Positions 1 to 64,000 of a DNA stretch of 64,000 bases are shown in pieces. The stretch is from Clostridiales bacterium (GTDB lineage: Bacteria; Bacillota; Clostridia; Christensenellales; Borkfalkiaceae). The position numbers and the translations under genes are program-made. Below the pieces are notes generated by a model, which worked only from the letters and a program-made list of their open reading frames with translations, ran no database searches and had not been told where the DNA came from. Positions within the stretch are counted from its first letter, which is position 1. The number at the start of each line of letters is the position of its first letter. The stretch covers positions 1-64,000 of the forward strand of contig SVIF01000002.1 in assembly GCA_015069615.1 (NCBI GenBank), read 5' to 3'.

Positions 1-1
1 T

Positions 2-748
2 CTGGAAGCAGGCGTACATTTCGGCCACCAAACCAGAAGATGGAACCCCAAGATGAAGAAGTACATCTACGCAGCAAGAAACGATATTTATATTATCGAC
101 TTGCAAATCACCGTAGGCTTAATTGAAGAAGCTTACAAGTTCGTTGCTGAAACGGTAAAAGCGGGCAAGGATATTTTGTTCGTTGGTACCAAAAAGCAAG
201 CGCAAGAAGCAATTCAAAGCGAAGCAGAACGTTGCGGTATGTACTACGTAAACAGCAGATGGCTTGGCGGTATGCTTACCAACTACAAAACGATTAAAAC
301 CAGAATTGAAAAGCTTAACAAGCTTGAACAAATGGAATTAAACGGCGAATTTGACCTTCTTCCCAAAAAGGAAGTTTTGGTACTTAAGGCAGAACGCGAA
401 AAACTTCGCACCAACCTTGGCGGTATCAAAGATATGAAAGGTCTTCCCGGTGCAATGTTCGTTGTTGACCCCCATAACGAAGAAATCGCAGTACAAGAAG
501 CAAGAAAACTTGGTATCCCCGTAATTGCTATTACGGATACGAACTGCGACCCCGATATGGTTGACTACGTAATTCCTGGCAACGACGACGCAATCCGCGC
601 TGTTAAACTTCTTGCCGGTGTAATTGCAGACGCAGTTATCGAAGCAAAGCAAGGCGAAGCAGGTTTAGTAATTGAAAAGACCGCTCCCGTTGAAGAAGCT
701 GTGGAAGAAGTAACTGAAGAAGCACCCGCTGCAGAAGTAGCTGAATAA
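2..748 (+). CDS. rpsB: 30S ribosomal protein S2, 5' end outside window
   Basis: Structural protein of the small ribosomal subunit. The reading frame is open from base 2 ([22 protein letters not shown]...), which is the usual S2 N-terminus lacking only about the first ten residues, so the ATG at 53 is internal and not the start. Conserved S2 segments follow: [33 protein letters not shown] and the C-terminal [13 protein letters not shown] and [13 protein letters not shown]. It ends in an acidic Ala/Glu-rich tail ([18 protein letters not shown]), a common lineage-specific extension. tsf follows after 26 bases, the classical rpsB-tsf pair. The promoter lies upstream of the window. Confidence 0.98.
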
Positions 749-774
749 TTATTTTCTATAAGGAGAAAACGAAA

Positions 775-1434
775 ATGGCATTTACCGCAAGTGACGTTAT
801 GAATTTGCGCCAAATGACGGGCGCAGGTATGATGGACTGCAAAAAGGCATTAACCGAAACGGACGGCAACGTAGAAAAGGCCGTTGAATATTTAAGAGAA
901 AAAGGCATTGCTACCGCTGCTAAAAAGGCTGGCAGAATTGCTGCTGAAGGCGTAGTTGATAGCTACATCCACATGGGTGGTAAAGTTGGCGTTTTGGTTG
1001 AAGTAAACTGCGAAACGGACTTCGTTGCTCGTGGCGAACTATTTAGATCGCTAGTTCACGATATTGCGTTACAAATCGCAGCAGCAAAACCCTTGTACGT
1101 AACCAAGGAAGAAGTTCCCGCAGAAGTACTTGCAAAGGAAAAAGAAATCCTTTTGCAACAAGCACTTAACGAAGGCAAACCCGCTAACATTGCAGAACGC
1201 ATGGTAGAAGGCAGAATCAAAAAGTACTACGAAGACAACTGCTTACTTGAACAAAAATTCGTTAAAGATCCCGATAAGACCATTAACCAAGTTGTTGTAG
1301 AAGCAATCGCTCAAATCGGTGAAAAACTTTCCGTTCGCAGATTCGTTCGTTTTGAAATGGGCGAAGGCTTGGAAAAGAAGAGTGAAAATTTGGCAGACGC
1401 AGTTGCTGAACAGGTAGCTAAAGCGCAAGCGTAA
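775..1434 (+). CDS. tsf: Translation elongation factor Ts (short form)
   Basis: Guanine-nucleotide exchange factor that recycles EF-Tu-GDP. The N-terminal UBA-like domain carries the signature [12 protein letters not shown] (residues 15-26), and the core begins with [10 protein letters not shown] (77-86), the EF-Tu contact motif. At 219 residues it is shorter than the E. coli protein (about 283), as in Thermus and many Clostridia whose second core subdomain is reduced. The ATG is preceded by AAGGAG. It lies 26 bases after rpsB and is followed by a hairpin terminator, so rpsB-tsf can be transcribed apart from pyrH. Confidence 0.97.
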
Positions 1435-1447
1435 CGCATGCAGTTTG

Positions 1448-1480
1448 CAGGGGACACATCAAATTGTGTTCCCTGTTTTT
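1448..1480 (+). terminator. Intrinsic terminator after tsf
   Basis: Stem CAGGG-G-ACACA (1448-1458) pairs with TGTGT-T-CCCTG (1465-1475), an 11-bp stem containing one G-T wobble, followed by TTTTT. It separates rpsB-tsf from the pyrH group. Confidence 0.8.
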
Positions 1481-1508
1481 GAATAAAAGCTTTGTGCGGG
1501 GTTGTGGT

Positions 1509-1537
1509 TAATTTCCGCGTCAAAGCCGTAATACAAT
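1509..1537 (+). promoter_or_regulatory. Weak candidate promoter for pyrH
   Basis: A TACAAT -10 (1532-1537) lies 31 bases before pyrH. The best -35 is a poor TTAATT at 1508/1509 with about 18 bases between. Offered mainly because a terminator lies just upstream. Confidence 0.3.
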
Positions 1538-1567
1538 AAACCTAAAAACGTCGTAGGGGGAAAGCGT

Positions 1568-2272
1568 ATGGCAAAAGCGTACGGAAGGGTACTGATTAAA
1601 CTCAGCGGAGAAGCGCTTGCGGGCGGTGCCGGTTTCGGCATTGATAACGCGGTGCTTAATCGCGTAGCAAGCGAATTATGTAGCGTTGTGGCTAACGGAA
1701 CGGAAGTTGCGGTAGTTATCGGCGCAGGTAATTTTTGGCGGGGAAGACAAGGCACGGAAATGAACCGCGCCACTGCCGATCATATGGGTATGCTTGCAAC
1801 CGCTTTAAACGCCTTAGCTTTGCAAGATGCGTTAGACCGATTGGGTGCACCTTCGGTCGTACAGACCGCGCTTACTATCAGTTCGGTAGCAACTCCCTTT
1901 AATCTTCGCGTGGCAAAAGAAGCGTTGGAAAACAAAAAAATCGTTATCTTTGCCTGTGGTACGGGTAGTCCCTATTTTACTACGGATACGGGCGCATCCC
2001 TTCGCGCAGCCGAAATTGAAGCGGAAGCCTTGCTTCTTGCTAAAAATATAGACGGGATTTACGATTCGGACCCCAAACAAAATCCCAACGCAAAAAAATA
2101 CGATAAAATTTCTTTCCGCGAAGTCATTGACCAAAACTTAAAAGCAATGGATTTATCCGCAACAGCAATGTGTATGGAAAACGGAATTAAAGTCGTTGCT
2201 TTCGGGCTTAGTCAAGAAAACGCAATCGTAAAGGCTGCGGCGGGCGAAACCATCGGAACGCTGATTTATTAA
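1568..2272 (+). CDS. pyrH: UMP kinase
   Basis: Phosphorylates UMP to UDP with ATP in pyrimidine nucleotide synthesis; a hexameric cytoplasmic member of the amino-acid-kinase fold. The phosphate-binding start KLSGEALAGG (11-20), GAGNFWRGR (52-60), the UMP-binding DHMGMLATALNALALQD stretch and GTGSPYFTTDTGASLRA all match bacterial PyrH. Length 234 is typical (about 235-245). The ATG follows GGGGGAAAGCGT. It sits between tsf and frr as in Bacillus subtilis, probably starting the transcript that continues into frr and uppS. Confidence 0.97.
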   Translation: MAKAYGRVLIKLSGEALAGGAGFGIDNAVLNRVASELCSVVANGTEVAVVIGAGNFWRGRQGTEMNRATADHMGMLATALNALALQDALDRLGAPSVVQTALTISSVATPFNLRVAKEALENKKIVIFACGTGSPYFTTDTGASLRAAEIEAEALLLAKNIDGIYDSDPKQNPNAKKYDKISFREVIDQNLKAMDLSATAMCMENGIKVVAFGLSQENAIVKAAAGETIGTLIY

Positions 2273-2301
2273 GCGCCTTTTAACAAAAATAAAAAATCAC
2301 C

Positions 2302-2318
2302 TTCCGCTTGTAGCGGAA
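2302..2318 (+). promoter_or_regulatory. Short hairpin abutting the frr ribosome site
   Basis: TTCCGC-TTGTA-GCGGAA, a perfect 6-bp stem, ends directly before the AAGGAGG Shine-Dalgarno of frr. It has no T-run. The same stem with another loop sits before tgt at 44479-44497. Confidence 0.5.
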
Positions 2319-2331
2319 AAGGAGGCAAATC

Positions 2332-2901
2332 ATGGAAAACGAACAAATGGAAATGATGCTTTTGGAACTTTCCGAAAGAATGGATAAAACGGTACGCGTA
2401 TTAAAGGAAGATTATTCCGCAATCCGCGCAGGCCGTGCAAACCCACACATTTTAGATAAAATCACCGTAGATTACTACGGCCAACAAACGCCCTTAAACC
2501 AAGTAGGCAATATCTCGGTTGCGGACGCACGTTGCCTAGTTATCAGCCCCTGGGATACCAGTTTATTAAAAGAAATTGACAAAGCAATTTTGGCGGCAAA
2601 TATTGGCTTAACCCCCACGAACGATGGCAAGGTGATTCGTTTAGTGTTTCCCGTTTTAACCGAAGAACGCAGAAAGGAACTTGCAAAGCAAATCAAAAAA
2701 ATGGGCGAAGATAGTAAAGTGGCAATTCGCAATATCAGAAGGGATGGTATGGAATCCATCAAAAAGGCGAAAAACGCAAAAGAAATTACCGAAGACGACG
2801 CTGCATCTTTAGAAAAAGAAGTGGAAAAATTAACCGCGAAGGGCGTAGAATCGGTAGATAAAGCCGCTCAAGAAAAAGAAAAGGACGTAATGTCCGTATA
2901 A
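2332..2901 (+). CDS. frr: Ribosome recycling factor
   Basis: Splits post-termination ribosomes together with EF-G. The 189-residue protein has the RRF three-helix bundle with the inserted beta domain: RMDKTVRVLKEDYSAIRAGRANPHIL near the start, YYGQQTPLNQVGNISV, and the C-terminal helix with EERRKELAKQIKKMGEDSKVAIRNIRRDG. Length matches the family (about 185). A strong AAGGAGG site precedes the ATG. uppS follows after five bases, so the two are very probably co-transcribed. Confidence 0.97.
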   Translation: MENEQMEMMLLELSERMDKTVRVLKEDYSAIRAGRANPHILDKITVDYYGQQTPLNQVGNISVADARCLVISPWDTSLLKEIDKAILAANIGLTPTNDGKVIRLVFPVLTEERRKELAKQIKKMGEDSKVAIRNIRRDGMESIKKAKNAKEITEDDAASLEKEVEKLTAKGVESVDKAAQEKEKDVMSV

Positions 2902-2906
2902 TCGGC

Positions 2907-3614
2907 ATGAAAAAGAATAAAATTAAGCGTGTTCCTACGCACGTTGCATTCATAATGGATGGTAACGGGCGCTGGGCAAAGCGCAGGTTGATGCCCCGTT
3001 CTTACGGTCATAAAAAGGCGGTAGATACGGTTACCGAAGTGGTAGAAGCATGTTTTGAAAAGGGAATCCGTTATGTTTCCCTTTTTGCTTTTTCTACCGA
3101 AAACTGGAACCGCCCCAAGGAAGAAGTAGAGGCGCTTTTCAATTTGCTCCGTCAGTATTTCCAAACGGGGATTAAGCGTTTGTTAAAGGATGGTGTACGT
3201 TTGCGTGTCATGGGGGATATGACCCGTTTGCCCGAAGACGTTCGTAGTAATATTGAAACAGCAATGAAAGATACCGAAAAATATTCGGATTACGTTTTAA
3301 ATATCGGTATTAACTACGGTGGCAGAGATGAAATCGTTCGTGCCGTAAACCGCGCAATTTCCCAAAACGCAAAGGAAATAACCGAAGAAGGTTTTTCCGC
3401 CCTTTTAGATACGGCGGGGATTCCTGATCCCGATCTTATCGTGCGTTCTAGCGGGGAAAAGCGCGTTAGTAACTTTATGATGTACCAAATGGCGTATGCG
3501 GAAATGTATTTCCCCAAAACGCTGTGGCCGGATTTTAGCAAAAAACACGTAGAACGTTGTATTCGCGTGTACAATAAGCGCAAAAGACGGTTTGGAGGGT
3601 TAAAAGATGATTAA
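2907..3614 (+). CDS. uppS: Isoprenyl transferase (undecaprenyl diphosphate synthase)
   Basis: Condenses isopentenyl diphosphate units onto farnesyl diphosphate to make the C55 carrier lipid of cell-wall and glycan synthesis. The cis-prenyltransferase start HVAFIMDGNGRWAKRR holds the catalytic Asp18. FSTENWNRPKEEV and RSSGEKRVSNFMMYQMAYAEMYF are the conserved diphosphate-binding regions. Length 235 is normal. The gene overlaps cdsA by eight bases and is part of the uppS-cdsA-dxr-rseP block. Its product carrier may also serve the surface-sugar operon at 21802-30196. Confidence 0.96.
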   Translation: MKKNKIKRVPTHVAFIMDGNGRWAKRRLMPRSYGHKKAVDTVTEVVEACFEKGIRYVSLFAFSTENWNRPKEEVEALFNLLRQYFQTGIKRLLKDGVRLRVMGDMTRLPEDVRSNIETAMKDTEKYSDYVLNIGINYGGRDEIVRAVNRAISQNAKEITEEGFSALLDTAGIPDPDLIVRSSGEKRVSNFMMYQMAYAEMYFPKTLWPDFSKKHVERCIRVYNKRKRRFGGLKDD

Positions 3615-4419
3615 GCGTTGTATTACGGGCGCGTGTCTCATTGCACTCGTTACCGCATTTTTCTTTTTAAGGGAAGTGCATATTGCTTTTTTCACGGGCT
3701 TTATCGGTTTTCTTTCAGTGCTTGCCGCGTTTGAATTTACGCGTGCGCTTGGCGAAAGAATTCGCCCCTTGCATAAGTATACCGCAATTGCATTTGCGTT
3801 TACGATTGCGCCTTTGTTCCACTTTTTCTCGGTAATCGGCGTAATTTATGCGTTCATGGGCTTTGCCGTATTACAACTTTTGTTTACGGTAATTTTGAAC
3901 GCGGAAATTGAAAGTTTTGCATACGGCGTATCCACTATGGTATATCCCACGTTGTTTGTGGGCTCTATGCTAATTCTTAACGCCCTTTCTAATAATTCCA
4001 CACTTGCGCTACTTATGGTGTTCGTGGTGTCTTCTTTTGCAGATACTTTTGCATACCTTGTGGGTAGCCTTCTGAAGGGTAAAAAACTTTGCCCCACCAT
4101 TTCCCCCAACAAAACCATTTCGGGGGCGATCGGCGGTTTGGTTGGGGGCGCAGTGGGCGCACTCGTGCTGTATTTTATTTTCAAAAAGACCTTTGTTTAC
4201 GCAGGGGCGCTTCCCGCTTGGATTTTGATTATGCTTATCGGTATGATTTGTGCTTTCTTAACCGAAGTAGGGGATTTAGCCGAAAGCGTTTGCAAGCGCA
4301 AACTTGGCGTAAAGGATATGGGGAAACTGTTGCCCGGCCACGGCGGTATTATGGACCGTATTGACGGCATGATGTTTAGTAGCGTATTCCTTGCCTTCGC
4401 GTTTACCTTGTTTATTTAA
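3607..4419 (+). CDS. cdsA: Phosphatidate cytidylyltransferase
   Basis: Makes CDP-diacylglycerol from phosphatidic acid and CTP for phospholipid synthesis. A polytopic membrane protein of 270 residues with about seven or eight hydrophobic segments. The CTP/lipid-binding signature near the C-terminus, GDLAESVCKRKLGVKDMGKLLPGHGG followed by MDRIDG, is complete, as is the FADTFAYLVGSLLKGKKL...SPNKTISGAIGG region. The start overlaps the end of uppS, suggesting translational coupling. Confidence 0.96.
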   Translation: MIKRCITGACLIALVTAFFFLREVHIAFFTGFIGFLSVLAAFEFTRALGERIRPLHKYTAIAFAFTIAPLFHFFSVIGVIYAFMGFAVLQLLFTVILNAEIESFAYGVSTMVYPTLFVGSMLILNALSNNSTLALLMVFVVSSFADTFAYLVGSLLKGKKLCPTISPNKTISGAIGGLVGGAVGALVLYFIFKKTFVYAGALPAWILIMLIGMICAFLTEVGDLAESVCKRKLGVKDMGKLLPGHGGIMDRIDGMMFSSVFLAFAFTLFI

Positions 4420-4442
4420 AGCGTGGTTTTACAAAGCAGACT

Positions 4443-5600
4443 ATGAAAAAAATTGCACTTCTCGGTAGCACGGGTTCTATCGGCGTTCAGGTTTTGGGCG
4501 TTGTTTCCCGTTATCCCGAATTATTTTCTATCGTATCCCTTTCGGCAGGGTCCAACGCGGAACTGTTTAGAGAGCAAGTAAAAGCGTTTCGTCCCAAGGT
4601 TGCAACCTTAAAGGATGCAAGCGCTTTTTCGCGTGTAAAGGAAAACCTTCCTACCACTACCACTTATGCCGTGGGAGAAGATTCCGTGCTTTCCGCAATT
4701 GTGGAAGAAGCAGATATCGTTGTGGTTGCCGTGGTTGGTTTTGCGGGACTACAATGCGTATTAAAAGCCATTGAAATGGGTAAGCCCATTGCCCTTGCGA
4801 ATAAGGAAAGTTTATGCTGCGGTGGGGAACTGGTTACTCGCCTAGCCAAAGAAAAAAACGTTCCTATCTACCCCGTAGATAGCGAACATTCGGCAATTTG
4901 GCAATGTTTGGACTTTGATAAAACGCGCGAATGTGTCTCCTTAACGCTTACCGCAAGCGGTGGCCCTTTTTGGCGACTGACTAAGGAAGAAATTGCGGGC
5001 GTTACCAAAGCGCAAGCCTTAAAACACCCCACGTGGAATATGGGCGCAAAAATTACCATCGATTCCGCCACTTTAGCAAACAAGGGGTTAGAGGTGATGG
5101 AGGCGCGTTACCTATTTGATATCCCCGAAGACCGTATTGAAGTTGTTATCCACCCCGAAAGTATCGTGCATTCAGCGGTGAATTTTGCGGACGGAGTAAC
5201 CATGGCGCAAATGTCCTATCCCAACATGGAAATTCCCATCCAGCTTGCCTTAACCGCGCCCAGCCGCATTCCCACTACCGTAAAAAAATTAGATTTAGCA
5301 ACCCTTTCCCAGTTAACTTTTTATCCCGTACCCGAAGAAAAATTTCCTTGTTTTCACTTGGCACGCCAAGCCTTAAAAGCGGGGGGCGTACTTCCTTGCG
5401 CGTATAGTGTGGCTAACGAAGCGGCTGTTTTCGCTTTTTTAAGGGAAGAAATACGGTTTTCGCAAATTCCGTACTATATTTCGCTTGCAATGGATAAAAT
5501 AAGTAACGAACGTGCGGATACTTATCAAACCTTGCTTTCGGTAAAAACCGAAGCCGAAAGGATAGTAACCGCTGCCATTAGGGGGCAATTATGCAAATAA
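4443..5600 (+). CDS. dxr: 1-deoxy-D-xylulose 5-phosphate reductoisomerase
   Basis: First committed step of the MEP isoprenoid pathway: DXP to 2-C-methyl-D-erythritol 4-phosphate using NADPH and a divalent metal. NADPH loop GSTGSIG at residues 8-14, the NKES motif at 120-123, metal ligands around VDSEH (Asp146, Glu148), and the flexible active-site loop HPTWNMGAKITIDSATLANKGLEVMEA are all present. Length 385 is typical. It shows that this organism makes isoprenoids by the MEP route, consistent with uppS upstream. It overlaps rseP by ten bases. Confidence 0.97.
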   Translation: MKKIALLGSTGSIGVQVLGVVSRYPELFSIVSLSAGSNAELFREQVKAFRPKVATLKDASAFSRVKENLPTTTTYAVGEDSVLSAIVEEADIVVVAVVGFAGLQCVLKAIEMGKPIALANKESLCCGGELVTRLAKEKNVPIYPVDSEHSAIWQCLDFDKTRECVSLTLTASGGPFWRLTKEEIAGVTKAQALKHPTWNMGAKITIDSATLANKGLEVMEARYLFDIPEDRIEVVIHPESIVHSAVNFADGVTMAQMSYPNMEIPIQLALTAPSRIPTTVKKLDLATLSQLTFYPVPEEKFPCFHLARQALKAGGVLPCAYSVANEAAVFAFLREEIRFSQIPYYISLAMDKISNERADTYQTLLSVKTEAERIVTAAIRGQLCK

Positions 5601-6712
5601 ACTTACTTTCTTTTGCTTCGGTTATGAACACCGTTTGGGCAATCTTTTTAGCCATTTTAATCTTGCTGATTATGATTACGGTGCACGAATTTGGGCACTA
5701 TATCGTGGGCAAAATTTTTCATTTTAAAATTAACGAATTTTCCATCGGCTTCGGCCCTGCGCTATTCAAAAAAACCAAAAAAAGCGGGGAAGTTTTTGCA
5801 ATTCGCTTAATTCCCCTTGGCGGTTTTTGCGCCTTTGAAGGGGAGGAGGACGACGAGGAAAATAAAAGTTCGCACCCCGATGCTTTTAACAATAAACCCC
5901 CTTGGCAACGCATTTTGGTGCTGATCGCGGGCGCGTTTATGAACTTCATTACCGCTATGCTTTGCATTATTGTATCTTTCGCGGCGTTTGGTCAACTTTT
6001 GCTTATGGCGTACCGTGTAGAACCCATCCCCGCCGGGCAAGAACAAACCTACTACGAATATTCCTTGCAAGATGAAGATATCATTGTTTCGGTAGAAGGT
6101 CGGGATGTTTATTTGGTTTCGGATTTGCAAGAAGCCTTAAAAGGGGGAAAAACGGGGGACTGCTTCACCTTTACGGTAATTCGCGATGGCAAAAAAGTAA
6201 AGCAAGAAGTTCGTCTTCGTTCGGATATTGAAAATTCTTCTATTGCCGAAACCGCGCACCTATTCCGCGCTATCGGCGTGCAAGAAACGGACGGAGAATT
6301 TGAAATTTATTCTTGTAAAGTAAAACTTGGTTTCTTTAAAACCATTGGAAGGGCGTTCGTTTACGCAATTCGTATTGCAGGCACTATCTTTACCGTTTTG
6401 GGGGAACTTTTAACCGGCGTTCTTGGTTTAAGCGCTATGGGTGGCCCCGTTACAACGATCAGCGTAACTTCGCAAATCGTATCCCAAGGCTTATTGCAAT
6501 TCTTGGAAATGACCGCCTATATCGGTATCAACCTTGCAGTGTTTAACCTACTTCCTATCCCTGCATTAGACGGCAGTAAAGTGGTGTTTACCACCATAGA
6601 ATGGATTCGCGGTAAGCCCCTTAACCGCAAAGTGGAAAATATCATCCACTTTATCGGTATGGTGCTAATTCTCGGTTTTGCAGTTTTGGTGGATTTATTA
6701 CAACTGTTTTAA
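5591..6712 (+). CDS. rseP: Site-2 intramembrane zinc metalloprotease RseP/RasP
   Basis: Cleaves transmembrane substrates such as anti-sigma factors and signal-peptide remnants within the membrane. The first membrane helix holds the zinc motif HEFGH (32-36). A periplasmic-side PDZ domain spans roughly residues 140-215, and the third metal ligand lies in NLLPIPALDGSK (319-330). A Glu/Asp-rich loop (EGEEDDEENKSS, 84-95) follows the first helix, as in Gram-positive homologues. 373 residues, normal length. Last gene of the cluster; a strong terminator follows directly. Confidence 0.95.
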   Translation: MQINLLSFASVMNTVWAIFLAILILLIMITVHEFGHYIVGKIFHFKINEFSIGFGPALFKKTKKSGEVFAIRLIPLGGFCAFEGEEDDEENKSSHPDAFNNKPPWQRILVLIAGAFMNFITAMLCIIVSFAAFGQLLLMAYRVEPIPAGQEQTYYEYSLQDEDIIVSVEGRDVYLVSDLQEALKGGKTGDCFTFTVIRDGKKVKQEVRLRSDIENSSIAETAHLFRAIGVQETDGEFEIYSCKVKLGFFKTIGRAFVYAIRIAGTIFTVLGELLTGVLGLSAMGGPVTTISVTSQIVSQGLLQFLEMTAYIGINLAVFNLLPIPALDGSKVVFTTIEWIRGKPLNRKVENIIHFIGMVLILGFAVLVDLLQLF

Positions 6713-6719
6713 CTTTTTG

Positions 6720-6757
6720 GGGGTGAAAAGAACGTTCTTTTCACCCTATATTTTTTT
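6720..6757 (+). terminator. Terminator of the rpsB-rseP cluster
   Basis: A perfect stem formed by GGGTGAAAAGAAC and GTTCTTTTCACCC, with no more than a minimal loop, followed by TATATTTTTTT. Confidence 0.9.
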
Positions 6758-6788
6758 GCAAAAATTTATATTTGCCCCTTAAAAAAGT

Positions 6789-6816
6789 TTGACCTTTTAT
6801 AAAAATGTGCTATAAT
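6789..6816 (+). promoter_or_regulatory. tRNA operon promoter
   Basis: TTGACC (6789-6794), 16-base spacer, TATAAT (6811-6816), 33 bases before the first tRNA. Confidence 0.75.
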
Positions 6817-6848
6817 AAATAAGCGGTTAGGGAAGTACCACCTTAAAC

Positions 6849-6925
6849 GGAGGTGTAGCTCAGTTGGTTAGAGCGTTCGCTTCACATGCGAAAGGTCTTG
6901 GGTTCGAGTCCCTACACCTCCACCA
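6849..6925 (+). tRNA. tRNA-Val (anticodon CAC)
   Basis: Full cloverleaf with acceptor GGAGGTG/CACCTCC, D arm GCTCAGTTGGTTAGAGC, anticodon stem TTCGC/GCGAA around loop TTCACAT, and T arm with GGTTCGAGTC. The anticodon CAC reads GTG. CCA is encoded in the DNA (6923-6925). Shares a promoter with the downstream tRNA. Confidence 0.95.
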
Positions 6926-6962
6926 CTTATAAACACGGTAACTTTAACCACGAATTTTTCGT

Positions 6963-7038
6963 GGGGATATGGCTCAGTTGGTAGAGCGTCGCGTTCGCAA
7001 CGCGAAGGCCAGGGGTTCGAATCCCCTTATCTCCACCA
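6963..7038 (+). tRNA. tRNA-Ala (anticodon CGC)
   Basis: Cloverleaf with acceptor GGGGATA/TATCTCC that contains the G3-U70 wobble, the alanine identity element. Anticodon stem TCGCG/CGCGA around TTCGCAA gives anticodon CGC, reading GCG. CCA is encoded. A fragment of its 3' end recurs at 7182-7197. Confidence 0.95.
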
Positions 7039-7044
7039 AAAAGT

Positions 7045-7076
7045 AAGGACGGCATATTTTGCCGTCCTTATTTTTT
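7045..7076 (+). terminator. Terminator after the tRNA pair
   Basis: AAGGACGGCA (7045-7054) pairs with TGCCGTCCTT (7060-7069) around a short loop, followed by a T-run to 7076. Confidence 0.9.
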
Positions 7077-7098
7077 GTGATAAGGGGTGAGAACCCCT
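7061..7098 (+). repeat. Terminator-tail repeat, copy 1
   Basis: A 38-base segment comprising the terminator right arm, T-run, GTGATA and the small hairpin AGGGGTGAGAACCCCT. It matches 7332-7369 with one mismatch. Confidence 0.85.
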
Positions 7099-7181
7099 GT
7101 GGTTCGGTCGCCATATGACGGGCAATCCTTGAAGGGCAAAGATTGCCGAGGGGGTTTCCCCCTTTAGGGGGTGTCGGCAAC

Positions 7182-7197
7182 ATCCTTTATCTCCACC
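7182..7197 (+). repeat. Duplicated tRNA-Ala 3' end fragment
   Basis: ATCCTTTATCTCCACC matches the tRNA-Ala end (7021-7037, ATCCCCTTATCTCCACC) with one deletion and one change; TTATCTCCACC is identical. The upstream T-arm is absent, so it is not a tRNA. It resembles an att-like remnant or partial gene duplication. Confidence 0.55.
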
Positions 7198-7316
7198 GCG
7201 TCAGGGTAAGGCAAAAGTGTACGCCGTTATACGCTAACGGCTTAACCTATATGCCTACCCTTCCTTTTTCCCAAAAATTTTTAACAAGTAAAATCTTTTT
7301 GGGAACCCTATTCCAT

Positions 7317-7345
7317 TTTAGGACGGCAAAAGCCGTCTTTATTTT
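7317..7345 (+). terminator. Second copy of the tRNA-type terminator
   Basis: GGACGGC (from about 7321) pairs with GCCGTCT/C after a short AAAA loop, followed by TTATTTTTTG. Confidence 0.7.
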
Positions 7346-7369
7346 TTGTGATAAGGGGTGAGAACCCCT
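7332..7369 (+). repeat. Terminator-tail repeat, copy 2
   Basis: Matches 7061-7098 with one mismatch in 38 bases, 271 bases downstream of copy 1. Confidence 0.85.
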
Positions 7370-7472
7370 TGTTCGTGCGGGCTAAGATGGACAAATCTAA
7401 TGGACCAAGCCACCGTAGCGAAGCGGAGATTGTCCCCTTATTCTCATGCAAGTATATTTTTAATTGCGGATA

Positions 7473-7501
7473 TTGACAAAGGTTTTCGCGTATGGTATAA
7501 T
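7473..7501 (+). promoter_or_regulatory. Consensus promoter of nfeD-band7
   Basis: TTGACA (7473-7478), 17 bases, TATAAT (7496-7501): a perfect sigma-A match 36 bases before the NfeD start. Confidence 0.9.
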
Positions 7502-7537
7502 GTGCTTGAAATATAAGTAAAAGGGGAGATAACGCCT

Positions 7538-7969
7538 ATGATGTGGGTATGGTTTGGCATTGCCGTGGCTCTTTTCGTTGTAGAGATTGCAACTGCAGAT
7601 TTAGTTGCAGTATGGTTTGCATTGTCCTCTATGGTGCTTGGTATTATTACGGGTGTTGCAAGCGGACTGGATTTGATTTGGCAGATTTTAATTTTCGTTA
7701 TCCTTTCTGCCGTGTTGTTAGTGGCTACGCGACCTTTTGCAAAATGGTTAAAACGGCGCGCAGGAAACGCGGAAACGAATTTGGAATTAGTGTTAAACCA
7801 CAAAGGGATCGTTGTGGAAGAAATTAACAACGATTTATCCGAAGGCGCGGTTAAAATCAACGGATTGGTTTGGTCGGCGCGCTCTGTGAACGGAGAAATT
7901 ATTGAAAACGGAGCCTTGGTAACCGTAAAGGAAATTCATGGTAACAAGGCAATCGTTTCTAAAGAATAA
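7538..7969 (+). CDS. NfeD-like membrane protein
   Basis: Partner protein of SPFH/band-7 membrane-scaffold proteins. The 143-residue product starts with hydrophobic segments (WVWFGIAVALFVVEIATADLVAVWFALSSMV..., then LIWQILIFVILSAVLLVAT) and ends in a small soluble OB-like domain (about residues 85-140). It lacks the ClpP-like protease part of long NfeD proteins, so it is the short form. The ATG follows AGGGGAG. The band-7 gene begins 14 bases downstream, the classical NfeD-SPFH operon, and both depend on the promoter at 7473. The precise role is unknown; membrane-domain organisation or quality control is usual for the family. Confidence 0.85.
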   Translation: MMWVWFGIAVALFVVEIATADLVAVWFALSSMVLGIITGVASGLDLIWQILIFVILSAVLLVATRPFAKWLKRRAGNAETNLELVLNHKGIVVEEINNDLSEGAVKINGLVWSARSVNGEIIENGALVTVKEIHGNKAIVSKE

Positions 7970-7983
7970 GGAGGAATAAACTT

Positions 7984-8895
7984 ATGTTGATAGCATTAAT
8001 TATTGCGGTAGTTATCATTTTACTACTCGTTATCACAGGGGTAAAAGTAGTACCTCAAGCAAAGGCGTTCGTTGTGGAACGCTTTGGCGCTTATCACGCA
8101 ACGTGGGATACGGGGATTCATTTTCGAATTCCTATCGTAGATCGCATTTCAAAACGCGTTTCTATGAAAGAACAAGTTGTGGATTTTGCGCCTCAACCCG
8201 TGATTACCAAGGATAACGTAACCATGCAAATTGATACGGTAGTATTTTTCCAAATTACCGATCCTAAACTATACGCTTACGGGGTAGAATCTCCCATTAT
8301 GGCGATTGAAAATCTAACGGCAACCACATTGCGAAACATTATCGGTGAACTGGAATTAGACCACACCTTAACCTCGCGCGATACGATTAACGCTAAAATC
8401 CGTTCTATTTTGGACGAAGCAACCGATCCGTGGGGAATCAAGATTAACCGCGTAGAATTAAAGAATATTAAGCCCCCTGCAGAAATTCAGGATGCAATGG
8501 AAAAGCAAATGAAAGCGGAACGTCAACGCCGTGAAGCAATCTTACGTGCGGAAGGTGAAAAGGCGTCTAACATTTTGGTTGCAGAAGGGAAAAAGGAAAG
8601 CCAAATTTTGGAAGCGGAAGCAGAAAAACAAGCGGCTATTTTAAAGGCAGAAGCAGAAAAACAAGCGGCTATTTTAAAGGCAGAAGCGGAAAAGGAAGCA
8701 ATCTTGCGCGTATATGAAGCGCAAGCGGAATCCATCCGTATGATTAACGAAGCAAATCCCGAAGAATCGTACTTGCTTTTGAAAAAATTAGAAGCAGCGG
8801 CAAAAATGGCAAATGGTAAAGCAACCAAAATCGTTGTTCCCAGCGATTTGCAGGGCATCGTTGGTATGGTAAACACCATTGTTGAAGGAAAATAA
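7984..8895 (+). CDS. SPFH/band-7 (stomatin-like) membrane protein
   Basis: One N-terminal membrane helix (LIALIIAVVIILLLVITGV), then the SPFH domain: VPQAKAFVVERFGAYHATWDTGIHFRIPIVDRI, KEQVVDFAPQPVITKDNVTMQID, and VELKNIKPPAEIQDAMEKQMKAERQRREAI. A long Ala/Glu/Lys coiled coil follows (about residues 165-250) for oligomerisation. This stretch contains a perfect 33-base tandem duplication (11 residues, EAEKQAAILKA). The ending KIVVPSDLQGIVG is typical of the paraslipin/QmcA branch. Operon partner of NfeD upstream; terminator follows. Likely scaffolds membrane microdomains. Confidence 0.92.
   Translation: MLIALIIAVVIILLLVITGVKVVPQAKAFVVERFGAYHATWDTGIHFRIPIVDRISKRVSMKEQVVDFAPQPVITKDNVTMQIDTVVFFQITDPKLYAYGVESPIMAIENLTATTLRNIIGELELDHTLTSRDTINAKIRSILDEATDPWGIKINRVELKNIKPPAEIQDAMEKQMKAERQRREAILRAEGEKASNILVAEGKKESQILEAEAEKQAAILKAEAEKQAAILKAEAEKEAILRVYEAQAESIRMINEANPEESYLLLKKLEAAAKMANGKATKIVVPSDLQGIVGMVNTIVEGK
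8617..8682 (+). repeat. Perfect 33-bp tandem repeat inside the band-7 gene
   Basis: Bases 8617-8649 and 8650-8682 are identical, encoding EAEKQAAILKA twice, with a diverged third unit following. In-frame, so copy changes would lengthen or shorten the coiled coil. Confidence 0.9.
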
Positions 8896-8920
8896 CGAAA
8901 TAATCCAAATAAAGAATACG

Positions 8921-8952
8921 TTCCCCTACGTCCGTAGGGGAATTTCTTTTTT
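8921..8952 (+). terminator. Terminator after band-7 gene
   Basis: TTCCCCTACG-TC-CGTAGGGGAA followed by TTTCTTTTTT. Confidence 0.9.
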
Positions 8953-9055
8953 CCCCCCTTACTTTTTATAAGAACCGCCCACGCTTTTTTCAAATTTCGT
9001 ATTAACGGATAATTGGTTTTCGCCCTGTCTTATGATAGATATTTTTCAAAACCCA

Positions 9056-9084
9056 TTGCTTTTCCACGTGTGGTGTGTTATACT
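9056..9084 (+). promoter_or_regulatory. Candidate promoter of the GH13 gene
   Basis: TTGCTT (9056-9061), 17 bases, TATACT (9079-9084), 50 bases before the start. Confidence 0.6.
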
Positions 9085-9133
9085 AACAACGTGGTTTAAC
9101 AACCGCACACAGTAGGATTTTAGGAGTTTTACA

Positions 9134-10684
9134 ATGAAAAAAATACTAAAAAACGCAATATTTTATGAAATATACCCCCAAAGTTTTTTGGATACGAACG
9201 GGGACGGCATTGGGGATTTTAACGGAATTATACAAAAGTTGGATTATATCAAGGACCTTGGCTTTACCGCCATTTGGATGAACCCTTGCTTTGATTCCCC
9301 CTTTACGGATGCTGGGTACGACGTGCGCGATTACTACAAGGTTGCGCCCCGATACGGTACGAACGACGACTTAAAAAATTTGTTTTCGGAAGCGCACAAG
9401 CGCGGTTTATCCGTGATTTTGGATTTGGTTCCCGGGCATACCTCGTACGATTGCGAATGGTTCAAAAAGTCCATGCTGGCAGAAAAAAACGAATATACCG
9501 ATCGGTACGTTTGGACGGATTGCATTACCACGCTTTTCCAAAACGTTTCGGGTATTAACGGTTGTTTAAGGGGGATTTCGGATAGGGACGGATGTTGCGC
9601 CGTTAACTTCTTTTCTACCCAACCCGCCTTAAATTACGGTTTTGCAAATCCTAGCGAATCGTGGCAGTGCGCGGTGGATTCCGAAGCGGCGCTATCCACC
9701 AGGGCGGAAATGTTAAACGTTATGCGCTTTTGGCTTTCGCTTGGTTGCGATGGGTTCAGGGTGGATATGGCGTCCTCTTTGGTAAAAAACGATTACGATC
9801 ACGCGGCAACCATTCGCCTTTGGCAAGAAGTTTTTGCCGTTATTCGCAAGGAATTCCCCGAAGCGGTGTTTGTTTCAGAATGGGGGGAACCGAAAAAGTC
9901 CCTTTTGGCGGGCTTTGATATGGATTTTCTTTTGCATTTCGGCCCTTCGCATTACAGTGAAATGTTTCATATGAAGGACCCCTTCTTTTCACCGAACGGG
10001 CAGGGGAAAGCCAAGGAATTTTTCATAAATTATTTGGACTGCTACCGTCAAACGAAGGAATATCACGGGTTAATGTCCTTGCCTTCGGGCAATCACGATA
10101 TGGAACGGTTATCCTATTTTTGCGATGAAACGCAAATGAAACTGGTGTACGCGTTTATGTTCTCCATGCCGGGGATTCCGTTCGTGTATTACGGGGATGA
10201 AATCGGTATGCGATACGTACCCAATCTAACGTCGGTAGAAGGCGGATTTTTCCGTACGGGCGCAAGAACGCCCATGCAATGGAATAACGAAAAGAACGCG
10301 GGTTTTTCTACGGCATCGCCCGAAAAACTTTACGTAACGCAGGACGCGGATATGAATCGCCCCACAGTTGAAAAACAGCTGAAAGATAGCAATTCCATAC
10401 TTAGCGAAGTAAAGCGTTTAATCGCGATTCGGCGCGCAAACGAGGTATTGCAAGAAACCGCCGATTTTGAACTAATTAGCGACGATATACCCTTGCTTTA
10501 TACCAGAACGCTGGGTGAGGAAAAAGTTTTGGTTGCCATTAACCCTAGCGAAACCGAAAGGGTAGTACCCGTAAAGGGAATAAAGCAAGCGGAAGTAATT
10601 TACGCGGTGGGGCAACAAGCAAACGTGGAAAGCGAAATCCTTACCCTTCCCGCCTTTTCCGCGACCTATTTATCGGTGAAATAA
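9134..10684 (+). CDS. GH13 alpha-glucosidase-type glycoside hydrolase
   Basis: Retaining alpha-glucoside hydrolase or transglucosidase of the oligo-1,6-glucosidase/trehalose-synthase branch, cytoplasmic (no signal peptide). The (beta/alpha)8 start YEIYPQSFLDTNGDGIGDFNGI and the GFRVD nucleophile region (Asp211), acid/base Glu249 in SEWGEP, and NHD (320-322) are intact. RTPMQWNNEKNAGFS is typical of this branch. Conserved region I reads DLVPGH (97-102), with Gly where most members have Asn. Length 516 is normal. Own promoter and own terminator, so a single-gene unit. Substrate (isomaltose, trehalose or sucrose type) cannot be decided from sequence alone. Confidence 0.88.
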   Translation: MKKILKNAIFYEIYPQSFLDTNGDGIGDFNGIIQKLDYIKDLGFTAIWMNPCFDSPFTDAGYDVRDYYKVAPRYGTNDDLKNLFSEAHKRGLSVILDLVPGHTSYDCEWFKKSMLAEKNEYTDRYVWTDCITTLFQNVSGINGCLRGISDRDGCCAVNFFSTQPALNYGFANPSESWQCAVDSEAALSTRAEMLNVMRFWLSLGCDGFRVDMASSLVKNDYDHAATIRLWQEVFAVIRKEFPEAVFVSEWGEPKKSLLAGFDMDFLLHFGPSHYSEMFHMKDPFFSPNGQGKAKEFFINYLDCYRQTKEYHGLMSLPSGNHDMERLSYFCDETQMKLVYAFMFSMPGIPFVYYGDEIGMRYVPNLTSVEGGFFRTGARTPMQWNNEKNAGFSTASPEKLYVTQDADMNRPTVEKQLKDSNSILSEVKRLIAIRRANEVLQETADFELISDDIPLLYTRTLGEEKVLVAINPSETERVVPVKGIKQAEVIYAVGQQANVESEILTLPAFSATYLSVK

Positions 10685-10713
10685 TTCGCGCATAAAAATG
10701 CGAAAAAATTACC

Positions 10714-10744
10714 CTTCCCCTACTTTTGTAGGGGAAGTTTTGTT
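10714..10744 (+). terminator. Terminator after GH13 gene
   Basis: CTTCCCCTAC (10714-10723) pairs with GTAGGGGAAG (10728-10737), followed by TTTTGTTGTTTTT. Confidence 0.85.
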
Positions 10745-10783
10745 GTTTTTGGCAAGAAAAAATGCGGTTTTTTTCGTTTCTTA

Positions 10784-10812
10784 TTGACAAGCAAAAGGTG
10801 ATATAGTATACT
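10784..10812 (+). promoter_or_regulatory. Promoter of the GH127 gene
   Basis: TTGACA (10784-10789), 17 bases, TATACT (10807-10812), 41 bases before the ATG. Confidence 0.85.
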
Positions 10813-10853
10813 TTAACCGCTACAAATCGTGGCGAAGGAGAAAAGGAAATCTT

Positions 10854-12770
10854 ATGTACGAAAAAGTAGGTTTTGGAAAAATTACCCCTGATGGGTGGAT
10901 AAAGCGATATTTAGAAAAGCAAATCGGCGGGATTACCGGGCATATTGACGATTGCCTTGCCCCTTTTAACGATAGAACTACCGATTGGTACGTACAAGGC
11001 GACGTACCGGAAGTGCCACCCGGTTCCCATTGGGCGCCCTACGAACAAAAAGCGTATTGGATAGACGGCGCGTTAAAGTGCGCTTATCTTACGAATTCCG
11101 CCCCCTTATTAAGCCGTGTCTGGGAACAAATTTACGGGGTTCTAAACACCGCGGATGAGGACGGATATCTGGGCCCCGCCTTATTAAAACCCGAACACGC
11201 GGATAAGAAAAACTATTTCCCCCGCTGGCCGCACGTGGTGTTATTCCGCGGTATGATTGCCGAATATGAAATTACGGGGGATAAAACCATTATCGAAAAA
11301 ATGGTTGCCCACTACAAGGGATATCCTTTTGATTATTCGGTGGCAAGAAACGTCCTTAACGTGGAAATTTTGGTTTGGTTATACGGAAAAACGGGGGATA
11401 AGGAACTACTCAATATGGCGGTTTCCGCGTTTGATGGTTTCTTAAACGATTGTACTTGGCCGGGTATGAAAAAGGAAAATATTCACGACCTATCAAAGGA
11501 AGAATTCGTACACGGCGTAACCTACTGCGAAATCGCAAAACTTGGCGCAATTTTATATAGCGTTACGAAAAACGAAGAATATCTTTCTTACAGTATTCAC
11601 GCGTTTGAAAAGTTAAAACGGCACAGCCTTTTGGTATGCGGTGTACACAGTTCGTGCGAATTTTTGGATGGCAACGGCCCCTTATCCAGCCACGAAATTT
11701 GCGATATCGTGGATTTAGCGTGGGCTTTATATTATATGTTTGCGGTAACGGGGAACGCAGAGTATCTAGATATCGTAGAAAAGGGAATTTTCAACGCACT
11801 TCCGGGTTCTGCGTTAGACTCTTTTAAAATGATTCAGTATTTTTCGTGCGCAAATCAAACCATTGCCACCGAAAAATCCAATCATAATTCCTTTGACCGC
11901 GGGGGCAACGGAATGGCGTTCCGCAAAACGGGGATTGCTCTTTGCTGTATTGGCAACGTAAATAGGGCACTCCCTAACTACGTGTATAATATGTATATGA
12001 AAAAAGGGGAGGGCTACGTCGCACTTTTGTATGGGGATTGCACCTTGTCCGACGAAGGCGTTACAATAACGCAAAAAACGGAATATCCCTTTGACGAAAG
12101 GGTAACCTTTACCTTTGCCGTCGCGGAAGAAGAAGGGATTCCCTTTGCTTGCCGTATTCCTTCTTGGTGTAAAACTTACAAAGTGCTGTTAAAAGGAAAA
12201 ACCGTAGAAGGAACGCTGGAAAACGGTATATTTACTTTGAAAAGCAAAGTGATGGACGGGGATGAAGTATCCCTTTATTTAGAAATGCCCGTTCGTTTTT
12301 CCTCTTGTGGGGAAAACACTTGCGTAGTGGAAAGGGGACCCGTTTTGTATTCCTTACCCATTGAAAGCAGAGCGAAACTATCCGAATCAACCTTGTCCTT
12401 GGAATTGTATCCTATAAGCAAATGGAATTACGCGATTGGTTGTACGGAAGCGGACGTACAAGTGATAAAGCAAGATGCAAAAGATTTTTGCTTCAATGCA
12501 AACACCGCCCCCGTAACCTTAATTTTGCCCGCCGTGGAAGTAACGAATTGGGCAAACGAAAAGGTAACTAAGGTACAGCGTAAGGTGTATAAGGATGCAA
12601 CCGAACAGATAGACGACGATTTTACTTTCGTAACCGTGGAAGGGGATTTTGAATTTACCCCGCCCCTTCCCAAAAAAGAGCAAATGGCGCTTGGAAAAGA
12701 AACCGAAATTACCCTTGTGCCTTACGGAACAACCACCTTACGCTTAACCGTATTCCCGCGCTGTAAATAA
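10854..12770 (+). CDS. GH127-like glycoside hydrolase (DUF1680; beta-L-arabinofuranosidase family)
   Basis: Family of cysteine-nucleophile, zinc-dependent glycosidases typified by beta-L-arabinofuranosidase HypBA1. The (alpha/alpha)6 domain covers about residues 1-390, with beta domains after it. The expected active-site set is visible: Glu281 and Cys283 in HEICDIVD, and the Cys pair 364-365 in LCCIGNVNRALPNY. The WLYGKTGDKELLNMA and LAWALYYMFAVTGNAEYLD repeats are helical-barrel motifs. 638 residues, no signal peptide, so it acts on imported oligosaccharides. Members of DUF1680 have varied substrates (arabinose, apiose-type and others), so the sugar is uncertain. A nucleoside phosphorylase follows after 26 bases. 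Confidence 0.85.
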   Translation: MYEKVGFGKITPDGWIKRYLEKQIGGITGHIDDCLAPFNDRTTDWYVQGDVPEVPPGSHWAPYEQKAYWIDGALKCAYLTNSAPLLSRVWEQIYGVLNTADEDGYLGPALLKPEHADKKNYFPRWPHVVLFRGMIAEYEITGDKTIIEKMVAHYKGYPFDYSVARNVLNVEILVWLYGKTGDKELLNMAVSAFDGFLNDCTWPGMKKENIHDLSKEEFVHGVTYCEIAKLGAILYSVTKNEEYLSYSIHAFEKLKRHSLLVCGVHSSCEFLDGNGPLSSHEICDIVDLAWALYYMFAVTGNAEYLDIVEKGIFNALPGSALDSFKMIQYFSCANQTIATEKSNHNSFDRGGNGMAFRKTGIALCCIGNVNRALPNYVYNMYMKKGEGYVALLYGDCTLSDEGVTITQKTEYPFDERVTFTFAVAEEEGIPFACRIPSWCKTYKVLLKGKTVEGTLENGIFTLKSKVMDGDEVSLYLEMPVRFSSCGENTCVVERGPVLYSLPIESRAKLSESTLSLELYPISKWNYAIGCTEADVQVIKQDAKDFCFNANTAPVTLILPAVEVTNWANEKVTKVQRKVYKDATEQIDDDFTFVTVEGDFEFTPPLPKKEQMALGKETEITLVPYGTTTLRLTVFPRCK

Positions 12771-12796
12771 CAACCGAAAGGTTGATTGGAGCAAGT

Positions 12797-13546
12797 ATGA
12801 TTATTGATTGTTATGACGTGGAAACAGACCCAATTATTCATTTAAGGGATTTTTACGGCGAACAAAAACATATTGTGGATACGTGTATGATACTCTTTTC
12901 AAAAGAGATATATGAGCATCTGCTTTGTACGTATAAGTGCGAGGAAATCGCTCAGTTTAATGCGTGCAATGGTAAAATACCTATTTATAAGTTGCTGTAT
13001 AAGGACACGTATATTGCATTTTATTTATCAATGATAGGTTCTGCAATGGCGTCAACTTTGTGCTGTGAGGCAAATTGGCTGATTGGTGCAACCAAATTTA
13101 TCATGTTTGGTTCTTGTGGAAGTTTAAATAAAGGGCAAACGGAAGGGAAGTTTATCATTCCCACAGAAAGCTACCGAGGCGAAGGATGTTCTTATTATTT
13201 TGCCAAGCCAAAGGATTATATACAAATTAAAAATAGCCATAAGCTTGCAAAATTGTTTGGGGAAATGAGAGTCCCCTACGTGCTAGGTAAAGTTTGGACT
13301 ACGGATTCTATGATTCGCGAAACCGTGGGACTTGTGGCTAAGCGGAAAGCAGAAGGGTGTATTGCCGTCGAGATGGAATTGGCGGGAGTGCAAGCCGTAT
13401 GTGATTTTTATAATTTTCAACTATATAATTTTCTTGAATCGGGAGACGTTGTAATGGCTAGCGGGTATGAATACGAAGGGCTTCATAACGCAAATCATAA
13501 CTTAGGGAAATTGTATATCGCTTTAGAAATAGCGAAAAGAATATAA
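12797..13546 (+). CDS. Nucleoside phosphorylase (uridine phosphorylase-like)
   Basis: PNP/UDP phosphorylase fold, splitting a nucleoside with phosphate into base plus (deoxy)ribose 1-phosphate. Key regions: MFGSCGSL (about 103-110), the substrate loop ESYRGEGCSYYF, VWTTDSMIRE, and VEMELAGVQAVCDF (EMELA about 192-196) that binds ribose. I place the start at ATG 12797, preceded by GGAG at a five-base spacing, rather than at an in-frame TTG 15 bases upstream. Product 249 residues, normal. It is AT-richer and uses codons such as TAT and GCA more than its neighbours, which may mark a different origin. Probably co-transcribed with the GH127 gene; no separate promoter seen. Confidence 0.85.
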   Translation: MIIDCYDVETDPIIHLRDFYGEQKHIVDTCMILFSKEIYEHLLCTYKCEEIAQFNACNGKIPIYKLLYKDTYIAFYLSMIGSAMASTLCCEANWLIGATKFIMFGSCGSLNKGQTEGKFIIPTESYRGEGCSYYFAKPKDYIQIKNSHKLAKLFGEMRVPYVLGKVWTTDSMIRETVGLVAKRKAEGCIAVEMELAGVQAVCDFYNFQLYNFLESGDVVMASGYEYEGLHNANHNLGKLYIALEIAKRI

Positions 13547-13617
13547 TTTTTATAACCTTTTCTATGTGCGAAAAACGCGTGCGCATATAGGGGTATGTAT
13601 TATAAAAAAATCAACTG

Positions 13618-13646
13618 TTTACAAATGCTGCGTTATATGTTAAAAT
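13618..13646 (+). promoter_or_regulatory. Promoter of small membrane protein gene
   Basis: TTTACA (13618-13623), 17 bases, TAAAAT (13641-13646). Confidence 0.75.
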
Positions 13647-13682
13647 AATTTGCAAATATTAGTTATAAAGGAGTTGCTAAAT

Positions 13683-14018
13683 ATGGTTAATCAAAAAAAT
13701 AAATTTTTAACCGTAATAAAAATCATTTTTACGGTTTTTTATCTGGCAGTTACAATATGGCTTATTTGGGGGTTTTTAGATATTTTGTTAGGGCCTACCG
13801 AAAATATGCGGGCGGCACTGGCGGTATATTTGGCATTTGCAGTGATAATTCTTGGGATTATTTTTTACGGCATATGCTTGGTTCCCGCATTGATAGGGTT
13901 GATTTATTCGCTGGTAAAAAAGGCCGGCAAGGGAAATGTTTTGTTTTTTACGGTTGCAGTTTTTCTTCCTATTATAACCGAGGGGTTACTAATTCTTCTT
14001 TGCCGAATTTTGGGTTAA
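13683..14018 (+). CDS. Small membrane protein of unknown function
   Basis: Not recognised. The likely start is ATG 13683, behind AAGGAG at a good distance; an ATG at 13650 in the same frame has no ribosome site and sits almost on the promoter -10. The 111-residue product is mostly hydrophobic with three probable membrane helices: FLTVIKIIFTVFYLAVTIWL, LAVYLAFAVIILGIIFYGIC continuing to ALIGLIYSLV, and VLFFTVAVFLPIITEGLLILL. Only short basic segments (NQKNK, VKKAGKGN) are exposed. It has its own promoter and lies ahead of, but is not clearly co-transcribed with, the MscS gene, which has its own perfect promoter. Confidence 0.6.
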   Translation: MVNQKNKFLTVIKIIFTVFYLAVTIWLIWGFLDILLGPTENMRAALAVYLAFAVIILGIIFYGICLVPALIGLIYSLVKKAGKGNVLFFTVAVFLPIITEGLLILLCRILG

Positions 14019-14107
14019 AAGAGCCGTTGCTTTTGCCCGGTTAAGCGGTAAAAAAATGTAGGTAAGCCGCATATACGGTGAATTTTGACATCAATCTTCA
14101 AATTGGT

Positions 14108-14136
14108 TTGACAAATTTGCAAGCGCTCGCTATAAT
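14108..14136 (+). promoter_or_regulatory. Perfect consensus promoter of the MscS gene
   Basis: TTGACA (14108-14113), 17 bases, TATAAT (14131-14136), 34 bases before the ATG. Confidence 0.9.
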
Positions 14137-14170
14137 AAAAAGGTGCAACTGCACGAAAGGAGAAAGAAGT

Positions 14171-14983
14171 ATGGATTGGAATAAACTTGTGGATTCCTTG
14201 GTTAATTGGGCAACCACCTCGGGATTGCGTATTTTAATTGCCTTGATTATTTTGTTTGTTACGTTTAAGATTATTAATGCGATTGGCAGAAAAATTGAAA
14301 GAACCGGGCAAAAGAGAAACGCAGATAAAACGATTATGAAAACCCTGGCGTATATCTTTAGGCTGGGCTGTAAAGTTATCGTTGCCATTTGCTTGGTGGG
14401 ATATGTGGGCGTTAATACCAGTGGATTAACTGCGTTGATTACTTCGCTGGGCGTATGCGTAGGCTTGGCTGTAAACGGAACGCTTTCTAACCTTGCCGGC
14501 GGTGTAATGATTATTTTAACCCGTCCTTTTAAGCTGGATGATTATATTGAAGCACAGGGGAAGGCCGGAACGGTTGTAGATATCCGTATTACCAATACCA
14601 AATTGTTAACCCCGGATAATAAAGTGATTTATATTCCCAACGGCGCACTTTCCACCGGGGATATCGTAAATTATTCCGAAAAGGATACCCGACGTGTGGA
14701 TTTGACCTTCTCTATCGGCTATGCGGACGACAGTGAAAAGGCAAAGCAAATTATTCGTGAGCTTTGCGACATGCACGATTTAGTGTTAAAGGACCCCGCC
14801 CCCTTTGTTCGTATGGGGGAACACGCGGCATCTTCCATTAACATCACCACGCGCGTATGGGTAAAGAGTGCGGATTATTGGACCGTTTATTTTGATTTGT
14901 TGGAGCAGGTGAAGGCGGAATTTGACAAGCAGGGGATTGAAATTCCCTTTGAGCAGGTGGACGTACATATCAAAAAGGATTAA
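14171..14983 (+). CDS. MscS-family mechanosensitive ion channel
   Basis: Small-conductance channel that opens on membrane tension to relieve osmotic down-shock. Start set at ATG 14171, preceded by AAAGGAG and downstream of the consensus promoter; a longer frame from 14078 would begin upstream of that promoter. 270 residues: a hydrophobic helix (ILIALIILFVTFKIINAI), a second (VIVAICLVGYVG), and the pore helix GVCVGLAVNGTLSNLAGGVMIILTRPFKLDDYIE, then the beta and alpha/beta cytoplasmic vestibule domains. Close in size to E. coli MscS (286). Stand-alone unit with terminator. Confidence 0.93.
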   Translation: MDWNKLVDSLVNWATTSGLRILIALIILFVTFKIINAIGRKIERTGQKRNADKTIMKTLAYIFRLGCKVIVAICLVGYVGVNTSGLTALITSLGVCVGLAVNGTLSNLAGGVMIILTRPFKLDDYIEAQGKAGTVVDIRITNTKLLTPDNKVIYIPNGALSTGDIVNYSEKDTRRVDLTFSIGYADDSEKAKQIIRELCDMHDLVLKDPAPFVRMGEHAASSINITTRVWVKSADYWTVYFDLLEQVKAEFDKQGIEIPFEQVDVHIKKD

Positions 14984-14989
14984 TCGTAA

Positions 14990-15016
14990 AGGGAAGGGAA
15001 ATACCCCTTCCTTTTT
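14990..15016 (+). terminator. Terminator after MscS gene
   Basis: GGAAGGG (14992-14998) pairs with CCCTTCC (15005-15011), then TTTTT. Confidence 0.85.
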
Positions 15017-15061
15017 AGCTGTAAAAATTTGTTTTTTTATTAAACTTTTTTTAAAAAGGAC

Positions 15062-15090
15062 TTGAAAAAATATTGTACCTATGGTACAAT
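15062..15090 (+). promoter_or_regulatory. Promoter of the ROK/ABC-F/mannosidase operon
   Basis: TTGAAA (15062-15067), 17 bases, TACAAT (15085-15090). The -10 lies inside the palindrome at 15071-15091. Confidence 0.8.
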
Positions 15091-15091
15091 A
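15071..15091. promoter_or_regulatory. Perfect palindromic operator candidate
   Basis: Arms TATTGTACC and GGTACAATA flank TAT: nine-base perfect arms covering the spacer end and the whole -10 box. Position and symmetry are those of a dimeric repressor site. No regulator gene is next to it. Confidence 0.65.
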
Positions 15092-15116
15092 AGCTAGGAA
15101 AAGTATAAGGAGAAGT

Positions 15117-16088
15117 TTGGCTAAAACCCAAATGCGTTATCGTATGAACTATTATATTGGCATAGATCTTGGCGGCACTTTTATCAAAGGCGGTATTGCG
15201 GATGAAACGGGTAAAGTTATCGTAAAAAATTCCGTTCCCACCGAATTTGAAAAGGGCTGGGAAGGGGTTGTGAATAATATGATAACCCTTTCTAAAAGCT
15301 TAGCGGAAGAAGGCGGTATTGATTTTTCGGATATTCGCGCACTTGGTGCGGCAATCCCCGGCATGATTGATGATGATAACGGCCATGTTATTTATTCTAA
15401 TAACTTGCGCTGGAAGGACGTGCCCGTTGCAAAGGTGATTTCTTCCGCGCTTAATCTTCCCGTACATATCAGCAATGATGCAAACGTTGCCGCCCTTGGG
15501 GAAGCGGAATACGGCGCGGCAAAGGGCGTCAAGGATAGCGTAACCGTAACCTTGGGTACGGGCGTTGGCAGCGGTATTATTATCAATGGTAAAATTTTCG
15601 GCGGTGCAGGCGCGGAAATCGGACACACCGTAATCCATCAAGGCGGGGAGGACTGTACTTGTGGTAGAAAGGGATGCTTTGAAGCATACGCTTCCGCAAC
15701 CGCCTTACTTCGTTTTGCTCGCCGAGCAATGGAACAAGATAAAACTTCCATGCTTTGGCAGTTGGCGGGCTCTATGGAAAACGTAAACGGAAAACACGTG
15801 TTTGACGCCTACTTTGCGGGTGATGCAGCCGCAACCAAGGTGGTTGAAACGTATTTTGACGACTTAGCAACCGGTTTAACCAACATAGCAAACGTGTTCC
15901 GTCCGCAAGTAATTTTGCTTGGCGGTGGTGTTTCCGCTCAACGCGAAAACCTCACAAAGCCCGTACAAGAGCGGGTAAACAAGTTGATTTACGGGGGAGA
16001 TCTTGGCCCCAAGGTAGAAATTCGCACCGCCACTTTGGGCAACGATGCGGGATTTTTGGGCGCAGTGGCCCTTGCAAAACAACACTAA
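15117..16088 (+). CDS. ROK-family glucokinase
   Basis: ATP-dependent sugar kinase, probably glucose to glucose 6-phosphate. Phosphate loop DLGGT (17-21), catalytic Asp121 in SNDANVAALGEAEYG, phosphate-2 TLGTGVGSGI, and the structural zinc motif CTCGRKGC (Cys180, 182, 187) with His170 are all present, and there is no N-terminal DNA-binding domain, so it is an enzyme rather than a ROK repressor. The first start with a ribosome site is TTG 15117, four bases after GGAG; in-frame ATGs at 15132 or 15144 are alternatives that leave the fold intact. First gene of a five-gene operon with short gaps. Confidence 0.92.
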   Translation: MAKTQMRYRMNYYIGIDLGGTFIKGGIADETGKVIVKNSVPTEFEKGWEGVVNNMITLSKSLAEEGGIDFSDIRALGAAIPGMIDDDNGHVIYSNNLRWKDVPVAKVISSALNLPVHISNDANVAALGEAEYGAAKGVKDSVTVTLGTGVGSGIIINGKIFGGAGAEIGHTVIHQGGEDCTCGRKGCFEAYASATALLRFARRAMEQDKTSMLWQLAGSMENVNGKHVFDAYFAGDAAATKVVETYFDDLATGLTNIANVFRPQVILLGGGVSAQRENLTKPVQERVNKLIYGGDLGPKVEIRTATLGNDAGFLGAVALAKQH

Positions 16089-16100
16089 CGGGGGAAAGGC

Positions 16101-17684
16101 ATGTTACAAGTTACGGGTGTTAGTTTAACCCTTGGCAGTAAAAAATTATTTGAAGACGTAAATTTAAAATTCACTAACGGCAACTGTTATGGCGTAATCG
16201 GTGCAAACGGTGCGGGGAAATCCACCTTTTTAAAGGTGCTTGCCGGGGATATAGACCCCCAAAAAGGGGAAGTTTCCATGGGAAAAAACGAACGGATGTC
16301 CGTTTTAAGCCAAAACCAAAACGCGTTTGACGATTGCACGGTACTTCGTACCGTTCTTCTTGGCCATAAGCATTTAGTGGATATTATGGATGAAAAGGAT
16401 GCAATTTACCTCAAACCCGATTTTTCGGATGAAGACGGGGTTCGCGCGGCGGATTTAGAAAGTGAATTTGCCGAACTTGGCGGTTGGGAAGCCGAAGCAG
16501 CGGCACAAACGCTGTTAAACGAACTGAAAGTTCCAGAAGAATTGCACTATGCTGAAATGAAGGATTTGGATGGGAAAACCAAGGTTAAAATCCTTTTGGC
16601 GCAAGCGTTATTCGGCAATCCCGATATTTTAATTTTGGACGAACCGACAAACAACCTAGATATTACCACCATTCGTTGGCTGGAAGAATGGCTGTTGGAT
16701 TTTCCTAACACGGTAATTATCGTATCCCACAACCGCCACTTCTTAAACAAGGTTTGCACGCATATTTGCGACGTAGACTTTGGTAAAATTAACGTGTTTA
16801 TGGGGAACTATGACTTCTGGTATCACACCAGCCAGTTAATGCTTCGCCAACAAAAAGAACAAAACAAAAAAGCCGAACAGCGCGCAAAAGAATTGCAAGA
16901 CTTTATCGCGCGCTTTGCCGCAAACGCAAGTAAATCCCGCCAAGCAACTTCGCGAAAAAAAGAACTGGAAAAATTAACGGTAGAAGATATCAAACCTTCC
17001 CTTCGTAAGTATCCTTTCGTTGATTTCAAGTTTGAAAAGGAAATTGGGCACGATATTTTAATGGTGGAAGGCTTAACTAAAAAAGGCTACTTTGAAAATT
17101 TAGATTTCACCGTAAACAAAGGGGATAAAATTGCGTTTTTCAGCGATAAAAGCACCACGATTACCATGCTTTTCCAAGTGCTTTTAGGCTTTGAACAACC
17201 GGATAGTGGTACCATCCGCTGGGGGAAAACCATTACCACTTCGTATTTCCCCCAAAACAACAACCCCTACTTTGAAAACGTAAATCTTTCACTTGTGGAA
17301 TGGCTTAGCCAGTATTCTTACGACCATTTTGAAGAATTTTTACGCGGTTGGCTGGGAAGAATGCTTTTCTCGGGCAACGAAGCACTTAAAAAGGCAAGTG
17401 TCATTTCGGGGGGCGAACGCGTTCGCTGTATGCTGGCTAAAATGATGCTGGAAGGGGGGAACTTCTTAGTGTTTGACGACCCCACCAATCACTTGGATTT
17501 GGAATCCATCACCTCTTTAAACCACGGTATGGAAAACTTTAAAGGCAATATTCTTTTCACTTCGCACGACCAAGAACTTTGCTCCACCGTGGCAAACCGC
17601 ATCATCCACATGGAAAACGGCAAAAAAGTATACGACAAAATGGCGTCTTACGACGAATATATTGATTATTTAGATAACAAATAA
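16101..17684 (+). CDS. ABC-F ATPase with one degenerate ATP site
   Basis: Two ABC domains and no membrane segment: ABC-F class, most of which act on the ribosome. NBD1 has an intact Walker A (GANGAGKST, 34-42), Walker B with Glu181 (LILDEPTNNLD) and switch His210, but its signature is LDGKT (156-160) instead of LSGGQ. NBD2 has an intact signature ISGGE (435-439), yet its Walker A is replaced by FFSDKSTT (346-353) and its catalytic Glu by Asp460 (VFDDPTNHLD). In a head-to-tail dimer, site 1 is complete and site 2 is lost. The charged inter-domain linker (about 240-300) is present. 527 residues; YbiT/YkpA-like layout. Likely translation-associated; substrate unknown. Confidence 0.88.
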   Translation: MLQVTGVSLTLGSKKLFEDVNLKFTNGNCYGVIGANGAGKSTFLKVLAGDIDPQKGEVSMGKNERMSVLSQNQNAFDDCTVLRTVLLGHKHLVDIMDEKDAIYLKPDFSDEDGVRAADLESEFAELGGWEAEAAAQTLLNELKVPEELHYAEMKDLDGKTKVKILLAQALFGNPDILILDEPTNNLDITTIRWLEEWLLDFPNTVIIVSHNRHFLNKVCTHICDVDFGKINVFMGNYDFWYHTSQLMLRQQKEQNKKAEQRAKELQDFIARFAANASKSRQATSRKKELEKLTVEDIKPSLRKYPFVDFKFEKEIGHDILMVEGLTKKGYFENLDFTVNKGDKIAFFSDKSTTITMLFQVLLGFEQPDSGTIRWGKTITTSYFPQNNNPYFENVNLSLVEWLSQYSYDHFEEFLRGWLGRMLFSGNEALKKASVISGGERVRCMLAKMMLEGGNFLVFDDPTNHLDLESITSLNHGMENFKGNILFTSHDQELCSTVANRIIHMENGKKVYDKMASYDEYIDYLDNK

Positions 17685-17697
17685 GGAGAAGTTCGGT

Positions 17698-18345
17698 ATG
17701 AAAAAGCAAACAATTGTGGCAATGGAAGAATTTTATTCCCGTTATCCTCAAATGGCGTACATGCGCCCCCAAATTGAGTCCGCCGTTGCGGAAATCACCG
17801 CGCGCGTAGAAAAAGGCGGTAAAATTTTGGTTTGTGGTAACGGCGGTAGCGCTGCGGACTGCGAACATATCGTTGGGGAATTTTTAAAAGAATTTTACAT
17901 CAAACGTCCCGTTCCCACCGCAATGCGTGAGAAAATGGAAAGCGCATACGGGGAAGCGGGCAAATATCTTGCAGATAATTTGCAGGGTTCTATTCCTGCC
18001 ATTTCCTTAATTTCCCAAAGTGGAATTATGACGGCGTACGCAAACGACGCCGCGCCCGATTTATGTAACGCACAACAAGCGTACGGCTATTGCACGGATA
18101 AGGACGTTCTTATCGGCATTTCTACTTCGGGCAACTCCAAAAATATTTACTACGCGCTACTAGTTGCTAACTTAAAAGGCACGTACACCGTTGGTTTGGT
18201 TGGGCAAAAGGGCGGTATTATGAAGGACGTATGCGACGTAACTTTTGCCGTTCCCGAAACCGAAACCTTTAAGGTGCAGGAATGCCACTTGCCCTTATAT
18301 CACTTAATTTGCCGAGCGGTAGAAAACGAAATTTTCGGCGAATAA
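17698..18345 (+). CDS. SIS-domain phosphosugar isomerase (GmhA-like)
   Basis: Resembles sedoheptulose 7-phosphate isomerase, which makes D-glycero-D-manno-heptose 7-phosphate. CGNGGSAAD (47-54) begins the sugar-phosphate site; His57 and Glu61 keep the spacing of E. coli His61/Glu65, and VQECHLPLYH near the C-terminus keeps the Gln and His eight apart as in Gln172/His180. ISTSGNSKN is the SIS phosphate loop. 215 residues, somewhat longer than GmhA (about 192), the extra lying around residues 70-100. No other heptose-pathway genes occur nearby, so a different phosphosugar is possible. AAGGAG site; lies 13 bases after the ABC-F gene. Confidence 0.8.
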   Translation: MKKQTIVAMEEFYSRYPQMAYMRPQIESAVAEITARVEKGGKILVCGNGGSAADCEHIVGEFLKEFYIKRPVPTAMREKMESAYGEAGKYLADNLQGSIPAISLISQSGIMTAYANDAAPDLCNAQQAYGYCTDKDVLIGISTSGNSKNIYYALLVANLKGTYTVGLVGQKGGIMKDVCDVTFAVPETETFKVQECHLPLYHLICRAVENEIFGE

Positions 18346-18357
18346 AGGGGGAACATA

Positions 18358-19314
18358 ATGCATATCGTTGGTTTTGATATCGGCGGAACGAAATGCGCCA
18401 TCCTTTTAGCTGAAGTGAACGGCGCGGATATTCGCTTTTTAAAGCGCGTGGAAATTCAAACGAAAGGTAGCCCGTACGACGTACTGGATACGTTAATTGC
18501 CCACGCAAAGGAAATGATAAAGGAATTCGGATTAAATGGTAAGGATATGCTTGCGGGTGTTTCTTGCGGTGGCCCGTTAGATTCTTCCCGCGGGGTAATT
18601 TTATCCCCCCCCAACCTTCCCGGCTGGACGGAAGTGTACATCACCGAATATATTGAATCGCACTTGGGTTGCCCAGCGAGATTAAAAAATGATGCGGACG
18701 CATGCGCGCTTGCGGAATGGCAGTACGGCGCAGGGCGCGGTAGCAAAAACATGGTGTTCATGACGTTTGGTACGGGGCTTGGTGCCGGCTTAATTTTAAA
18801 TGGCAAATTGTACACGGGTACCAACGGTAACGCGGGGGAAATCGGACATTTCCGCTTGGAGCAGGATGGCCCCGTGGGTTACGGAAAAGCGGGCTCGTTT
18901 GAAGGGTTTTGCAGTGGCAACGGTATTCGCCAAGTGGCAATTTCCAAGGCAAACCAACGCTTGCAGTCGGGTTTACCCGTTTCTTATATGAAAACGAACG
19001 ACGTACACGATATCACCACTAAGGACGTAGCCCTTGCTTGTAGAGAGGGGGCGGAGGATGCGCTTGAAGTAATGCGCATTTCGGGTCATTACCTTGGTAT
19101 CGGCTTATCTCTCGTCATTGATATTTTGAACCCTGAAAAAATCGTTATTGGTAGCGTGTTTGCGCGTGCAGGCGATTTTATGCGTAAGGAAATGCAAAAA
19201 ATGCTGGAAAAGGAAGCGCTAAAAAACTCCCTTTCGGTATGCGAAATCGTTCCCGCGCAACTTGGGGAACAAATCGGGGACTACGGCGCAGTCGTAGCCG
19301 CGTTGGATTTATAA
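18358..19314 (+). CDS. ROK-family sugar kinase lacking the zinc cysteines
   Basis: Second ROK kinase of the operon. DIGGT (7-11) phosphate loop, NDADACALAEWQYG with catalytic Asp, and FGTGLGAGLILNGKLYTGTNGNAGEIGHFRL are present. Where most ROK kinases carry CxCGxxGCxE, it reads GPVGYGKAGSFEGFC, so the three zinc cysteines are absent; the following residues still align. No DNA-binding domain. 318 residues. It follows the isomerase by 12 bases. Substrate unknown; with the isomerase upstream and a mannosidase downstream, a mannose-type or acylated sugar is a reasonable guess only. Confidence 0.82.
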   Translation: MHIVGFDIGGTKCAILLAEVNGADIRFLKRVEIQTKGSPYDVLDTLIAHAKEMIKEFGLNGKDMLAGVSCGGPLDSSRGVILSPPNLPGWTEVYITEYIESHLGCPARLKNDADACALAEWQYGAGRGSKNMVFMTFGTGLGAGLILNGKLYTGTNGNAGEIGHFRLEQDGPVGYGKAGSFEGFCSGNGIRQVAISKANQRLQSGLPVSYMKTNDVHDITTKDVALACREGAEDALEVMRISGHYLGIGLSLVIDILNPEKIVIGSVFARAGDFMRKEMQKMLEKEALKNSLSVCEIVPAQLGEQIGDYGAVVAALDL

Positions 19315-19371
19315 TGCTTGCGTTGCATATTACTCAAACAAAATAAAAAACGAACAAAAAGGGGAAACAGA

Positions 19372-21705
19372 ATGAAAGTTACCAAAATTGAAGGCAAGTG
19401 CGACTTATATTATTACGAAACCGAAGCGTTTCAAGCAACCACACCAAAGGAACTGCACGCGTTAAAGGGGATTAACAAAATCCAAGGAACTATCCCCGGT
19501 AACGTAGAAAAGGACTTAATGGCGGCGGGACTCCTTCCCGATATTTACGTTGGAGCAAATATCAAAGCGGCAGAACCCTTGGAACTGAACGAATGGTGGT
19601 ACGAAAAGGAATTCACCGTAGATAAGGACTTTAACGATTACGAAATGGTACTCCGCTTTGACGGGGTAGATACCGTTGCCACCTATTTTATCAACGGCGT
19701 GGAAATCGGCAAAAGCGAAAATATGCTTATTGAACACGAATTTAACGTGAACGAATATTTAGTGGCGGGCAAAAATACCCTTTCGGTGCGTATCGAATCC
19801 AGCCTTTACTACGCGGCCCGTCAAGAACACTTTGCGTATATGACGGGGTTCCCCCGCAATTTTGAAGGGCTTTCCATTAGAAAAGCCGCACACGTTTACG
19901 GTTGGGATATCACCCCCCGCTTGGTTTCCGCAGGCATTTGGAAGGGCGTTTCCTTGTTATATAAAGGGAAAGCGCGGGTAGAAGATTTGTACCTTTCCAC
20001 CATCAACGTTCGCGTGGATGAACACGGTAGAACGCTTGCTTGGATTTGGGCGCAATATAACGTAAACGTTTCCCCCAAGCATTTCAATAAATATCGCGTA
20101 CAACTGCTTGGTAAGTGCGGGGATAGCACCTTTGAAATTAATCAACCCCTTCGTTTTACCCACTCCACTATGCGTACGGACGTGGTAAACGCGAAACTTT
20201 GGTGGCCGCACGGTTACGGCGAACCCAACCTTTACGATATCACCTTTAACGTGTTTGACGAAGAAGGAAATCTGGTTTGCGATTATCACACCAAATTCGG
20301 TTTAAGAAAGTGTAAACTGATTCGTACGGACGTAGGCGTAGGCGCGGAAGGGGAATTCCGCGTGGAAGTAAACAACGTTCCCATTATGTGCAAAGGCACC
20401 AACTGGGTACCCTTAGATTCCATGCACAGCAATGATGCGAATAGATTGCAAAAGGCCATTGACCTTTGCGTGGATAGCGAATGTAACATTATCCGTTGCT
20501 GGGGCGGTAACGTGTATGAAAGCGACGAATTCTTCAATCTTTGCGATAAGCACGGTATTTTGGTATGGCAGGACTTTGGTTTTGCTTGCAACACCTATCC
20601 CCAAGGGGAAGATTTCCTTAACAAAGTTAAGGAAGAAGTGAAAAAGTTCGTTATCCGCGTTAGAAATCACCCCTCGCTTGCCCTTTATTGCGGTAATAAC
20701 GAAATTGACTGGGCGTGGTATCAGTTCTATATGGATCCCGAAAAGATGGACGACCTTTGCCGCCGTGTAATTCCCGAACAACTGAAATTATACGACCCCT
20801 TCCGCGATTACTATCCCAGTTCCCCTTATTACGCAAAAGAAGTTTGCGAAAGAAGGGATGGCTCCATTATGCCTGAATCGCACGCTTGGGGCTCGCGCGA
20901 CTACTATAAGGGGGAAGAATACAAACTGAATTTGGCACACTTTATCGGTGAATTCGGCTATTTCGGTTGCCCCGCAGCATCCTCTGTGAAAAAGTTCATT
21001 ACGCCCGAAAACTTGTGGCCGGGTAGCGCGAAAAATGAAGAATGGGCGTTGCACGCAACCGATCCCGAAGGTCCTGGCGGCTGGTGGGCAGGCCGTATCA
21101 CGCAAATGTACGACCAGTTAAAAGGTATTTTCGGCCGCTATCCTAACGACTTGGAAGAACTTGCCCTCCTTTCTCAATCCGCCCAAGCGGAAGCGTGCAA
21201 GTATATGATTGAACGCTGCCGTATCCGTAAGCCGCAATGTATGGGTATTTTGTGGTGGAATATGATTGACTGTTGGCCCCAGTTCTCGGATGCCGTGGTT
21301 GATTACTACTTTACCAAGAAAATGGCGTATTACTTTATCAAGCAAAGTCAAGCGCCCGTAACGATCGCAATGGATGAACCCAAATCCTGGAATAGCGGCG
21401 TGTATATCTTAAACGACACCAACGAAGTACAAAGCGGTGAATACGAAGTGTATAACGCAACCACGGGCAAAGTAGTGGCAAGTGGCGCATTCAAAGCGCA
21501 ACCTAACCAAAACTATCGCGTATGTAACGTACGTATCTTCCATGGAGATAAAGCGGTATACTTGCTCCGCGTAGTTGCTAACGGGGTAGAACATAAAAAC
21601 CATTATCTGTTCGGTTATCCTGCCTTTAGCGTTGAATTTTATATGGAATACTTAAAAACCATTAGTGAATTTTACGGTATTGACCTTGTTAACGTAGCAA
21701 AATAA
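19372..21705 (+). CDS. GH2 beta-mannosidase-like glycosidase
   Basis: Retaining exo-glycosidase; GH2 architecture of jelly-roll domain, immunoglobulin-like domain, TIM barrel and C-terminal beta domains. Mannosidase-type features: NEWWYEKEFTVDKDF, WWPHGYGEPNLYDI, CWGGNVYESDEFFNLCDKHGILVWQDF. Acid/base Glu444 in CGNNEIDWAW and nucleophile Glu527 in FIGEFGYFG. I choose ATG 19372, after GGGGAAACAGA, over a longer in-frame start at 19318 that has no ribosome site and abuts the previous stop. 777 residues, no signal peptide, so intracellular. Last gene of the operon; released sugar would feed the ROK kinases. Confidence 0.9.
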   Translation: MKVTKIEGKCDLYYYETEAFQATTPKELHALKGINKIQGTIPGNVEKDLMAAGLLPDIYVGANIKAAEPLELNEWWYEKEFTVDKDFNDYEMVLRFDGVDTVATYFINGVEIGKSENMLIEHEFNVNEYLVAGKNTLSVRIESSLYYAARQEHFAYMTGFPRNFEGLSIRKAAHVYGWDITPRLVSAGIWKGVSLLYKGKARVEDLYLSTINVRVDEHGRTLAWIWAQYNVNVSPKHFNKYRVQLLGKCGDSTFEINQPLRFTHSTMRTDVVNAKLWWPHGYGEPNLYDITFNVFDEEGNLVCDYHTKFGLRKCKLIRTDVGVGAEGEFRVEVNNVPIMCKGTNWVPLDSMHSNDANRLQKAIDLCVDSECNIIRCWGGNVYESDEFFNLCDKHGILVWQDFGFACNTYPQGEDFLNKVKEEVKKFVIRVRNHPSLALYCGNNEIDWAWYQFYMDPEKMDDLCRRVIPEQLKLYDPFRDYYPSSPYYAKEVCERRDGSIMPESHAWGSRDYYKGEEYKLNLAHFIGEFGYFGCPAASSVKKFITPENLWPGSAKNEEWALHATDPEGPGGWWAGRITQMYDQLKGIFGRYPNDLEELALLSQSAQAEACKYMIERCRIRKPQCMGILWWNMIDCWPQFSDAVVDYYFTKKMAYYFIKQSQAPVTIAMDEPKSWNSGVYILNDTNEVQSGEYEVYNATTGKVVASGAFKAQPNQNYRVCNVRIFHGDKAVYLLRVVANGVEHKNHYLFGYPAFSVEFYMEYLKTISEFYGIDLVNVAK

Positions 21706-21711
21706 TAATTG

Positions 21712-21743
21712 CGAGCCACGGGTGTGTAAAATCCCGTGGCTCG
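21712..21743 (+). terminator. Terminator-like hairpin after the mannosidase gene
   Basis: CGAGCCACGGG pairs perfectly with CCCGTGGCTCG across a ten-base loop; the T-run after it is weak (TACTTTGTT). Confidence 0.7.
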
Positions 21744-21764
21744 TACTTTGTTCGTGTAAAAAAG

Positions 21765-21794
21765 AACTGCCCACGCTTGAAAGCGTGGGCAGTT
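21765..21794 (-). terminator. Terminator of the minus-strand sugar operon
   Basis: AACTGCCCACGCT and AGCGTGGGCAGTT form a 13-bp perfect stem; read on the minus strand it is followed by TTCTTTTTT. Confidence 0.9.
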
Positions 21795-21801
21795 TCGTAC
21801 G

Positions 21802-22002
21802 TTAGTCCTTACTTTTATAGTATAGTAAGCAGTGGCAAAACCCTTCAAAGTTTTCGTCTTTAATTTGGTTGCGGAACTCAAGGCACATGCACTTGTTTTC
21901 TTCGGTGCGCTCACGCTTGCATGGACAGTATCCGCCCGTGCGGGTTAATCCGTCCTGAATCATTTTTACGATATTTTCGTCAGGGTTAAAGGTTACTTTC
22001 AT
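21802..22002 (-). CDS. Small ferredoxin-thioredoxin-reductase-like Fe-S protein
   Basis: 66 residues. Contains six cysteines as CPC-X9-CMC-X15-CHC, the pattern of the catalytic subunit of ferredoxin:thioredoxin reductase (CPC-X16-CPC-X8-CHC), where four cysteines bind a [4Fe-4S] cluster and two form the redox disulfide. GYCPC, EENKC and GFCHCLLYY are family-typical. It is much shorter than plant and cyanobacterial FTR; short stand-alone versions exist in anaerobes. Its start overlaps the end of the glycosyltransferase gene by four bases (ATGA), so it is translationally coupled to the sugar operon. Its function there is unknown. Confidence 0.8.
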   Translation of the reverse strand: MKVTFNPDENIVKMIQDGLTRTGGYCPCKRERTEENKCMCLEFRNQIKDENFEGFCHCLLYYKSKD

Positions 22003-22952
22003 TTTTGCTCCTCAGTATCAAAATTCAGGCGCAATTCTTCGCTAACCAACGGCCTTCGCATACTTCGTTGGTTAATAAACATAATGTATTCGCCCGAAAG
22101 GCCGATAAAGAATAGGATAATACTGTTAAATAAAAACAATCCTTCCACAAGGTATGTCATGTACGAAATGGGTAGATTTGTACATAGGTTTAAAATGAGT
22201 GTGGTCAACAAACCTAAACAAGAAAGGCCCGCGAAAACAACGCCCAAAATGGTTGCAAGGCGTAAATACTTTTTGGTGTACGAAGTAACGCCTAGCATCC
22301 CCATATCGTACAAGGTTTTCATGTTGTTTTTAGTTTTACCTGCACGGCGTTTGGGTTGGGTGTATTCCAAAGCAATTTTTTTGCCTGCAAATTCGGCAAC
22401 CAAACCGCGCATATAGGGGTACGGGTCGTCAATTTTTGCAAGAAGTTCCACAAAGGATTTATCGTATAAACCAAAGCCGGTGAACTGCGAAATTTGTTCT
22501 ACGTCGCTGGCTTTTTTCATTTCCTTGTAATACATGGAACGGAGCGCATACATTAGTTTGCTTTCTTTGCTACGCGTTTTTTTACCGTAAACAACCAAAT
22601 ATCCTTCTTCCCACAGCTCAACTAAACGGGGTAGAAGTTCGGGGGGGTCTTGAAAGTCTGCACACATTAAAATGGTGCAATCTCCGTCCAAACTTTGTTG
22701 CATGCCGTGGAAGGGACTACGAATGTGCCCAAAGTTGCGCACGTTAAAAATGGCACGTACGTGCTTATCCTTTTCACAAAGTTCGCGCAATAAGGGGCGG
22801 GTGTTGTCCTCCGAGCAGTTATCAATAAAGGTAATGTGATAATCGTAAGCGGAAAGTTGTTCGTTGAAAATCTTGGTCAGCGCCTCGGTCAAAGGAACAA
22901 CGTTTTCTTCTTCGTTATAACAAGCAATTAAAACGTTAATGGTCTTTTTCAT
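21999..22952 (-). CDS. GtrB-like polyprenyl-phosphate glycosyltransferase (GT2)
   Basis: GT-A family 2 enzyme that moves a sugar from a nucleotide donor onto a polyprenyl phosphate at the inner face of the membrane. VLIACYNEEENV opens the fold, MCADFQDPPELLPRLVELWEEG is the metal/donor motif of this subfamily, and two C-terminal helices (LATILGVVFAGLSCLGLLTTLIL and YLVEGLFLFNSIILFFIGLSGEYIMFI) anchor it. Start set at ATG 22952 with GAGG upstream; a TTG at 22964 would overlap the previous gene. 317 residues. GtrA at 28885 in the same operon is its expected partner. Confidence 0.9.
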   Translation of the reverse strand: MKKTINVLIACYNEEENVVPLTEALTKIFNEQLSAYDYHITFIDNCSEDNTRPLLRELCEKDKHVRAIFNVRNFGHIRSPFHGMQQSLDGDCTILMCADFQDPPELLPRLVELWEEGYLVVYGKKTRSKESKLMYALRSMYYKEMKKASDVEQISQFTGFGLYDKSFVELLAKIDDPYPYMRGLVAEFAGKKIALEYTQPKRRAGKTKNNMKTLYDMGMLGVTSYTKKYLRLATILGVVFAGLSCLGLLTTLILNLCTNLPISYMTYLVEGLFLFNSIILFFIGLSGEYIMFINQRSMRRPLVSEELRLNFDTEEQK

Positions 22953-22953
22953 A

Positions 22954-24741
22954 TTAGTCCTCAAACATCAATTCATCGTAAAGTTTACGGTCTATAAAGG
23001 GGAACATATCTTCTAAAGTGGGGCTTACCATGCTGCCGTCTGGTAGTTTTCTAGAAGAAAGTTTGGGGGTAAAGGGGAAATCGTTTACCATAACTTCCAA
23101 AACGGCAAAACCCTTGTGTTTAATGAAAGCCGAAACGGTTTTTTCCATATGTTCCATGTTTTCCACGCGGAAGAAGGGAAGTCCGTACGCCCAAGAAATT
23201 TTTTCCATATCGGGGAAGGATAAATCCTTGCTTTCGGGGCCAACCCCAACTAAGGGTTCACCAAAAAAGTTACGCTGCGTTTGGCGAATGGAATGATAAC
23301 CGTTATTGTTTAACACCACTAATTTTAAGGGAAGATTGTACTGAACGATAGTTTGCAATTCCTGAATGTTCATTTGCAAACTGCCGTCCCCTTCAATGCA
23401 GTAGGTGGTTTTGTTTTCGTTTGCAATACAAGCACCGATAGCCGCCGGCAGTCCGTAACCCATGGCAGCACAGCCACTGTTGGTGTAAAAACGTTGTCCA
23501 CTTTTGATGTGTGCCGCTTGGAAGGTAACAACGCAAGCCGAACCGTTAGAACAAACCACGGGAGTGTTTTCGGGCAAGTTTTCGGTAAGGGTATCAATAA
23601 AGCAGTAAGGATTTACCTTTTCTTGCTTATAGTAATCGGGATCGGTTGCAGGGAACAACTTTTTCAGCTTAGCAATGTACGCCTTCCATTCGGGGCGTTC
23701 TACTTTCTTTGCTTTTTTCAACATGCCGTCCAAAAAGTCGTTTAAGTCGGCGTGGATTTTGTAGTCAATGGAAAGGGTGGGCTTATCTAATTCGGCGGCG
23801 TCAACGTCGCACATAATCTTATAAGCGTTTTTTGCAAAATTTTCCCCGTTATAACTGATTAACCGGATATTCAAACGGCAACCAACAACAATCAGTAGGT
23901 CGGCGTTTTGCAACGCAAAGTTCCCCACGCGGTTACCAACCGTGCCCGGTCTACCCGCATAGCAAGGATGCGAATCGGGGATCAGATCGTTTGCAGACCA
24001 CGCCGTAACGCAAGGAATTCCCGTTTTGCTTAGCAATTTGTGTAATTTTTCTAAACCGCCGGCATATCTAACCGCAGAACCCGCAAAAATTAGGGGGCGT
24101 TTGCTTTCCTTTAGGCGTTGCCATACAAAATCTACCGCTTTTGCATCCAAAGTGGGCAAGGGTTCGGGGTTTTCTTCGGCAGGGTTAAATTCCTTTAATC
24201 CTTCGGTTTCAATAATCGCACTTTGTACGTTAATGGGTATATCCAACCAAACGGGACCGCGCCTTCCGTTTAAGGCAAGGAACAGCGCTTTTTGCAAGTG
24301 ATACAAAATTTCGTTGGGGTTTTCTATCATCACCGCATACTTGGTCATGTTTTTTACCGAAGCGGTAATATCAAATTCCTGGTCGCCAAGTTGGCGCAAG
24401 GGTAGGTCGGTAGAATGGATCGTGGTAATGTGTTTTACTTGACCGCTGATTACGAACATGGGGATAGAATCCACGTAACCGCCCATTACACCCGTAATGG
24501 CGTTAGTACCGCCGGGGCCGGTGGTTACGCAAAGGCATGCAAGGCGATTGTGCATGCGGTAATAACTTTCTGCGGCAATCGCACAGGCCTGTTCGTGATG
24601 TTGGTAGGTTACGTGCAAGCCTTGTTTTTTCCCCAAGCCGTCGTTTAAGTGCATAGCACCGCCACCGGTTACCGAAAAAACTTCGCTAATGCCGTTTTTA
24701 ACCAAAAAATCTGCAATAAAATCTGCTACGCGGATTTGCAT
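22954..24741 (-). CDS. ThDP-dependent acetolactate-synthase-like enzyme (YerE-like candidate)
   Basis: Three-domain thiamine-diphosphate enzyme of 595 residues. The PYR domain has the cofactor-activating Glu50 (YQHHEQACAIAAESY); the PP domain has GDGS (451-454) through NNN (478-480). It resembles acetolactate synthase, but no small subunit or branched-chain amino acid genes are near. It lies directly after rfbH in a CDP-dideoxyhexose operon, the position expected for YerE, which adds a two-carbon unit from pyruvate to C4 of CDP-4-keto-3,6-dideoxyglucose in yersiniose synthesis (known in Yersinia). Enzyme class is certain; the YerE role is inferred from context. Confidence 0.82.
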   Translation of the reverse strand: MQIRVADFIADFLVKNGISEVFSVTGGGAMHLNDGLGKKQGLHVTYQHHEQACAIAAESYYRMHNRLACLCVTTGPGGTNAITGVMGGYVDSIPMFVISGQVKHITTIHSTDLPLRQLGDQEFDITASVKNMTKYAVMIENPNEILYHLQKALFLALNGRRGPVWLDIPINVQSAIIETEGLKEFNPAEENPEPLPTLDAKAVDFVWQRLKESKRPLIFAGSAVRYAGGLEKLHKLLSKTGIPCVTAWSANDLIPDSHPCYAGRPGTVGNRVGNFALQNADLLIVVGCRLNIRLISYNGENFAKNAYKIMCDVDAAELDKPTLSIDYKIHADLNDFLDGMLKKAKKVERPEWKAYIAKLKKLFPATDPDYYKQEKVNPYCFIDTLTENLPENTPVVCSNGSACVVTFQAAHIKSGQRFYTNSGCAAMGYGLPAAIGACIANENKTTYCIEGDGSLQMNIQELQTIVQYNLPLKLVVLNNNGYHSIRQTQRNFFGEPLVGVGPESKDLSFPDMEKISWAYGLPFFRVENMEHMEKTVSAFIKHKGFAVLEVMVNDFPFTPKLSSRKLPDGSMVSPTLEDMFPFIDRKLYDELMFED

Positions 24742-24756
24742 GTGTTTCTCCCAAAA

Positions 24757-26085
24757 TTATTTTCCAAAATGACTACGAATCAGTTTCGCAGTATAATCTA
24801 GCATTTCCTTTTTCATGCCCGGATATACGCCCACCCAAAGGGTGCGTTGCATAATGTTGTCCGTGTTGGTAAGTTCGCCAACTACGCGGTATTCCGTACC
24901 TTCTTTATCTCTTAAAGAGTCAAAGCAAGGGTGGCGAATAATGTTGCCCGAGAATAGCATACGCGTTTGTACGTTATGCGATTCCAACAGTTCGGTAACA
25001 GCATCACGGGTGGCGTTATCCTTAAAGGTCATAAGGAAGCCGAACCAACTAGGATCACTGTTTTCTTCTGCAACGGGAAGCATAACTTCATCTGCAACGG
25101 GCGTAAGTAAGTCCTTTAAGTATTGCCAGTTTTGCTTTCTTTTTTCCACAAAGGTGGGGAATTTCTTTAATTGCGCGCAACCAATAGCTGCTTGCAGGTC
25201 GGTTGCTTTTAAATTGTAACCCAGGTGCGAATAAACGTATTTGTGATCGTAACCCTTAGGTAATAATCCGTATTGACCGTCGTAACGGTGGCCGCAACGG
25301 TTATCCATACCGCTGGGGCAAACGCAATCACGCCCCCAATCGCGCAAGGACTGCGCAATTTTCTTAAGAAGGGGATTACGCGTATAAACGGCACCGCCTT
25401 CGCCCATAGTCATGTGATGGGGAGGATAGAAACTGCTGGTACCGATGTCCCCCCAAGTACCCGTAAAGCGGGTTTCGCCGTCAATGGTGTAGCGGCTACC
25501 AAGTGCGTCGCAGTTATCTTCTACCAGCCATAAGTTGTGCTTATCACAGAATTCTTTTACCGCCTTTAAGTTAAAGGGGTTACCTAAGGTATGCGCAATC
25601 ATCACCGCTTTGGTTTTGTTAGAAAGCGCTTTTTCTAACATATTTACGTCAATATTGTAACTTTGCGCATCCACGTCTACGAAAACGGGAACCGCACCGT
25701 ATTGCATAATGGGGGTAACGGTGGTGGGGAATCCGCAAGCAACCGTAATTACTTCGTCCCCGCGCTTAATTTGGCGTTCCTTTAGTAAGGGGGAGGTCAA
25801 GGTCATAAACGCAAGCAAGTTCGCACTGCTACCGCTGTTTACTAATAAACAAAAGGGAACACCCAAATATTTAGCAAGGCCCTTTTCAAATTCATCCGTA
25901 TATCTACCGCTAGTAAGCCAAAATTCCAAAGCGGAATCTACTAAGGAAAGCATTTCTTCGCTGTCAAAAACACGTGCAGCGTAGGTTACGCGATCCCCTT
26001 CGGTAAAGGGCTTTTCCTTGTTCTTAGCAAAGGTTTCTTCGTAATATTGCTTGGTTAGTTCTAAAATTTTCGATTTCGTATCCAT
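24757..26085 (-). CDS. rfbH: CDP-4-keto-6-deoxy-D-glucose-3-dehydrase (E1)
   Basis: PMP-dependent, iron-sulfur dehydrase that removes the C3 hydroxyl to make 3,6-dideoxy sugars. The aminotransferase fold is clear, with the diagnostic change of the PLP lysine to His223 (SFYPPHHMTMGEGG). The [2Fe-2S] ligands are present as Cys254-X-Cys256-X7-Cys264 (DCVCPSGMDNRC), with Cys192 about 61 residues upstream (C-X57-C in the studied E1). 442 residues, typical. The E3 reductase that normally feeds it electrons is not in this window. Adjacent to rfbG/rfbF and the thiamine enzyme. Confidence 0.93.
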   Translation of the reverse strand: MDTKSKILELTKQYYEETFAKNKEKPFTEGDRVTYAARVFDSEEMLSLVDSALEFWLTSGRYTDEFEKGLAKYLGVPFCLLVNSGSSANLLAFMTLTSPLLKERQIKRGDEVITVACGFPTTVTPIMQYGAVPVFVDVDAQSYNIDVNMLEKALSNKTKAVMIAHTLGNPFNLKAVKEFCDKHNLWLVEDNCDALGSRYTIDGETRFTGTWGDIGTSSFYPPHHMTMGEGGAVYTRNPLLKKIAQSLRDWGRDCVCPSGMDNRCGHRYDGQYGLLPKGYDHKYVYSHLGYNLKATDLQAAIGCAQLKKFPTFVEKRKQNWQYLKDLLTPVADEVMLPVAEENSDPSWFGFLMTFKDNATRDAVTELLESHNVQTRMLFSGNIIRHPCFDSLRDKEGTEYRVVGELTNTDNIMQRTLWVGVYPGMKKEMLDYTAKLIRSHFGK

Positions 26086-26089
26086 GGTA

Positions 26090-26959
26090 TTATAGTTCCT
26101 TTTCGTTTATTTTTTCTTTGATGCTTGTATAATAAGAAATTAAATTTGTTAGCGAAGTATCAAAAGGGGTAAAAGTGAAGTCCTTGATAGCGGAAAGCAG
26201 TTTTTGGTTGCTTGCCGTATAATCATAGCCCGTACCAAGCACTTTTAATTCGCTTTTACTTTCCGTTTTTTCAATTACGGCTTTCGCAATTTCTTGCATG
26301 GTTAGGGTAAAGGAAGGTACGGCGTTATAATCACCAAAAGGCACGTCTTCGGTAATTATCCGTTCGGTTATTCTGCATAAATCCGCAACGTCCACGTAAG
26401 AAAAGGATTTATCTTGGCGGATTTCAAGGGGAAGATCAAACAAAGCCTTACATATCGCGTTGGAAATAAAGCGCATAGTGTAATCTTCGTATTTTCCGTA
26501 TACGCCGAAACAGCGCAAGTTATAACCGTAATTATCTTCCTTCATCATCCGTGTTTCCACGTAACGGGGAAAACCCGTTTCATCACGGGGAATCACCTCA
26601 CCGAACTCGTTTTCGGTAATGAAGGAAAGGGAACGGGTCATCATGTCGTATTCACTGCCACTGCCGTAGTGTACAAACTTTTTCACCCCGGCGTCCTTTG
26701 CCGCCTTTGAAACAGAAGCGAAAACTAAAAGGTTGATAAAGGTTAAATTTTCTTTATCCACTGCCTTTCTATGCCCGGGTTTTGCAGCGGTATGTAAAAC
26801 TGCATCCGGTTGCAGCTGCTTAAAAAGGTCGGTAAGGGCAGGACAATCCGTAAAATCTACGTCGTTATGCGAAAGGGGGATTACCTCGTGATTCGGGGCA
26901 AAATATTCGCACAAATTTTTGCCGATAAACCCGCGCGCGCCCGTAACGACTATTTTCAT
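26090..26959 (-). CDS. Extended SDR (NAD-dependent sugar epimerase/reductase)
   Basis: Rossmann-fold sugar-nucleotide enzyme, 289 residues. The nucleotide loop is GARGFIG (7-13), and VHYGSGSEYD carries the usual Ser region. The catalytic YxxxK is altered: Tyr133 is followed by Arg137 (RYVETR) with no Lys at the +4 position. Located between rfbG, whose end it overlaps by four bases, and rfbH. By position it could be the reductase step (YerF-like or abequose/paratose-type synthase) that completes the dideoxy sugar. Which product is made cannot be read from the sequence. Confidence 0.78.
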   Translation of the reverse strand: MKIVVTGARGFIGKNLCEYFAPNHEVIPLSHNDVDFTDCPALTDLFKQLQPDAVLHTAAKPGHRKAVDKENLTFINLLVFASVSKAAKDAGVKKFVHYGSGSEYDMMTRSLSFITENEFGEVIPRDETGFPRYVETRMMKEDNYGYNLRCFGVYGKYEDYTMRFISNAICKALFDLPLEIRQDKSFSYVDVADLCRITERIITEDVPFGDYNAVPSFTLTMQEIAKAVIEKTESKSELKVLGTGYDYTASNQKLLSAIKDFTFTPFDTSLTNLISYYTSIKEKINEKEL

Positions 26960-28023
26960 TGTAAAAAGTCCTCAATTTGTCTTAAGGTTACTGCCAGCAT
27001 ATCTTCACCGCGTGCATCCGCCGTATACCATTCTACTGAAACGCGGATGGTATCGTCTGCCGAATAACGGGGGCGGAAACCTAAAACTTCTTTGGATTTA
27101 TCAATATTTAGCATTAAAAGGGAAGCTTCGTGCGGAGCGTTGGGATTTTCGTGAATCTCGTACGTTGCACCAGGAAAATATTTTACAAACAATTGCAAAA
27201 TATCCAAAACAGGTTTGCAGTGCGAAACTTCGGGGCCGATATTATAGTGCCCGGCATAAGAAACGTTATTATATTGTAACGCCGCCAACTTTAGATACTG
27301 AAAAACGGGTTCCATAACGTGTTCCCAGGGGCGTACAGCTTTGGGGTTGCGAATAATAATGGGTTCGCCCTTTAAAGAATAACGAACGCAGTCGGGAATC
27401 AAGCGATTGTCCGCCCAGTCCCCACCACCTAAAACGTTACCCGCACGGCAAGTGGAAATGCTAACGCCGTGTTCGGCAAACTTTTCGGGGTTAAAGAAGG
27501 AGCTTCTGTATGCCTTCGTTACCAGTTCACTGCACGCTTTGCTGTTGGAATAAGGGTCGTAACCGCCCAGTGCGTCCGTTTCTACGTAACCACGGGTTAG
27601 CGAAAGGTTTTCGTATACTTTATCAGTGGTAACGTTTACGAAGGAGCGAACGCTTTTGGTGTGGCGTACCGCTTCTAACACGTTAACCGTGCCCATGACG
27701 TTGGTTTGATACGTCCAAACAGGGGCTTTGTAACTTTCCAGTACAATGGGCTGTGCCGCCATATGAATTACAATTTCGGGTTGAAAATCGGTAAACGCTT
27801 TTAAAAGTTTATCGTAATCTGAAATATCTCCGATAATAGACGTACAAAGTTTATCCCCACCGATTTTTTCAAACATAGAAGGGGTAGTGTTGGGCGCAAG
27901 GGAATACCCTAATACTTTTGCGCCGAATTTGTGCAGTGCCGCAAGCATCCAGCTACCCTTAAACCCGGTATGTCCGGTAAGTAAAACTCGCTTGCCCTTG
28001 TAAAAAGATGCGTAATCAAACAT
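26956..28023 (-). CDS. rfbG: CDP-glucose 4,6-dehydratase
   Basis: Converts CDP-glucose to CDP-4-keto-6-deoxyglucose using bound NAD. The extended SDR motifs are GHTGFKGSW (17-25, typical of this enzyme), VTTDKVYEN (131-139) and Tyr158-X3-Lys162 in DPYSNSKACSE. AGNVLGGGDWADNRLIPD is the conserved substrate loop. 355 residues, normal. Second enzyme of the CDP-sugar pathway, 97 bases after rfbF with a hairpin in the gap. Confidence 0.95.
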   Translation of the reverse strand: MFDYASFYKGKRVLLTGHTGFKGSWMLAALHKFGAKVLGYSLAPNTTPSMFEKIGGDKLCTSIIGDISDYDKLLKAFTDFQPEIVIHMAAQPIVLESYKAPVWTYQTNVMGTVNVLEAVRHTKSVRSFVNVTTDKVYENLSLTRGYVETDALGGYDPYSNSKACSELVTKAYRSSFFNPEKFAEHGVSISTCRAGNVLGGGDWADNRLIPDCVRYSLKGEPIIIRNPKAVRPWEHVMEPVFQYLKLAALQYNNVSYAGHYNIGPEVSHCKPVLDILQLFVKYFPGATYEIHENPNAPHEASLLMLNIDKSKEVLGFRPRYSADDTIRVSVEWYTADARGEDMLAVTLRQIEDFLQ

Positions 28024-28085
28024 AGAATCACCTAATAGTTTTTTTGTTGATAGGGAAATGAAAACCCCCGTAAATTAAACGGAAA

Positions 28086-28109
28086 GCGAGGTAGTCGTTT
28101 TTACCTCGC
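28086..28109 (-). terminator. Hairpin between rfbF and rfbG
   Basis: GCGAGGTA pairs with TACCTCGC (24 bases in all). On the minus strand it is followed by only a weak T-run, so it may attenuate rather than stop transcription or may protect mRNA ends. Confidence 0.45.
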
Positions 28110-28120
28110 AAACCAAAAAG

Positions 28121-28888
28121 TTATACCTTCCAAGGAGCATTGCCCGATTCCCAAAGCGCTTCTAAATCCATTTTGTCGCGCAGGGTATCCATAGGCTTCC
28201 AGAAACCGTCGTGTTCGTAAGCAAACAGCTTGCCTTCTCTTGCAATGTTTTCCAAGGGTTCGCGTTCCCAAGTGGTATCGTCCCCTTCAATGTAATCAAA
28301 AATTTCCTTTTCGCAAACAAAGTAACCGCCGTTAATCCATTCGCGGTTGCCTACTTTCTTTTCTGCAAAGGTGGAAATAGAGCCGTTTTCGCGGATGGAA
28401 ACCAAACCGAATCTTCCGGTGGGGCGTACGGCAGTAAGGGTTACGATACCGCCGCACTTTTTGTGGTATTTAAAAAGTTCCTCAATATTTACGTCCGAAA
28501 CCCCGTCCCCATAAGTTAAAAAGAAGGGTTCGTCCCCAACGAAATCGCGAATGCGCTTAATGCGCCCGCCCGTCATAGTGTCTAATCCCGTATCTACAAC
28601 GGTAACTTTCCAGTTTTCGGAAACGTTTTGATGAACGATACGTTCGCCCGTTTTAAAATCAAAGGTAACGTCGCTATGATACAAAGCGTAGTTGTTAAAA
28701 TATTCCTTAATTACGTACTGCTTGTAACCACCGCAAATGATAAATTCGTTTACGCCGTATTTTGCGTACGTTTTCATAATATGCCATAAGATGGGATTTT
28801 CCCCTATGGTAATCATAGGCTTGGGTTTTAAAAGGGATTCTTCACTGATGCGGGTGCCTTTACCCCCTGCAAGAATGACAGCTTTCAT
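28121..28888 (-). CDS. rfbF: Glucose-1-phosphate cytidylyltransferase
   Basis: Couples CTP and glucose 1-phosphate into CDP-glucose, the entry step for 3,6-dideoxyhexoses. Nucleotidyltransferase start MKAVILAGGKGTRISEESLLKPKPMI, then IGENPILWHIMKTYAKYG, FIICGGYKQYVIKEYFNNY and LTYGDGVSDVNI, all as in RfbF. 255 residues, normal. Its start overlaps the end of gtrA by four bases (ATGA). Confidence 0.95.
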   Translation of the reverse strand: MKAVILAGGKGTRISEESLLKPKPMITIGENPILWHIMKTYAKYGVNEFIICGGYKQYVIKEYFNNYALYHSDVTFDFKTGERIVHQNVSENWKVTVVDTGLDTMTGGRIKRIRDFVGDEPFFLTYGDGVSDVNIEELFKYHKKCGGIVTLTAVRPTGRFGLVSIRENGSISTFAEKKVGNREWINGGYFVCEKEIFDYIEGDDTTWEREPLENIAREGKLFAYEHDGFWKPMDTLRDKMDLEALWESGNAPWKV

Positions 28889-29403
28889 TGGTTTTCCTCC
28901 GTATATTCTTCATTGTCTTCAGTCGTTTCGTTGTTTTTAGTTGCCGCTTCTTCGGGTAACGGCTTTTTCTTGCGGAAAGAAAAGGTCGTATGTCCAACAT
29001 AGCTCATTACGGTGGTAACGAACAAGGTAACAATCATGGCAATGAAGGTGTTCATGCCAAAGCCTTGTACAAGCAGTAGTTTCAGCAAATAATTTACGCC
29101 TAATTGAACGACGTAAACGCTGAAAAAGCGAAGGACTTCACCAACCGACTTTTCTTTGCTTTCAAAAGTAAAATATTTATTCCACAAGTAACTGTGGATG
29201 GTTCCGATTGTGTAAGAAACGATTGTTGCAACTAATATTTGTATGGGGGTGGCAAGTTCTTTGGTGGAAAGGGAAAAGGGGAGTCCCATTAAAAGATAAA
29301 TGCCCAGTTCCACCGAAACGCCAACCACGGTGTTAAGTCCGCCCACTAAGACAAACTTAATTCTGCGGTCCAAACCTTTCAACCATAAAAATAGTTTTTT
29401 CAA
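28885..29403 (-). CDS. GtrA-family membrane protein (flippase-like)
   Basis: GtrA proteins are thought to flip polyprenyl-phosphate sugars made by GtrB. 172 residues with four membrane helices: FVLVGGLNTVVGVSVELGIYLLMG, ILVATIVSYTIGTIHSYLWNKYF, RFFSVYVVQLGVNYLLKLLLV, and FIAMIVTLFVTTVMSYVGHTTFSF. The NKYFTF and F(T)FSF positions are characteristic. An acidic C-terminal tail (PEEAATKNNETTEDNEEYTEENQ region) extends into the cytoplasm. Pairs with the GtrB-like enzyme at 21999. Confidence 0.88.
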   Translation of the reverse strand: MKKLFLWLKGLDRRIKFVLVGGLNTVVGVSVELGIYLLMGLPFSLSTKELATPIQILVATIVSYTIGTIHSYLWNKYFTFESKEKSVGEVLRFFSVYVVQLGVNYLLKLLLVQGFGMNTFIAMIVTLFVTTVMSYVGHTTFSFRKKKPLPEEAATKNNETTEDNEEYTEENQ

Positions 29404-29416
29404 AAAAACACCTTCT

Positions 29417-30196
29417 TTATCTAATATTTTTTAGACGTTGTTCTAACATTGCAATGCGGGCACTGTTTTCTCCTGCCATGGCCGAATATCTTTGTTTTAA
29501 GTCGTAAATGTAAAGGTATTCAAATTCAATTGCTTTGGAAAGACCAGTGCACATTTTGTCCGTGCCTTTCGTAATATCAAAAATGATTTTGCGTGTTTCT
29601 ACGCGGTCAATAACCCCTTCCAATTTTTTCAGGTTGGGAATGGTGTCTGCGGAAATTGCACCGCCCATACCCGCCAAAAGCCCGCGTGCTTTCACTTTGG
29701 TAAGAATATCTTTGCAAATTTTGAAAATATTTTCGTTTTCAATTTTGCTTCTGTCTAAACCGTAGGAAGCGGAAAGATCCACTCTACCAATCACAACGCC
29801 GTCAATCATGCCGTTGTTCGCGTCTAAAATCGCATCTAAATTGTCATATCCCGTTTTGGTTTCAATGTTGATAAGGAATTTGGTTCCTTCTTCGTTATCT
29901 CCATATACCTTTTTAACGGCACCTTCAAATTTTTGTAGGGCAAAAGGCGTTTCAATCATGGGGGCAATAACGCCGCGGGTAGCAAAAATTTTACTGTCGT
30001 CAATATCCGAAACGGCTTCACATCCGCCGATTTTCAAAAAGATATCACTGTCCGCACGTGCTACAATTTGCGAAAGGGTAATCATTTCGTTAGTGCGGGT
30101 TGCTTCCGCTTCAAATTCGGCCTTCACGCCAACCACGCCGTGGTTTTCTTTAAGGTCGCGAAGCAGTTCCAGCATTCTTTTTTGACTATTGTTCAT
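29417..30196 (-). CDS. HpcH/HpaI-family aldolase
   Basis: Class II metal-dependent aldolase of the HpcH/HpaI/citrate-lyase-beta superfamily, which splits or forms pyruvate- or acyl-CoA-derived aldols. The metal region is visible as INIETKTGYDNLD (Glu) and VIGRVDLSASYG (Asp). 259 residues, normal. First gene of the minus-strand operon, 13 bases before gtrA, behind a promoter at 30254-30282. No catabolic genes accompany it, so it may supply or consume pyruvate or a ketoacid for the unusual sugar, in line with the ThDP enzyme downstream. Its substrate is unknown. Confidence 0.8.
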   Translation of the reverse strand: MNNSQKRMLELLRDLKENHGVVGVKAEFEAEATRTNEMITLSQIVARADSDIFLKIGGCEAVSDIDDSKIFATRGVIAPMIETPFALQKFEGAVKKVYGDNEEGTKFLINIETKTGYDNLDAILDANNGMIDGVVIGRVDLSASYGLDRSKIENENIFKICKDILTKVKARGLLAGMGGAISADTIPNLKKLEGVIDRVETRKIIFDITKGTDKMCTGLSKAIEFEYLYIYDLKQRYSAMAGENSARIAMLEQRLKNIR

Positions 30197-30253
30197 CGTT
30201 TTCTTCCTTTATATGGTATATTTTTGCATACGCTATGCGCAGGCACTATTACT

Positions 30254-30282
30254 AGTTTACCATTTTTATATAACAATTACAA
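30254..30282 (-). promoter_or_regulatory. Promoter of the minus-strand sugar operon
   Basis: On the minus strand TTGTAA (30282-30277), 17 bases, TAAACT (30259-30254), about 58 bases before the aldolase start. Confidence 0.6.
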
Positions 30283-30403
30283 GTGAAATTTGGGGATACA
30301 GAAATTTACTTGTCATCTTTTTTATGACAAAAACAAACAAAGATATAAATATGAAAAATATAAAACATAATACGGAAAAATTAAAACAAGGGGGTAAAAG
30401 TGC

Positions 30404-30432
30404 TTGCTTTTTTATGATGTGAATGCTATAAT
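30404..30432 (+). promoter_or_regulatory. Promoter of the GT87-like gene
   Basis: TTGCTT (30404-30409), 17 bases, TATAAT (30427-30432), 20 bases before the ATG and divergent from the sugar-operon promoter. The 140 bases between are AT-rich with no gene seen. Confidence 0.75.
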
Positions 30433-30452
30433 TTTGAAAAGGAGTTTTTCGT

Positions 30453-31832
30453 ATGGGATTTTCTACTTTTTGTAAAGAGCAAATATCAACGAAGCAATTC
30501 CGCAAGGTGTTTTATGGCGCCCTTGCGGGAGCGTTTTTGATTGCTTTAATTTGTTATTTTTGCGGTTTGTTCTTGTTTAGAATGACCGTTTTGACGCGTA
30601 TTTTTTCGGATTTTTGGGAAACGGTACGTTTTGCAGTAGCAAAGAATCCGTATGATGAAGTGTTTCATTCTTCTTATCCACCCGTATCTTTTTTGGTAGT
30701 ATATCCATTTGCCTTAATTTGCAAACGCGAATTGTTGGAATTGCCCATGGATCAAGCAATATCTTCTGCTCCCTTTTTGTTTGCGTTTTGCTTATTTTTC
30801 TTCGTTTGTATTGTCGTGTCCGCGTTTTTGTTGACTCGGCTTATTTATGGTAAAATCTCGTTTGTAAAAGTTGTTGAACTTTTTTGCGTTACGCTAGTAT
30901 CGTTGCCGGTGCTGTTCATGTTTGTGCGCGGAAACGTTGCCCTCGTTGCATTCGTTTTGGTTTTGGTGTTTTTAAATTTCTATAATTCGCCAAACCGATT
31001 ACTTCGTTTTGTAGCGTATTTATCCATAGCCGTTGCCGGGGTCGTTAAGTTTTACGTTCTGTTTTTCGTGCTGCTGTTAGCAAGAAAAGGTAGAATGTTG
31101 GATTGTTTGCAAATCTTAGTTTTATTTTTACTTCTCTTTATTTTGCCTTTTGGCGTGTACGGTTTTAACTCCTTTAATATTTGGCTTTCTAGGTTGTCCG
31201 GGTTTGTGATTACGCGTTTCCAAGTTGCACACGCACACAATCTTACCTTTGTTCATCCTCTTGTAATTATACATACGATTGTGGACTTTTTGGGTTGGAA
31301 CTGGGATCCGTGGTTAACGGGAATTACCATAGCAGTGCACGTTGCTTTTATTTTGTTTGCCGCAATTCTTACCATGTTTGTAAAGTCTGACTATAAGGCG
31401 TTCACCCTTTGCACGCTTTTGTGTTGCCTTTCTTTGAATCCCGCATACTTATATATCGGAATCTTCTTTTTCCCGCTGTTATTGCAAGATTTAAAGAAGG
31501 AAAGAATCTCTCGGATAAAAGCAGGGTTTTATCTTTTGTTCTTTACTCCGTTAATTTACGTCCATTGGATAGGTGCATATTTGCAAATGTTTGCATGCGT
31601 AACGTTTGCTGTTATAGTTCTTATATCCAGCGTAAAAGAACTCCGCGCTACGTACGGGATAAAATCCATGTGGAAACATATACTTCTTTTGCTTAGCGGG
31701 TTTGTAAATAACGGTAAAAGCCTTGCGGAAAGGGAGTGTGCCGCAGCACAAACCGAACAAGCCGAAGAATCAATGCAAACGCAAGAATGTGTGTCGCAGC
31801 AAGATGCCCTTGGTGATGAACCTTTAGAATAA
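30453..31832 (+). CDS. Polytopic GT-C glycosyltransferase (GT87/DUF2029-like)
   Basis: 459 residues with about ten membrane helices and a hydrophilic acidic C-terminal tail (about 420-459). Features of the polyprenyl-phosphate-sugar-using GT-C family DUF2029/GT87: an acidic FSDFWE after the first helix, AKNPYD, YPPVSFLVVYPFAL, FVRGNVALVAFVLVLVFL and a VKFYVLFFVLLLARKGR stretch in place of the usual KxxP loop. Such enzymes attach sugars on the outer face of the membrane. Divergent from the sugar operon, so it is a plausible acceptor-side partner of GtrB/GtrA. Acceptor and sugar are unknown. Confidence 0.7.
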   Translation: MGFSTFCKEQISTKQFRKVFYGALAGAFLIALICYFCGLFLFRMTVLTRIFSDFWETVRFAVAKNPYDEVFHSSYPPVSFLVVYPFALICKRELLELPMDQAISSAPFLFAFCLFFFVCIVVSAFLLTRLIYGKISFVKVVELFCVTLVSLPVLFMFVRGNVALVAFVLVLVFLNFYNSPNRLLRFVAYLSIAVAGVVKFYVLFFVLLLARKGRMLDCLQILVLFLLLFILPFGVYGFNSFNIWLSRLSGFVITRFQVAHAHNLTFVHPLVIIHTIVDFLGWNWDPWLTGITIAVHVAFILFAAILTMFVKSDYKAFTLCTLLCCLSLNPAYLYIGIFFFPLLLQDLKKERISRIKAGFYLLFFTPLIYVHWIGAYLQMFACVTFAVIVLISSVKELRATYGIKSMWKHILLLLSGFVNNGKSLAERECAAAQTEQAEESMQTQECVSQQDALGDEPLE

Positions 31833-31849
31833 GAGAATTAACAAAATTT

Positions 31850-31876
31850 CGCAGGGTTTTTCCCCTGCGTTTTTTG
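31850..31876 (+). terminator. Terminator after the GT87-like gene
   Basis: CGCAGGG pairs with CCCTGCG, followed by TTTTTTG. Confidence 0.85.
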
Positions 31877-31946
31877 TTTTCAAATTCTAAGAAATTGCAT
31901 GCCGTCAAGTAATAACTTTGCCTTCTTTGCATACACTATTAGCATT

Positions 31947-32675
31947 ATGAAGGAACTTCGCATTACAGAAACGGTGTCAAGAAAGCGGTTGGGCATAATT
32001 GCATCCTCGTTATCTCAAATTTTTCGCGTTGCGGGGGTTAAGGCGAGATATGAGGAAGGGGATAGTACGGCTGCGCTAATTATAGAGATCCCCGAACATT
32101 ATTTAGAGTTTGTGTTTGCCGAAGTTCGCGAAAAACTTGCGGACGTAATTGTGGTAGGTTATAAGTACGATTTCTTTATGCAAAACACGCAATTTTGGGG
32201 CTTGACTGCAGAACAAAAGGAACTATTTTTAACTGCAGTTATTGCTGCTGATTATCTTGAAGATCGCCGTTTTGCCCAAAGGGCAATTATTCTGTGCCAG
32301 GAAATTTCAATAGACGGAATTTATCATTTTAAACTGCAAAAACTTACCGAAAAATGGCAAGAAATATGCACATGCTTGCCTAGTTATTTCGGCGAAGAAG
32401 TGTATCGCAGTTTTATGCAATATTTAATTGATGATTTTTCAGATTCTTCGGTGTATTTGGTGGGGGAAATGGTGTACGATAAACGATACGGCAAACGCAA
32501 CTTATCCCTACTTTTATCCGAAAAACACGTTCCGAATCCCGCACAGGAAATTTTGCTTTGTTGTGCCAAAAATCTACACGTGGTTGGGGAGGAAGAAAGT
32601 AGCGCAATGCCCTTTGTTAAGGATTTTTACGGAAAAAACGTGCGTTTTTACAGCGGGGAAAAACTTGGTTTGTAA
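31947..32675 (+). CDS. YtxC-like protein
   Basis: Probable member of the YtxC family, named from a Bacillus gene that, as here, lies immediately upstream of thrS; that synteny is the main support. The 242-residue soluble protein has a mixed start (MKELRITETVSRKRLGIIASSLSQIF) and the typical middle and end DGIYHFKLQKLTEKWQEICTCLPSYF, FMQYLIDDF. I prefer ATG 31947. No Shine-Dalgarno is visible, and a TACACT hexamer (31932-31937) ends ten bases before the ATG, so the transcript may be nearly leaderless. An in-frame upstream ATG at 31899 has no ribosome site either. Role in sporulation is by name only. Confidence 0.6.
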   Translation: MKELRITETVSRKRLGIIASSLSQIFRVAGVKARYEEGDSTAALIIEIPEHYLEFVFAEVREKLADVIVVGYKYDFFMQNTQFWGLTAEQKELFLTAVIAADYLEDRRFAQRAIILCQEISIDGIYHFKLQKLTEKWQEICTCLPSYFGEEVYRSFMQYLIDDFSDSSVYLVGEMVYDKRYGKRNLSLLLSEKHVPNPAQEILLCCAKNLHVVGEEESSAMPFVKDFYGKNVRFYSGEKLGL

Positions 32676-32692
32676 AAACCTATGAAAAACCC

Positions 32693-32721
32693 TTGACAAG
32701 TACAAAAAAATAGAGTAAAAT
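32693..32721 (+). promoter_or_regulatory. Promoter of thrS
   Basis: TTGACA (32693-32698), 17 bases, TAAAAT (32716-32721). Confidence 0.9.
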
Positions 32722-32737
32722 ACAAGTAATTTCATAC

Positions 32738-32950
32738 GGAGAGAAAAAGACAAGTACGTTTTCTTTTGTGACAGATAGAGACGGGGCGATTGGTGTAAGC
32801 CCACGCGTAAAAGGAAAAAAGAAACCACTTTTTTTGCCGAACGGCACGGCGTTTCCGTGCAAAAGAGTGGCCCCCGAAAAGGGGCAAATAAGGTGGAACC
32901 GCGGATAAAACCGTCCTTAAACAGTTGTTTAAGGGCGTTTTCTTTTTATT
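32738..32950 (+). promoter_or_regulatory. T-box leader of thrS (threonine specifier)
   Basis: tRNA-sensing attenuator. The T-box sequence AAGGTGGAACCGCG is at 32890-32903. Stem I contains an AGAGA purine stretch, the distal loop GATTGGTGTAAGCCC, and on its 3' side a candidate specifier ACC (32824-32826) followed by a purine, reading threonine. The terminator stem CCTTAAAC-AGTT-GTTTAAGG (32915-32934) ends in GGGCGTTTTCTTTTT. Uncharged tRNA-Thr would pair with specifier and T-box and allow thrS transcription. Confidence 0.93.
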
Positions 32951-32971
32951 AAACAAAGGTAGGTAAACAGT

Positions 32972-34909
32972 ATGAACGTAACGTTAAAAGACGGCAGCGT
33001 GCTCGCCGTAGAATCGGGCGCAACCTTTATGGAAGTTGCAAAAAGCATTTCCGAAGGTTTGGCAAGAAACGCCGTTTGCGCAAAATGGAACGGCAAATTA
33101 GTGGATTTATCCGAAACCGTAAATGGGGACGGCGCTTTGGAAATCGTTACTTTAAAAGACGAAGAGGGGTTGGACATATACCGTCATACTTGCTCGCACG
33201 TTATGGCGCAAGCAATTAAAACCATTTATCCCACTTGTAAGCTGGCGATCGGCCCCACGGTGGACGACGGGTTTTATTACGATATTGACTTTGTAACCCC
33301 CATCACCCAGGCGGATTTTGAAAAAATTGAAACCGAAATGAATCGCATCATCAAAGCAAATTTTGCTTTGGAACGCTTCACCCTTCCCAAGGCGGAAGCG
33401 ATTTCCTATATGCAAAAATTAAAGGAACCCTACAAAGTAGAACTGATTTCCGAACTGCCTGAAGACGCGGAAATTTCCTTCTATAAACAAGGCTCCTTCG
33501 TGGATTTGTGCCGTGGGCCGCACCTTCCTTCCACGGGCAAAATTAAGGCGTTCCGTCTGCTTTCGCTTACGGGTGCGTACTGGCGCGGCAATGAAAAGAA
33601 TAAGATGCTTACCCGCATCTACGCAACCGCTTTTGAAAAGAAGGCGGAACTAGAAGAATATATCCTTCGCCAGGAAGAAGCAAAGCGTCGCGACCATAAC
33701 AAATTAGGCCGTGAACTTGGCATTTTTATGACGGATGAAACCATCGGTCAAGGCTTGCCCTTACTTATGCCCAAGGGTGCGAAACTCTTTCAAATTTTGA
33801 ACCGCTTCGTTGAAGACGAAGAAGCGCGCCGTGGCTACGTGCTTACTAAAACGCCCTACATGGCAAAAAGCGACCTGTATAAAATCAGTGGGCACTGGGA
33901 TCACTACCGCGATTCTATGTTCGTTTTAGGTAACGAAGAAAAGGGGGACGAACTTATGGCGCTTCGCCCCATGACTTGCCCCTTCCAATACACCGTATAT
34001 AATAACGGCTTAAAATCCTACCGCGACCTTCCCTTGCGCTACGGGGAAACTTCCACACTGTTCCGTAACGAATCCAGTGGGGAAATGCACGGGCTTATTC
34101 GCGTGCGTCAATTCACCCTTTCGGAAGGGCACATCATTTGTATGCCTTCGCAGTTAGAACAAGAATTCAAAGGCTGTTTGGATTTGGCAATGTATATGTT
34201 AAAGAGCGTTGGCTTGGATGAAGACGTATCCTATCGCTTCTCCCGTTGGGATCCCCAAAACACCGAAAAATTCATCAACGATCCCGAACAATGGGACTAC
34301 GCGGAAAACGAAATGAAGCGTATTTTGGACGATTTGGGCTTAACCTACAAGGAAGGCATTGGGGAAGCCGCCTTCTACGGCCCCAAGTTGGATATCCAAA
34401 TTAAAAACGTATTCGGTAAGGAAGATACCTTAATCACTATACAAATTGATATGTTCCTTGCAAAGAACTTTGATATGACTTACGTAGACGAAAACGGTGA
34501 AAAACGCCGTCCCTACATTATTCACAGAAGTTCCATCGGTTGCTACGAACGTACTATGGCGCTTTTAATTGAAAAATACGCGGGCGCGTTCCCCGTATGG
34601 ATGGCGCCCACTCAAGTAAAAGTGCTTTCCTTAACCGATCGTACCGCCGAATACGCGCAAGAAATTGCAAAGGAATTAGAAACCTATGGTTTGCGCGTAG
34701 AAACGGACGTACGAAGCGAAAAAATCGGCTATAAAATCCGTGAAGCGCAACTTAGCAAGGTACCCTATATGATCGTTCTTGGCGATAAGGAAAAGGAAGC
34801 TGGGGTTCTTGCCGTACGCGAACGCGCAGCAGGTGATTTAGGCGTAATGACGAAAGAAGACTTCCTTCAACGCATCTTAAAAGAAATTGCTGAAAAAAAG
34901 TGCAGATAA
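32972..34909 (+). CDS. thrS: Threonyl-tRNA synthetase
   Basis: Class II synthetase charging tRNA-Thr. Order: N-terminal TGS domain (about 1-62), editing domain with HTCSHVMAQAIK, class II core with motif 2 RYGETSTLFRNESSGEMHGLIRVRQFT, motif 3 region HRSSIGCYERTMALLIE, and the anticodon-binding domain (about 540-645, APTQVKVLSLTDRTAEYAQEIA). 645 residues, normal full length with editing domain. Regulated by the T-box leader upstream. Confidence 0.97.
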   Translation: MNVTLKDGSVLAVESGATFMEVAKSISEGLARNAVCAKWNGKLVDLSETVNGDGALEIVTLKDEEGLDIYRHTCSHVMAQAIKTIYPTCKLAIGPTVDDGFYYDIDFVTPITQADFEKIETEMNRIIKANFALERFTLPKAEAISYMQKLKEPYKVELISELPEDAEISFYKQGSFVDLCRGPHLPSTGKIKAFRLLSLTGAYWRGNEKNKMLTRIYATAFEKKAELEEYILRQEEAKRRDHNKLGRELGIFMTDETIGQGLPLLMPKGAKLFQILNRFVEDEEARRGYVLTKTPYMAKSDLYKISGHWDHYRDSMFVLGNEEKGDELMALRPMTCPFQYTVYNNGLKSYRDLPLRYGETSTLFRNESSGEMHGLIRVRQFTLSEGHIICMPSQLEQEFKGCLDLAMYMLKSVGLDEDVSYRFSRWDPQNTEKFINDPEQWDYAENEMKRILDDLGLTYKEGIGEAAFYGPKLDIQIKNVFGKEDTLITIQIDMFLAKNFDMTYVDENGEKRRPYIIHRSSIGCYERTMALLIEKYAGAFPVWMAPTQVKVLSLTDRTAEYAQEIAKELETYGLRVETDVRSEKIGYKIREAQLSKVPYMIVLGDKEKEAGVLAVRERAAGDLGVMTKEDFLQRILKEIAEKKCR

Positions 34910-34922
34910 GCGCTAAAAACAG

Positions 34923-34951
34923 TTGACAAATTCAAAAAATAAGCGTAAAAT
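34923..34951 (+). promoter_or_regulatory. Promoter of infC-rpmI-rplT
   Basis: TTGACA (34923-34928), 17 bases, TAAAAT (34946-34951). Confidence 0.9.
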
Positions 34952-34959
34952 GGAATACG

Positions 34960-35090
34960 GTAAGCAGAAGTAACCCTTCTCACCGAACGGCAAACGCGTT
35001 GTTTGGTTCAATCGGATTTCGTTTTACGGGCTAAAAGTTCGTAATGTTTTCGCTTGAAAAGGGTTACCACGCGGTAACCCTTTAATTTTT
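34960..35090 (+). promoter_or_regulatory. L20-type attenuator leader of infC operon
   Basis: Terminator AAAGGGTTACC (35058-35068) / GGTAACCCTTT (35073-35083) with AATTTTT after it. GTAACCCTT at 34970-34978 duplicates the terminator 3' arm and can pair with the 5' arm instead, making an antiterminator. Position and logic match the Gram-positive L20 leader, in which ribosomal protein L20 represses its operon by promoting termination. Confidence 0.8.
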
Positions 35091-35109
35091 ATAAGGAAGG
35101 TACAGAACC

Positions 35110-35619
35110 ATTAAAGAGCAGCATCAGATTAACGAAGAAATCTTGGATAAGGAAGTGCGCCTAATTGGTGCAGACGGCACGCAATACGGTATCGTGTCCC
35201 GTAACCAAGCGTTGCAAATTGCAGACGAAGCGGAATTGGACTTGGTAAAAATTTCCCCCAACGCCCTGCCCCCCGTGTGCAAATTGATGAACTACGGTAA
35301 GTACCGCTTTGAACTCCTGAAAAAGGAAAAAGAAGCGAAAAAGAACCAAAAGGTTACCGAAATTAAGGAAATCCGCCTTTCTATGACCATAGACGTAGGG
35401 GATATGAACGTAAAAGCAAAGCAGGCAACCAAATTCTTACAAGCGGGCAACAAAGTAAAAGTCAGCTTAAAGATGCGCGGTCGCCAAAACGCGCACTCCG
35501 GCCTTTGCGTAGACGTAATGAACGAATTCTACGAAATGGTTAAGGACTACGCGGTGATGAGTAAAAAACCCCTTACCGAAGGGAAAAACATCACCATGAT
35601 GTTAGATCCCCAACAATAA
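35110..35619 (+). CDS. infC: Translation initiation factor IF-3, with AUU start codon
   Basis: Binds the 30S subunit and checks start-codon selection. The conserved N-terminus IKEQHQINEEILDKEVRLIGADGTQYGI begins at ATT 35110, nine bases after AGGAAGG. No ATG, GTG or TTG lies between the in-frame TAA at 35092-35094 and this point; the first ordinary start, TTG 35143, would remove the conserved INEEI strand and lacks a ribosome site. IF-3 genes are known for AUU starts that allow autoregulation. The C-domain RLSMTIDVGDMNVKAKQATKFLQAGNKVKVSLKMRGRQ is intact. 169 residues, normal. Confidence 0.95.
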   Translation: MKEQHQINEEILDKEVRLIGADGTQYGIVSRNQALQIADEAELDLVKISPNALPPVCKLMNYGKYRFELLKKEKEAKKNQKVTEIKEIRLSMTIDVGDMNVKAKQATKFLQAGNKVKVSLKMRGRQNAHSGLCVDVMNEFYEMVKDYAVMSKKPLTEGKNITMMLDPQQ

Positions 35620-35674
35620 GGGTAATAACGCGAAAGCGGAATAATAACGAAAAACAATAAAAGGAGATACAATC

Positions 35675-35881
35675 ATGCCTAAAATGAAGTCGCACAGCGG
35701 TGCGAAAAAGCGTTTCAGAGTAACCGGGTCTGGTAAAGTTAAAATGTACCACTCCCAAAAGAACCATATTCTGACCAAAAAGTCCAGAAAGAGAAAGCGT
35801 TCCTTGCGCCAAGTTGGCTATTTCCCCACCACGCAAGAAAACAACATCAAGAGAATTATTCCCTATAAAAAGGCGAACTAA
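35675..35881 (+). CDS. rpmI: 50S ribosomal protein L35
   Basis: 68-residue basic ribosomal protein with the L35 signature [22 protein letters not shown] and [24 protein letters not shown] site before the ATG. Middle gene of infC-rpmI-rplT, 12 bases before rplT. Confidence 0.97.
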
Positions 35882-35893
35882 GGAGGCGGAATC

Positions 35894-36247
35894 ATGCGTA
35901 TTAAAAGAGCAGTTAACGCTGTAAAAAAGCGTAGAAAAATCTTAAAACTTTCCAAAGGTTACTTTGGTGCAAAAAGCAAGCTTTACAGAGTAGCCCGTCA
36001 AGCGGTTATGAAGTCCTTATCCTACGCATACGTAGGTAGAAAGGCGAAGAAGAGAGATTTCCGCAAATTATGGATTGCACGTATCAACGCTGCAGCTCGT
36101 ATGAACGGTCTTTCTTACAGCAAGTTCATGTACGGCTTAAAGGCTAACGGCATTGAACTTAATAGAAAGGTTCTTGCAGAATTAGCGGTTTTGGATGCAG
36201 CTGCGTTCACCGTTCTCTGCGAAAAAGCAAAAAGCAAATTAGCATAA
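35894..36247 (+). CDS. rplT: 50S ribosomal protein L20
   Basis: Early-assembly 23S-binding protein of 117 residues. [42 protein letters not shown] and [21 protein letters not shown] are characteristic. It is also the expected repressor of this operon through the leader at 34960-35090. AGGAGG site; terminator follows. Confidence 0.98.
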
Positions 36248-36250
36248 GTG

Positions 36251-36277
36251 AAAAGCCTTCTATAAGAAGGCTTTTTT
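36251..36277 (+). terminator. Terminator after rplT
   Basis: AAGCCTTC (36253-36260) pairs with GAAGGCTT (36266-36273), then TTTTT. Confidence 0.88.
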
Positions 36278-36291
36278 CCCATTAGAAAAGC

Positions 36292-37035
36292 ATGAAAAAA
36301 GAACGTATCACTTCGCTTTCCAACCCCACCGTGAAAGCGGTTGCGGCGCTGAAGGAAAAAAAATACCGCGAAAAAGCGGGGCTATTTGTGGTAGAAGGGA
36401 AAAAAATGGTTTTGGAAGCCTTACAAAAAGGGCTTTCCGTAACCGCAATTTACGCTACCGAAAAGTGCGAAAATTTATTCCCCGAACACCTAATCACCCC
36501 CGTTAGCGAAGATGTGTTCCGTAAGATGAGTGACGAAGTTTCGCCCGAAGGCGTTCTTTCCACCCTTGCCCTTCCCACGGTTACGCCCCGAAAAGCAAGT
36601 AACACTTGTATTTTTTTGGACGGCGTGCGCGATCCCGGTAATTTGGGGACTATTCTTCGTACCGCCGCCGCCGTTGGCGTAAAGGAAATTTACCTTGCGG
36701 ATACGGTAGACCCCTTTTCCCCTAAGGTGATTAGGAGCAGTATGAGTGGTATTTACGCGGTAAACGTGTATCGTGGCAGTAGGGAAGAATTACTTCCTTT
36801 CGTATCCCATTTGCCCGTTATCGTGGCGGATATGGGGGGCGAAAACGTGTTTAAGGCCACCCTTCCCGCTTCCTACTGTCTTGTGATAGGAAACGAAGCG
36901 AACGGGGTAAGCCAGCTAATGAAAAACGCGGCAACCCATACCGTTTCTTTGCCTATGCAAAGCGGTGTGGAAAGTTTGAACGCTGCGGTATCCTTATCCG
37001 TTCTATTATACGTGCTGGAAAACAGGAAAATTTAA
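36292..37035 (+). CDS. SpoU/TrmH-family RNA 2'-O-methyltransferase
   Basis: SPOUT-fold ribose methyltransferase with an N-terminal substrate-binding domain (about 1-90, ITSLSNPTVKAVAALKEKKYREKAGLFVVEGKKMV). The three SpoU motifs are DGVRDPGNLGTILRTAAAVG, CLVIGNEANGVS and LPMQSGVESLNAAVSLSVLLY, forming the knotted AdoMet site. 247 residues, normal. Frequently found beside rplT in Clostridia and Bacillus (YsgA-like). rRNA is the likely target; the exact nucleotide is not known. Confidence 0.9.
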   Translation: MKKERITSLSNPTVKAVAALKEKKYREKAGLFVVEGKKMVLEALQKGLSVTAIYATEKCENLFPEHLITPVSEDVFRKMSDEVSPEGVLSTLALPTVTPRKASNTCIFLDGVRDPGNLGTILRTAAAVGVKEIYLADTVDPFSPKVIRSSMSGIYAVNVYRGSREELLPFVSHLPVIVADMGGENVFKATLPASYCLVIGNEANGVSQLMKNAATHTVSLPMQSGVESLNAAVSLSVLLYVLENRKI

Positions 37036-37047
37036 GGAGAAAATTTT

Positions 37048-37788
37048 ATGTCCGGACATTCCAAATGGCATAACATACAAGCAAAAAAAGGGAAAGCGGA
37101 CGCAGCCCGCGGACGTATTTTCACAAAAATCGGCAGGGAAATCGCAGTTGCCGCAAAGCAAGGTAGCGATCCCAACTTAAACTCCAAACTTGCAGATGCA
37201 ATCGCAAAGGCAAAAGCAGCAAATATGCCCAACGATAACATCATCCGCAGTATTAAAAAGGCTTCGGGTGAACTTTCTGCAACCAACTACGAATCCTTAA
37301 CTTACGAAGGCTACGGTGCGGGTGGCTCTGCGGTGATCGTAGAAACGCTTACGGATAATAAAAACCGTACCGCGGGGGACGTTCGCCACGTGTTTGATAA
37401 ATGCGGTGGCGCCATGGGTACCACGGGTTGCGTAGGTTTTATGTTTGATCGTAAAGGCGTTATTGTTATTGAACGCACCGCAACGCTTACCGAAGATGAT
37501 ATGATGGAACTTGCCATTGAATGTGGTGCAGACGACGTAGTTACCGAAGAAGACGCTTTTGTGGTTTACACCAACCCCAACGATTTTTCCGAAGTACGCA
37601 AAGCGTTGGAAGAAAAGAACTTGACTTTCTTGGAAGCGGCAATCCAACAAGTACCCCAAAACAAAACCGAACTTAGCCCCGAAGATACGGCAAAGTTCAT
37701 CAAAATGGTTGACCTTTTGGAAGATTTGGACGACGTGCAAGAAGTATGGCACAACGTAGTTCTTCCCGAAGAAGAGGACGAAGAATAA
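37048..37788 (+). CDS. yebC: YebC/PmpR-family protein
   Basis: Conserved three-domain protein. [32 protein letters not shown] is the diagnostic N-terminus, and the middle has [23 protein letters not shown] and [13 protein letters not shown]. 246 residues, normal. Members have been described both as transcription regulators and as translation factors helping at proline stretches. AAGGAG site, 12 bases after the methyltransferase gene; near ruvC as in many bacteria, though here an inverted sugar operon intervenes. Confidence 0.95.
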
Positions 37789-37807
37789 TCATTTTTCTAA
37801 ACGAAAC

Positions 37808-37836
37808 AGCCCCCACGTTGTGGGGGCTTTGTTTTT
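37808..37836 (+). terminator. Terminator after yebC
   Basis: AGCCCCCAC-GTT-GTGGGGGCT then TTGTTTTT. Confidence 0.9.
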
Positions 37837-37874
37837 GAAAAAACACACGGTTTTTACCGTTATAACGCAATAAA

Positions 37875-37902
37875 AAGCCCGCACCGATTTCGGTACGGGC
37901 TT
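37875..37902 (-). terminator. Terminator of the minus-strand aldolase operon
   Basis: AAGCCCGTACCG pairs with CGGTGCGGGCTT on the minus strand with one wobble, followed by TTTTT. Converges with the yebC terminator. Confidence 0.85.
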
Positions 37903-37914
37903 AAATTTTTTGTT

Positions 37915-38754
37915 TTACGCTTTGTTTTCGCAGCCGAAAATCTTCATTTTCTTAATTGCCGCTTGTTTGATTGCTTCTACCTTTCTATCGCGGATGGCAA
38001 GGTAAGATAGACCCCCTTCCTTAATTGCCGCTTCGGTTGCTTCAATACCCGCAACGCAAAGGTCGGTGTAAATGTTTACCTTGCTAATGCCGTATTTTAC
38101 AACGTTTTGGAAGTCTTCATCCGTAAGGCCAGAACCACCGTGAAGAACCAGGGGAGTATCCATAGCCGCGTGGATTTCGCTTAAACGCTTAAAGTCAAGC
38201 TTGGGCTTGCTCTTATAAGCGCCATGCGCGGTACCGATGGAAATTGCAAGCGCGTCTACGCCTGTTGCTTGTTGGTAAGCAACCGCTTCTTCCACCTTGG
38301 TGTAAAGGTCTGCCGCGTTGTTATCCTCTTGGTCTGCTTGACCAACGTGGCCAATTTCACCTTCAACGGTAGCGCCAAAGCTGTGCGCGATTTTTACGAT
38401 TTCACGGGTGTTAGCCAAGTTTTCTTCGTAGGGGTGAACGGAACCGTCGTACATAATGCTGGAAAAACCGAGTTGCAACGCTTCCATGCAGCGGTCAAAG
38501 GTCAAACCGTGGTCAAAGTGAACAACAACGGGAACGGTAGCGCGTTTTGCAGCCGCAATCAAAGCGGGGGCAATCAGTTTTAATTCACCGCTGGGCAATA
38601 AAACTTCCGCCGTACCGATAATTACGGGTGCGCGCAGTTCTTCAGCGGCGGAAATTACCGCTTCTAACATATCCGTATCCGTGGTGTTGAAAAGGCCAAC
38701 GCCGTAGCCGTTCTTTTGCGCGTCTTTTAATACGTAATCTAAATTAACTAACAT
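37915..38754 (-). CDS. Class II ketose-bisphosphate aldolase (Fba/KbaY/GatY family)
   Basis: Zinc aldolase cleaving a ketose (bis)phosphate to dihydroxyacetone phosphate plus an aldehyde. VVHFDHGLTFD holds the zinc His and catalytic Asp; EGEIGHVGQADQ, SIGTAHGAYKSKPKLDFKRL and LHGGSGLTDEDFQ supply zinc and phosphate ligands; NIYTDL is the C-terminal phosphate loop. 279 residues, the size of GatY/KbaY/Bacillus FbaA. Sequence alone does not separate fructose from tagatose substrates. Last gene of a three-gene unit with an isomerase and a PfkB-type kinase. Confidence 0.92.
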   Translation of the reverse strand: MLVNLDYVLKDAQKNGYGVGLFNTTDTDMLEAVISAAEELRAPVIIGTAEVLLPSGELKLIAPALIAAAKRATVPVVVHFDHGLTFDRCMEALQLGFSSIMYDGSVHPYEENLANTREIVKIAHSFGATVEGEIGHVGQADQEDNNAADLYTKVEEAVAYQQATGVDALAISIGTAHGAYKSKPKLDFKRLSEIHAAMDTPLVLHGGSGLTDEDFQNVVKYGISKVNIYTDLCVAGIEATEAAIKEGGLSYLAIRDRKVEAIKQAAIKKMKIFGCENKA

Positions 38755-38781
38755 AAATTTTCTCCTTTTTTTATCCTAAAT

Positions 38782-39330
38782 TTACATATCTTCTTCAATT
38801 ACGGGCAAACGAGAAATGCGCTTATCCGTAAATTCATCCGTTTCGTCCGTGCTACGGGTGGAAAATTCGCTAATTACCGCGCCGTCTTCCCCTGCAACGA
38901 ACCAGTGCCAAGTTTCGGGCATAATGGTGAATTGCTGACCGGGAAGTAAAATGGTTTCGTCAAAAACCGAAACGTCCGTAGCGGGTAGGGGAATGGAAAT
39001 ATCTTCCTTGGTTTTCGCGCGGTTGGTATCCGTGTAAAGGTAAACTTTACCGTAACGGCAACGGAAGGTTTCTTCCTTACCTTCTTTACCGCCCGTGGGA
39101 ACGTGCTTATGTTCGGGGCAGCATTGACCGGGGAACAGTACCATTTCCTTTGCGCATACGCGTTCGGTATTGATGTAAGTTACAAGTTCCAAACCTACTT
39201 GGTCTACGATATTTAAGCCAAGGTCGGCAACTTCAATGTTCGCCTTTTCTTCATCGGTTAAAACGATACCCGCTTTCGCGTAGTATTCTAATGCTTTTTG
39301 TTGGCATCTAACAACGTCACTTCTTTTCAT
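38782..39330 (-). CDS. D-lyxose ketol-isomerase-like cupin
   Basis: Single-domain cupin of 182 residues related to D-lyxose/D-mannose isomerases (Bacillus YdaE type, about 167). Metal ligands are visible: the His pair in EHKHVPT, Glu in KEETFRCRYG, and His in ETWHWFVAG. The enzyme interconverts D-lyxose with D-xylulose and often D-mannose with D-fructose. AAGGAG site; 12 bases after the HTH-PfkB gene and 27 before the aldolase gene, so the three steps isomerise, phosphorylate, cleave are encoded together. Confidence 0.88.
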   Translation of the reverse strand: MKRSDVVRCQQKALEYYAKAGIVLTDEEKANIEVADLGLNIVDQVGLELVTYINTERVCAKEMVLFPGQCCPEHKHVPTGGKEGKEETFRCRYGKVYLYTDTNRAKTKEDISIPLPATDVSVFDETILLPGQQFTIMPETWHWFVAGEDGAVISEFSTRSTDETDEFTDKRISRLPVIEEDM

Positions 39331-39342
39331 TGCTGTTTCTCC

Positions 39343-40563
39343 TTAATAATTGATATTTTTGCGCCCGAATTTTTTCATAAGGGCGTATACGCTTTCTTTA
39401 TCTTTCATGCTACTGATGGAATCTTTCGCCGCCAAGTTCATTGCCGCGCAAGCGGAAGCAAATTCCAACATTTCTTTATCGCTCATACCTTTGTAAATTC
39501 CGTATAAGCAGCCCGCGCAGTACGCGTCGCCCGCGCCCACCGAACCTTTAATGTAATCTTTAGGTAAATCTAGGGAAGGAACCACGGTAAACGTGCCGTC
39601 CGCCGCGTAGCAGAATCCCGCTTCGGGCGCGTGAACGATCAAGCGTTCGCCAACCCCTTCCTTCATCATAATTTCCATGGTCTTGCGCACGTTTTCTACC
39701 ACAAGGTTGCCGTTTTCGTCGCGTGGGGGAATGCCCGAAACTTCGCTGGCTTCCACTTCGTTCATAAACGCGTTATCCGTATATTTCAACGCGGGAAGAA
39801 CGGTTGCGCTAAATTTTCCCGTGGTGTTGCTAACTACGTCAAAGGAGGTACGAATCCCCGCTTCTTGCACGCGCTTTAACAAACGCGCAAGCGCGGTGCC
39901 GTATTCTTCGTCCGGCTCGTCAAACTGTCTCATCAACAAAAGATAGCCGATATGGAACATTTCACAGTTTAACGCTTCCACGTCAACATCTTGGGGGCAG
40001 AACTCACCGTTTGCGCCTTCGTGCGAAAAGAAGGTTCTTTCGCCCGTGGATTCTATCGTCATTACGTCGCAAAAACTGGTGCAAGCCTTTTGGTCGGTAA
40101 TTACCTTGCTTACGTCCACACCGTATTTTTGCATTTCTGAAAGGATAAATCTACCGCTTTCGTCATTACCAACCCTACCGATTACGTCAACTTTTAGTTT
40201 TTTGTCTAATTTGGCAAGGTCAATCCCCGTGTTGGGTACGCATCCGCCCACCGCTTGGGAAAGGGAATCGATAATGCCCATCATTCCCTTTTCGGGGTAT
40301 ACGTTTACGATTTTCACCGTATCTTTAATAATGTTACCCGCAATGGTAATACCCGTGCGTTCGCCGGCTAACAGCCCGTCCACCGTGGTGCCAAGCGTTT
40401 TTGCAAGCACTTGCAGTTGGGTAATGTCCGGATATCCAACGCCGCGTTCCCACTTGCTTACCGCTTTATCGCTTACGAACAGTTCTTCCGCAAGGTCGCT
40501 TTGGGTAAGACCGCGCAGTTTTCTAAGTCTAGCAATGGTTGTGCCGATTTTCAGTTCTCCCAT
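39343..40563 (-). CDS. HTH(XRE)-PfkB fusion: sugar kinase with DNA-binding domain
   Basis: Residues 3-65 form a Cro/C1-type helix-turn-helix (GTTIARLRKLRGLTQSDLAEELFVSDKAVSKWERG). A short linker leads to a complete PfkB/ribokinase domain (about 80-400), with the N-terminal VNVYPEKG...GGCVPNTGIDLAKL substrate region, GRVGNDESGRFI and the catalytic GAGD (343-346) in GSVGAGDAYCAG. Start is ATG 40563 behind AAGGAG; a longer frame to 40620 would run over the promoter. 406 residues. Likely a sugar kinase whose sugar binding also controls transcription of its own operon; the inverted repeats at 40593-40650 fit its autoregulation. Confidence 0.88.
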   Translation of the reverse strand: MGELKIGTTIARLRKLRGLTQSDLAEELFVSDKAVSKWERGVGYPDITQLQVLAKTLGTTVDGLLAGERTGITIAGNIIKDTVKIVNVYPEKGMMGIIDSLSQAVGGCVPNTGIDLAKLDKKLKVDVIGRVGNDESGRFILSEMQKYGVDVSKVITDQKACTSFCDVMTIESTGERTFFSHEGANGEFCPQDVDVEALNCEMFHIGYLLLMRQFDEPDEEYGTALARLLKRVQEAGIRTSFDVVSNTTGKFSATVLPALKYTDNAFMNEVEASEVSGIPPRDENGNLVVENVRKTMEIMMKEGVGERLIVHAPEAGFCYAADGTFTVVPSLDLPKDYIKGSVGAGDAYCAGCLYGIYKGMSDKEMLEFASACAAMNLAAKDSISSMKDKESVYALMKKFGRKNINY

Positions 40564-40591
40564 AAGAAATCTCCTTTTCGGTTCTGCAACC

Positions 40592-40620
40592 ATTATAAAC
40601 CAAATTTTTCCACTCGTCAA
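40592..40620 (-). promoter_or_regulatory. Promoter of the HTH-PfkB operon
   Basis: On the minus strand TTGACG (40620-40615), 17 bases, TATAAT (40597-40592), 29 bases before the start. Confidence 0.85.
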
Positions 40621-40650
40621 CCCACTAATCGTTCATTTTTTGGTTTATAA
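40593..40650. promoter_or_regulatory. Paired inverted-repeat operator candidate
   Basis: TTATAAACCAAA (40593-40604) and its exact reverse complement TTTGGTTTATAA (40639-40650), 12 bp each with 34 bases between. The first arm covers the -10 box, the second lies upstream of the -35. Suits a repressor binding both arms or a pair of half-sites. Confidence 0.6.
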
Positions 40651-40690
40651 AAAAGGCAAAACAGTAAACGGATAGTAGAGTTTTTGAAAA

Positions 40691-40920
40691 TCTTTCCCTT
40701 TTAGGGAAGAATCTCCGCACGAATACCCCTAAATATTGCGGATAGGGGAAATGAACTTGCAAATACTGATATTGTCGCAAGGGTAGTGGTAGCGTTTAGC
40801 CGTGGGTTATCCGCGAAATATCACTTGCGTTTAAGATACTTTTCCCATAAACCGAATTTTCGTTTTAAGGGAAAGGAAAGGACCGCTTGGCTTTACCGCC
40901 TTTGCGGTCCTTTATGATTT
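40691..40920 (+). ncRNA. Candidate structured non-coding RNA (6S-like size)
   Basis: TCTTTCCCTT (40691-40700) can pair with AAGGGAAAGG (40868-40877), enclosing about 187 bases. Inside are TCCGCA...TGCGGA and the competing CCCCTA...TAGGGG, and GATATT-G-TCGC with GCGA-A-ATATC around an inner arm. It is followed by the intrinsic terminator at 40877-40920. The length and long-hairpin outline resemble 6S RNA, but I see no diagnostic sequence, and no clear promoter. Confidence 0.4.
40877..40920 (+). terminator. Terminator in the ruvC upstream region
   Basis: AAGGACCGC pairs with GCGGTCCTT across a 17-base loop, followed by TATGATTTTT. No coding gene on the plus strand ends here, so it must end some RNA. 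Confidence 0.75.
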
Positions 40921-41005
40921 TTGCGCGTTTTTCTTTCATTTCTGAAACTTTCGCGCAATTTATAAAACTTTTGTTTTGTTTTTTTACCTTTCAAAGGCAA
41001 AAAGG

Positions 41006-41034
41006 TTGACATTTTCCTCATATTTTTGTATCAT
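41006..41034 (+). promoter_or_regulatory. Promoter of ruvC
   Basis: TTGACA (41006-41011), 17 bases, TATCAT (41029-41034). Confidence 0.8.
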
Positions 41035-41085
41035 AGAATAGAAAAGTGGGGCGGTATGGCTTTTTTACTTTTCAAAGGGAGAAAT

Positions 41086-41577
41086 ATGGTAGTTTTAGGT
41101 ATTGACCCGGGGCTTGCAACCCTTGGCTACGGAGTGTTAAAAAAGGAACGCGGTACAATTACCGTTTTAGATTACGGCGTAATCTTAACCCCTAAGGAGG
41201 AACGCCTTCCTCAGCGCTTACTCCGCATTGAACGTGGTCTTACCGAAATTATTGAAAAATTCCACCCCGACGAAGTGGCGATGGAAGAATTATTCTTCAC
41301 CAACAACAAAACCACGGGTATCGCGGTTGCGGAAGCGCGCGGGGTAGCCCTTCTTACTTGCGTAAAAAACGTACCTAAACTGTTTGAATATACCCCCATG
41401 CAAATTAAACAAGGCCTTACGGGTTACGGTAGGGCAGATAAGCAACAAATGCAACAAATGGTAAAACTGCTGTTAAAACTAAAAAGCGTTCCCAAGCCGG
41501 ACGACGCGGCGGACGCGTTGGCAGTAGCCCTTTGCCACACCAACGCTAGCAGGCTTTCGGGCGCGTTTATGATGTAG
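41086..41577 (+). CDS. ruvC: Holliday junction endonuclease RuvC
   Basis: Resolves Holliday junctions by paired nicks together with RuvAB. The four metal-binding acids are Asp7 (GIDPG), Glu67 (MEELFF), Asp140 and Asp143 (PDDAADALAVALCH). I use ATG 41086 with GGGAG upstream; frames from 41026 or 41056 would overlap or crowd the promoter -10. 164 residues, normal. Head of ruvC-ruvA-ruvB-queA. Confidence 0.95.
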   Translation: MVVLGIDPGLATLGYGVLKKERGTITVLDYGVILTPKEERLPQRLLRIERGLTEIIEKFHPDEVAMEELFFTNNKTTGIAVAEARGVALLTCVKNVPKLFEYTPMQIKQGLTGYGRADKQQMQQMVKLLLKLKSVPKPDDAADALAVALCHTNASRLSGAFMM

Positions 41578-41600
41578 CGATAGACAAAGAAGGAGTAGTT

Positions 41601-42191
41601 ATGATAGGATTTTTAGAAGGCAAAGTGATGTACGCCGAAAACGGAACGGTTCTTTTGTTTACGAACGGCGTTGGATACGAAGTATCCTGTTCGGGTGCAG
41701 CGTTTGCTTCTTTGGTGAATAACGAAGTGGGTTCGGTGTTTACGTATTTGCAAGTGCGTGAGGACGGACTCTCCCTATTCGGCTTTATTTCCCCCGAAGA
41801 AAAGGATTTATTCTTAAAACTCGTTACCGTTTCGGGCGTAGGTCCAAAACTTGCCATTACTATTTTAACCTACCTTGATGCGGACGATTTGGCTTCGGCA
41901 ATCGCGGCGGGGGATTTGCGCAAACTTTGTACGGTAAAGGGTCTTGGTAAAAAAACCGCCGAACGTATCGTTTTGGATTTGCAAGAACAACTCACTTCGG
42001 TTGCTTTCCCCACGGCGGCGAAAAAGGACTTAAAAAAGAAGGAAACTTCGGCGGATATGGATACGCTGTTAACCCTAACTGCGCTTGGTTTTACCGCGCA
42101 AGAAAGCAAGGAAGCGTTGTCCGCTGCAAAGGAAGCGGGCATGAAAACCCCCGAACAACTGTTGGCGTTTGCCTTAAAACATATTCGTTAA
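41601..42191 (+). CDS. ruvA: Holliday junction DNA helicase subunit RuvA
   Basis: Tetrameric junction-binding protein that loads RuvB. OB-fold N-terminus MIGFLEGKV...GVGYEVSCS, helix-hairpin-helix motifs LVTVSGVGPKLAITIL and LCTVKGLGKKTAERIVLDL, and the C-terminal RuvB-binding three-helix domain after a charged linker (about 145-196). 196 residues, normal. 23 bases after ruvC, 12 before ruvB. Confidence 0.96.
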   Translation: MIGFLEGKVMYAENGTVLLFTNGVGYEVSCSGAAFASLVNNEVGSVFTYLQVREDGLSLFGFISPEEKDLFLKLVTVSGVGPKLAITILTYLDADDLASAIAAGDLRKLCTVKGLGKKTAERIVLDLQEQLTSVAFPTAAKKDLKKKETSADMDTLLTLTALGFTAQESKEALSAAKEAGMKTPEQLLAFALKHIR

Positions 42192-42203
42192 AGGAATTTG
42201 GGT

Positions 42204-43259
42204 ATGGATTACGAAAGTTATGAAAATGAAGATCGGTTGATGGACGGCGAACGCGCGTACGGGGAAGTGGAAAGCGAAAACGTTTTGCGTCCTCGTTCTA
42301 TGTCCGATTATATCGGGCAAACCGCCGTTAAGGAAAACTTGGAAATTTATATTCAAGCGGCAAAATTGCGCGGGGAAGCGTTAGACCACGTGCTGTTATA
42401 CGGCCCTCCGGGCTTAGGTAAAACCACTTTGGCGCACATTATCGCAAGCGAAATGGGTGTACAAGTGAAAGTAACCAGCGGCCCCGCAATCTCGCGCGCG
42501 GGGGACCTTGCGGCAATTTTATCCAACCTATCCGAAGGGGACGTGCTGTTTATTGACGAAATTCACCGCCTAAACCACTCGGTAGAAGAAATTTTATATC
42601 CCGCGATGGAGGACTTTTTCTTAGATTTCGTTATCGGTAAAGGCCCCACCGCAAGAAACGTAAGAATTCCCATTCCTAAATTCACCTTAATCGGCGCAAC
42701 CACCAGGGCAGGCATGCTTTCTTCCCCCCTGCGTGATCGTTTCGGCGTTATTTGTCGTTTGGAAATGTATGATAAAAAGAATTTGTCGGATATCGTTCTA
42801 CGCGCCGCAAAAACCTTGGGTAGCAGTATCAATCAGGATGCCGCCGAAGAAATTGCAATGCGCTCGCGCGGAACGCCCCGTATTGCCAACCGCTTATTAA
42901 AACGCGTTCGCGATTTTTCCATGGTGCGCGGGCTTCCTTCTATTAACCTAGAAGTAACCAAGGAAGCGCTTGACCGTATGGAAATTGACGAATACGGCTT
43001 GGATAGAACGGATATTAAACTTTTAACCACAATGATCGATCATTTTGGCGGCGGCCCTTGCGGTTTGGAAACGCTTGCAGCCGCCATTAACGAAGACGCG
43101 AATACCATTGAGGACGTATACGAACCCTATCTTTTGCAACAAGGTTTCATTTCGCGTACGCCCCGCGGTAGGGTATGCTTAAAACTGGCTTACGAACACT
43201 TAAATAAGCCCATCCCCAAAACGTTGCAAGAACAACTTGCTTTAGGCAAGAACGGGTAA
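42204..43259 (+). CDS. ruvB: Holliday junction branch-migration ATPase RuvB
   Basis: AAA+ hexameric motor of branch migration. [12 protein letters not shown] is the family start, Walker A GPPGLGKT (67-74), Walker B FIDEIHRL, sensor [18 protein letters not shown], and the C-terminal winged helix [11 protein letters not shown]. Start at ATG 42204, eight bases after AAAGGA; a TTG six bases earlier is too close to that site. 351 residues. Confidence 0.96.
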
Positions 43260-43263
43260 AACT

Positions 43264-44286
43264 ATGCTTACCGTAAAAGATTTTGATTATTTTTTGCCCG
43301 AAGAACGCATTGCGCAAACCCCCGTTTACCCACGGGATTCTTCCCGACTTTTGGTATATAATACCAAAACTATGGAAACCGAACACCGCGTTTTTTCGGA
43401 CGTATACGATTATTTAAAGGCGGGGGACGTTTTAGTTATCAATAATACCAAAGTAATCCCTGCGCGTATTTTTGCCAAAACGCCCTTTGGCGGAAAGGTG
43501 GAACTACTCCTTCTTCGCAGACTAGAAGGGGACGACTGGGAAGTCATGGTAAAGCCGGGGAAAAAGGCGAAAAAAGGGGTGGTTTTAACCGTAGACGAAA
43601 CCCTTTCGGTAACCGTTGGCGACACGCTGGAAGAAGGTTTGCGTCGCGTTACTTTCTCGTACCAAGGTGTGTTTGAGGAAGTTTTATCCAAGGTTGGCAC
43701 TATGCCCTTGCCCCCCTATATTCGCAAAAAATTAGAAGATCAATCCCGTTATCAAACGGTGTACGGAAAAATCAACGGTTCGGCGGCGGCGCCTACGGCG
43801 GGCTTGCATTTTACCCCCGAATTACTCCAGAAAATTAAGGATAAAGGGGTTATCGTTACCGAAGTTTTGCTGCACGTTGGTTTGGGTACTTTTCGCCCCG
43901 TTAAGGAAGAAATCGTAACCGACCACGTAATGCACGCCGAATATTACGAAGTTACTAAGGAAGCTGCAGAAATCGTCAACCTTGCCAAAAGGGAAGGCCG
44001 CCGCGTTATTGCGGTGGGAACCACCTCCGTTCGCACCTTGGAAACGGTAGCAAACGAAGATGGAACGATTACCGCAGGTAGCGGGGATACGCAAATTTTC
44101 TTATACCCGCCATACAAAATGAAATGTGTGGAAGGCTTAATCACTAATTTTCATCTGCCTAAAAGCACCCTTCTAATGCTCGTTTCTTGTATCACGGGAA
44201 GGGAAGAACTGCTAAAAGTGTATAAGGAAGCGGTGGAAAGGGAATATCGTTTCTTCTCCTTTGGCGACGCGTGTCTGTTCTTATAA
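43264..44286 (+). CDS. queA: tRNA preQ1 ribosyltransferase-isomerase
   Basis: Transfers the ribosyl moiety of AdoMet to preQ1 in tRNA to give epoxyqueuosine. FDYFLPEERIAQTPVYPRDSSRLLV, INNTKVIPARIFA, GSAAAPTAGLHFTPELL and VGLGTFRPVK are family signatures, ending FGDACLFL. 340 residues, normal. Starts four bases after ruvB; with tgt downstream it covers queuosine synthesis. Confidence 0.96.
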   Translation: MLTVKDFDYFLPEERIAQTPVYPRDSSRLLVYNTKTMETEHRVFSDVYDYLKAGDVLVINNTKVIPARIFAKTPFGGKVELLLLRRLEGDDWEVMVKPGKKAKKGVVLTVDETLSVTVGDTLEEGLRRVTFSYQGVFEEVLSKVGTMPLPPYIRKKLEDQSRYQTVYGKINGSAAAPTAGLHFTPELLQKIKDKGVIVTEVLLHVGLGTFRPVKEEIVTDHVMHAEYYEVTKEAAEIVNLAKREGRRVIAVGTTSVRTLETVANEDGTITAGSGDTQIFLYPPYKMKCVEGLITNFHLPKSTLLMLVSCITGREELLKVYKEAVEREYRFFSFGDACLFL

Positions 44287-44369
44287 ACTGCGCAATACGG
44301 CGTTACTGCTTTGCGTTTTGACTTCAATAACCAAAAGGTTTATTTCATCCAAAACGCTACGCGAGCCTT

Positions 44370-44446
44370 GTCTTGCTTGTTTCTAAAAACAGACAAAAAC
44401 GAATCCCTTGGGTTTTTCTCGCGCCCCGTCTTGCTCGCTTCTAAAA
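44370..44446 (+). repeat. Imperfect 19-base direct repeats between queA and tgt
   Basis: GTCTTGCTTGTTTCTAAAA (44370-44388) and GTCTTGCTCGCTTCTAAAA (44428-44446), two mismatches, 58 bases apart, in an otherwise gene-free 222-base gap (44287-44508). A possible TATAAT at 44462-44467 has only a poor -35. Confidence 0.6.
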
Positions 44447-44478
44447 CCAAGTGGATGTTTCTATAATGTATTCAACAC

Positions 44479-45627
<1,149 letters not shown>

Positions 45628-45642
45628 TTTATCCGTTTTCGC

Positions 45643-45671
45643 TTGCAAAAATTATGAAAATAGGGTAGAAT
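45643..45671 (+). promoter_or_regulatory. Promoter of yajC
   Basis: TTGCAA (45643-45648), 17 bases, TAGAAT (45666-45671). Confidence 0.7.
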
Positions 45672-45705
45672 ATCTATATTCCAAAATATTGAAAGGAGTA
45701 AAAAC

Positions 45706-46092
45706 ATGTTATTTTTAGCAGAAAAAACGAATTATACCAGTTGGATTTTCGTGGGCGTACTCATTGTGCTTTTAGTTGCATACTTCGTATGGTCCTCTAA
45801 GTCCATGAAAAAGAGAGAAGAAGAAAGAAGAAAAACGATTGATGAATCTTTACGTCCTGGCGTAGAAATTTTAACTATCGGTGGTATCACGGGGGTTATC
45901 GTAGAACTTTCGGAAGACGGTAGATATTTCACCATTGAAACAGGTACCGAAGACATGAAGTCCTACATTAAGTTTGACCGCGTTGCCTTCCATTCCATCG
46001 TTATTCACGAAGAACCCATGCAAGAAGTTTTTGAAGGGGAAGCAACCCAAGTGGAAACCGAAGAAACTGCAACCGAAGAAACCGCAGAATAA
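45706..46092 (+). CDS. yajC: Preprotein translocase auxiliary subunit YajC
   Basis: Single-pass membrane protein that associates with SecDF. Helix IFVGVLIVLLVAYFVWSS (about 11-28), then MKKREEERRKTIDESLRPGVEILTIGGITGVIVELS, the conserved YajC core. The acidic tail (EGEATQVETEETATEETAE) is common. 128 residues. AAGGAG site. Upstream of secD/secF as in many bacteria. Confidence 0.94.
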   Translation: MLFLAEKTNYTSWIFVGVLIVLLVAYFVWSSKSMKKREEERRKTIDESLRPGVEILTIGGITGVIVELSEDGRYFTIETGTEDMKSYIKFDRVAFHSIVIHEEPMQEVFEGEATQVETEETATEETAE

Positions 46093-46111
46093 TTTTTCAG
46101 TTCTAAAACAA

Positions 46112-46153
46112 GCGCCTTCGCAATACCATATGGTATAGCGGAGGTGTTTTTTT
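46112..46153 (+). terminator. Terminator-like hairpin that also masks a ribosome site
   Basis: CGCCTTCGC and GCGGAGGTG arms flank the palindrome ATACCATATGGTAT, followed by TTTTTTT. The 3' arm contains GGAGGTG, the Shine-Dalgarno of the next gene, whose ATG directly follows the T-run. So the same element can end yajC transcripts and hide the next start. Confidence 0.75.
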
Positions 46154-46531
46154 ATGTCCGAATCGTTCTTATCAGTTGTTCTGCAAATCATAAAATCCGT
46201 AATTATCAGTTTAATTTTTCTCTTTTTTGGTGTAACCGCGCTATCACTTATCGTAAACACGGCAAACTTAAGTGTAAGCGTTTTGCATCCCGTGGTGCAA
46301 GTGCTTAAACCCGTTGCAATTCTTACTGGCGTGCTTTGCGGTGTTCGCGGCACACAGGGGGCTTTGAAAGGATTATTTGCAGGTGCTCTTGCCTTTGCAA
46401 CGGTGTATCTAATCCTTGCTTTTATGGGAAACGGCAGGTACGTTTTTCGTTCTGTGTTGATTGATTTTCTCGCGTTCTTGCTGTTCGGTGTATGTTCGGG
46501 CATTCTTGCTATAAGCTTAAAAAATAGGTAA
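46154..46531 (+). CDS. TIGR04086/YrzE-like membrane protein
   Basis: 125 residues, four membrane helices (VIISLIFLFFGVTALSLIV, VAILTGVLCGVRGTQGALKGLFAGALAFATVYLILAF, LIDFLAFLLFGVCSGILAI). The central glycine-rich LCGVRGTQGALKGLFAGAL is typical of the TIGR04086 family, and Bacillus yrzE holds the same place after yajC (yrbF). Function unknown. Its Shine-Dalgarno lies in the hairpin at 46112-46153. Confidence 0.75.
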   Translation: MSESFLSVVLQIIKSVIISLIFLFFGVTALSLIVNTANLSVSVLHPVVQVLKPVAILTGVLCGVRGTQGALKGLFAGALAFATVYLILAFMGNGRYVFRSVLIDFLAFLLFGVCSGILAISLKNR

Positions 46532-46554
46532 ATTTAACCCATATTCATCTTTAA

Positions 46555-46590
46555 CCCCCGTTTTTGCGTAAAACGGGGGAAATTTTTTCC
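46555..46590 (+). terminator. Terminator before secD
   Basis: CCCCCGTTTT (46555-46564) pairs with AAAACGGGGG (46570-46579), then AAATTTTTTCC. Confidence 0.88.
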
Positions 46591-46608
46591 TTTTTTAACA
46601 AAAAAAGA

Positions 46609-46637
46609 TTGACTAATTTTCCGTTTAGATATATAAT
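46609..46637 (+). promoter_or_regulatory. Promoter of secD-secF
   Basis: TTGACT (46609-46614), 17 bases, TATAAT (46632-46637). Confidence 0.85.
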
Positions 46638-46680
46638 GGTTTGGTACGAATTGTATACACAAATTTTTCAGGAGGCAACG

Positions 46681-47988
46681 ATGAAAAAAAGAAAAGCAAT
46701 ATCGTTATTGGTTTTGTCCGTCATCGTCTTGGCGCTTTGGGGATTTTTGACATTCGCGTCTTTCCAAATTCCCGAATACACCATTGGCGGTAGAACGTAC
46801 GTCAATAACTATGATTCGGTTATGTCCAGCATTGATTTGGGCATTGACCTTGAAGGGGGCGTTTACGTGGTTTTACGCGTAGATCCCGAAGCAACGAAGG
46901 ATATGTCCAGCCGTGAGATTGAAGACGGGATTAACGGTTCTATCTCCATTTTGCGTACTCGTTTGGACGGCAAGGGTTATACCGAAGCAACCATCCAACG
47001 CGTAGGGGATGATCAAATTCGTATTGAAATCCCTGCGGTAGACAATGCGGAAGAAGTGTTTGATATTATCGGCAAAACCGCACAACTGGAATTCCGTGAT
47101 GCGAACGGAGAAGTAATTTTAACGGGCGACCTGGTTAAAAAGGCGTACGTTACGATGGACGATAACTCGCAATACGCCGTAGGTTTGGAATTCAACAAGG
47201 AAGGTACGCAAAAGTTTGCGGACGCTACCACCTCTGCAGCAAGTTCCAATGCGAAAATCGGTATTTACGTGGACGATGAACTGTTAACCGAACCTACGGT
47301 AAACGAAGCAATTACCACGGGTAGCGCAATCATCACGGGGCAATACACCTACGATACCGCTTACGACTTAGCAATGCAAATCAACAGCGGTGCGTTAAAA
47401 CTTCCCTTAATCACGGTGGAACCCCGCGTAATTTCTTCCACGCTTGGTGAAGAAGCGCTTTCTTCGGGTTTACTTGCAGGTGCAATCGGTTTAATTCTTA
47501 TCTTGGTTTATATGGCGGTTGTATATCGTGGTTTGGGCTTGGTTGCAGACCTTGCGCTTATCTTCTACGTATTCGTAGTTCTTTTGTTCTTGGCAATTCT
47601 GCCCTTCATCCAATTAACCCTTGCGGGTATCGCGGGCGTTATCCTTGGTATCGGTATGGCGGTTGACGCGAACGTTATTATCTTTGAAAGAATTAAGGAC
47701 GAATACTCGCTCGGTAAGGAATTTGAAGTAGCCGTAAAGGAAGGTTTCAAAAAATCCACCGTTGCTATTTTGGACGCGAACGTTACCACGCTTATCGCGG
47801 CAATCGTTCTTTGGATTTTGGGTAACGGTACCGTACAAGGATTTGCTATGTCCCTTGTAGTTTCTATCGTTCTTTCCTTCATTTCCGCGGTTCTTGTTTC
47901 CAAATTCTTCCTTAAAATATTCGCTGCGTTCGGCAAAAACGAAAAGTTCTTCGGCCTTGCTAAGCGCAACGTGGAAAAGGAGGCGTAA
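46681..47988 (+). CDS. secD: Protein translocase subunit SecD
   Basis: Membrane component that uses the proton gradient to help release exported proteins. First helix at 7-25, then LGIDLEGGVYVVLRVDP, a P1 domain (QRVGDDQIRIEIPAV), and C-terminal helices with GLLAGAIGLILILVYMAVVYR, AGVILGIGMAVDANVIIFERIKDE. Start is ATG 46681 after AGGAGG and downstream of the promoter; a frame extending to 46564 precedes the promoter. 435 residues; SecD and SecF are separate here, unlike fused SecDF of Bacillus. Confidence 0.95.
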   Translation: MKKRKAISLLVLSVIVLALWGFLTFASFQIPEYTIGGRTYVNNYDSVMSSIDLGIDLEGGVYVVLRVDPEATKDMSSREIEDGINGSISILRTRLDGKGYTEATIQRVGDDQIRIEIPAVDNAEEVFDIIGKTAQLEFRDANGEVILTGDLVKKAYVTMDDNSQYAVGLEFNKEGTQKFADATTSAASSNAKIGIYVDDELLTEPTVNEAITTGSAIITGQYTYDTAYDLAMQINSGALKLPLITVEPRVISSTLGEEALSSGLLAGAIGLILILVYMAVVYRGLGLVADLALIFYVFVVLLFLAILPFIQLTLAGIAGVILGIGMAVDANVIIFERIKDEYSLGKEFEVAVKEGFKKSTVAILDANVTTLIAAIVLWILGNGTVQGFAMSLVVSIVLSFISAVLVSKFFLKIFAAFGKNEKFFGLAKRNVEKEA

Positions 47989-47991
47989 GTT

Positions 47992-48987
47992 ATGGGTAAC
48001 ATTATGAAAAAACCGTTACACGTAGCGGAAAAGAAAAAGTTCTGGTTTATCGGTAGCGCATCCCTTATCTTAATCGGTTTGCTGGTTATCATTATCTTTG
48101 GTTTGAACCTGGGTATCGACTTTACGGGTGGTGCAACCTTAAAGGTAAACACGGGCGCGTACATCGAAGCGTCTGACGCAAACGCAACGCAAGTAAAAAA
48201 TATCGTAGATGCTTCCTTAAAAGCGCACGGCTTAAAATCCGAAACCATCCAAAAATCTGGCTCGGGTGCCGTTGCTGGCTACGAATTTAAGATGCAGTTA
48301 AAATTGAACGGTAAGAATGCTTCGGATACGGATTTCTTTGCCGCTTTGGACGAAGTAAAGGCGGAATTAGAAGCGGATCTCGTTGCAATCGACGGCATTG
48401 ATAAAGTGGAAATCACCTATGATGCAGCGGGTGCTGTTGCAACCAAGCAACTTGTAACCAGCACGATGCTTGCTTTGATTATCGCGCTTGCGCTTATCTT
48501 GGTATATATCGTTATTCGCTTTACGTTCAGCAGTGCAATCGCTGCAATCGTTGGCTTAACGCACGACGTACTCGTGATGCTTGCAATTTGCGCAATCTTC
48601 CGCGTGCAGATTAACACCTATTTCATCGCAGCGGTATTAACCATCGTTGGTTACTCCATCAACAATACAATTATTGTGTTTGACCGTTTGCGTGAAAATA
48701 AGGCGCTTATGCCAGATGCAACGGATACCGAACGCGTAAACGTGTCTATCTCTCAAATGATGAACCGTATGATTCACACCTCCTTAACCACCTTATTCGT
48801 TATGGTTATTTTGGTTGTGCTTGGTGTTACTTCCATTCGTGAATTTGGTATTCCCATTATCGTTGGTTTGCTTGCTGGTACCTACTCCTCCATCTGCATT
48901 GCAGGGCCTTTATGGACGGTCTTGAACGGTTGGGGCGCAGCTATCAAAAACAAGCGTAAATATAAAGCGAAAAAAGCCGAAAAGTAA
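47992..48987 (+). CDS. secF: Protein translocase subunit SecF
   Basis: Partner of SecD. First helix IGSASLILIGLLVIIIFGLNLGIDFTGG (with the GIDFTGG signature), P4-type periplasmic domain about 45-150, then five helices with IVGYSINNTIIVFDRLRENK. 331 residues, normal. Three bases after secD; a terminator-like hairpin follows. Confidence 0.95.
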   Translation: MGNIMKKPLHVAEKKKFWFIGSASLILIGLLVIIIFGLNLGIDFTGGATLKVNTGAYIEASDANATQVKNIVDASLKAHGLKSETIQKSGSGAVAGYEFKMQLKLNGKNASDTDFFAALDEVKAELEADLVAIDGIDKVEITYDAAGAVATKQLVTSTMLALIIALALILVYIVIRFTFSSAIAAIVGLTHDVLVMLAICAIFRVQINTYFIAAVLTIVGYSINNTIIVFDRLRENKALMPDATDTERVNVSISQMMNRMIHTSLTTLFVMVILVVLGVTSIREFGIPIIVGLLAGTYSSICIAGPLWTVLNGWGAAIKNKRKYKAKKAEK

Positions 48988-49002
48988 TTCAGGCAACTTG
49001 GT

Positions 49003-49031
49003 AAGGCGGGCGTATGCTCGCCTTGCTTTTA
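49003..49031 (+). terminator. Probable terminator after secF
   Basis: AAGGCG-G-GC and GC-T-CGCCTT around GTAT, then GCTTTTATT. Confidence 0.65.
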
Positions 49032-49117
49032 TTACGGGAAACGTGTGGCGCATAGCCTAAATTTCCCCACTTTATCACTAAAGAATCACCTCTAAAACAA
49101 AATGATAGGGTATTGGT

Positions 49118-51433
49118 ATGAAAGAAATCGTTTACCGCAAACAATTAAACGAAGAAGAATTGGTGGAAATGCGTAAAATCGCTTCCGCCTTTTCCCTTTG
49201 CGAAGAAGCGGCAACCGTATTATATACCCGTGGGGTAAAGGACGTTTCTTCCGCCCGCGCATACCTTTATGCAGGCAAAAAGAACTTTGTCAATCCTTTT
49301 ACCCTTAAAAATATGGACGTTCTCGTGTCGCGCCTAAACGTGGCGAAGGAAAACGGCGAAACGGTAGTCGTTTTCGGGGACTACGACGCGGACGGCGTAT
49401 GCGCTACCTCTATTATGGTACGTGCGCTCGCGCACGAGGGGATCAACGTAATCCCCGTTCTGCCCGAAAGGGAGGATGGCTACGGGCTTTCCGAGGAGAT
49501 GATTGATCGGATTGCAGGGGAGTATTTCCCCGATTTGCTGATTACCGTAGACTGCGGGATTTCCAACAAAAACGAAGTAGAAATGCTCCTAGATGCGGGG
49601 ATTGACGTTATCGTAACCGACCACCACGAACTTCCCGAAGAACTTCCTTCCGTTCCCGTAATCAATCCCAAACTTCCCAATCAAGAATATCCCTACGATA
49701 ACTTGTGCGGGGCAGGCGTGGCTTTTAAAATTGCTTGCGCACTATGTGGGGAATGGGCGTACACTTTGGTGGATTTCGCTTGCCTTGCCACCGTTGCGGA
49801 TAGTATGACCGTAACGGGGGAAAACCGCGATATTATTGCGGAAGGCTTAAAACTATTTGAAAGTTCCGCCCTTCGTCCGCAGTTTAAATTGCTTTTATCG
49901 GGCAGTCGCGAAATTAGCGAAACCGCCCTTGCCTTTACGGTGGCGCCCAGATTAAACGCCGCGGGTAGAATGGGGGACGTAGCTTCCGCTTTGCAACTGT
50001 TTTTAACCGAGGACGAAGCCGAAATGGCAAGTTTGGCAAATCTGCTTGCCGAATATAACGTTCAGCGCCAAGTTGCGTGTGATGAAATGTATCGCACCGC
50101 AAAAACTTTATTATTGCAAAAGGGCGCTTATACCCCGGCAATCGTGCTGTATTCACCCGAATGGAAAGCAGGTTTTTTGGGTATCGTAGCATCGCGCTTG
50201 GCAGAAGAATACGCCCGCCCCGTTATCTTGTTTTGTAGCAAGGGGGAAGGTGTATTAAAAGGTAGCGTTCGCAGCGTGGAACGCATCAATATTTACGAAG
50301 CAATTTCTGCTGTAAAAGAATATACCGTAGAATTTGGTGGGCATGCGCAGGCGGCAGGCGTTTCGGTTCTCGAAAACAATTTATCTGCCTTTGAAACTGC
50401 GCTATACGACCAAATTATGAAAATCCGCGCGGAAGGAAGTGTTCTTCCCACCGTTCACGTAGAAAAGCAGGTAACCGAACCCTTTACCATGGAACTTGCT
50501 AAGGATTTAAAGCGGTTAGAGCCCTTTGGTGTAGGCAATCGCAAACCCTTATACGTAGTAGAAGTGGGTGCTGTGGCAACCCGGCCCTTAAAGGCGGAAT
50601 CCCCCCACTTATCTTTATCTACGCCCGTGATTGACGCACTTTATTTTGGTGGGGAAAAATACGCGGATATTTTGAAAAATCCCGTTAAAAAATCCTTGAT
50701 TTTTGAGCCGAACATCTCGGTTTTCAATAAAAAAGAATCCTTAAAAGCATATATACGCGAATTTATTCCCAGTAATCAGTACGGGGAAGAATGTAGATTA
50801 GCGTTCTTTAGAAAAACGCTTGCCGAAGCAAAAAAGGAAAGTTTATCTTTCCCGGCAGCCGCAAGTAAAGAAGAAACCGAAAATGCCTTGCACACCGCAT
50901 TGCAAACCCCTTACGGAACGCTTGTTGTGTGTCAAGATCCTAAAAATATGGAGCGTTTTGCAAGCGCAAAATTGCTTCCCGCCTACGCGTTCGCAAGCAA
51001 TTTTAACAATTTGCATAACTCCTTACTTCTTGCACCCGACGTTGATGCGGATACGCAAGAATATCACACCGTTATCTATCTGGATACCCCCTTATCTTAC
51101 GCGGGGAAATTCCGCGGTCAAACGGTGGTTATGCACGGCGTTCTTCCTTTCAAGGAAGAAATTATGGAGTTATCATTAAACCGCGCGGAGTTTTCTAAAG
51201 TGTTTACGGCGGTAAAAACCGCGGGTAAAATCTCCGCTTTTGACGGGCTTTCCGCATACCGCGCGTTGGGTGGGGAAAACCCCTACCAAGTGATTTTCGC
51301 AGTAGAATGTTTTTTAGAATTAGGTATTTTTGAAACTTTCGGTGGAACACTTGCCGTCAACAAACAAGTAAAAAATCCTTTAGAAAACAGTAAAATTTAT
51401 CAAACGGTAAAAAAATTGCAGGAAGAACTATGA
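49118..51433 (+). CDS. recJ: Single-strand DNA exonuclease RecJ
   Basis: 5'-3' exonuclease for repair and recombination. DHH phosphoesterase motifs: VVFGDYDADGVCAT, ITVDCGISN, VIVTDHHELPEE; then DHHA1 domain FGGHAQAAGVSV and an OB-like part. 771 residues, with a C-terminal extension (about 570-771) typical of Gram-positive RecJ. The end overlaps rel by four bases. In Bacillus apt lies between recJ and relA; it is absent here. Confidence 0.95.
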   Translation: MKEIVYRKQLNEEELVEMRKIASAFSLCEEAATVLYTRGVKDVSSARAYLYAGKKNFVNPFTLKNMDVLVSRLNVAKENGETVVVFGDYDADGVCATSIMVRALAHEGINVIPVLPEREDGYGLSEEMIDRIAGEYFPDLLITVDCGISNKNEVEMLLDAGIDVIVTDHHELPEELPSVPVINPKLPNQEYPYDNLCGAGVAFKIACALCGEWAYTLVDFACLATVADSMTVTGENRDIIAEGLKLFESSALRPQFKLLLSGSREISETALAFTVAPRLNAAGRMGDVASALQLFLTEDEAEMASLANLLAEYNVQRQVACDEMYRTAKTLLLQKGAYTPAIVLYSPEWKAGFLGIVASRLAEEYARPVILFCSKGEGVLKGSVRSVERINIYEAISAVKEYTVEFGGHAQAAGVSVLENNLSAFETALYDQIMKIRAEGSVLPTVHVEKQVTEPFTMELAKDLKRLEPFGVGNRKPLYVVEVGAVATRPLKAESPHLSLSTPVIDALYFGGEKYADILKNPVKKSLIFEPNISVFNKKESLKAYIREFIPSNQYGEECRLAFFRKTLAEAKKESLSFPAAASKEETENALHTALQTPYGTLVVCQDPKNMERFASAKLLPAYAFASNFNNLHNSLLLAPDVDADTQEYHTVIYLDTPLSYAGKFRGQTVVMHGVLPFKEEIMELSLNRAEFSKVFTAVKTAGKISAFDGLSAYRALGGENPYQVIFAVECFLELGIFETFGGTLAVNKQVKNPLENSKIYQTVKKLQEEL

Positions 51434-53574
51434 TTAACGAACAATCTTTACTTGAAAAACTGCATCAAAACTTCCGTACCGAAGGCGCGGCACTGTGTGA
51501 ATCCGCCTATCGTTTTGCGCTAGAAAAACATGGTGATCAAAAACGCGCCTCGGGCGAACCCTACATCATCCATCCCATGGCCGTTGCGGAAATCTTAATG
51601 GATTTAGGTTTGGACGAACAAGCGGTTGCTGCAGCCTTTTTGCACGACGTATTAGAAGATACCGCCGCGGATAACGCAGAACTCAGTCGTGTTTTCGGCA
51701 CGGGCGTTATGGAACTTGTGGAAGGGGTAACCAAACTTAGCCAAATCGAGTTCACTTCCTTAGAAGAAGAACAAGCGGAAAACTTCCGCAAAATTTTCGT
51801 TGCAATGGCAAAGGATATCCGCGTTATCATCATTAAACTTGCGGACCGCCTTCACAATATGCGTTCTTTGCAATATCTTTCGTACGAGCGGCAACAGCGC
51901 TTCGCAAAGGAAACGCTAGAAATTTACTGCCCCCTGGCAGGCCGTTTGGGTATTTCGCAAATTAAGTGCGAACTGGACGACCTAGCCTTAAAATATTTGC
52001 ATCCGGATGATTACGAACGCTTAACCAACGGCGTACGCTTTTTGATGGGCGAACGGCAGGAAGTGCTTTCCGAAGTGGTAGCCGAAGTAAAATCCTTGCT
52101 TGCCGAATCGGGCATTGACGGGGAAGTTTTTGGCCGCCAAAAGCACTTGTATTCCATTTGGAAAAAGATGAACGCCCAAAATAAATCGTTAGACCAAATC
52201 TATGATTTGGCAGCCGTTCGCGTAGTGGTGAATACGTTAGACGAATGTTACGACGTGTTTGGTAAAATCCACAAAAAATGGCACCCCATGCCCGGGCGTA
52301 TCAAGGATTATATTTCCACGCCTAAAAAGAATATGTACCAGTCTTTACACACCACGGTAGTTACCAACTACGGGCAACCCGTAGAAATTCAAATCCGTAC
52401 GGTGGAAATGCATAAAACGGCGGAATTTGGGATCGCGGCGCACTGGAAGTATAAAGAACAAAAGGATAAAGATACTCTTGGCGAACGTCTTTCTTGGATT
52501 CGCGAAGCCATGGAATGGCAGGGTGGATTTAAGGATTCCAAGGACTTTTTGGATTCCATCAAGGGGGACTTGTATTCGGATGAACTACTTGTGTTCACCC
52601 CCCGTGGGGACGTACGCAATATGCCCAAGGGTAGTACGCCTATTGACTTTGCATATAGTATCCACAGTGCGGTTGGAAACAAGTGCGTTGGTGCAAAAGT
52701 TAATGGCAAAATGGTGCCTTTAACTACCGAACTCGTTACGGGCGACCGCGTAGAAATTATTACGTCTAACACCTCTAAAGGTCCTTCGTGGGACTGGCTC
52801 AAAGTCGTTAAAAACTCGGGAACGCGCGCAAAAATCAAGCAATTCTTTAAGCGCGAAATGAAGGAAGAAAACATCCGCCTTGGGAAATCCATGTTAGAAC
52901 AGGAAACCAAAAAGCGCGGATACGAATTCGGTAAACTGCTTACTGCCGAAAGTTTCAAACTCATCAGCGCGCGTCTGTCTTTTTCTACCGTTGAAGAAAT
53001 GTACGCTTCGGTAGGGCTTGGCGCGGTTACCACTAACCAGATTATCTATAAACTAATTGATATTTATAAAAAGGAACACGCGCAAGAAGAAACCGTCCGT
53101 GAAGGCGCAAAACCCACGGGAAAAAGTGCAACGGGCAGTGTGTATATCAGTGGTATTTCGGGGCTTCTTATCCGCTTTGCGGGTTGCTGTAATCCCGTAC
53201 CCGGAGATAATATTTTAGGGTTTGTTTCGCGCGGTAGGGGAGTGATGGTGCACCGTACGGATTGCCCCAATGCTTCTGCGTTTGACCCCCAGCGAATCCT
53301 TCCCGCCAAATGGACGGAAGCGGAAGACGCAAACTTCTTTGCGTCTATTAAAATTCGTGCCGTAGATAAAACGGGCATTTTAAACGACATCATCACCACC
53401 GTATCCACCTTGAATATCGGTTTAACTTCGGTAAACGCGCGCATTGATAAAAAGAAACAAGCGGTGGTGGATTTAACCGTGCGTTTAGCCGGGAAAAAGG
53501 ATTTGGAAACGTTACTGCAAAAGTTGGAATCCAACCCTGATATTTTAGAAGTTTTTAGGACTACGTCGTCATGA
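51430..53574 (+). CDS. relA: Bifunctional (p)ppGpp synthetase/hydrolase Rel
   Basis: Makes and degrades the stringent-response alarmone. HD hydrolase domain HPMAVAEILMDLGLDEQAVAAAFLHDVLEDT and DRLHNMR; synthetase domain with RIKDYISTPKKNMYQSLHTTVV; TGS domain DELLVFTPRGDVRNMPKGSTPIDFAYSIHSAVGNKCVGAKVNG; zinc-finger-like RFAGCCNPVPGD...HRTDC; ACT domain at about 640-714. 714 residues, full-length and apparently active in both halves. Overlaps its neighbours on each side by four bases. Confidence 0.96.
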   Translation: MINEQSLLEKLHQNFRTEGAALCESAYRFALEKHGDQKRASGEPYIIHPMAVAEILMDLGLDEQAVAAAFLHDVLEDTAADNAELSRVFGTGVMELVEGVTKLSQIEFTSLEEEQAENFRKIFVAMAKDIRVIIIKLADRLHNMRSLQYLSYERQQRFAKETLEIYCPLAGRLGISQIKCELDDLALKYLHPDDYERLTNGVRFLMGERQEVLSEVVAEVKSLLAESGIDGEVFGRQKHLYSIWKKMNAQNKSLDQIYDLAAVRVVVNTLDECYDVFGKIHKKWHPMPGRIKDYISTPKKNMYQSLHTTVVTNYGQPVEIQIRTVEMHKTAEFGIAAHWKYKEQKDKDTLGERLSWIREAMEWQGGFKDSKDFLDSIKGDLYSDELLVFTPRGDVRNMPKGSTPIDFAYSIHSAVGNKCVGAKVNGKMVPLTTELVTGDRVEIITSNTSKGPSWDWLKVVKNSGTRAKIKQFFKREMKEENIRLGKSMLEQETKKRGYEFGKLLTAESFKLISARLSFSTVEEMYASVGLGAVTTNQIIYKLIDIYKKEHAQEETVREGAKPTGKSATGSVYISGISGLLIRFAGCCNPVPGDNILGFVSRGRGVMVHRTDCPNASAFDPQRILPAKWTEAEDANFFASIKIRAVDKTGILNDIITTVSTLNIGLTSVNARIDKKKQAVVDLTVRLAGKKDLETLLQKLESNPDILEVFRTTSS

Positions 53575-54203
53575 GTTATCGCATCAAACAGTTAAACACG
53601 GGCGCGCTTGCCGTAAACACGTGGCTGGTGATAAATACCGAAGAAAAAAAGGCGGTAGTTATCGACCCCGGTGGGGATGCGGATTATATCCTTCGTATAG
53701 CGAAGGAAAGCGGTGCAACTCTTACCGCTATTCTTCTTACGCATTGCCATTTTGATCATATCGGGGGCGTATGCGAACTGGTTCGCATAGCGGATATTCC
53801 CGTTTACGCGCATATCGAAACCGCTCGGCTTATCAACACGAACGCCAACCTTGCGGAAATGATGTTCGGCTTAGAAGCCCTTCCTATCACCGTAAATCAC
53901 ACCTTTATGGACGGAGAAACGCTGGATATTGCCGGTTTCCCTTTTCAAGTAATTCACACCCCCGGGCATTCGGCGGATTCTTGCTGTTTTTTATTGGAAA
54001 ATTTCCTTTTTACGGGGGATACGCTGTTTTTCCGTTCGGTGGGTAGGGTAGACCTTCCCACGGGAAACGCTGCCACCTTGCTTGCTTCTTTACGCGAAAA
54101 GGTGTTCACTTTGCCCGAAGAACTGGTTTGTTATCCCGGGCACGGTGAAAAAACCACACTGCGTTCGGAAAAGAAAAATAACCCCTATTTAGCAGGGTTT
54201 TAG
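53571..54203 (+). CDS. Metallo-beta-lactamase-fold hydrolase (glyoxalase II-like)
   Basis: Cytoplasmic MBL-fold enzyme of 210 residues. Metal motif THCHFDH, then HTPGHSADSC, TGDTLF and CYPGHGEKT supply the two-zinc site. The subfamily (YcbL/YqgX-like) includes glyoxalase II-type thioesterases. Located between rel and hemZ, overlapping rel by four bases, as in many Clostridia. Confidence 0.88.
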   Translation: MSYRIKQLNTGALAVNTWLVINTEEKKAVVIDPGGDADYILRIAKESGATLTAILLTHCHFDHIGGVCELVRIADIPVYAHIETARLINTNANLAEMMFGLEALPITVNHTFMDGETLDIAGFPFQVIHTPGHSADSCCFLLENFLFTGDTLFFRSVGRVDLPTGNAATLLASLREKVFTLPEELVCYPGHGEKTTLRSEKKNNPYLAGF

Positions 54204-54211
54204 GAAAAAGT

Positions 54212-55582
54212 ATGTTAATTTGCAATATGCCCGAATACACTTACGAGGCATCTTTGATTTTAGATTTATTTGAAGGGGCTGCCGACCTTCCCGTATCACT
54301 TACGTGTAGAGAAGAAGGAAAAACGCTGCTTGCCGAAGTAACTGTTGGTGGGCGCCTTTTTTCGTTCAAGGAAACCCTTTCTGCGGAAGTTCCGCTTCTC
54401 GTAAAACGCGAAAAAAAGCGTTTTTATAAGCTTGCCGTATACCATGCGTTAAAGACGGTAACGGGCAAACAGCCCCCTTGGGGTGCGCTTACGGGGATTC
54501 GCCCCACCAAACTTGCGTATATGCAAGAAGAACTTGGGGTAGAACCATTATCTTTTTTGCAAAATAAAATGGACGTTTCCCAAGAAAAAACGCAGGTCGT
54601 TGCGGAAATTATGCGCCAACAAAAGGGAATTTACGAAAAAGGGGATCAAAACTACAATTTGTTCGTCAGCGTTCCCTTTTGCCCCACGAAATGTGAGTAC
54701 TGTTCGTTTATTTCAGCGGAAATTTCCAAATGTCAAAGGTTTATTCAACCATACACCCAAGCGGTAATTCGGGAAATTGAAGGGGTAAAGCCCTTGCTAA
54801 AGCAAGGGAAACTTCGTAGCGTGTATATCGGCGGGGGCACCCCCGTTTCCCTTCCCAAGGAAAATCTTCTTCGGATTATGCAAGCGGTAGGGAAAGTGAA
54901 CTGCGAATACACGGTAGAAGCGGGTCGTCCGGATGCAATCACCAAAGAAAATTTGCAAATTTTAAAGGATTTCGGCGTTACCCGCGTATGCGTCAACCCA
55001 CAAACGTTTTCGGATGAAACCCTTGTTAGAATCGGCAGAAAGCACACTACCGCCCAAACCGAGCAAGCCTTTTACTGGGCGCGCGAATTTGGCTTTGATA
55101 TCAATATGGATTTTATTGCCGGACTTTCGGGGGAAAGTGCGGAAGAGTTCTTACGGGGTATGGAAAGGGTTTGCGCCCTTGCCCCCGAAAACGTTACCGT
55201 ACATACCCTTTCCTTAAAAAAGGGCTCGGCGCTAAAAGAACGCGTTTCTCGTTTAACCGAAGGGGAAGTGGGGCAAATGGTTTCGGGCGCATACCGTATT
55301 TTAAGTGAAGCGGGGTATTTCCCCTATTATTTGTACCGCCAGAAATATATGGCAGGGAATTTGGAAAACGTGGGCTTTACCAAGCAAGGTAAGGCGTGCG
55401 TGTACAACGTAGATATTATGGAAGAAACCGCGCCCATCGTCGCTTGCGGTGCAAACGCGGTGTCCAAACGCGTGTTTAACGCGGAAAATCGCATCGAGCG
55501 GTACGCTTCTCCCAAGGATTTACCCACCTATTTGCAAAAAACGGATAAGATTATTTTGGAAAAAGCGGAATTCTTCGCTTAA
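54212..55582 (+). CDS. hemZ: Radical-SAM coproporphyrinogen dehydrogenase-like HemZ
   Basis: Anaerobic HemN-family enzyme. N-terminal domain about 1-145 (GALTGIRPTKLAYMQEE is HemZ-typical), then the radical-SAM site FCPTKCEYCSF (C-X3-C-X2-C) and IGGGTP. NMDFIAGLSGES and YYLYRQKYMAGNLENVGF are conserved. 456 residues. No other heme genes are in this window, so its reaction here is by family only. Nine bases after the MBL-fold gene. Confidence 0.9.
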   Translation: MLICNMPEYTYEASLILDLFEGAADLPVSLTCREEGKTLLAEVTVGGRLFSFKETLSAEVPLLVKREKKRFYKLAVYHALKTVTGKQPPWGALTGIRPTKLAYMQEELGVEPLSFLQNKMDVSQEKTQVVAEIMRQQKGIYEKGDQNYNLFVSVPFCPTKCEYCSFISAEISKCQRFIQPYTQAVIREIEGVKPLLKQGKLRSVYIGGGTPVSLPKENLLRIMQAVGKVNCEYTVEAGRPDAITKENLQILKDFGVTRVCVNPQTFSDETLVRIGRKHTTAQTEQAFYWAREFGFDINMDFIAGLSGESAEEFLRGMERVCALAPENVTVHTLSLKKGSALKERVSRLTEGEVGQMVSGAYRILSEAGYFPYYLYRQKYMAGNLENVGFTKQGKACVYNVDIMEETAPIVACGANAVSKRVFNAENRIERYASPKDLPTYLQKTDKIILEKAEFFA

Positions 55583-55587
55583 AACAG

Positions 55588-55616
55588 TTTACAAAGTAAA
55601 ATAATTGTGCTATAAT
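55588..55616 (+). promoter_or_regulatory. Promoter of rpsO
   Basis: TTTACA (55588-55593), 17 bases, TATAAT (55611-55616), with a 90-base leader. Confidence 0.85.
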
Positions 55617-55705
55617 TAAACACGGTCTTTTGCGTTGCTATGCGGGTACTCGTCGCACGGCAAGGTTTAAGAACACACGGTCCATAGAAAGGAGGATAAA
55701 ATATT

Positions 55706-55969
55706 ATGGATAAACAAGTAAAAACGCAAATTATTCAGGATTTCGCCCGTCATGAAGGGGATACTGGTTCTTCTGAAGTTCAAATTGCAATCTTAACTTC
55801 GCGCATCAACCACCTGAACGAACACTTAAAGGCTAACCCCCATGATAATCATACCCGTCGCGGTTTGCTTAAAATGGTAGGTAAGCGTCGTGGTCTTTTG
55901 GACTACTTAAAAGAAACCGACCTGGATAAGTATAGAGAAATTATCGCCAGATTGGAACTCAGAAAGTAA
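55706..55969 (+). CDS. rpsO: 30S ribosomal protein S15
   Basis: 87-residue 16S-binding protein: [53 protein letters not shown] is the S15 core. AAGGAGG site. A terminator separates it from pnp, the usual neighbour. Confidence 0.98.
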
Positions 55970-55978
55970 TGAAGGTAA

Positions 55979-56007
55979 AAGGGGCGGGCAGTATTCCGCC
56001 CTTTTTT
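55979..56007 (+). terminator. Terminator between rpsO and pnp
   Basis: GGGCGG (55982-55987) pairs with CCGCCC (55996-56001), then TTTTTT. pnp must rely on read-through or an unseen promoter. Confidence 0.85.
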
Positions 56008-56040
56008 CTATAAAAAACAGAGTAAAATAGGAGATGTAGC

Positions 56041-58143
56041 ATGTATTTAGAAAAATTTAGAAGTTTTGAATGCGAAATCGGCGGCAGAACCGTAACCGTG
56101 GAAACGGGCAAATACGGCGGTCAAGCTAACGGTTCGTGTTTGGTTCGTTGCGGTGAAACCGTAGTTATGGTAAACGCAACTATGGCGGAAACACCCAGAG
56201 AAGGCATGGATTTCTTCCCCCTTTCGGTGGATTATGAAGAAAAAATGTATTCGGTTGGTAAAATTCCCGGCGGATTTAAAAAGCGTGAAGGTCGCGCAAG
56301 CGATAAAGCAATTTTGGTTTCCCGCTTGATTGACCGTCCCATCCGTCCCTTATTCCCCAAGGGTATTTTTAACGACGTAACCGTTGTTGCAACCGCCCTT
56401 TCGGTAGAACCCGACGTTTCTCCCGAAATTTTGGCAATGTTCGGCTCTTCCGTAGCGCTTGCAATTTCGGATATTCCTTGGGCAGGCCCCACGGGTTCGG
56501 TACAAGTTGCTTTGGTTGACGGCGAATACATCATCAACCCCGACGTAGAACAACGTGCAAAAAGCCGCTTAAACTTGAACCTTGCAGGTACTAAAGATGC
56601 AATCATGATGGTAGAAGCAGGTTCCAAGGAAATTTCGGATGACGAAATGGTAGGCGCAATTTTGTTTGGCCACGAAGAAATCAAAAAGGAATGTGCTTTC
56701 ATTGAAGAAATCGTTGCTGCAGTTGGTAAACCCAAGCGCGAAATGGAACTTTACCACGTTCCCGCTGATATTGATGCAGACGTGCGCGCTTACGCTTCGG
56801 CCGCTTTAGATGAAGCACTTGCTGATTTTGACCGTCAAGGCAGATCTGCAAAGCAAGACGCGGTAACCAAGGACGTATTAAATCACTTTGCGGAAAAATA
56901 TCCCGATATGGAACGCGAACTGAACGATGCGCTTTACTACTTAACCAAGGAAAAAGTACGTGCTCGCATTATCAATGAAGGCGTTCGTCCGGACGGCCGC
57001 GGTCTTACGGATATCCGCCCCATTTGGTGTGAAAACGGCGTATTGCCCCGCGTACACGGCAGCGGCGTGTTCACCCGCGGTCAAACCCAAGTTATGACCA
57101 CTTGTACTTTAGGTATGATTTCCGAAGTTCAAAAGTTAGAAGGTTTGGATGAAGAAACGTACAAAAGATATATGCACCACTACAACATGCCCGGTTACGC
57201 TTCGGGCGAAGCGAAACCCTTAAGAAGCCCCGGTCGCCGCGAAATCGGCCACGGCGCTTTGGCAGAACGCGCGTTAGAACCCGTCGTTCCTTCTGAAGAA
57301 GAATTCCCTTACGCAATCCGTTTGGTATCCGAAGTTCTTTCTTCCAACGGCTCTACTTCGCAAGCAAGCGTTTGCGGTTCTACCTTAGCACTTATGGATG
57401 CAGGCGTTCCCATTAAAGCACCCGTTGCAGGTATTGCTATGGGCTTGATTAAGGACGTAGAATCGGGTAAAGTTGCCGTTCTTACGGATATTCAAGGCTT
57501 GGAAGACTTCCTTGGCGATATGGACTTTAAGGTTGCTGGTACCGAAAACGGTATTACCGCAATCCAAATGGATATTAAGATTAAGGGGATTGACGAAGCA
57601 ATTTTGCGCCAAGCAATTTCCCAAGCAAACGAAGGCAGAAAAATTATTCTTGGCAAAATGCTTGACTGCTTGCCCGCGCCCAAAGCGGAACTCAGCAAGT
57701 ACGCTCCCAAGATTATTTCCTTCAATATTCACCCCGATAAAATCCGTGAAGTTATCGGCAGTGGCGGTAAAGTTATCAACAAGATTATTGAAGATACGGG
57801 CGTAAAAATTGATATTACGGACGATGGAAAAGTTTGCATCGCTACCGTTGGTACGAACATGGACAACGCTTACCGTGCGAAAGCAATCATTATGTCTATT
57901 GCTAAAGATCCCGAAGTAGGCGATATGTATATCGGTAAAGTTGCTCGCATCTTATCCAGAACGGGTGCGTTCGTAGAACTTGCCCCCGGTAAGGACGGTA
58001 TGATTCACATTTCCAAACTTTCGGATAAGCGCATCAATGCGGTTGAAGACGTGCTTAATATCGGCGATACGGTAAAAGTAGAAGTGATCAAAATCGGCGA
58101 AAAGGGCATTGACTTAAAGCTTTTGGAAAAAATGGAAGGTTAA
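56041..58143 (+). CDS. pnp: Polynucleotide phosphorylase
   Basis: 3'-5' phosphorolytic exoribonuclease of RNA decay. Two RNase PH domains (about 1-215 and 310-545, the second with SNGSTSQASVCGSTLALMDAGVPI), KH domain with GSGG (DKIREVIGSGGKVINKI), and C-terminal S1 domain GDMYIGKVARILSRTGAFVELAPGKDGMIHIS. 700 residues, normal. Confidence 0.97.
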   Translation: MYLEKFRSFECEIGGRTVTVETGKYGGQANGSCLVRCGETVVMVNATMAETPREGMDFFPLSVDYEEKMYSVGKIPGGFKKREGRASDKAILVSRLIDRPIRPLFPKGIFNDVTVVATALSVEPDVSPEILAMFGSSVALAISDIPWAGPTGSVQVALVDGEYIINPDVEQRAKSRLNLNLAGTKDAIMMVEAGSKEISDDEMVGAILFGHEEIKKECAFIEEIVAAVGKPKREMELYHVPADIDADVRAYASAALDEALADFDRQGRSAKQDAVTKDVLNHFAEKYPDMERELNDALYYLTKEKVRARIINEGVRPDGRGLTDIRPIWCENGVLPRVHGSGVFTRGQTQVMTTCTLGMISEVQKLEGLDEETYKRYMHHYNMPGYASGEAKPLRSPGRREIGHGALAERALEPVVPSEEEFPYAIRLVSEVLSSNGSTSQASVCGSTLALMDAGVPIKAPVAGIAMGLIKDVESGKVAVLTDIQGLEDFLGDMDFKVAGTENGITAIQMDIKIKGIDEAILRQAISQANEGRKIILGKMLDCLPAPKAELSKYAPKIISFNIHPDKIREVIGSGGKVINKIIEDTGVKIDITDDGKVCIATVGTNMDNAYRAKAIIMSIAKDPEVGDMYIGKVARILSRTGAFVELAPGKDGMIHISKLSDKRINAVEDVLNIGDTVKVEVIKIGEKGIDLKLLEKMEG

Positions 58144-58181
58144 CTGAAATGAAACGGGTTTAGCCCTAAATATTAAATTCG

Positions 58182-58214
58182 GTATGCGGAACCCCACGTT
58201 CCGCATACTTTTTT
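58182..58214 (+). terminator. Terminator after pnp
   Basis: GTATGCGGAA (58182-58191) pairs with TTCCGCATAC (58199-58208), then TTTTTT. Confidence 0.92.
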
Positions 58215-58286
58215 CCTATTTAATCCGTCCTAAAAATTCCTTTTCTAACATAAAATCGTGGTAGAACGGAATAGAGGGGTGGAAAA

Positions 58287-59006
58287 TTGCGAAAATTAAA
58301 TATTGGAAAATATCGCACGCTAATTACAAATTTTATTTTGATATTGCTTGCGGCAACGGTTTGCGCTGTGGGTTTTTTGCCTCAAAAAATTTCCCCTATT
58401 TTTGGGAAGGGGGGCGCAAAACCCTATTATCTTGGCAGTACCACGGCCAACAAAGTATCCCTAATGTTTAACGTGTATGAAGGGGAGAACGAAGTAAATG
58501 CCATTTTGGATATTTTATCCGAAACGGGGGTAAAAGCAACTTTTTTTATGGGTGGAACTTTTGCCGCTAAGCACGAATCTATTGTTCGCCGCATTGCGTT
58601 AGAAGGGCACGAGTTGGGCAATCACGGGTATTTTCATCGCGACCATGCAAAACTGACTTTAACGGATAATTTACACGAAATTCGCGCAGCGGAAAACGTT
58701 GTAAAAGATATCGCAGGCGTTACAACACGGCTATTTGCGCCCCCTTCGGGCTCTTTTTCTAACGTTACTTTGTCTGCGGCAGAAGAATTAGGGTATCTCA
58801 CGGTTATGTGGTCCAAAGATACGATAGACTGGCGGGATACCGATCCAAAAAAAATTTATACACGCGCAACCAAAAATGCCAAAAGTGGAGATTTGATTTT
58901 AATGCATCCCAAAATGGTTACCGTTTCGGTTTTAAAGGAAATTATTGCGTTTTACCGATCAGTAGGGTTAACGCTTGCCCCGGTTTCCGAAAATCTGATG
59001 GGATAA
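58287..59006 (+). CDS. YlxY-like polysaccharide deacetylase homologue
   Basis: NodB-fold protein with one N-terminal membrane helix (TNFILILLAATVCAVGFL), 239 residues. Motif 1, normally TFDDG, reads LMFNVYEGE, so the catalytic base and metal Asp are absent; motif 2 ELGNHGYFH is kept. The same change (NV-GE) is a feature of Bacillus YlxY, which also lies between pnp and the M16 peptidase gene. So it is likely not a classical deacetylase. TTG start with GGGGTGG upstream. Confidence 0.85.
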   Translation: MRKLNIGKYRTLITNFILILLAATVCAVGFLPQKISPIFGKGGAKPYYLGSTTANKVSLMFNVYEGENEVNAILDILSETGVKATFFMGGTFAAKHESIVRRIALEGHELGNHGYFHRDHAKLTLTDNLHEIRAAENVVKDIAGVTTRLFAPPSGSFSNVTLSAAEELGYLTVMWSKDTIDWRDTDPKKIYTRATKNAKSGDLILMHPKMVTVSVLKEIIAFYRSVGLTLAPVSENLMG

Positions 59007-59016
59007 AGGAGAAACA

Positions 59017-60273
59017 ATGTTACAGTTAAAAAACGGAATCCGCGTTCTTGTAAAGCCCATGCAAGGGCTTATGTCCGTTTCTGTGGGCGTAATGGTGGGG
59101 GTAGGCAGTGCCTATGAAACCGAAAAGGAAAGCGGTATTTCGCACTATATTGAACACATGATGTTCAAAGGCACGAAAAACAGAAGCGCATTAGCCATTT
59201 CCGAATACGTGGACGATTTCGGTGGTCAAATCAACGCGTTCACTTCTAAAAACACCACTTGCTACTATGTAAAATGTACGGCAGAACACGTTAGTCGTGC
59301 GTTTAACGTGCTGGCGGACATGTTGCAAAACTCTTTATTCAGCGAAGAAGAACAGAAAAAGGAAAAGGGCGTTATTTTAGAAGAAATTCATATGGGAGAA
59401 GACACTCCCGACGAGTTGTGTTTAGATTTATCCGCTCTTGCAATTTTTGGCGCTAACGGGTATGGAAAACCCATTATCGGCACCGAAGAAAACGTGAAAC
59501 GTTTTAATAGGGAAGAAATTCAAGCCTTTATGGCAAAACATTACACCCCACAAAACGTGGTAATTTCGGTTACGGGCAACGTAAACGAAAAAGAAATATA
59601 CGCCATGGCAGAAGAATTCTTTGGCGAATGGACCGCACGCCCGTATCATCTTCCCGCCCCGAAAATCATTTATCAAAAGGGCACGGAATATAAGTCCAAA
59701 CGCATTGAACAAACGCATTTATCCTTTGATTTTCCTTCGTACGCGTACGAACACGAAAACGCAAACGCCCTCACTTTGGCAAGCGCCGTGCTTGGTGGAA
59801 GCATGAGTAGTCGCTTATTCCAAAAAATTCGTGAAGAATTAGGGCTTGCGTATTCGGTATATACCATGCGGTCCTCGTATCTTGGCGGTGGGGATATTTG
59901 CGTGTATGCGGGGGTGAATCCCGAACGTAGCCAAGAAGCTTCCGCAGCGATTGCTTGTCTACTATCCGATTTTTCTAAAAGGGGAATTACGAACAGTGAA
60001 TTTGCCCGTGCAAAAGAACAAATGAAGGCTTCTTTCGTGTTTAGTCAAGATAACGTTGCTACCCAAATGCTTGTTCTTGGCAAACATGCCCTTTTAACGG
60101 GGGAAACTTACGATTTGGAAGGAAAACTTGCGGAAATGAACGCTGTTACCTTAGATGGGGTAAATAGTACTGTAGCTGAAATTTTTAACCCCGAAAAGCT
60201 TGCGGTGTCCGCCGTGTTTAAAGAAGGAAAGGAATCGGACGTGCGCGCAGCATTTCTGAACGCCATAAAGTAG
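59017..60273 (+). CDS. M16-family zinc peptidase (MlpA/YmxG-like)
   Basis: Pitrilysin-type peptidase. Inverted zinc motif HYIEH (43-47), distal Glu in KEKGVILEEIHMGED, second half-domain with REELGLAYSVYTMRSSYLGGGDICVYAG. 418 residues, the size of processing-peptidase-like M16B proteins. AAAGGAG site, ten bases after the ylxY-like gene; same order as in Bacillus. Confidence 0.92.
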   Translation: MLQLKNGIRVLVKPMQGLMSVSVGVMVGVGSAYETEKESGISHYIEHMMFKGTKNRSALAISEYVDDFGGQINAFTSKNTTCYYVKCTAEHVSRAFNVLADMLQNSLFSEEEQKKEKGVILEEIHMGEDTPDELCLDLSALAIFGANGYGKPIIGTEENVKRFNREEIQAFMAKHYTPQNVVISVTGNVNEKEIYAMAEEFFGEWTARPYHLPAPKIIYQKGTEYKSKRIEQTHLSFDFPSYAYEHENANALTLASAVLGGSMSSRLFQKIREELGLAYSVYTMRSSYLGGGDICVYAGVNPERSQEASAAIACLLSDFSKRGITNSEFARAKEQMKASFVFSQDNVATQMLVLGKHALLTGETYDLEGKLAEMNAVTLDGVNSTVAEIFNPEKLAVSAVFKEGKESDVRAAFLNAIK

Positions 60274-60296
60274 TCCCTTTCATAAAACAAAAATCC

Positions 60297-60356
60297 TGCC
60301 CCTACGGGGCAAAATGTAAAAAACGCGAAAAAAGTCTGTACTTTTTCGCGTTTTTT
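60297..60356 (+). terminator. Hairpin pair after the M16 peptidase gene
   Basis: A small TGCCCC/GGGGCA hairpin (60297-60311), then the terminator AAACGCGAAAAA (60321-60332) / TTTTTCGCGTTT (60342-60353) with a T-run. Confidence 0.85.
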
Positions 60357-60368
60357 CTTGTGTAGGTG

Positions 60369-60397
60369 TTGAATTTCTTAACAAGATATGGTATAAT
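60369..60397 (+). promoter_or_regulatory. Promoter of ftsK
   Basis: TTGAAT (60369-60374), 17 bases, TATAAT (60392-60397). Confidence 0.85.
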
Positions 60398-60430
60398 GAA
60401 AGAAGAATAAAATTTTAATTAAACGGGGTA

Positions 60431-63400
60431 ATGGGCGTGAACGGATTAAGAAGAAAAAATGAAACGGCGAAACGGATCGTAACTGCGGAAACTTTCGGCA
60501 TGGTACTCGTTCTGTTTTCTTTGCTTACGTTCATTGTAGTATTAACGGGGGAAGGTTTACTTGGGTCCTTCGGTGCTAACGTTCGCGCGTTTTTATACGG
60601 TGCTTTCGGTTATACCGTCTTTGCCGTATTATGCGCTTTGTTTTATACAGGTATTTTGCTTGTTTCTGGGAAACGCCCGCGCGTTGAACTTGCCCTAGGT
60701 TTTACTTTATTTATCGGTATTCTTTCTTTACTTGCGTGTTTACACGTAATTTTAACCTTGGATTTTCCCGCAACATCTTTTTTGGGTTACGTAAAGGCTT
60801 GCTATGCAATGGGTGAAGGCTCTTTTGCCGGCGTAACGGTGGGTGGTGCGCTAATTGCTATGTTGTGCTACCCCGTTATTTCCTTAATTTCCGCCGTAGG
60901 CGCAGCCATCGTATTTGGCTTTATCACCCTTCTTTGCGTGTATTCGGTGTACGTTCGCATTACGAACGGCCCCACCGAAAAACAAAAAAAGAAGTCCGCA
61001 CCCAAAGGGAAGGGGGACGTGTACCGCGAAACCCCTAAAGAAATCAGTGGCGTAAAGGCATATCCCGTTACGAATTTTGATTTTGAAGCGGAAGAAAACC
61101 GCCAAAACGTGCAAAGCAACACCGAACGCTATTTTGGCAACGCGGTGTTTGAATTAAAAACGACAAAGGAAATGAAAAAAGGGGATAGTCGCAGCGAAAG
61201 TTTAAAAATTCTATACCCCAACCGTGGAAAAGAACAGTTGGATTTTTCGCAAGGTGGGCAGGATCTAGAAAATTATCGTAAGGATTACGCGCAAAAGTTA
61301 AATTATATCACAACGCCCCCTCCGGTGATTCCTCAGCCTTTTCAATCAAGCGCAACTCCTTTAAAAACGGTACCCGGAAGCGGAACCTCCCGCTTTACGG
61401 ATGGGGAAGGTGTTACTTACGCCCAGCCTGCACCTACGCCAATTGCCCCCATACGCGAAAGCTACCGTACGGTTGAAACATTTACCGAACCCGAGCGCGA
61501 CAATTATCGTACGTTTGAATCGTTTACCGAACCCGTGCGCAATAGTTATAAAACGGAAGAACCTTTGGAAACTAACTTTATTCAGCCCGAGCCTACGCAC
61601 GTTCCTTCGCAAGAAGAATTTCCGTATGCCCGGCAAAACACGGTATCTTCCGCACCTTCGTATGGGGTTGATTTCTCGCGGATAAATCCCACAAGGCAGG
61701 AAGAATTCTCAAGGGATATTCCCGTAGACAATATTTCTTACAACCCCCGTCCCGTAGAACCCGGGCTGGAAGAATCCGAAGAAACGCCTTTTATTCCCGA
61801 ATCTGGTTTTAACGGGGAGGAGTCTTTTGCTGCTAGAAGGGAAATGCAAACGCCGATTACGCCTGTGGAACCTATGCGTACTACGGTACGGATGCCATAT
61901 GCAAATGAATCCGCGCCCGAACGGGCTCAGCCTATTCCTAAAGAACCCGTTACGCCCCCTATGGATGAAATGCCTTTGGTTTATCACTACGTAGCACCCC
62001 CGGTGGATATGTTGCGCGATTATGCAATTAAAGCGGAAAATTTTGCGGCGGAAAATGAAGAACGTTCGCATATCATTGAAGAAACCTTGATGGGCTTTAA
62101 AATTCCCGCAACCGTTGTTCACGTAACTAACGGCGCGGCGTTTTCCCGCTTTGAACTTTCCCTGCCCCCCAGCATTTCGGTTAAAAAAATTCCGCAGTAT
62201 GAAGACGATATCGCCATGCGCGTTCAAGCGAAGGACGGTGTCAGGGTGGAAGCCCCCATTCCGGGTAAAGACCTTGTGGGCGTAGAAATTGCAAACCGTT
62301 CGCGTTATACCGTGGGTATGAAACCCGTAATGCAGGATAGCGTATTCCGCAACAGTAAAGCGGGCTCTTTAACCTTTGCGCTTGGCCAAGATATTTCGGG
62401 GGAAAACGTGGTGTGCGACATTACGAAAATGCCCCATATGTTAGTTGCTGGTAGTACGGGTACGGGGAAAAGCGTATGTTTAACCACCATGATTTTAAGT
62501 TTAATCATGAAATATTCGCCCGAAGATTTGCGCCTTGTTTTAATTGACCCCAAAACGGTGGAATTTACTATGTTCCGTAAAATTCCGCATTTGTTATTGC
62601 CCGATCCCGTAACGGACGTAAACAAGGCAATTAAAATTTTCGGCTGGGCGGTAGAAGAAATGGAACGTCGCTTTATGACGTTTAGCGAGGCGGAAGTCCG
62701 TAACTTAGAAGAATATAACGCCAGCCGCAAGCCTAACCAAAGGAAACTTCCCAAAATCGTTATTATCGTAGACGAATTAAACGATTTGATGATGAGAAAC
62801 AAAAAGGCGATGGAGGACGGTATCGTAAAAATTGCCCAAAAAGCGCGTGCTGCGGGCATCCACTTAATTTTGGCAACCCAACGTCCTTCGGTAGACGTAA
62901 TTACGGGTATCATCAAAGCAAACTTGCCTGCGCGTATTTCCTTCCGCGTTACCAACGCGGCAGACTCTATCACCATCTTAAACGAAGGCGGTGCGGAAAA
63001 ACTTCTTGGCATGGGGGACCTTTTATTCTCGGACGGCGTTCGCCAAAACCCCTTGCGTTTGCAAGGCGTATTTGCGGATACCGAAGAAGTAAAAACCATC
63101 GTCGGCTTTATTCGTGAACGCAATAAGGCGTATTATAGTAAAGAAGTGGAAGAAATGCTTAACCGCCCCGAACGGCAGGAAGAAGACGTGCAAGAACGCG
63201 GCGTAGGCGGCGGCAGGGGTTCGGTAGATCAAGATCCTTTGTTTATAGATGCACTTCGCGAAGTAGTTCGCGCGCAATCCGCATCCACTTCTATGTTACA
63301 AAGAAAACTGAGAATCGGTTTTGCCCGCGCAGGTAGCATCATTGATGAAATGACCGAAAAAGGATTTATTTCCGCCTTTGAAGGCAATCGCACCCGAAAA

Positions 63401-63454
63401 GTATTAATGACGTACGACGAATTTGTGGAAAAATACGAAAATGGAGAAGAATAA
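60431..63454 (+). CDS. ftsK: FtsK/SpoIIIE-family DNA translocase
   Basis: Membrane-anchored ATPase pumping chromosomal DNA through the septum. About four N-terminal helices (20-180), then a long Pro/Glu/Thr-rich linker (about 180-560) with degenerate repeats (SYRTVETFTEPERD / NYRTFESFTEPVRN / SYKTEEP), then the motor: Walker A GSTGTGKS (674-681), VLIDPKTVEFTMF, IVIIVDELNDLM, and a C-terminal winged-helix gamma domain (about 930-1000: SASTSMLQRKLRIGFARAGSIIDEMTEKGFIS). 1007 residues, longer than Bacillus SpoIIIE (787), the extra being linker. The end overlaps rimO by 14 bases. Confidence 0.96.
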   Translation: MGVNGLRRKNETAKRIVTAETFGMVLVLFSLLTFIVVLTGEGLLGSFGANVRAFLYGAFGYTVFAVLCALFYTGILLVSGKRPRVELALGFTLFIGILSLLACLHVILTLDFPATSFLGYVKACYAMGEGSFAGVTVGGALIAMLCYPVISLISAVGAAIVFGFITLLCVYSVYVRITNGPTEKQKKKSAPKGKGDVYRETPKEISGVKAYPVTNFDFEAEENRQNVQSNTERYFGNAVFELKTTKEMKKGDSRSESLKILYPNRGKEQLDFSQGGQDLENYRKDYAQKLNYITTPPPVIPQPFQSSATPLKTVPGSGTSRFTDGEGVTYAQPAPTPIAPIRESYRTVETFTEPERDNYRTFESFTEPVRNSYKTEEPLETNFIQPEPTHVPSQEEFPYARQNTVSSAPSYGVDFSRINPTRQEEFSRDIPVDNISYNPRPVEPGLEESEETPFIPESGFNGEESFAARREMQTPITPVEPMRTTVRMPYANESAPERAQPIPKEPVTPPMDEMPLVYHYVAPPVDMLRDYAIKAENFAAENEERSHIIEETLMGFKIPATVVHVTNGAAFSRFELSLPPSISVKKIPQYEDDIAMRVQAKDGVRVEAPIPGKDLVGVEIANRSRYTVGMKPVMQDSVFRNSKAGSLTFALGQDISGENVVCDITKMPHMLVAGSTGTGKSVCLTTMILSLIMKYSPEDLRLVLIDPKTVEFTMFRKIPHLLLPDPVTDVNKAIKIFGWAVEEMERRFMTFSEAEVRNLEEYNASRKPNQRKLPKIVIIVDELNDLMMRNKKAMEDGIVKIAQKARAAGIHLILATQRPSVDVITGIIKANLPARISFRVTNAADSITILNEGGAEKLLGMGDLLFSDGVRQNPLRLQGVFADTEEVKTIVGFIRERNKAYYSKEVEEMLNRPERQEEDVQERGVGGGRGSVDQDPLFIDALREVVRAQSASTSMLQRKLRIGFARAGSIIDEMTEKGFISAFEGNRTRKVLMTYDEFVEKYENGEE

Positions 63455-64000
63455 GGAGTTACAAGGTAAAAAAGTGGGGTTTATCTCTCTTGGTTGCGAT
63501 AAAAACCGCGTAGATACCGAAAAGGCAATCCGCCGTTTTACGGATGCGGGCGCCCTTCTGACCGGGGACCCCTCCTCCGCGCAAATTCTAATGGTTAACA
63601 CGTGCGCCTTTTTAGAAAGTGCTAGAAAGGAAGCAGTGGAAACGGTGTTAGAACTTGCTGAACTTAAAAGCGGGCAACTGGAAAAATTAGTGGTTACGGG
63701 GTGTTTACCCCAACTTGTCCCAAACGAACTTTTTGAAGGACTTACCGAAGCGGACGTTTTTGCCGGGTTTCAGGACTACGACGCTTTAGTGGAAGCGGTT
63801 GCTCGCTCCTACCAAACGGGTAGAGAAAATATCGTGGGCAAAGGGAAGGGAACGGATACCCAAAGCCGCGTGTTAACCACTCCCTTACATTACGCGTACT
63901 TAAAAATTGCGGATGGTTGCGATAATCACTGTACGTATTGCTTAATTCCCAAAATTCGCGGTAAGTATATTTCCACCCCGATGGAACGTCTGATTGCTGA
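63441..64000 (+). CDS. rimO: Ribosomal protein S12 methylthiotransferase RimO, 3' end outside window
   Basis: Radical-SAM enzyme that methylthiolates Asp of S12. Frame open from ATG 63441 to the window edge (186 codons). N-terminal cluster cysteines in SLGCDKN, NTCAF and TGCLPQ, then the radical-SAM site CDNHCTYC and IPKIRGKY. The first residues (MEKNKELQGKKVGFISLG) are read from within the ftsK end. The LGCDKNRVDTE form points to RimO rather than MiaB. Confidence 0.9.
   Translation, partial: MEKNKELQGKKVGFISLGCDKNRVDTEKAIRRFTDAGALLTGDPSSAQILMVNTCAFLESARKEAVETVLELAELKSGQLEKLVVTGCLPQLVPNELFEGLTEADVFAGFQDYDALVEAVARSYQTGRENIVGKGKGTDTQSRVLTTPLHYAYLKIADGCDNHCTYCLIPKIRGKYISTPMERLIA

Follow-up and report, generated by a model that had tools for sequence, protein, structure and literature searches.

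A Cro/C1-type helix-turn-helix joined to a PfkB-family kinase: a candidate self-regulating sugar kinase of Clostridia

Enzymes that also act as regulators

Trigger enzymes combine metabolic and regulatory roles and are represented in E. coli by PutA, NadR, BirA, and PepA (PMC8249747). PutA, a proline utilization enzyme, represses its own operon when its substrate is absent, and NadR is both an enzyme and a repressor (PMC8249747). In archaea, the riboflavin kinase/regulator RbkR carries a helix-turn-helix (HTH) on a working small-molecule kinase, while the enzyme-only orthologue MJ0056 has no HTH (PMC8305020).

The window, i.e., the whole 64,000-nucleotide stretch analyzed here (positions 1 to 64,000 of contig SVIF01000002.1 from a Clostridiales bacterium), encodes an XRE (Cro/C1-type) HTH joined to a PfkB kinase, which resembles several of these systems in part. 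NadR likewise places an N-terminal HTH_3 and metabolic enzyme domains on one protein of about 410 amino acids, as a control scan confirmed; however, its enzymes are an NMN adenylyltransferase and an AAA_28-type kinase rather than PfkB, and it regulates multiple targets. RbkR is a close parallel in that an HTH-kinase fusion exists alongside an enzyme-only orthologue, but it is an archaeal CTP-dependent cradle-loop kinase of riboflavin metabolism. PutA matches the proposed role, a catabolic enzyme repressing its own operon, with unrelated folds. E. coli YeiI (b2160, 362 amino acids) also has an N-terminal HTH and a PfkB kinase, yet the former is a winged HTH_24 and the gene lies outside any isomerase-aldolase operon. 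The premise of an initial annotation of this DNA, that sugar-responsive regulators are usually dead kinases, is therefore too strong, given that NadR and RbkR are enzyme and regulator at once and YeiI combines HTH with PfkB. The literature searched, with small coverage of subscription journals, contained no description of an XRE-PfkB fusion. The pairing appears to be new and would work like the trigger enzymes NadR, RbkR, and PutA, whose mode is already known.

The fusion protein

The gene and its domains are as follows.

39343..40563, minus strand: XRE-PfkB fusion gene, 406 amino acids, first gene of the operon (open reading frame, Pfam, AlphaFold)
40372..40536, minus strand: XRE/Cro-C1 HTH, residues 10-64, recognition region SDKAVSKWE (HTH_3, conservation)
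39370..40350, minus strand: PfkB/ribokinase-fold kinase domain, residues 72-398 (Pfam, nearest solved sequence, AlphaFold, solved folds)
39526..39537, minus strand: GAGD, catalytic anion hole and base, residues 343-346 (invariant columns over 43 relatives)

The gene is a single unbroken frame starting at an ATG at 40563 with an AGGAG ribosome site ahead of it, and both frame and Pfam bear out the gene coordinates and domain limits proposed initially. Residues 10-64 match PF01381 HTH_3 end to end (E = 1.2e-12), as expected of an XRE (Cro/C1) HTH, and residues 97-387 match PF00294 PfkB (E = 1.1e-31). No ROK match was found in Pfam or NCBIfam, and Pfam placed neither a winged HTH_24 of the YeiI HTH_24-PfkB type at the N-terminus nor the NMN adenylyltransferase and RN kinase domains, which it did find in the NadR control, anywhere in the protein. 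The AlphaFold model (pLDDT 95) contains a helical HTH immediately followed by a ribokinase fold. The nearest solved folds to the kinase are ribokinases, and by sequence the nearest solved protein is YdjH of E. coli (3h49), whose chain aligns with the kinase part only. The PfkB/ribokinase assignment draws on profile, fold, GAGD, and GG..N, and DNA-binding domain and enzyme share one polypeptide, as in trigger enzymes.

Besides GAGD, residues G76, D81, G106-G107, N111, N268, and E269 are invariant in columns over 43 relatives, and the kinase motifs show no variation across the family, whether fused or unfused. Retention of the catalytic motif, pointed out in the initial annotation, extends to all fused relatives that reach the region (the contig of locus L138 ends ahead of GAGD, so that its motif lies beyond the available sequence). 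Judged by these residues, the kinase domain is very likely catalytically active.

Fused and unfused relatives

The same in-frame fusion occurs at 21 other loci, with 45-58% identity, in many Clostridia families, and hence the fusion is not an assembly artifact; these loci likewise rule out a pseudogene, frameshift, or assembly join. The distance from the WE motif of the HTH to the first kinase strand is 32 residues in 20 of the 22 fusions, and this constant spacing together with the conserved HTH rules out chance read-through. Unfused relatives are also common, with identity up to about 55%, and every other strong match in 398 genomes sampled from the wider phylum is unfused. Apparent XRE-PfkB matches from Treponema and elsewhere (L022, L034, and similar) are XRE genes with a short, different C-terminus and not kinases. 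The comparison sequences are contigs of metagenome-assembled genomes, and start codons were picked by hand from the HTH alignment.

In a tree of the kinase domain only, obtained by a quick search, all fusions fall within one 29-row group (SH-aLRT 88) that includes unfused members. The tree is best read as one fusion gain followed by at least five HTH losses, with weak support at nodes close to the fusion origin; multiple fusion gains are a possible alternative reading. Within one genus, three states coexist: L138 (genome G345) has an intact HTH, L139 (G276) has an HTH that is frame-broken from the kinase, and L135 (G219) has none. The operator described below is kept in L139 and decayed in L135, where GTGACTTTAC is the remnant of the proximal site. 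HTH loss is seemingly in progress in this genus.

The operon and its likely substrate

Two genes follow the fusion on the same strand.

38782..39330, minus strand: D-lyxose/D-mannose-family cupin isomerase, 12 bp downstream of the fusion (PF07385; solved relatives 2y0o and 7nzo)
37915..38754, minus strand: class II ketose(-bis)phosphate aldolase, 27 bp past the isomerase (domain matches, solved relatives)

Relatives keep the order kinase-isomerase-aldolase or kinase-aldolase, with gaps of -4 to about 25 bp at most loci. Another class II aldolase is encoded at a different place in the window genome, and the operon aldolase therefore looks dedicated. The operon shares its logic of a kinase with a class II aldolase with E. 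coli YdjH/YdjI, and YdjI (6ofu) is the second-nearest solved aldolase; the YdjH/YdjI sugar differs from that of the window system. In the nearest sister, L206 (57-58% identical), a fucose-isomerase-family protein replaces the cupin isomerase. Occasional extra neighbors among the relatives include GH38 and GH2 glycosidases, a GH32 fructan hydrolase, and a mannitol-1-phosphate 5-dehydrogenase. Together, operon and neighbors point to a ketose kinase whose substrate is perhaps fructose derived from mannose. A sulfoquinovose pathway, considered because this fucose-isomerase-family neighbor of L206 matches SftI, is not supported; the match is weak, scoring 72 bits where the cut-off is 700.

A two-site operator at the promoter

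The promoter of the window operon contains the following elements.

40592..40597, minus strand: -10 hexamer TATAAT
40615..40620, minus strand: -35 hexamer TTGACG (17-bp spacer to the -10)
40616..40625, minus strand: proximal operator GTGGGTTGAC, family consensus GTAGGTTTAC, overlapping the -35 (family motif comparison)
40664..40680, minus strand: distal operator CTCTACTATCCGTTTAC, consensus CTCTACN5GTAGAG, right half degenerate (family motif comparison)

Each of the 23 loci with an HTH (the window fusion, the 21 others, and the frame-broken L139) has the proximal motif GTAGGTTTAC or a close variant, with 7-10 of 10 positions matching, and the last five bases of the motif make up most of the -35 box. 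The distal palindrome occurs in almost all of the 23 with 8-12 of 12 positions and is perfect in eight. Information content is mostly 1-2 bits in core columns of the operator and mostly 0.1-0.6 in the flanks. The two sites lie 44-47 bp apart in 14 loci and 54-57 bp apart in nine, with none at 48-53 bp, and the distances are phased (Rayleigh p of about 7e-7 at 10.5 bp). Two spacings one helical turn apart fit proteins on both sites that touch each other. Some copies of the distal palindrome could fold as hairpins; a terminator of the upstream gene was nevertheless rejected as an explanation because the sequence is conserved, phased to the -35, and missing where the HTH is missing.

In the window, the center of the distal operator is 47 bp upstream of the proximal site, which fits the family position and phase. 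Both sites are weaker than the family average (palindrome 9 of 12, shuffle p 0.04; proximal site 8 of 10, p 0.07), and the TTGAC variant of the proximal site is common to the window and its nearest sister. The fragment 40580-40660, initially suggested for gel shifts, covers the proximal site but ends short of the distal palindrome.

At 17 unfused relatives, the corresponding position has neither the proximal motif nor the palindrome; among them are about five lineages in which the HTH seems to have been lost. In five phylogenetically independent pairs, absence of the HTH coincides with absence of the operator without a contrary case (p = 0.0625, the limit for five pairs). Because both motifs were originally recognized by eye in the fused loci, the contrast between fused and unfused loci is partly built in; independent checks come from a composite search of 391 genomes and a survey of 77 other XRE genes.

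The HTH as probable reader of the site

The strict two-site pattern has six matches in the 391 genomes, five of them at promoters of fused kinases. The sixth (L247, genome G044, C22:3002-3073) lies ahead of an unrelated 484-residue XRE fusion with the same HTH type, SDKAVSKWE. L247 also has a third palindrome-like sequence, CTCTACAAATCGTAGG, between its two operator sites.

A merged site, CTCTACN5GTAGRTTKAC, is found upstream of 43 of 77 other XRE genes with window-like HTHs and differing C-termini (at least 12 of 16 positions, at most 150 bp upstream of the gene), against background counts of 18 in 1540 stretches taken at random from these loci and 15 in 1540 shuffles. Since L247 and these 43 genes share the HTH and not the kinase, the DNA site goes with the HTH; the merged site further suggests that XRE proteins of this type regularly occupy the -35 of their own genes. 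The 77 genes (L016-L088; e.g., L066, L055, L041, and L082) have a DKAVSKWE helix, many with an FYVCPxCGN metal-ribbon-like tail. Their XRE type appears to be a portable HTH module that regulates its own gene through a fixed operator.

A search of 19 genomes found eight perfect copies of the palindrome, of which seven lie at the promoter of the fused gene itself. Other palindrome matches in the fused genomes have no proximal partner, and many fall inside open frames. A wider regulon is disfavored by this missing partner, and a single-target regulator is favored. Comparative genomics thus provides what is expected of a trigger enzyme, a specific operator at the regulated operon, and binding of the fusion to its own promoter is well supported. 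The initial proposal that the HTH reads the promoter of its own operon agrees with this comparison, in which the operator is tied to the HTH.

Proposed mode of regulation

The operator is present with the HTH and absent without it across about 40 relatives, so that one protein probably both processes the sugar and controls its own operon. The preferred reading, held with somewhat better than even confidence, is an autoregulator of the trigger-enzyme type in which the XRE domain represses its own operon and an active PfkB ketose kinase serves as the sugar sensor. The N-terminal domain would occupy two sites at its own promoter, the proximal one over the -35 and the palindrome four or five helical turns upstream. 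Occupancy of the -35 would repress transcription of kinase, isomerase, and aldolase, and contact with the distal site, through cooperative or looped binding, would strengthen this repression. The C-terminal domain would act as a ketose kinase supplying the aldolase; binding of ketose and ATP would change its conformation and, via the fixed-length linker, release the DNA.

The most serious competitor, unlikely but deserving real weight, is a plain homeostatic autorepressor: the HTH would limit the operon by concentration alone, and the kinase would work independently without relaying sugar occupancy. Because the same HTH, when attached to unrelated C-termini, also has a site at the -35 of its own gene, a kinase is not required for autoregulation, and repeated loss of the HTH has been tolerated; the occurrence of HTH-less kinases in many lineages likewise counts against the preferred reading. 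However, the spacing between HTH and kinase is rigid, and the kinase fusions have the phased two-site operator rather than the merged site, which suggests a more elaborate switch.

Activation, with the fusion at the -35 and upstream recruiting RNA polymerase when sugar is present, is improbable. Many -35 boxes in the family are off-consensus (TTTACN), and some XRE proteins, such as lambda cI, activate from near -40. Here, however, the motif falls directly on the -35 hexamer, and a near-consensus, TATAAT-like -10 with a 17-bp spacer is found in 22 of the 23 HTH-bearing loci, which fits the occlusion of a working promoter.

ROK repressors offer a precedent for a kinase-dead sensor that merely binds sugar, a role very hard to reconcile with the invariant GAGD, GG..N, and N-E residues, with the position of the fusion as sole kinase of an isomerase-kinase-aldolase operon, and with the enzyme-only relatives L136 and L215 in the same operon type. 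Although the correlation of HTH and motif could in principle be indirect, a different regulator on these motifs, with the HTH directed at other targets, is just as implausible, for the motif tracks the HTH, is missing without it, and precedes genes that share only the HTH, while other palindromes in the fused genomes have no proximal partner.

The broader evolutionary account has about an even chance of being right: a transferable XRE head that brings a fixed operator (CTCTACN5GTAG at the -35 of its own gene) would have been fused to unrelated proteins in gut Clostridia. By joining a PfkB ketose kinase, this head would have given rise to an enzyme-repressor that senses sugar and uses a helically phased two-site operator, and that has since disappeared several times along with the operator. 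If the reading of the locus holds, PfkB-fold sugar kinases would join the few enzymes known to control the genes that encode them, a concrete operator would come with them, and the gains and losses in the family would form a natural series for studying the evolution of enzyme-regulator coupling. The XRE module would then seem to take its operator along as it moves between proteins. For anaerobes, the fusion would be attractive as a compact sugar switch because no separate sensor protein would be needed.

Additional features of the window and its genome

One further element surrounds the proximal site.

40593..40650, no strand assigned: perfect 12-bp inverted repeat TTATAAACCAAA/TTTGGTTTATAA flanking the proximal operator (0 of 500 shuffles)

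Its arms (40650-40639 and 40604-40593) surround the proximal site and cover the -10, and they contain GGTTTA, as does the proximal motif; the repeat was not seen in the closest relative, L206. Elsewhere in the window genome (G000, C20:488-1645; L090, L004), a second PfkB gene is followed by a separate, unfused XRE gene on the same strand.
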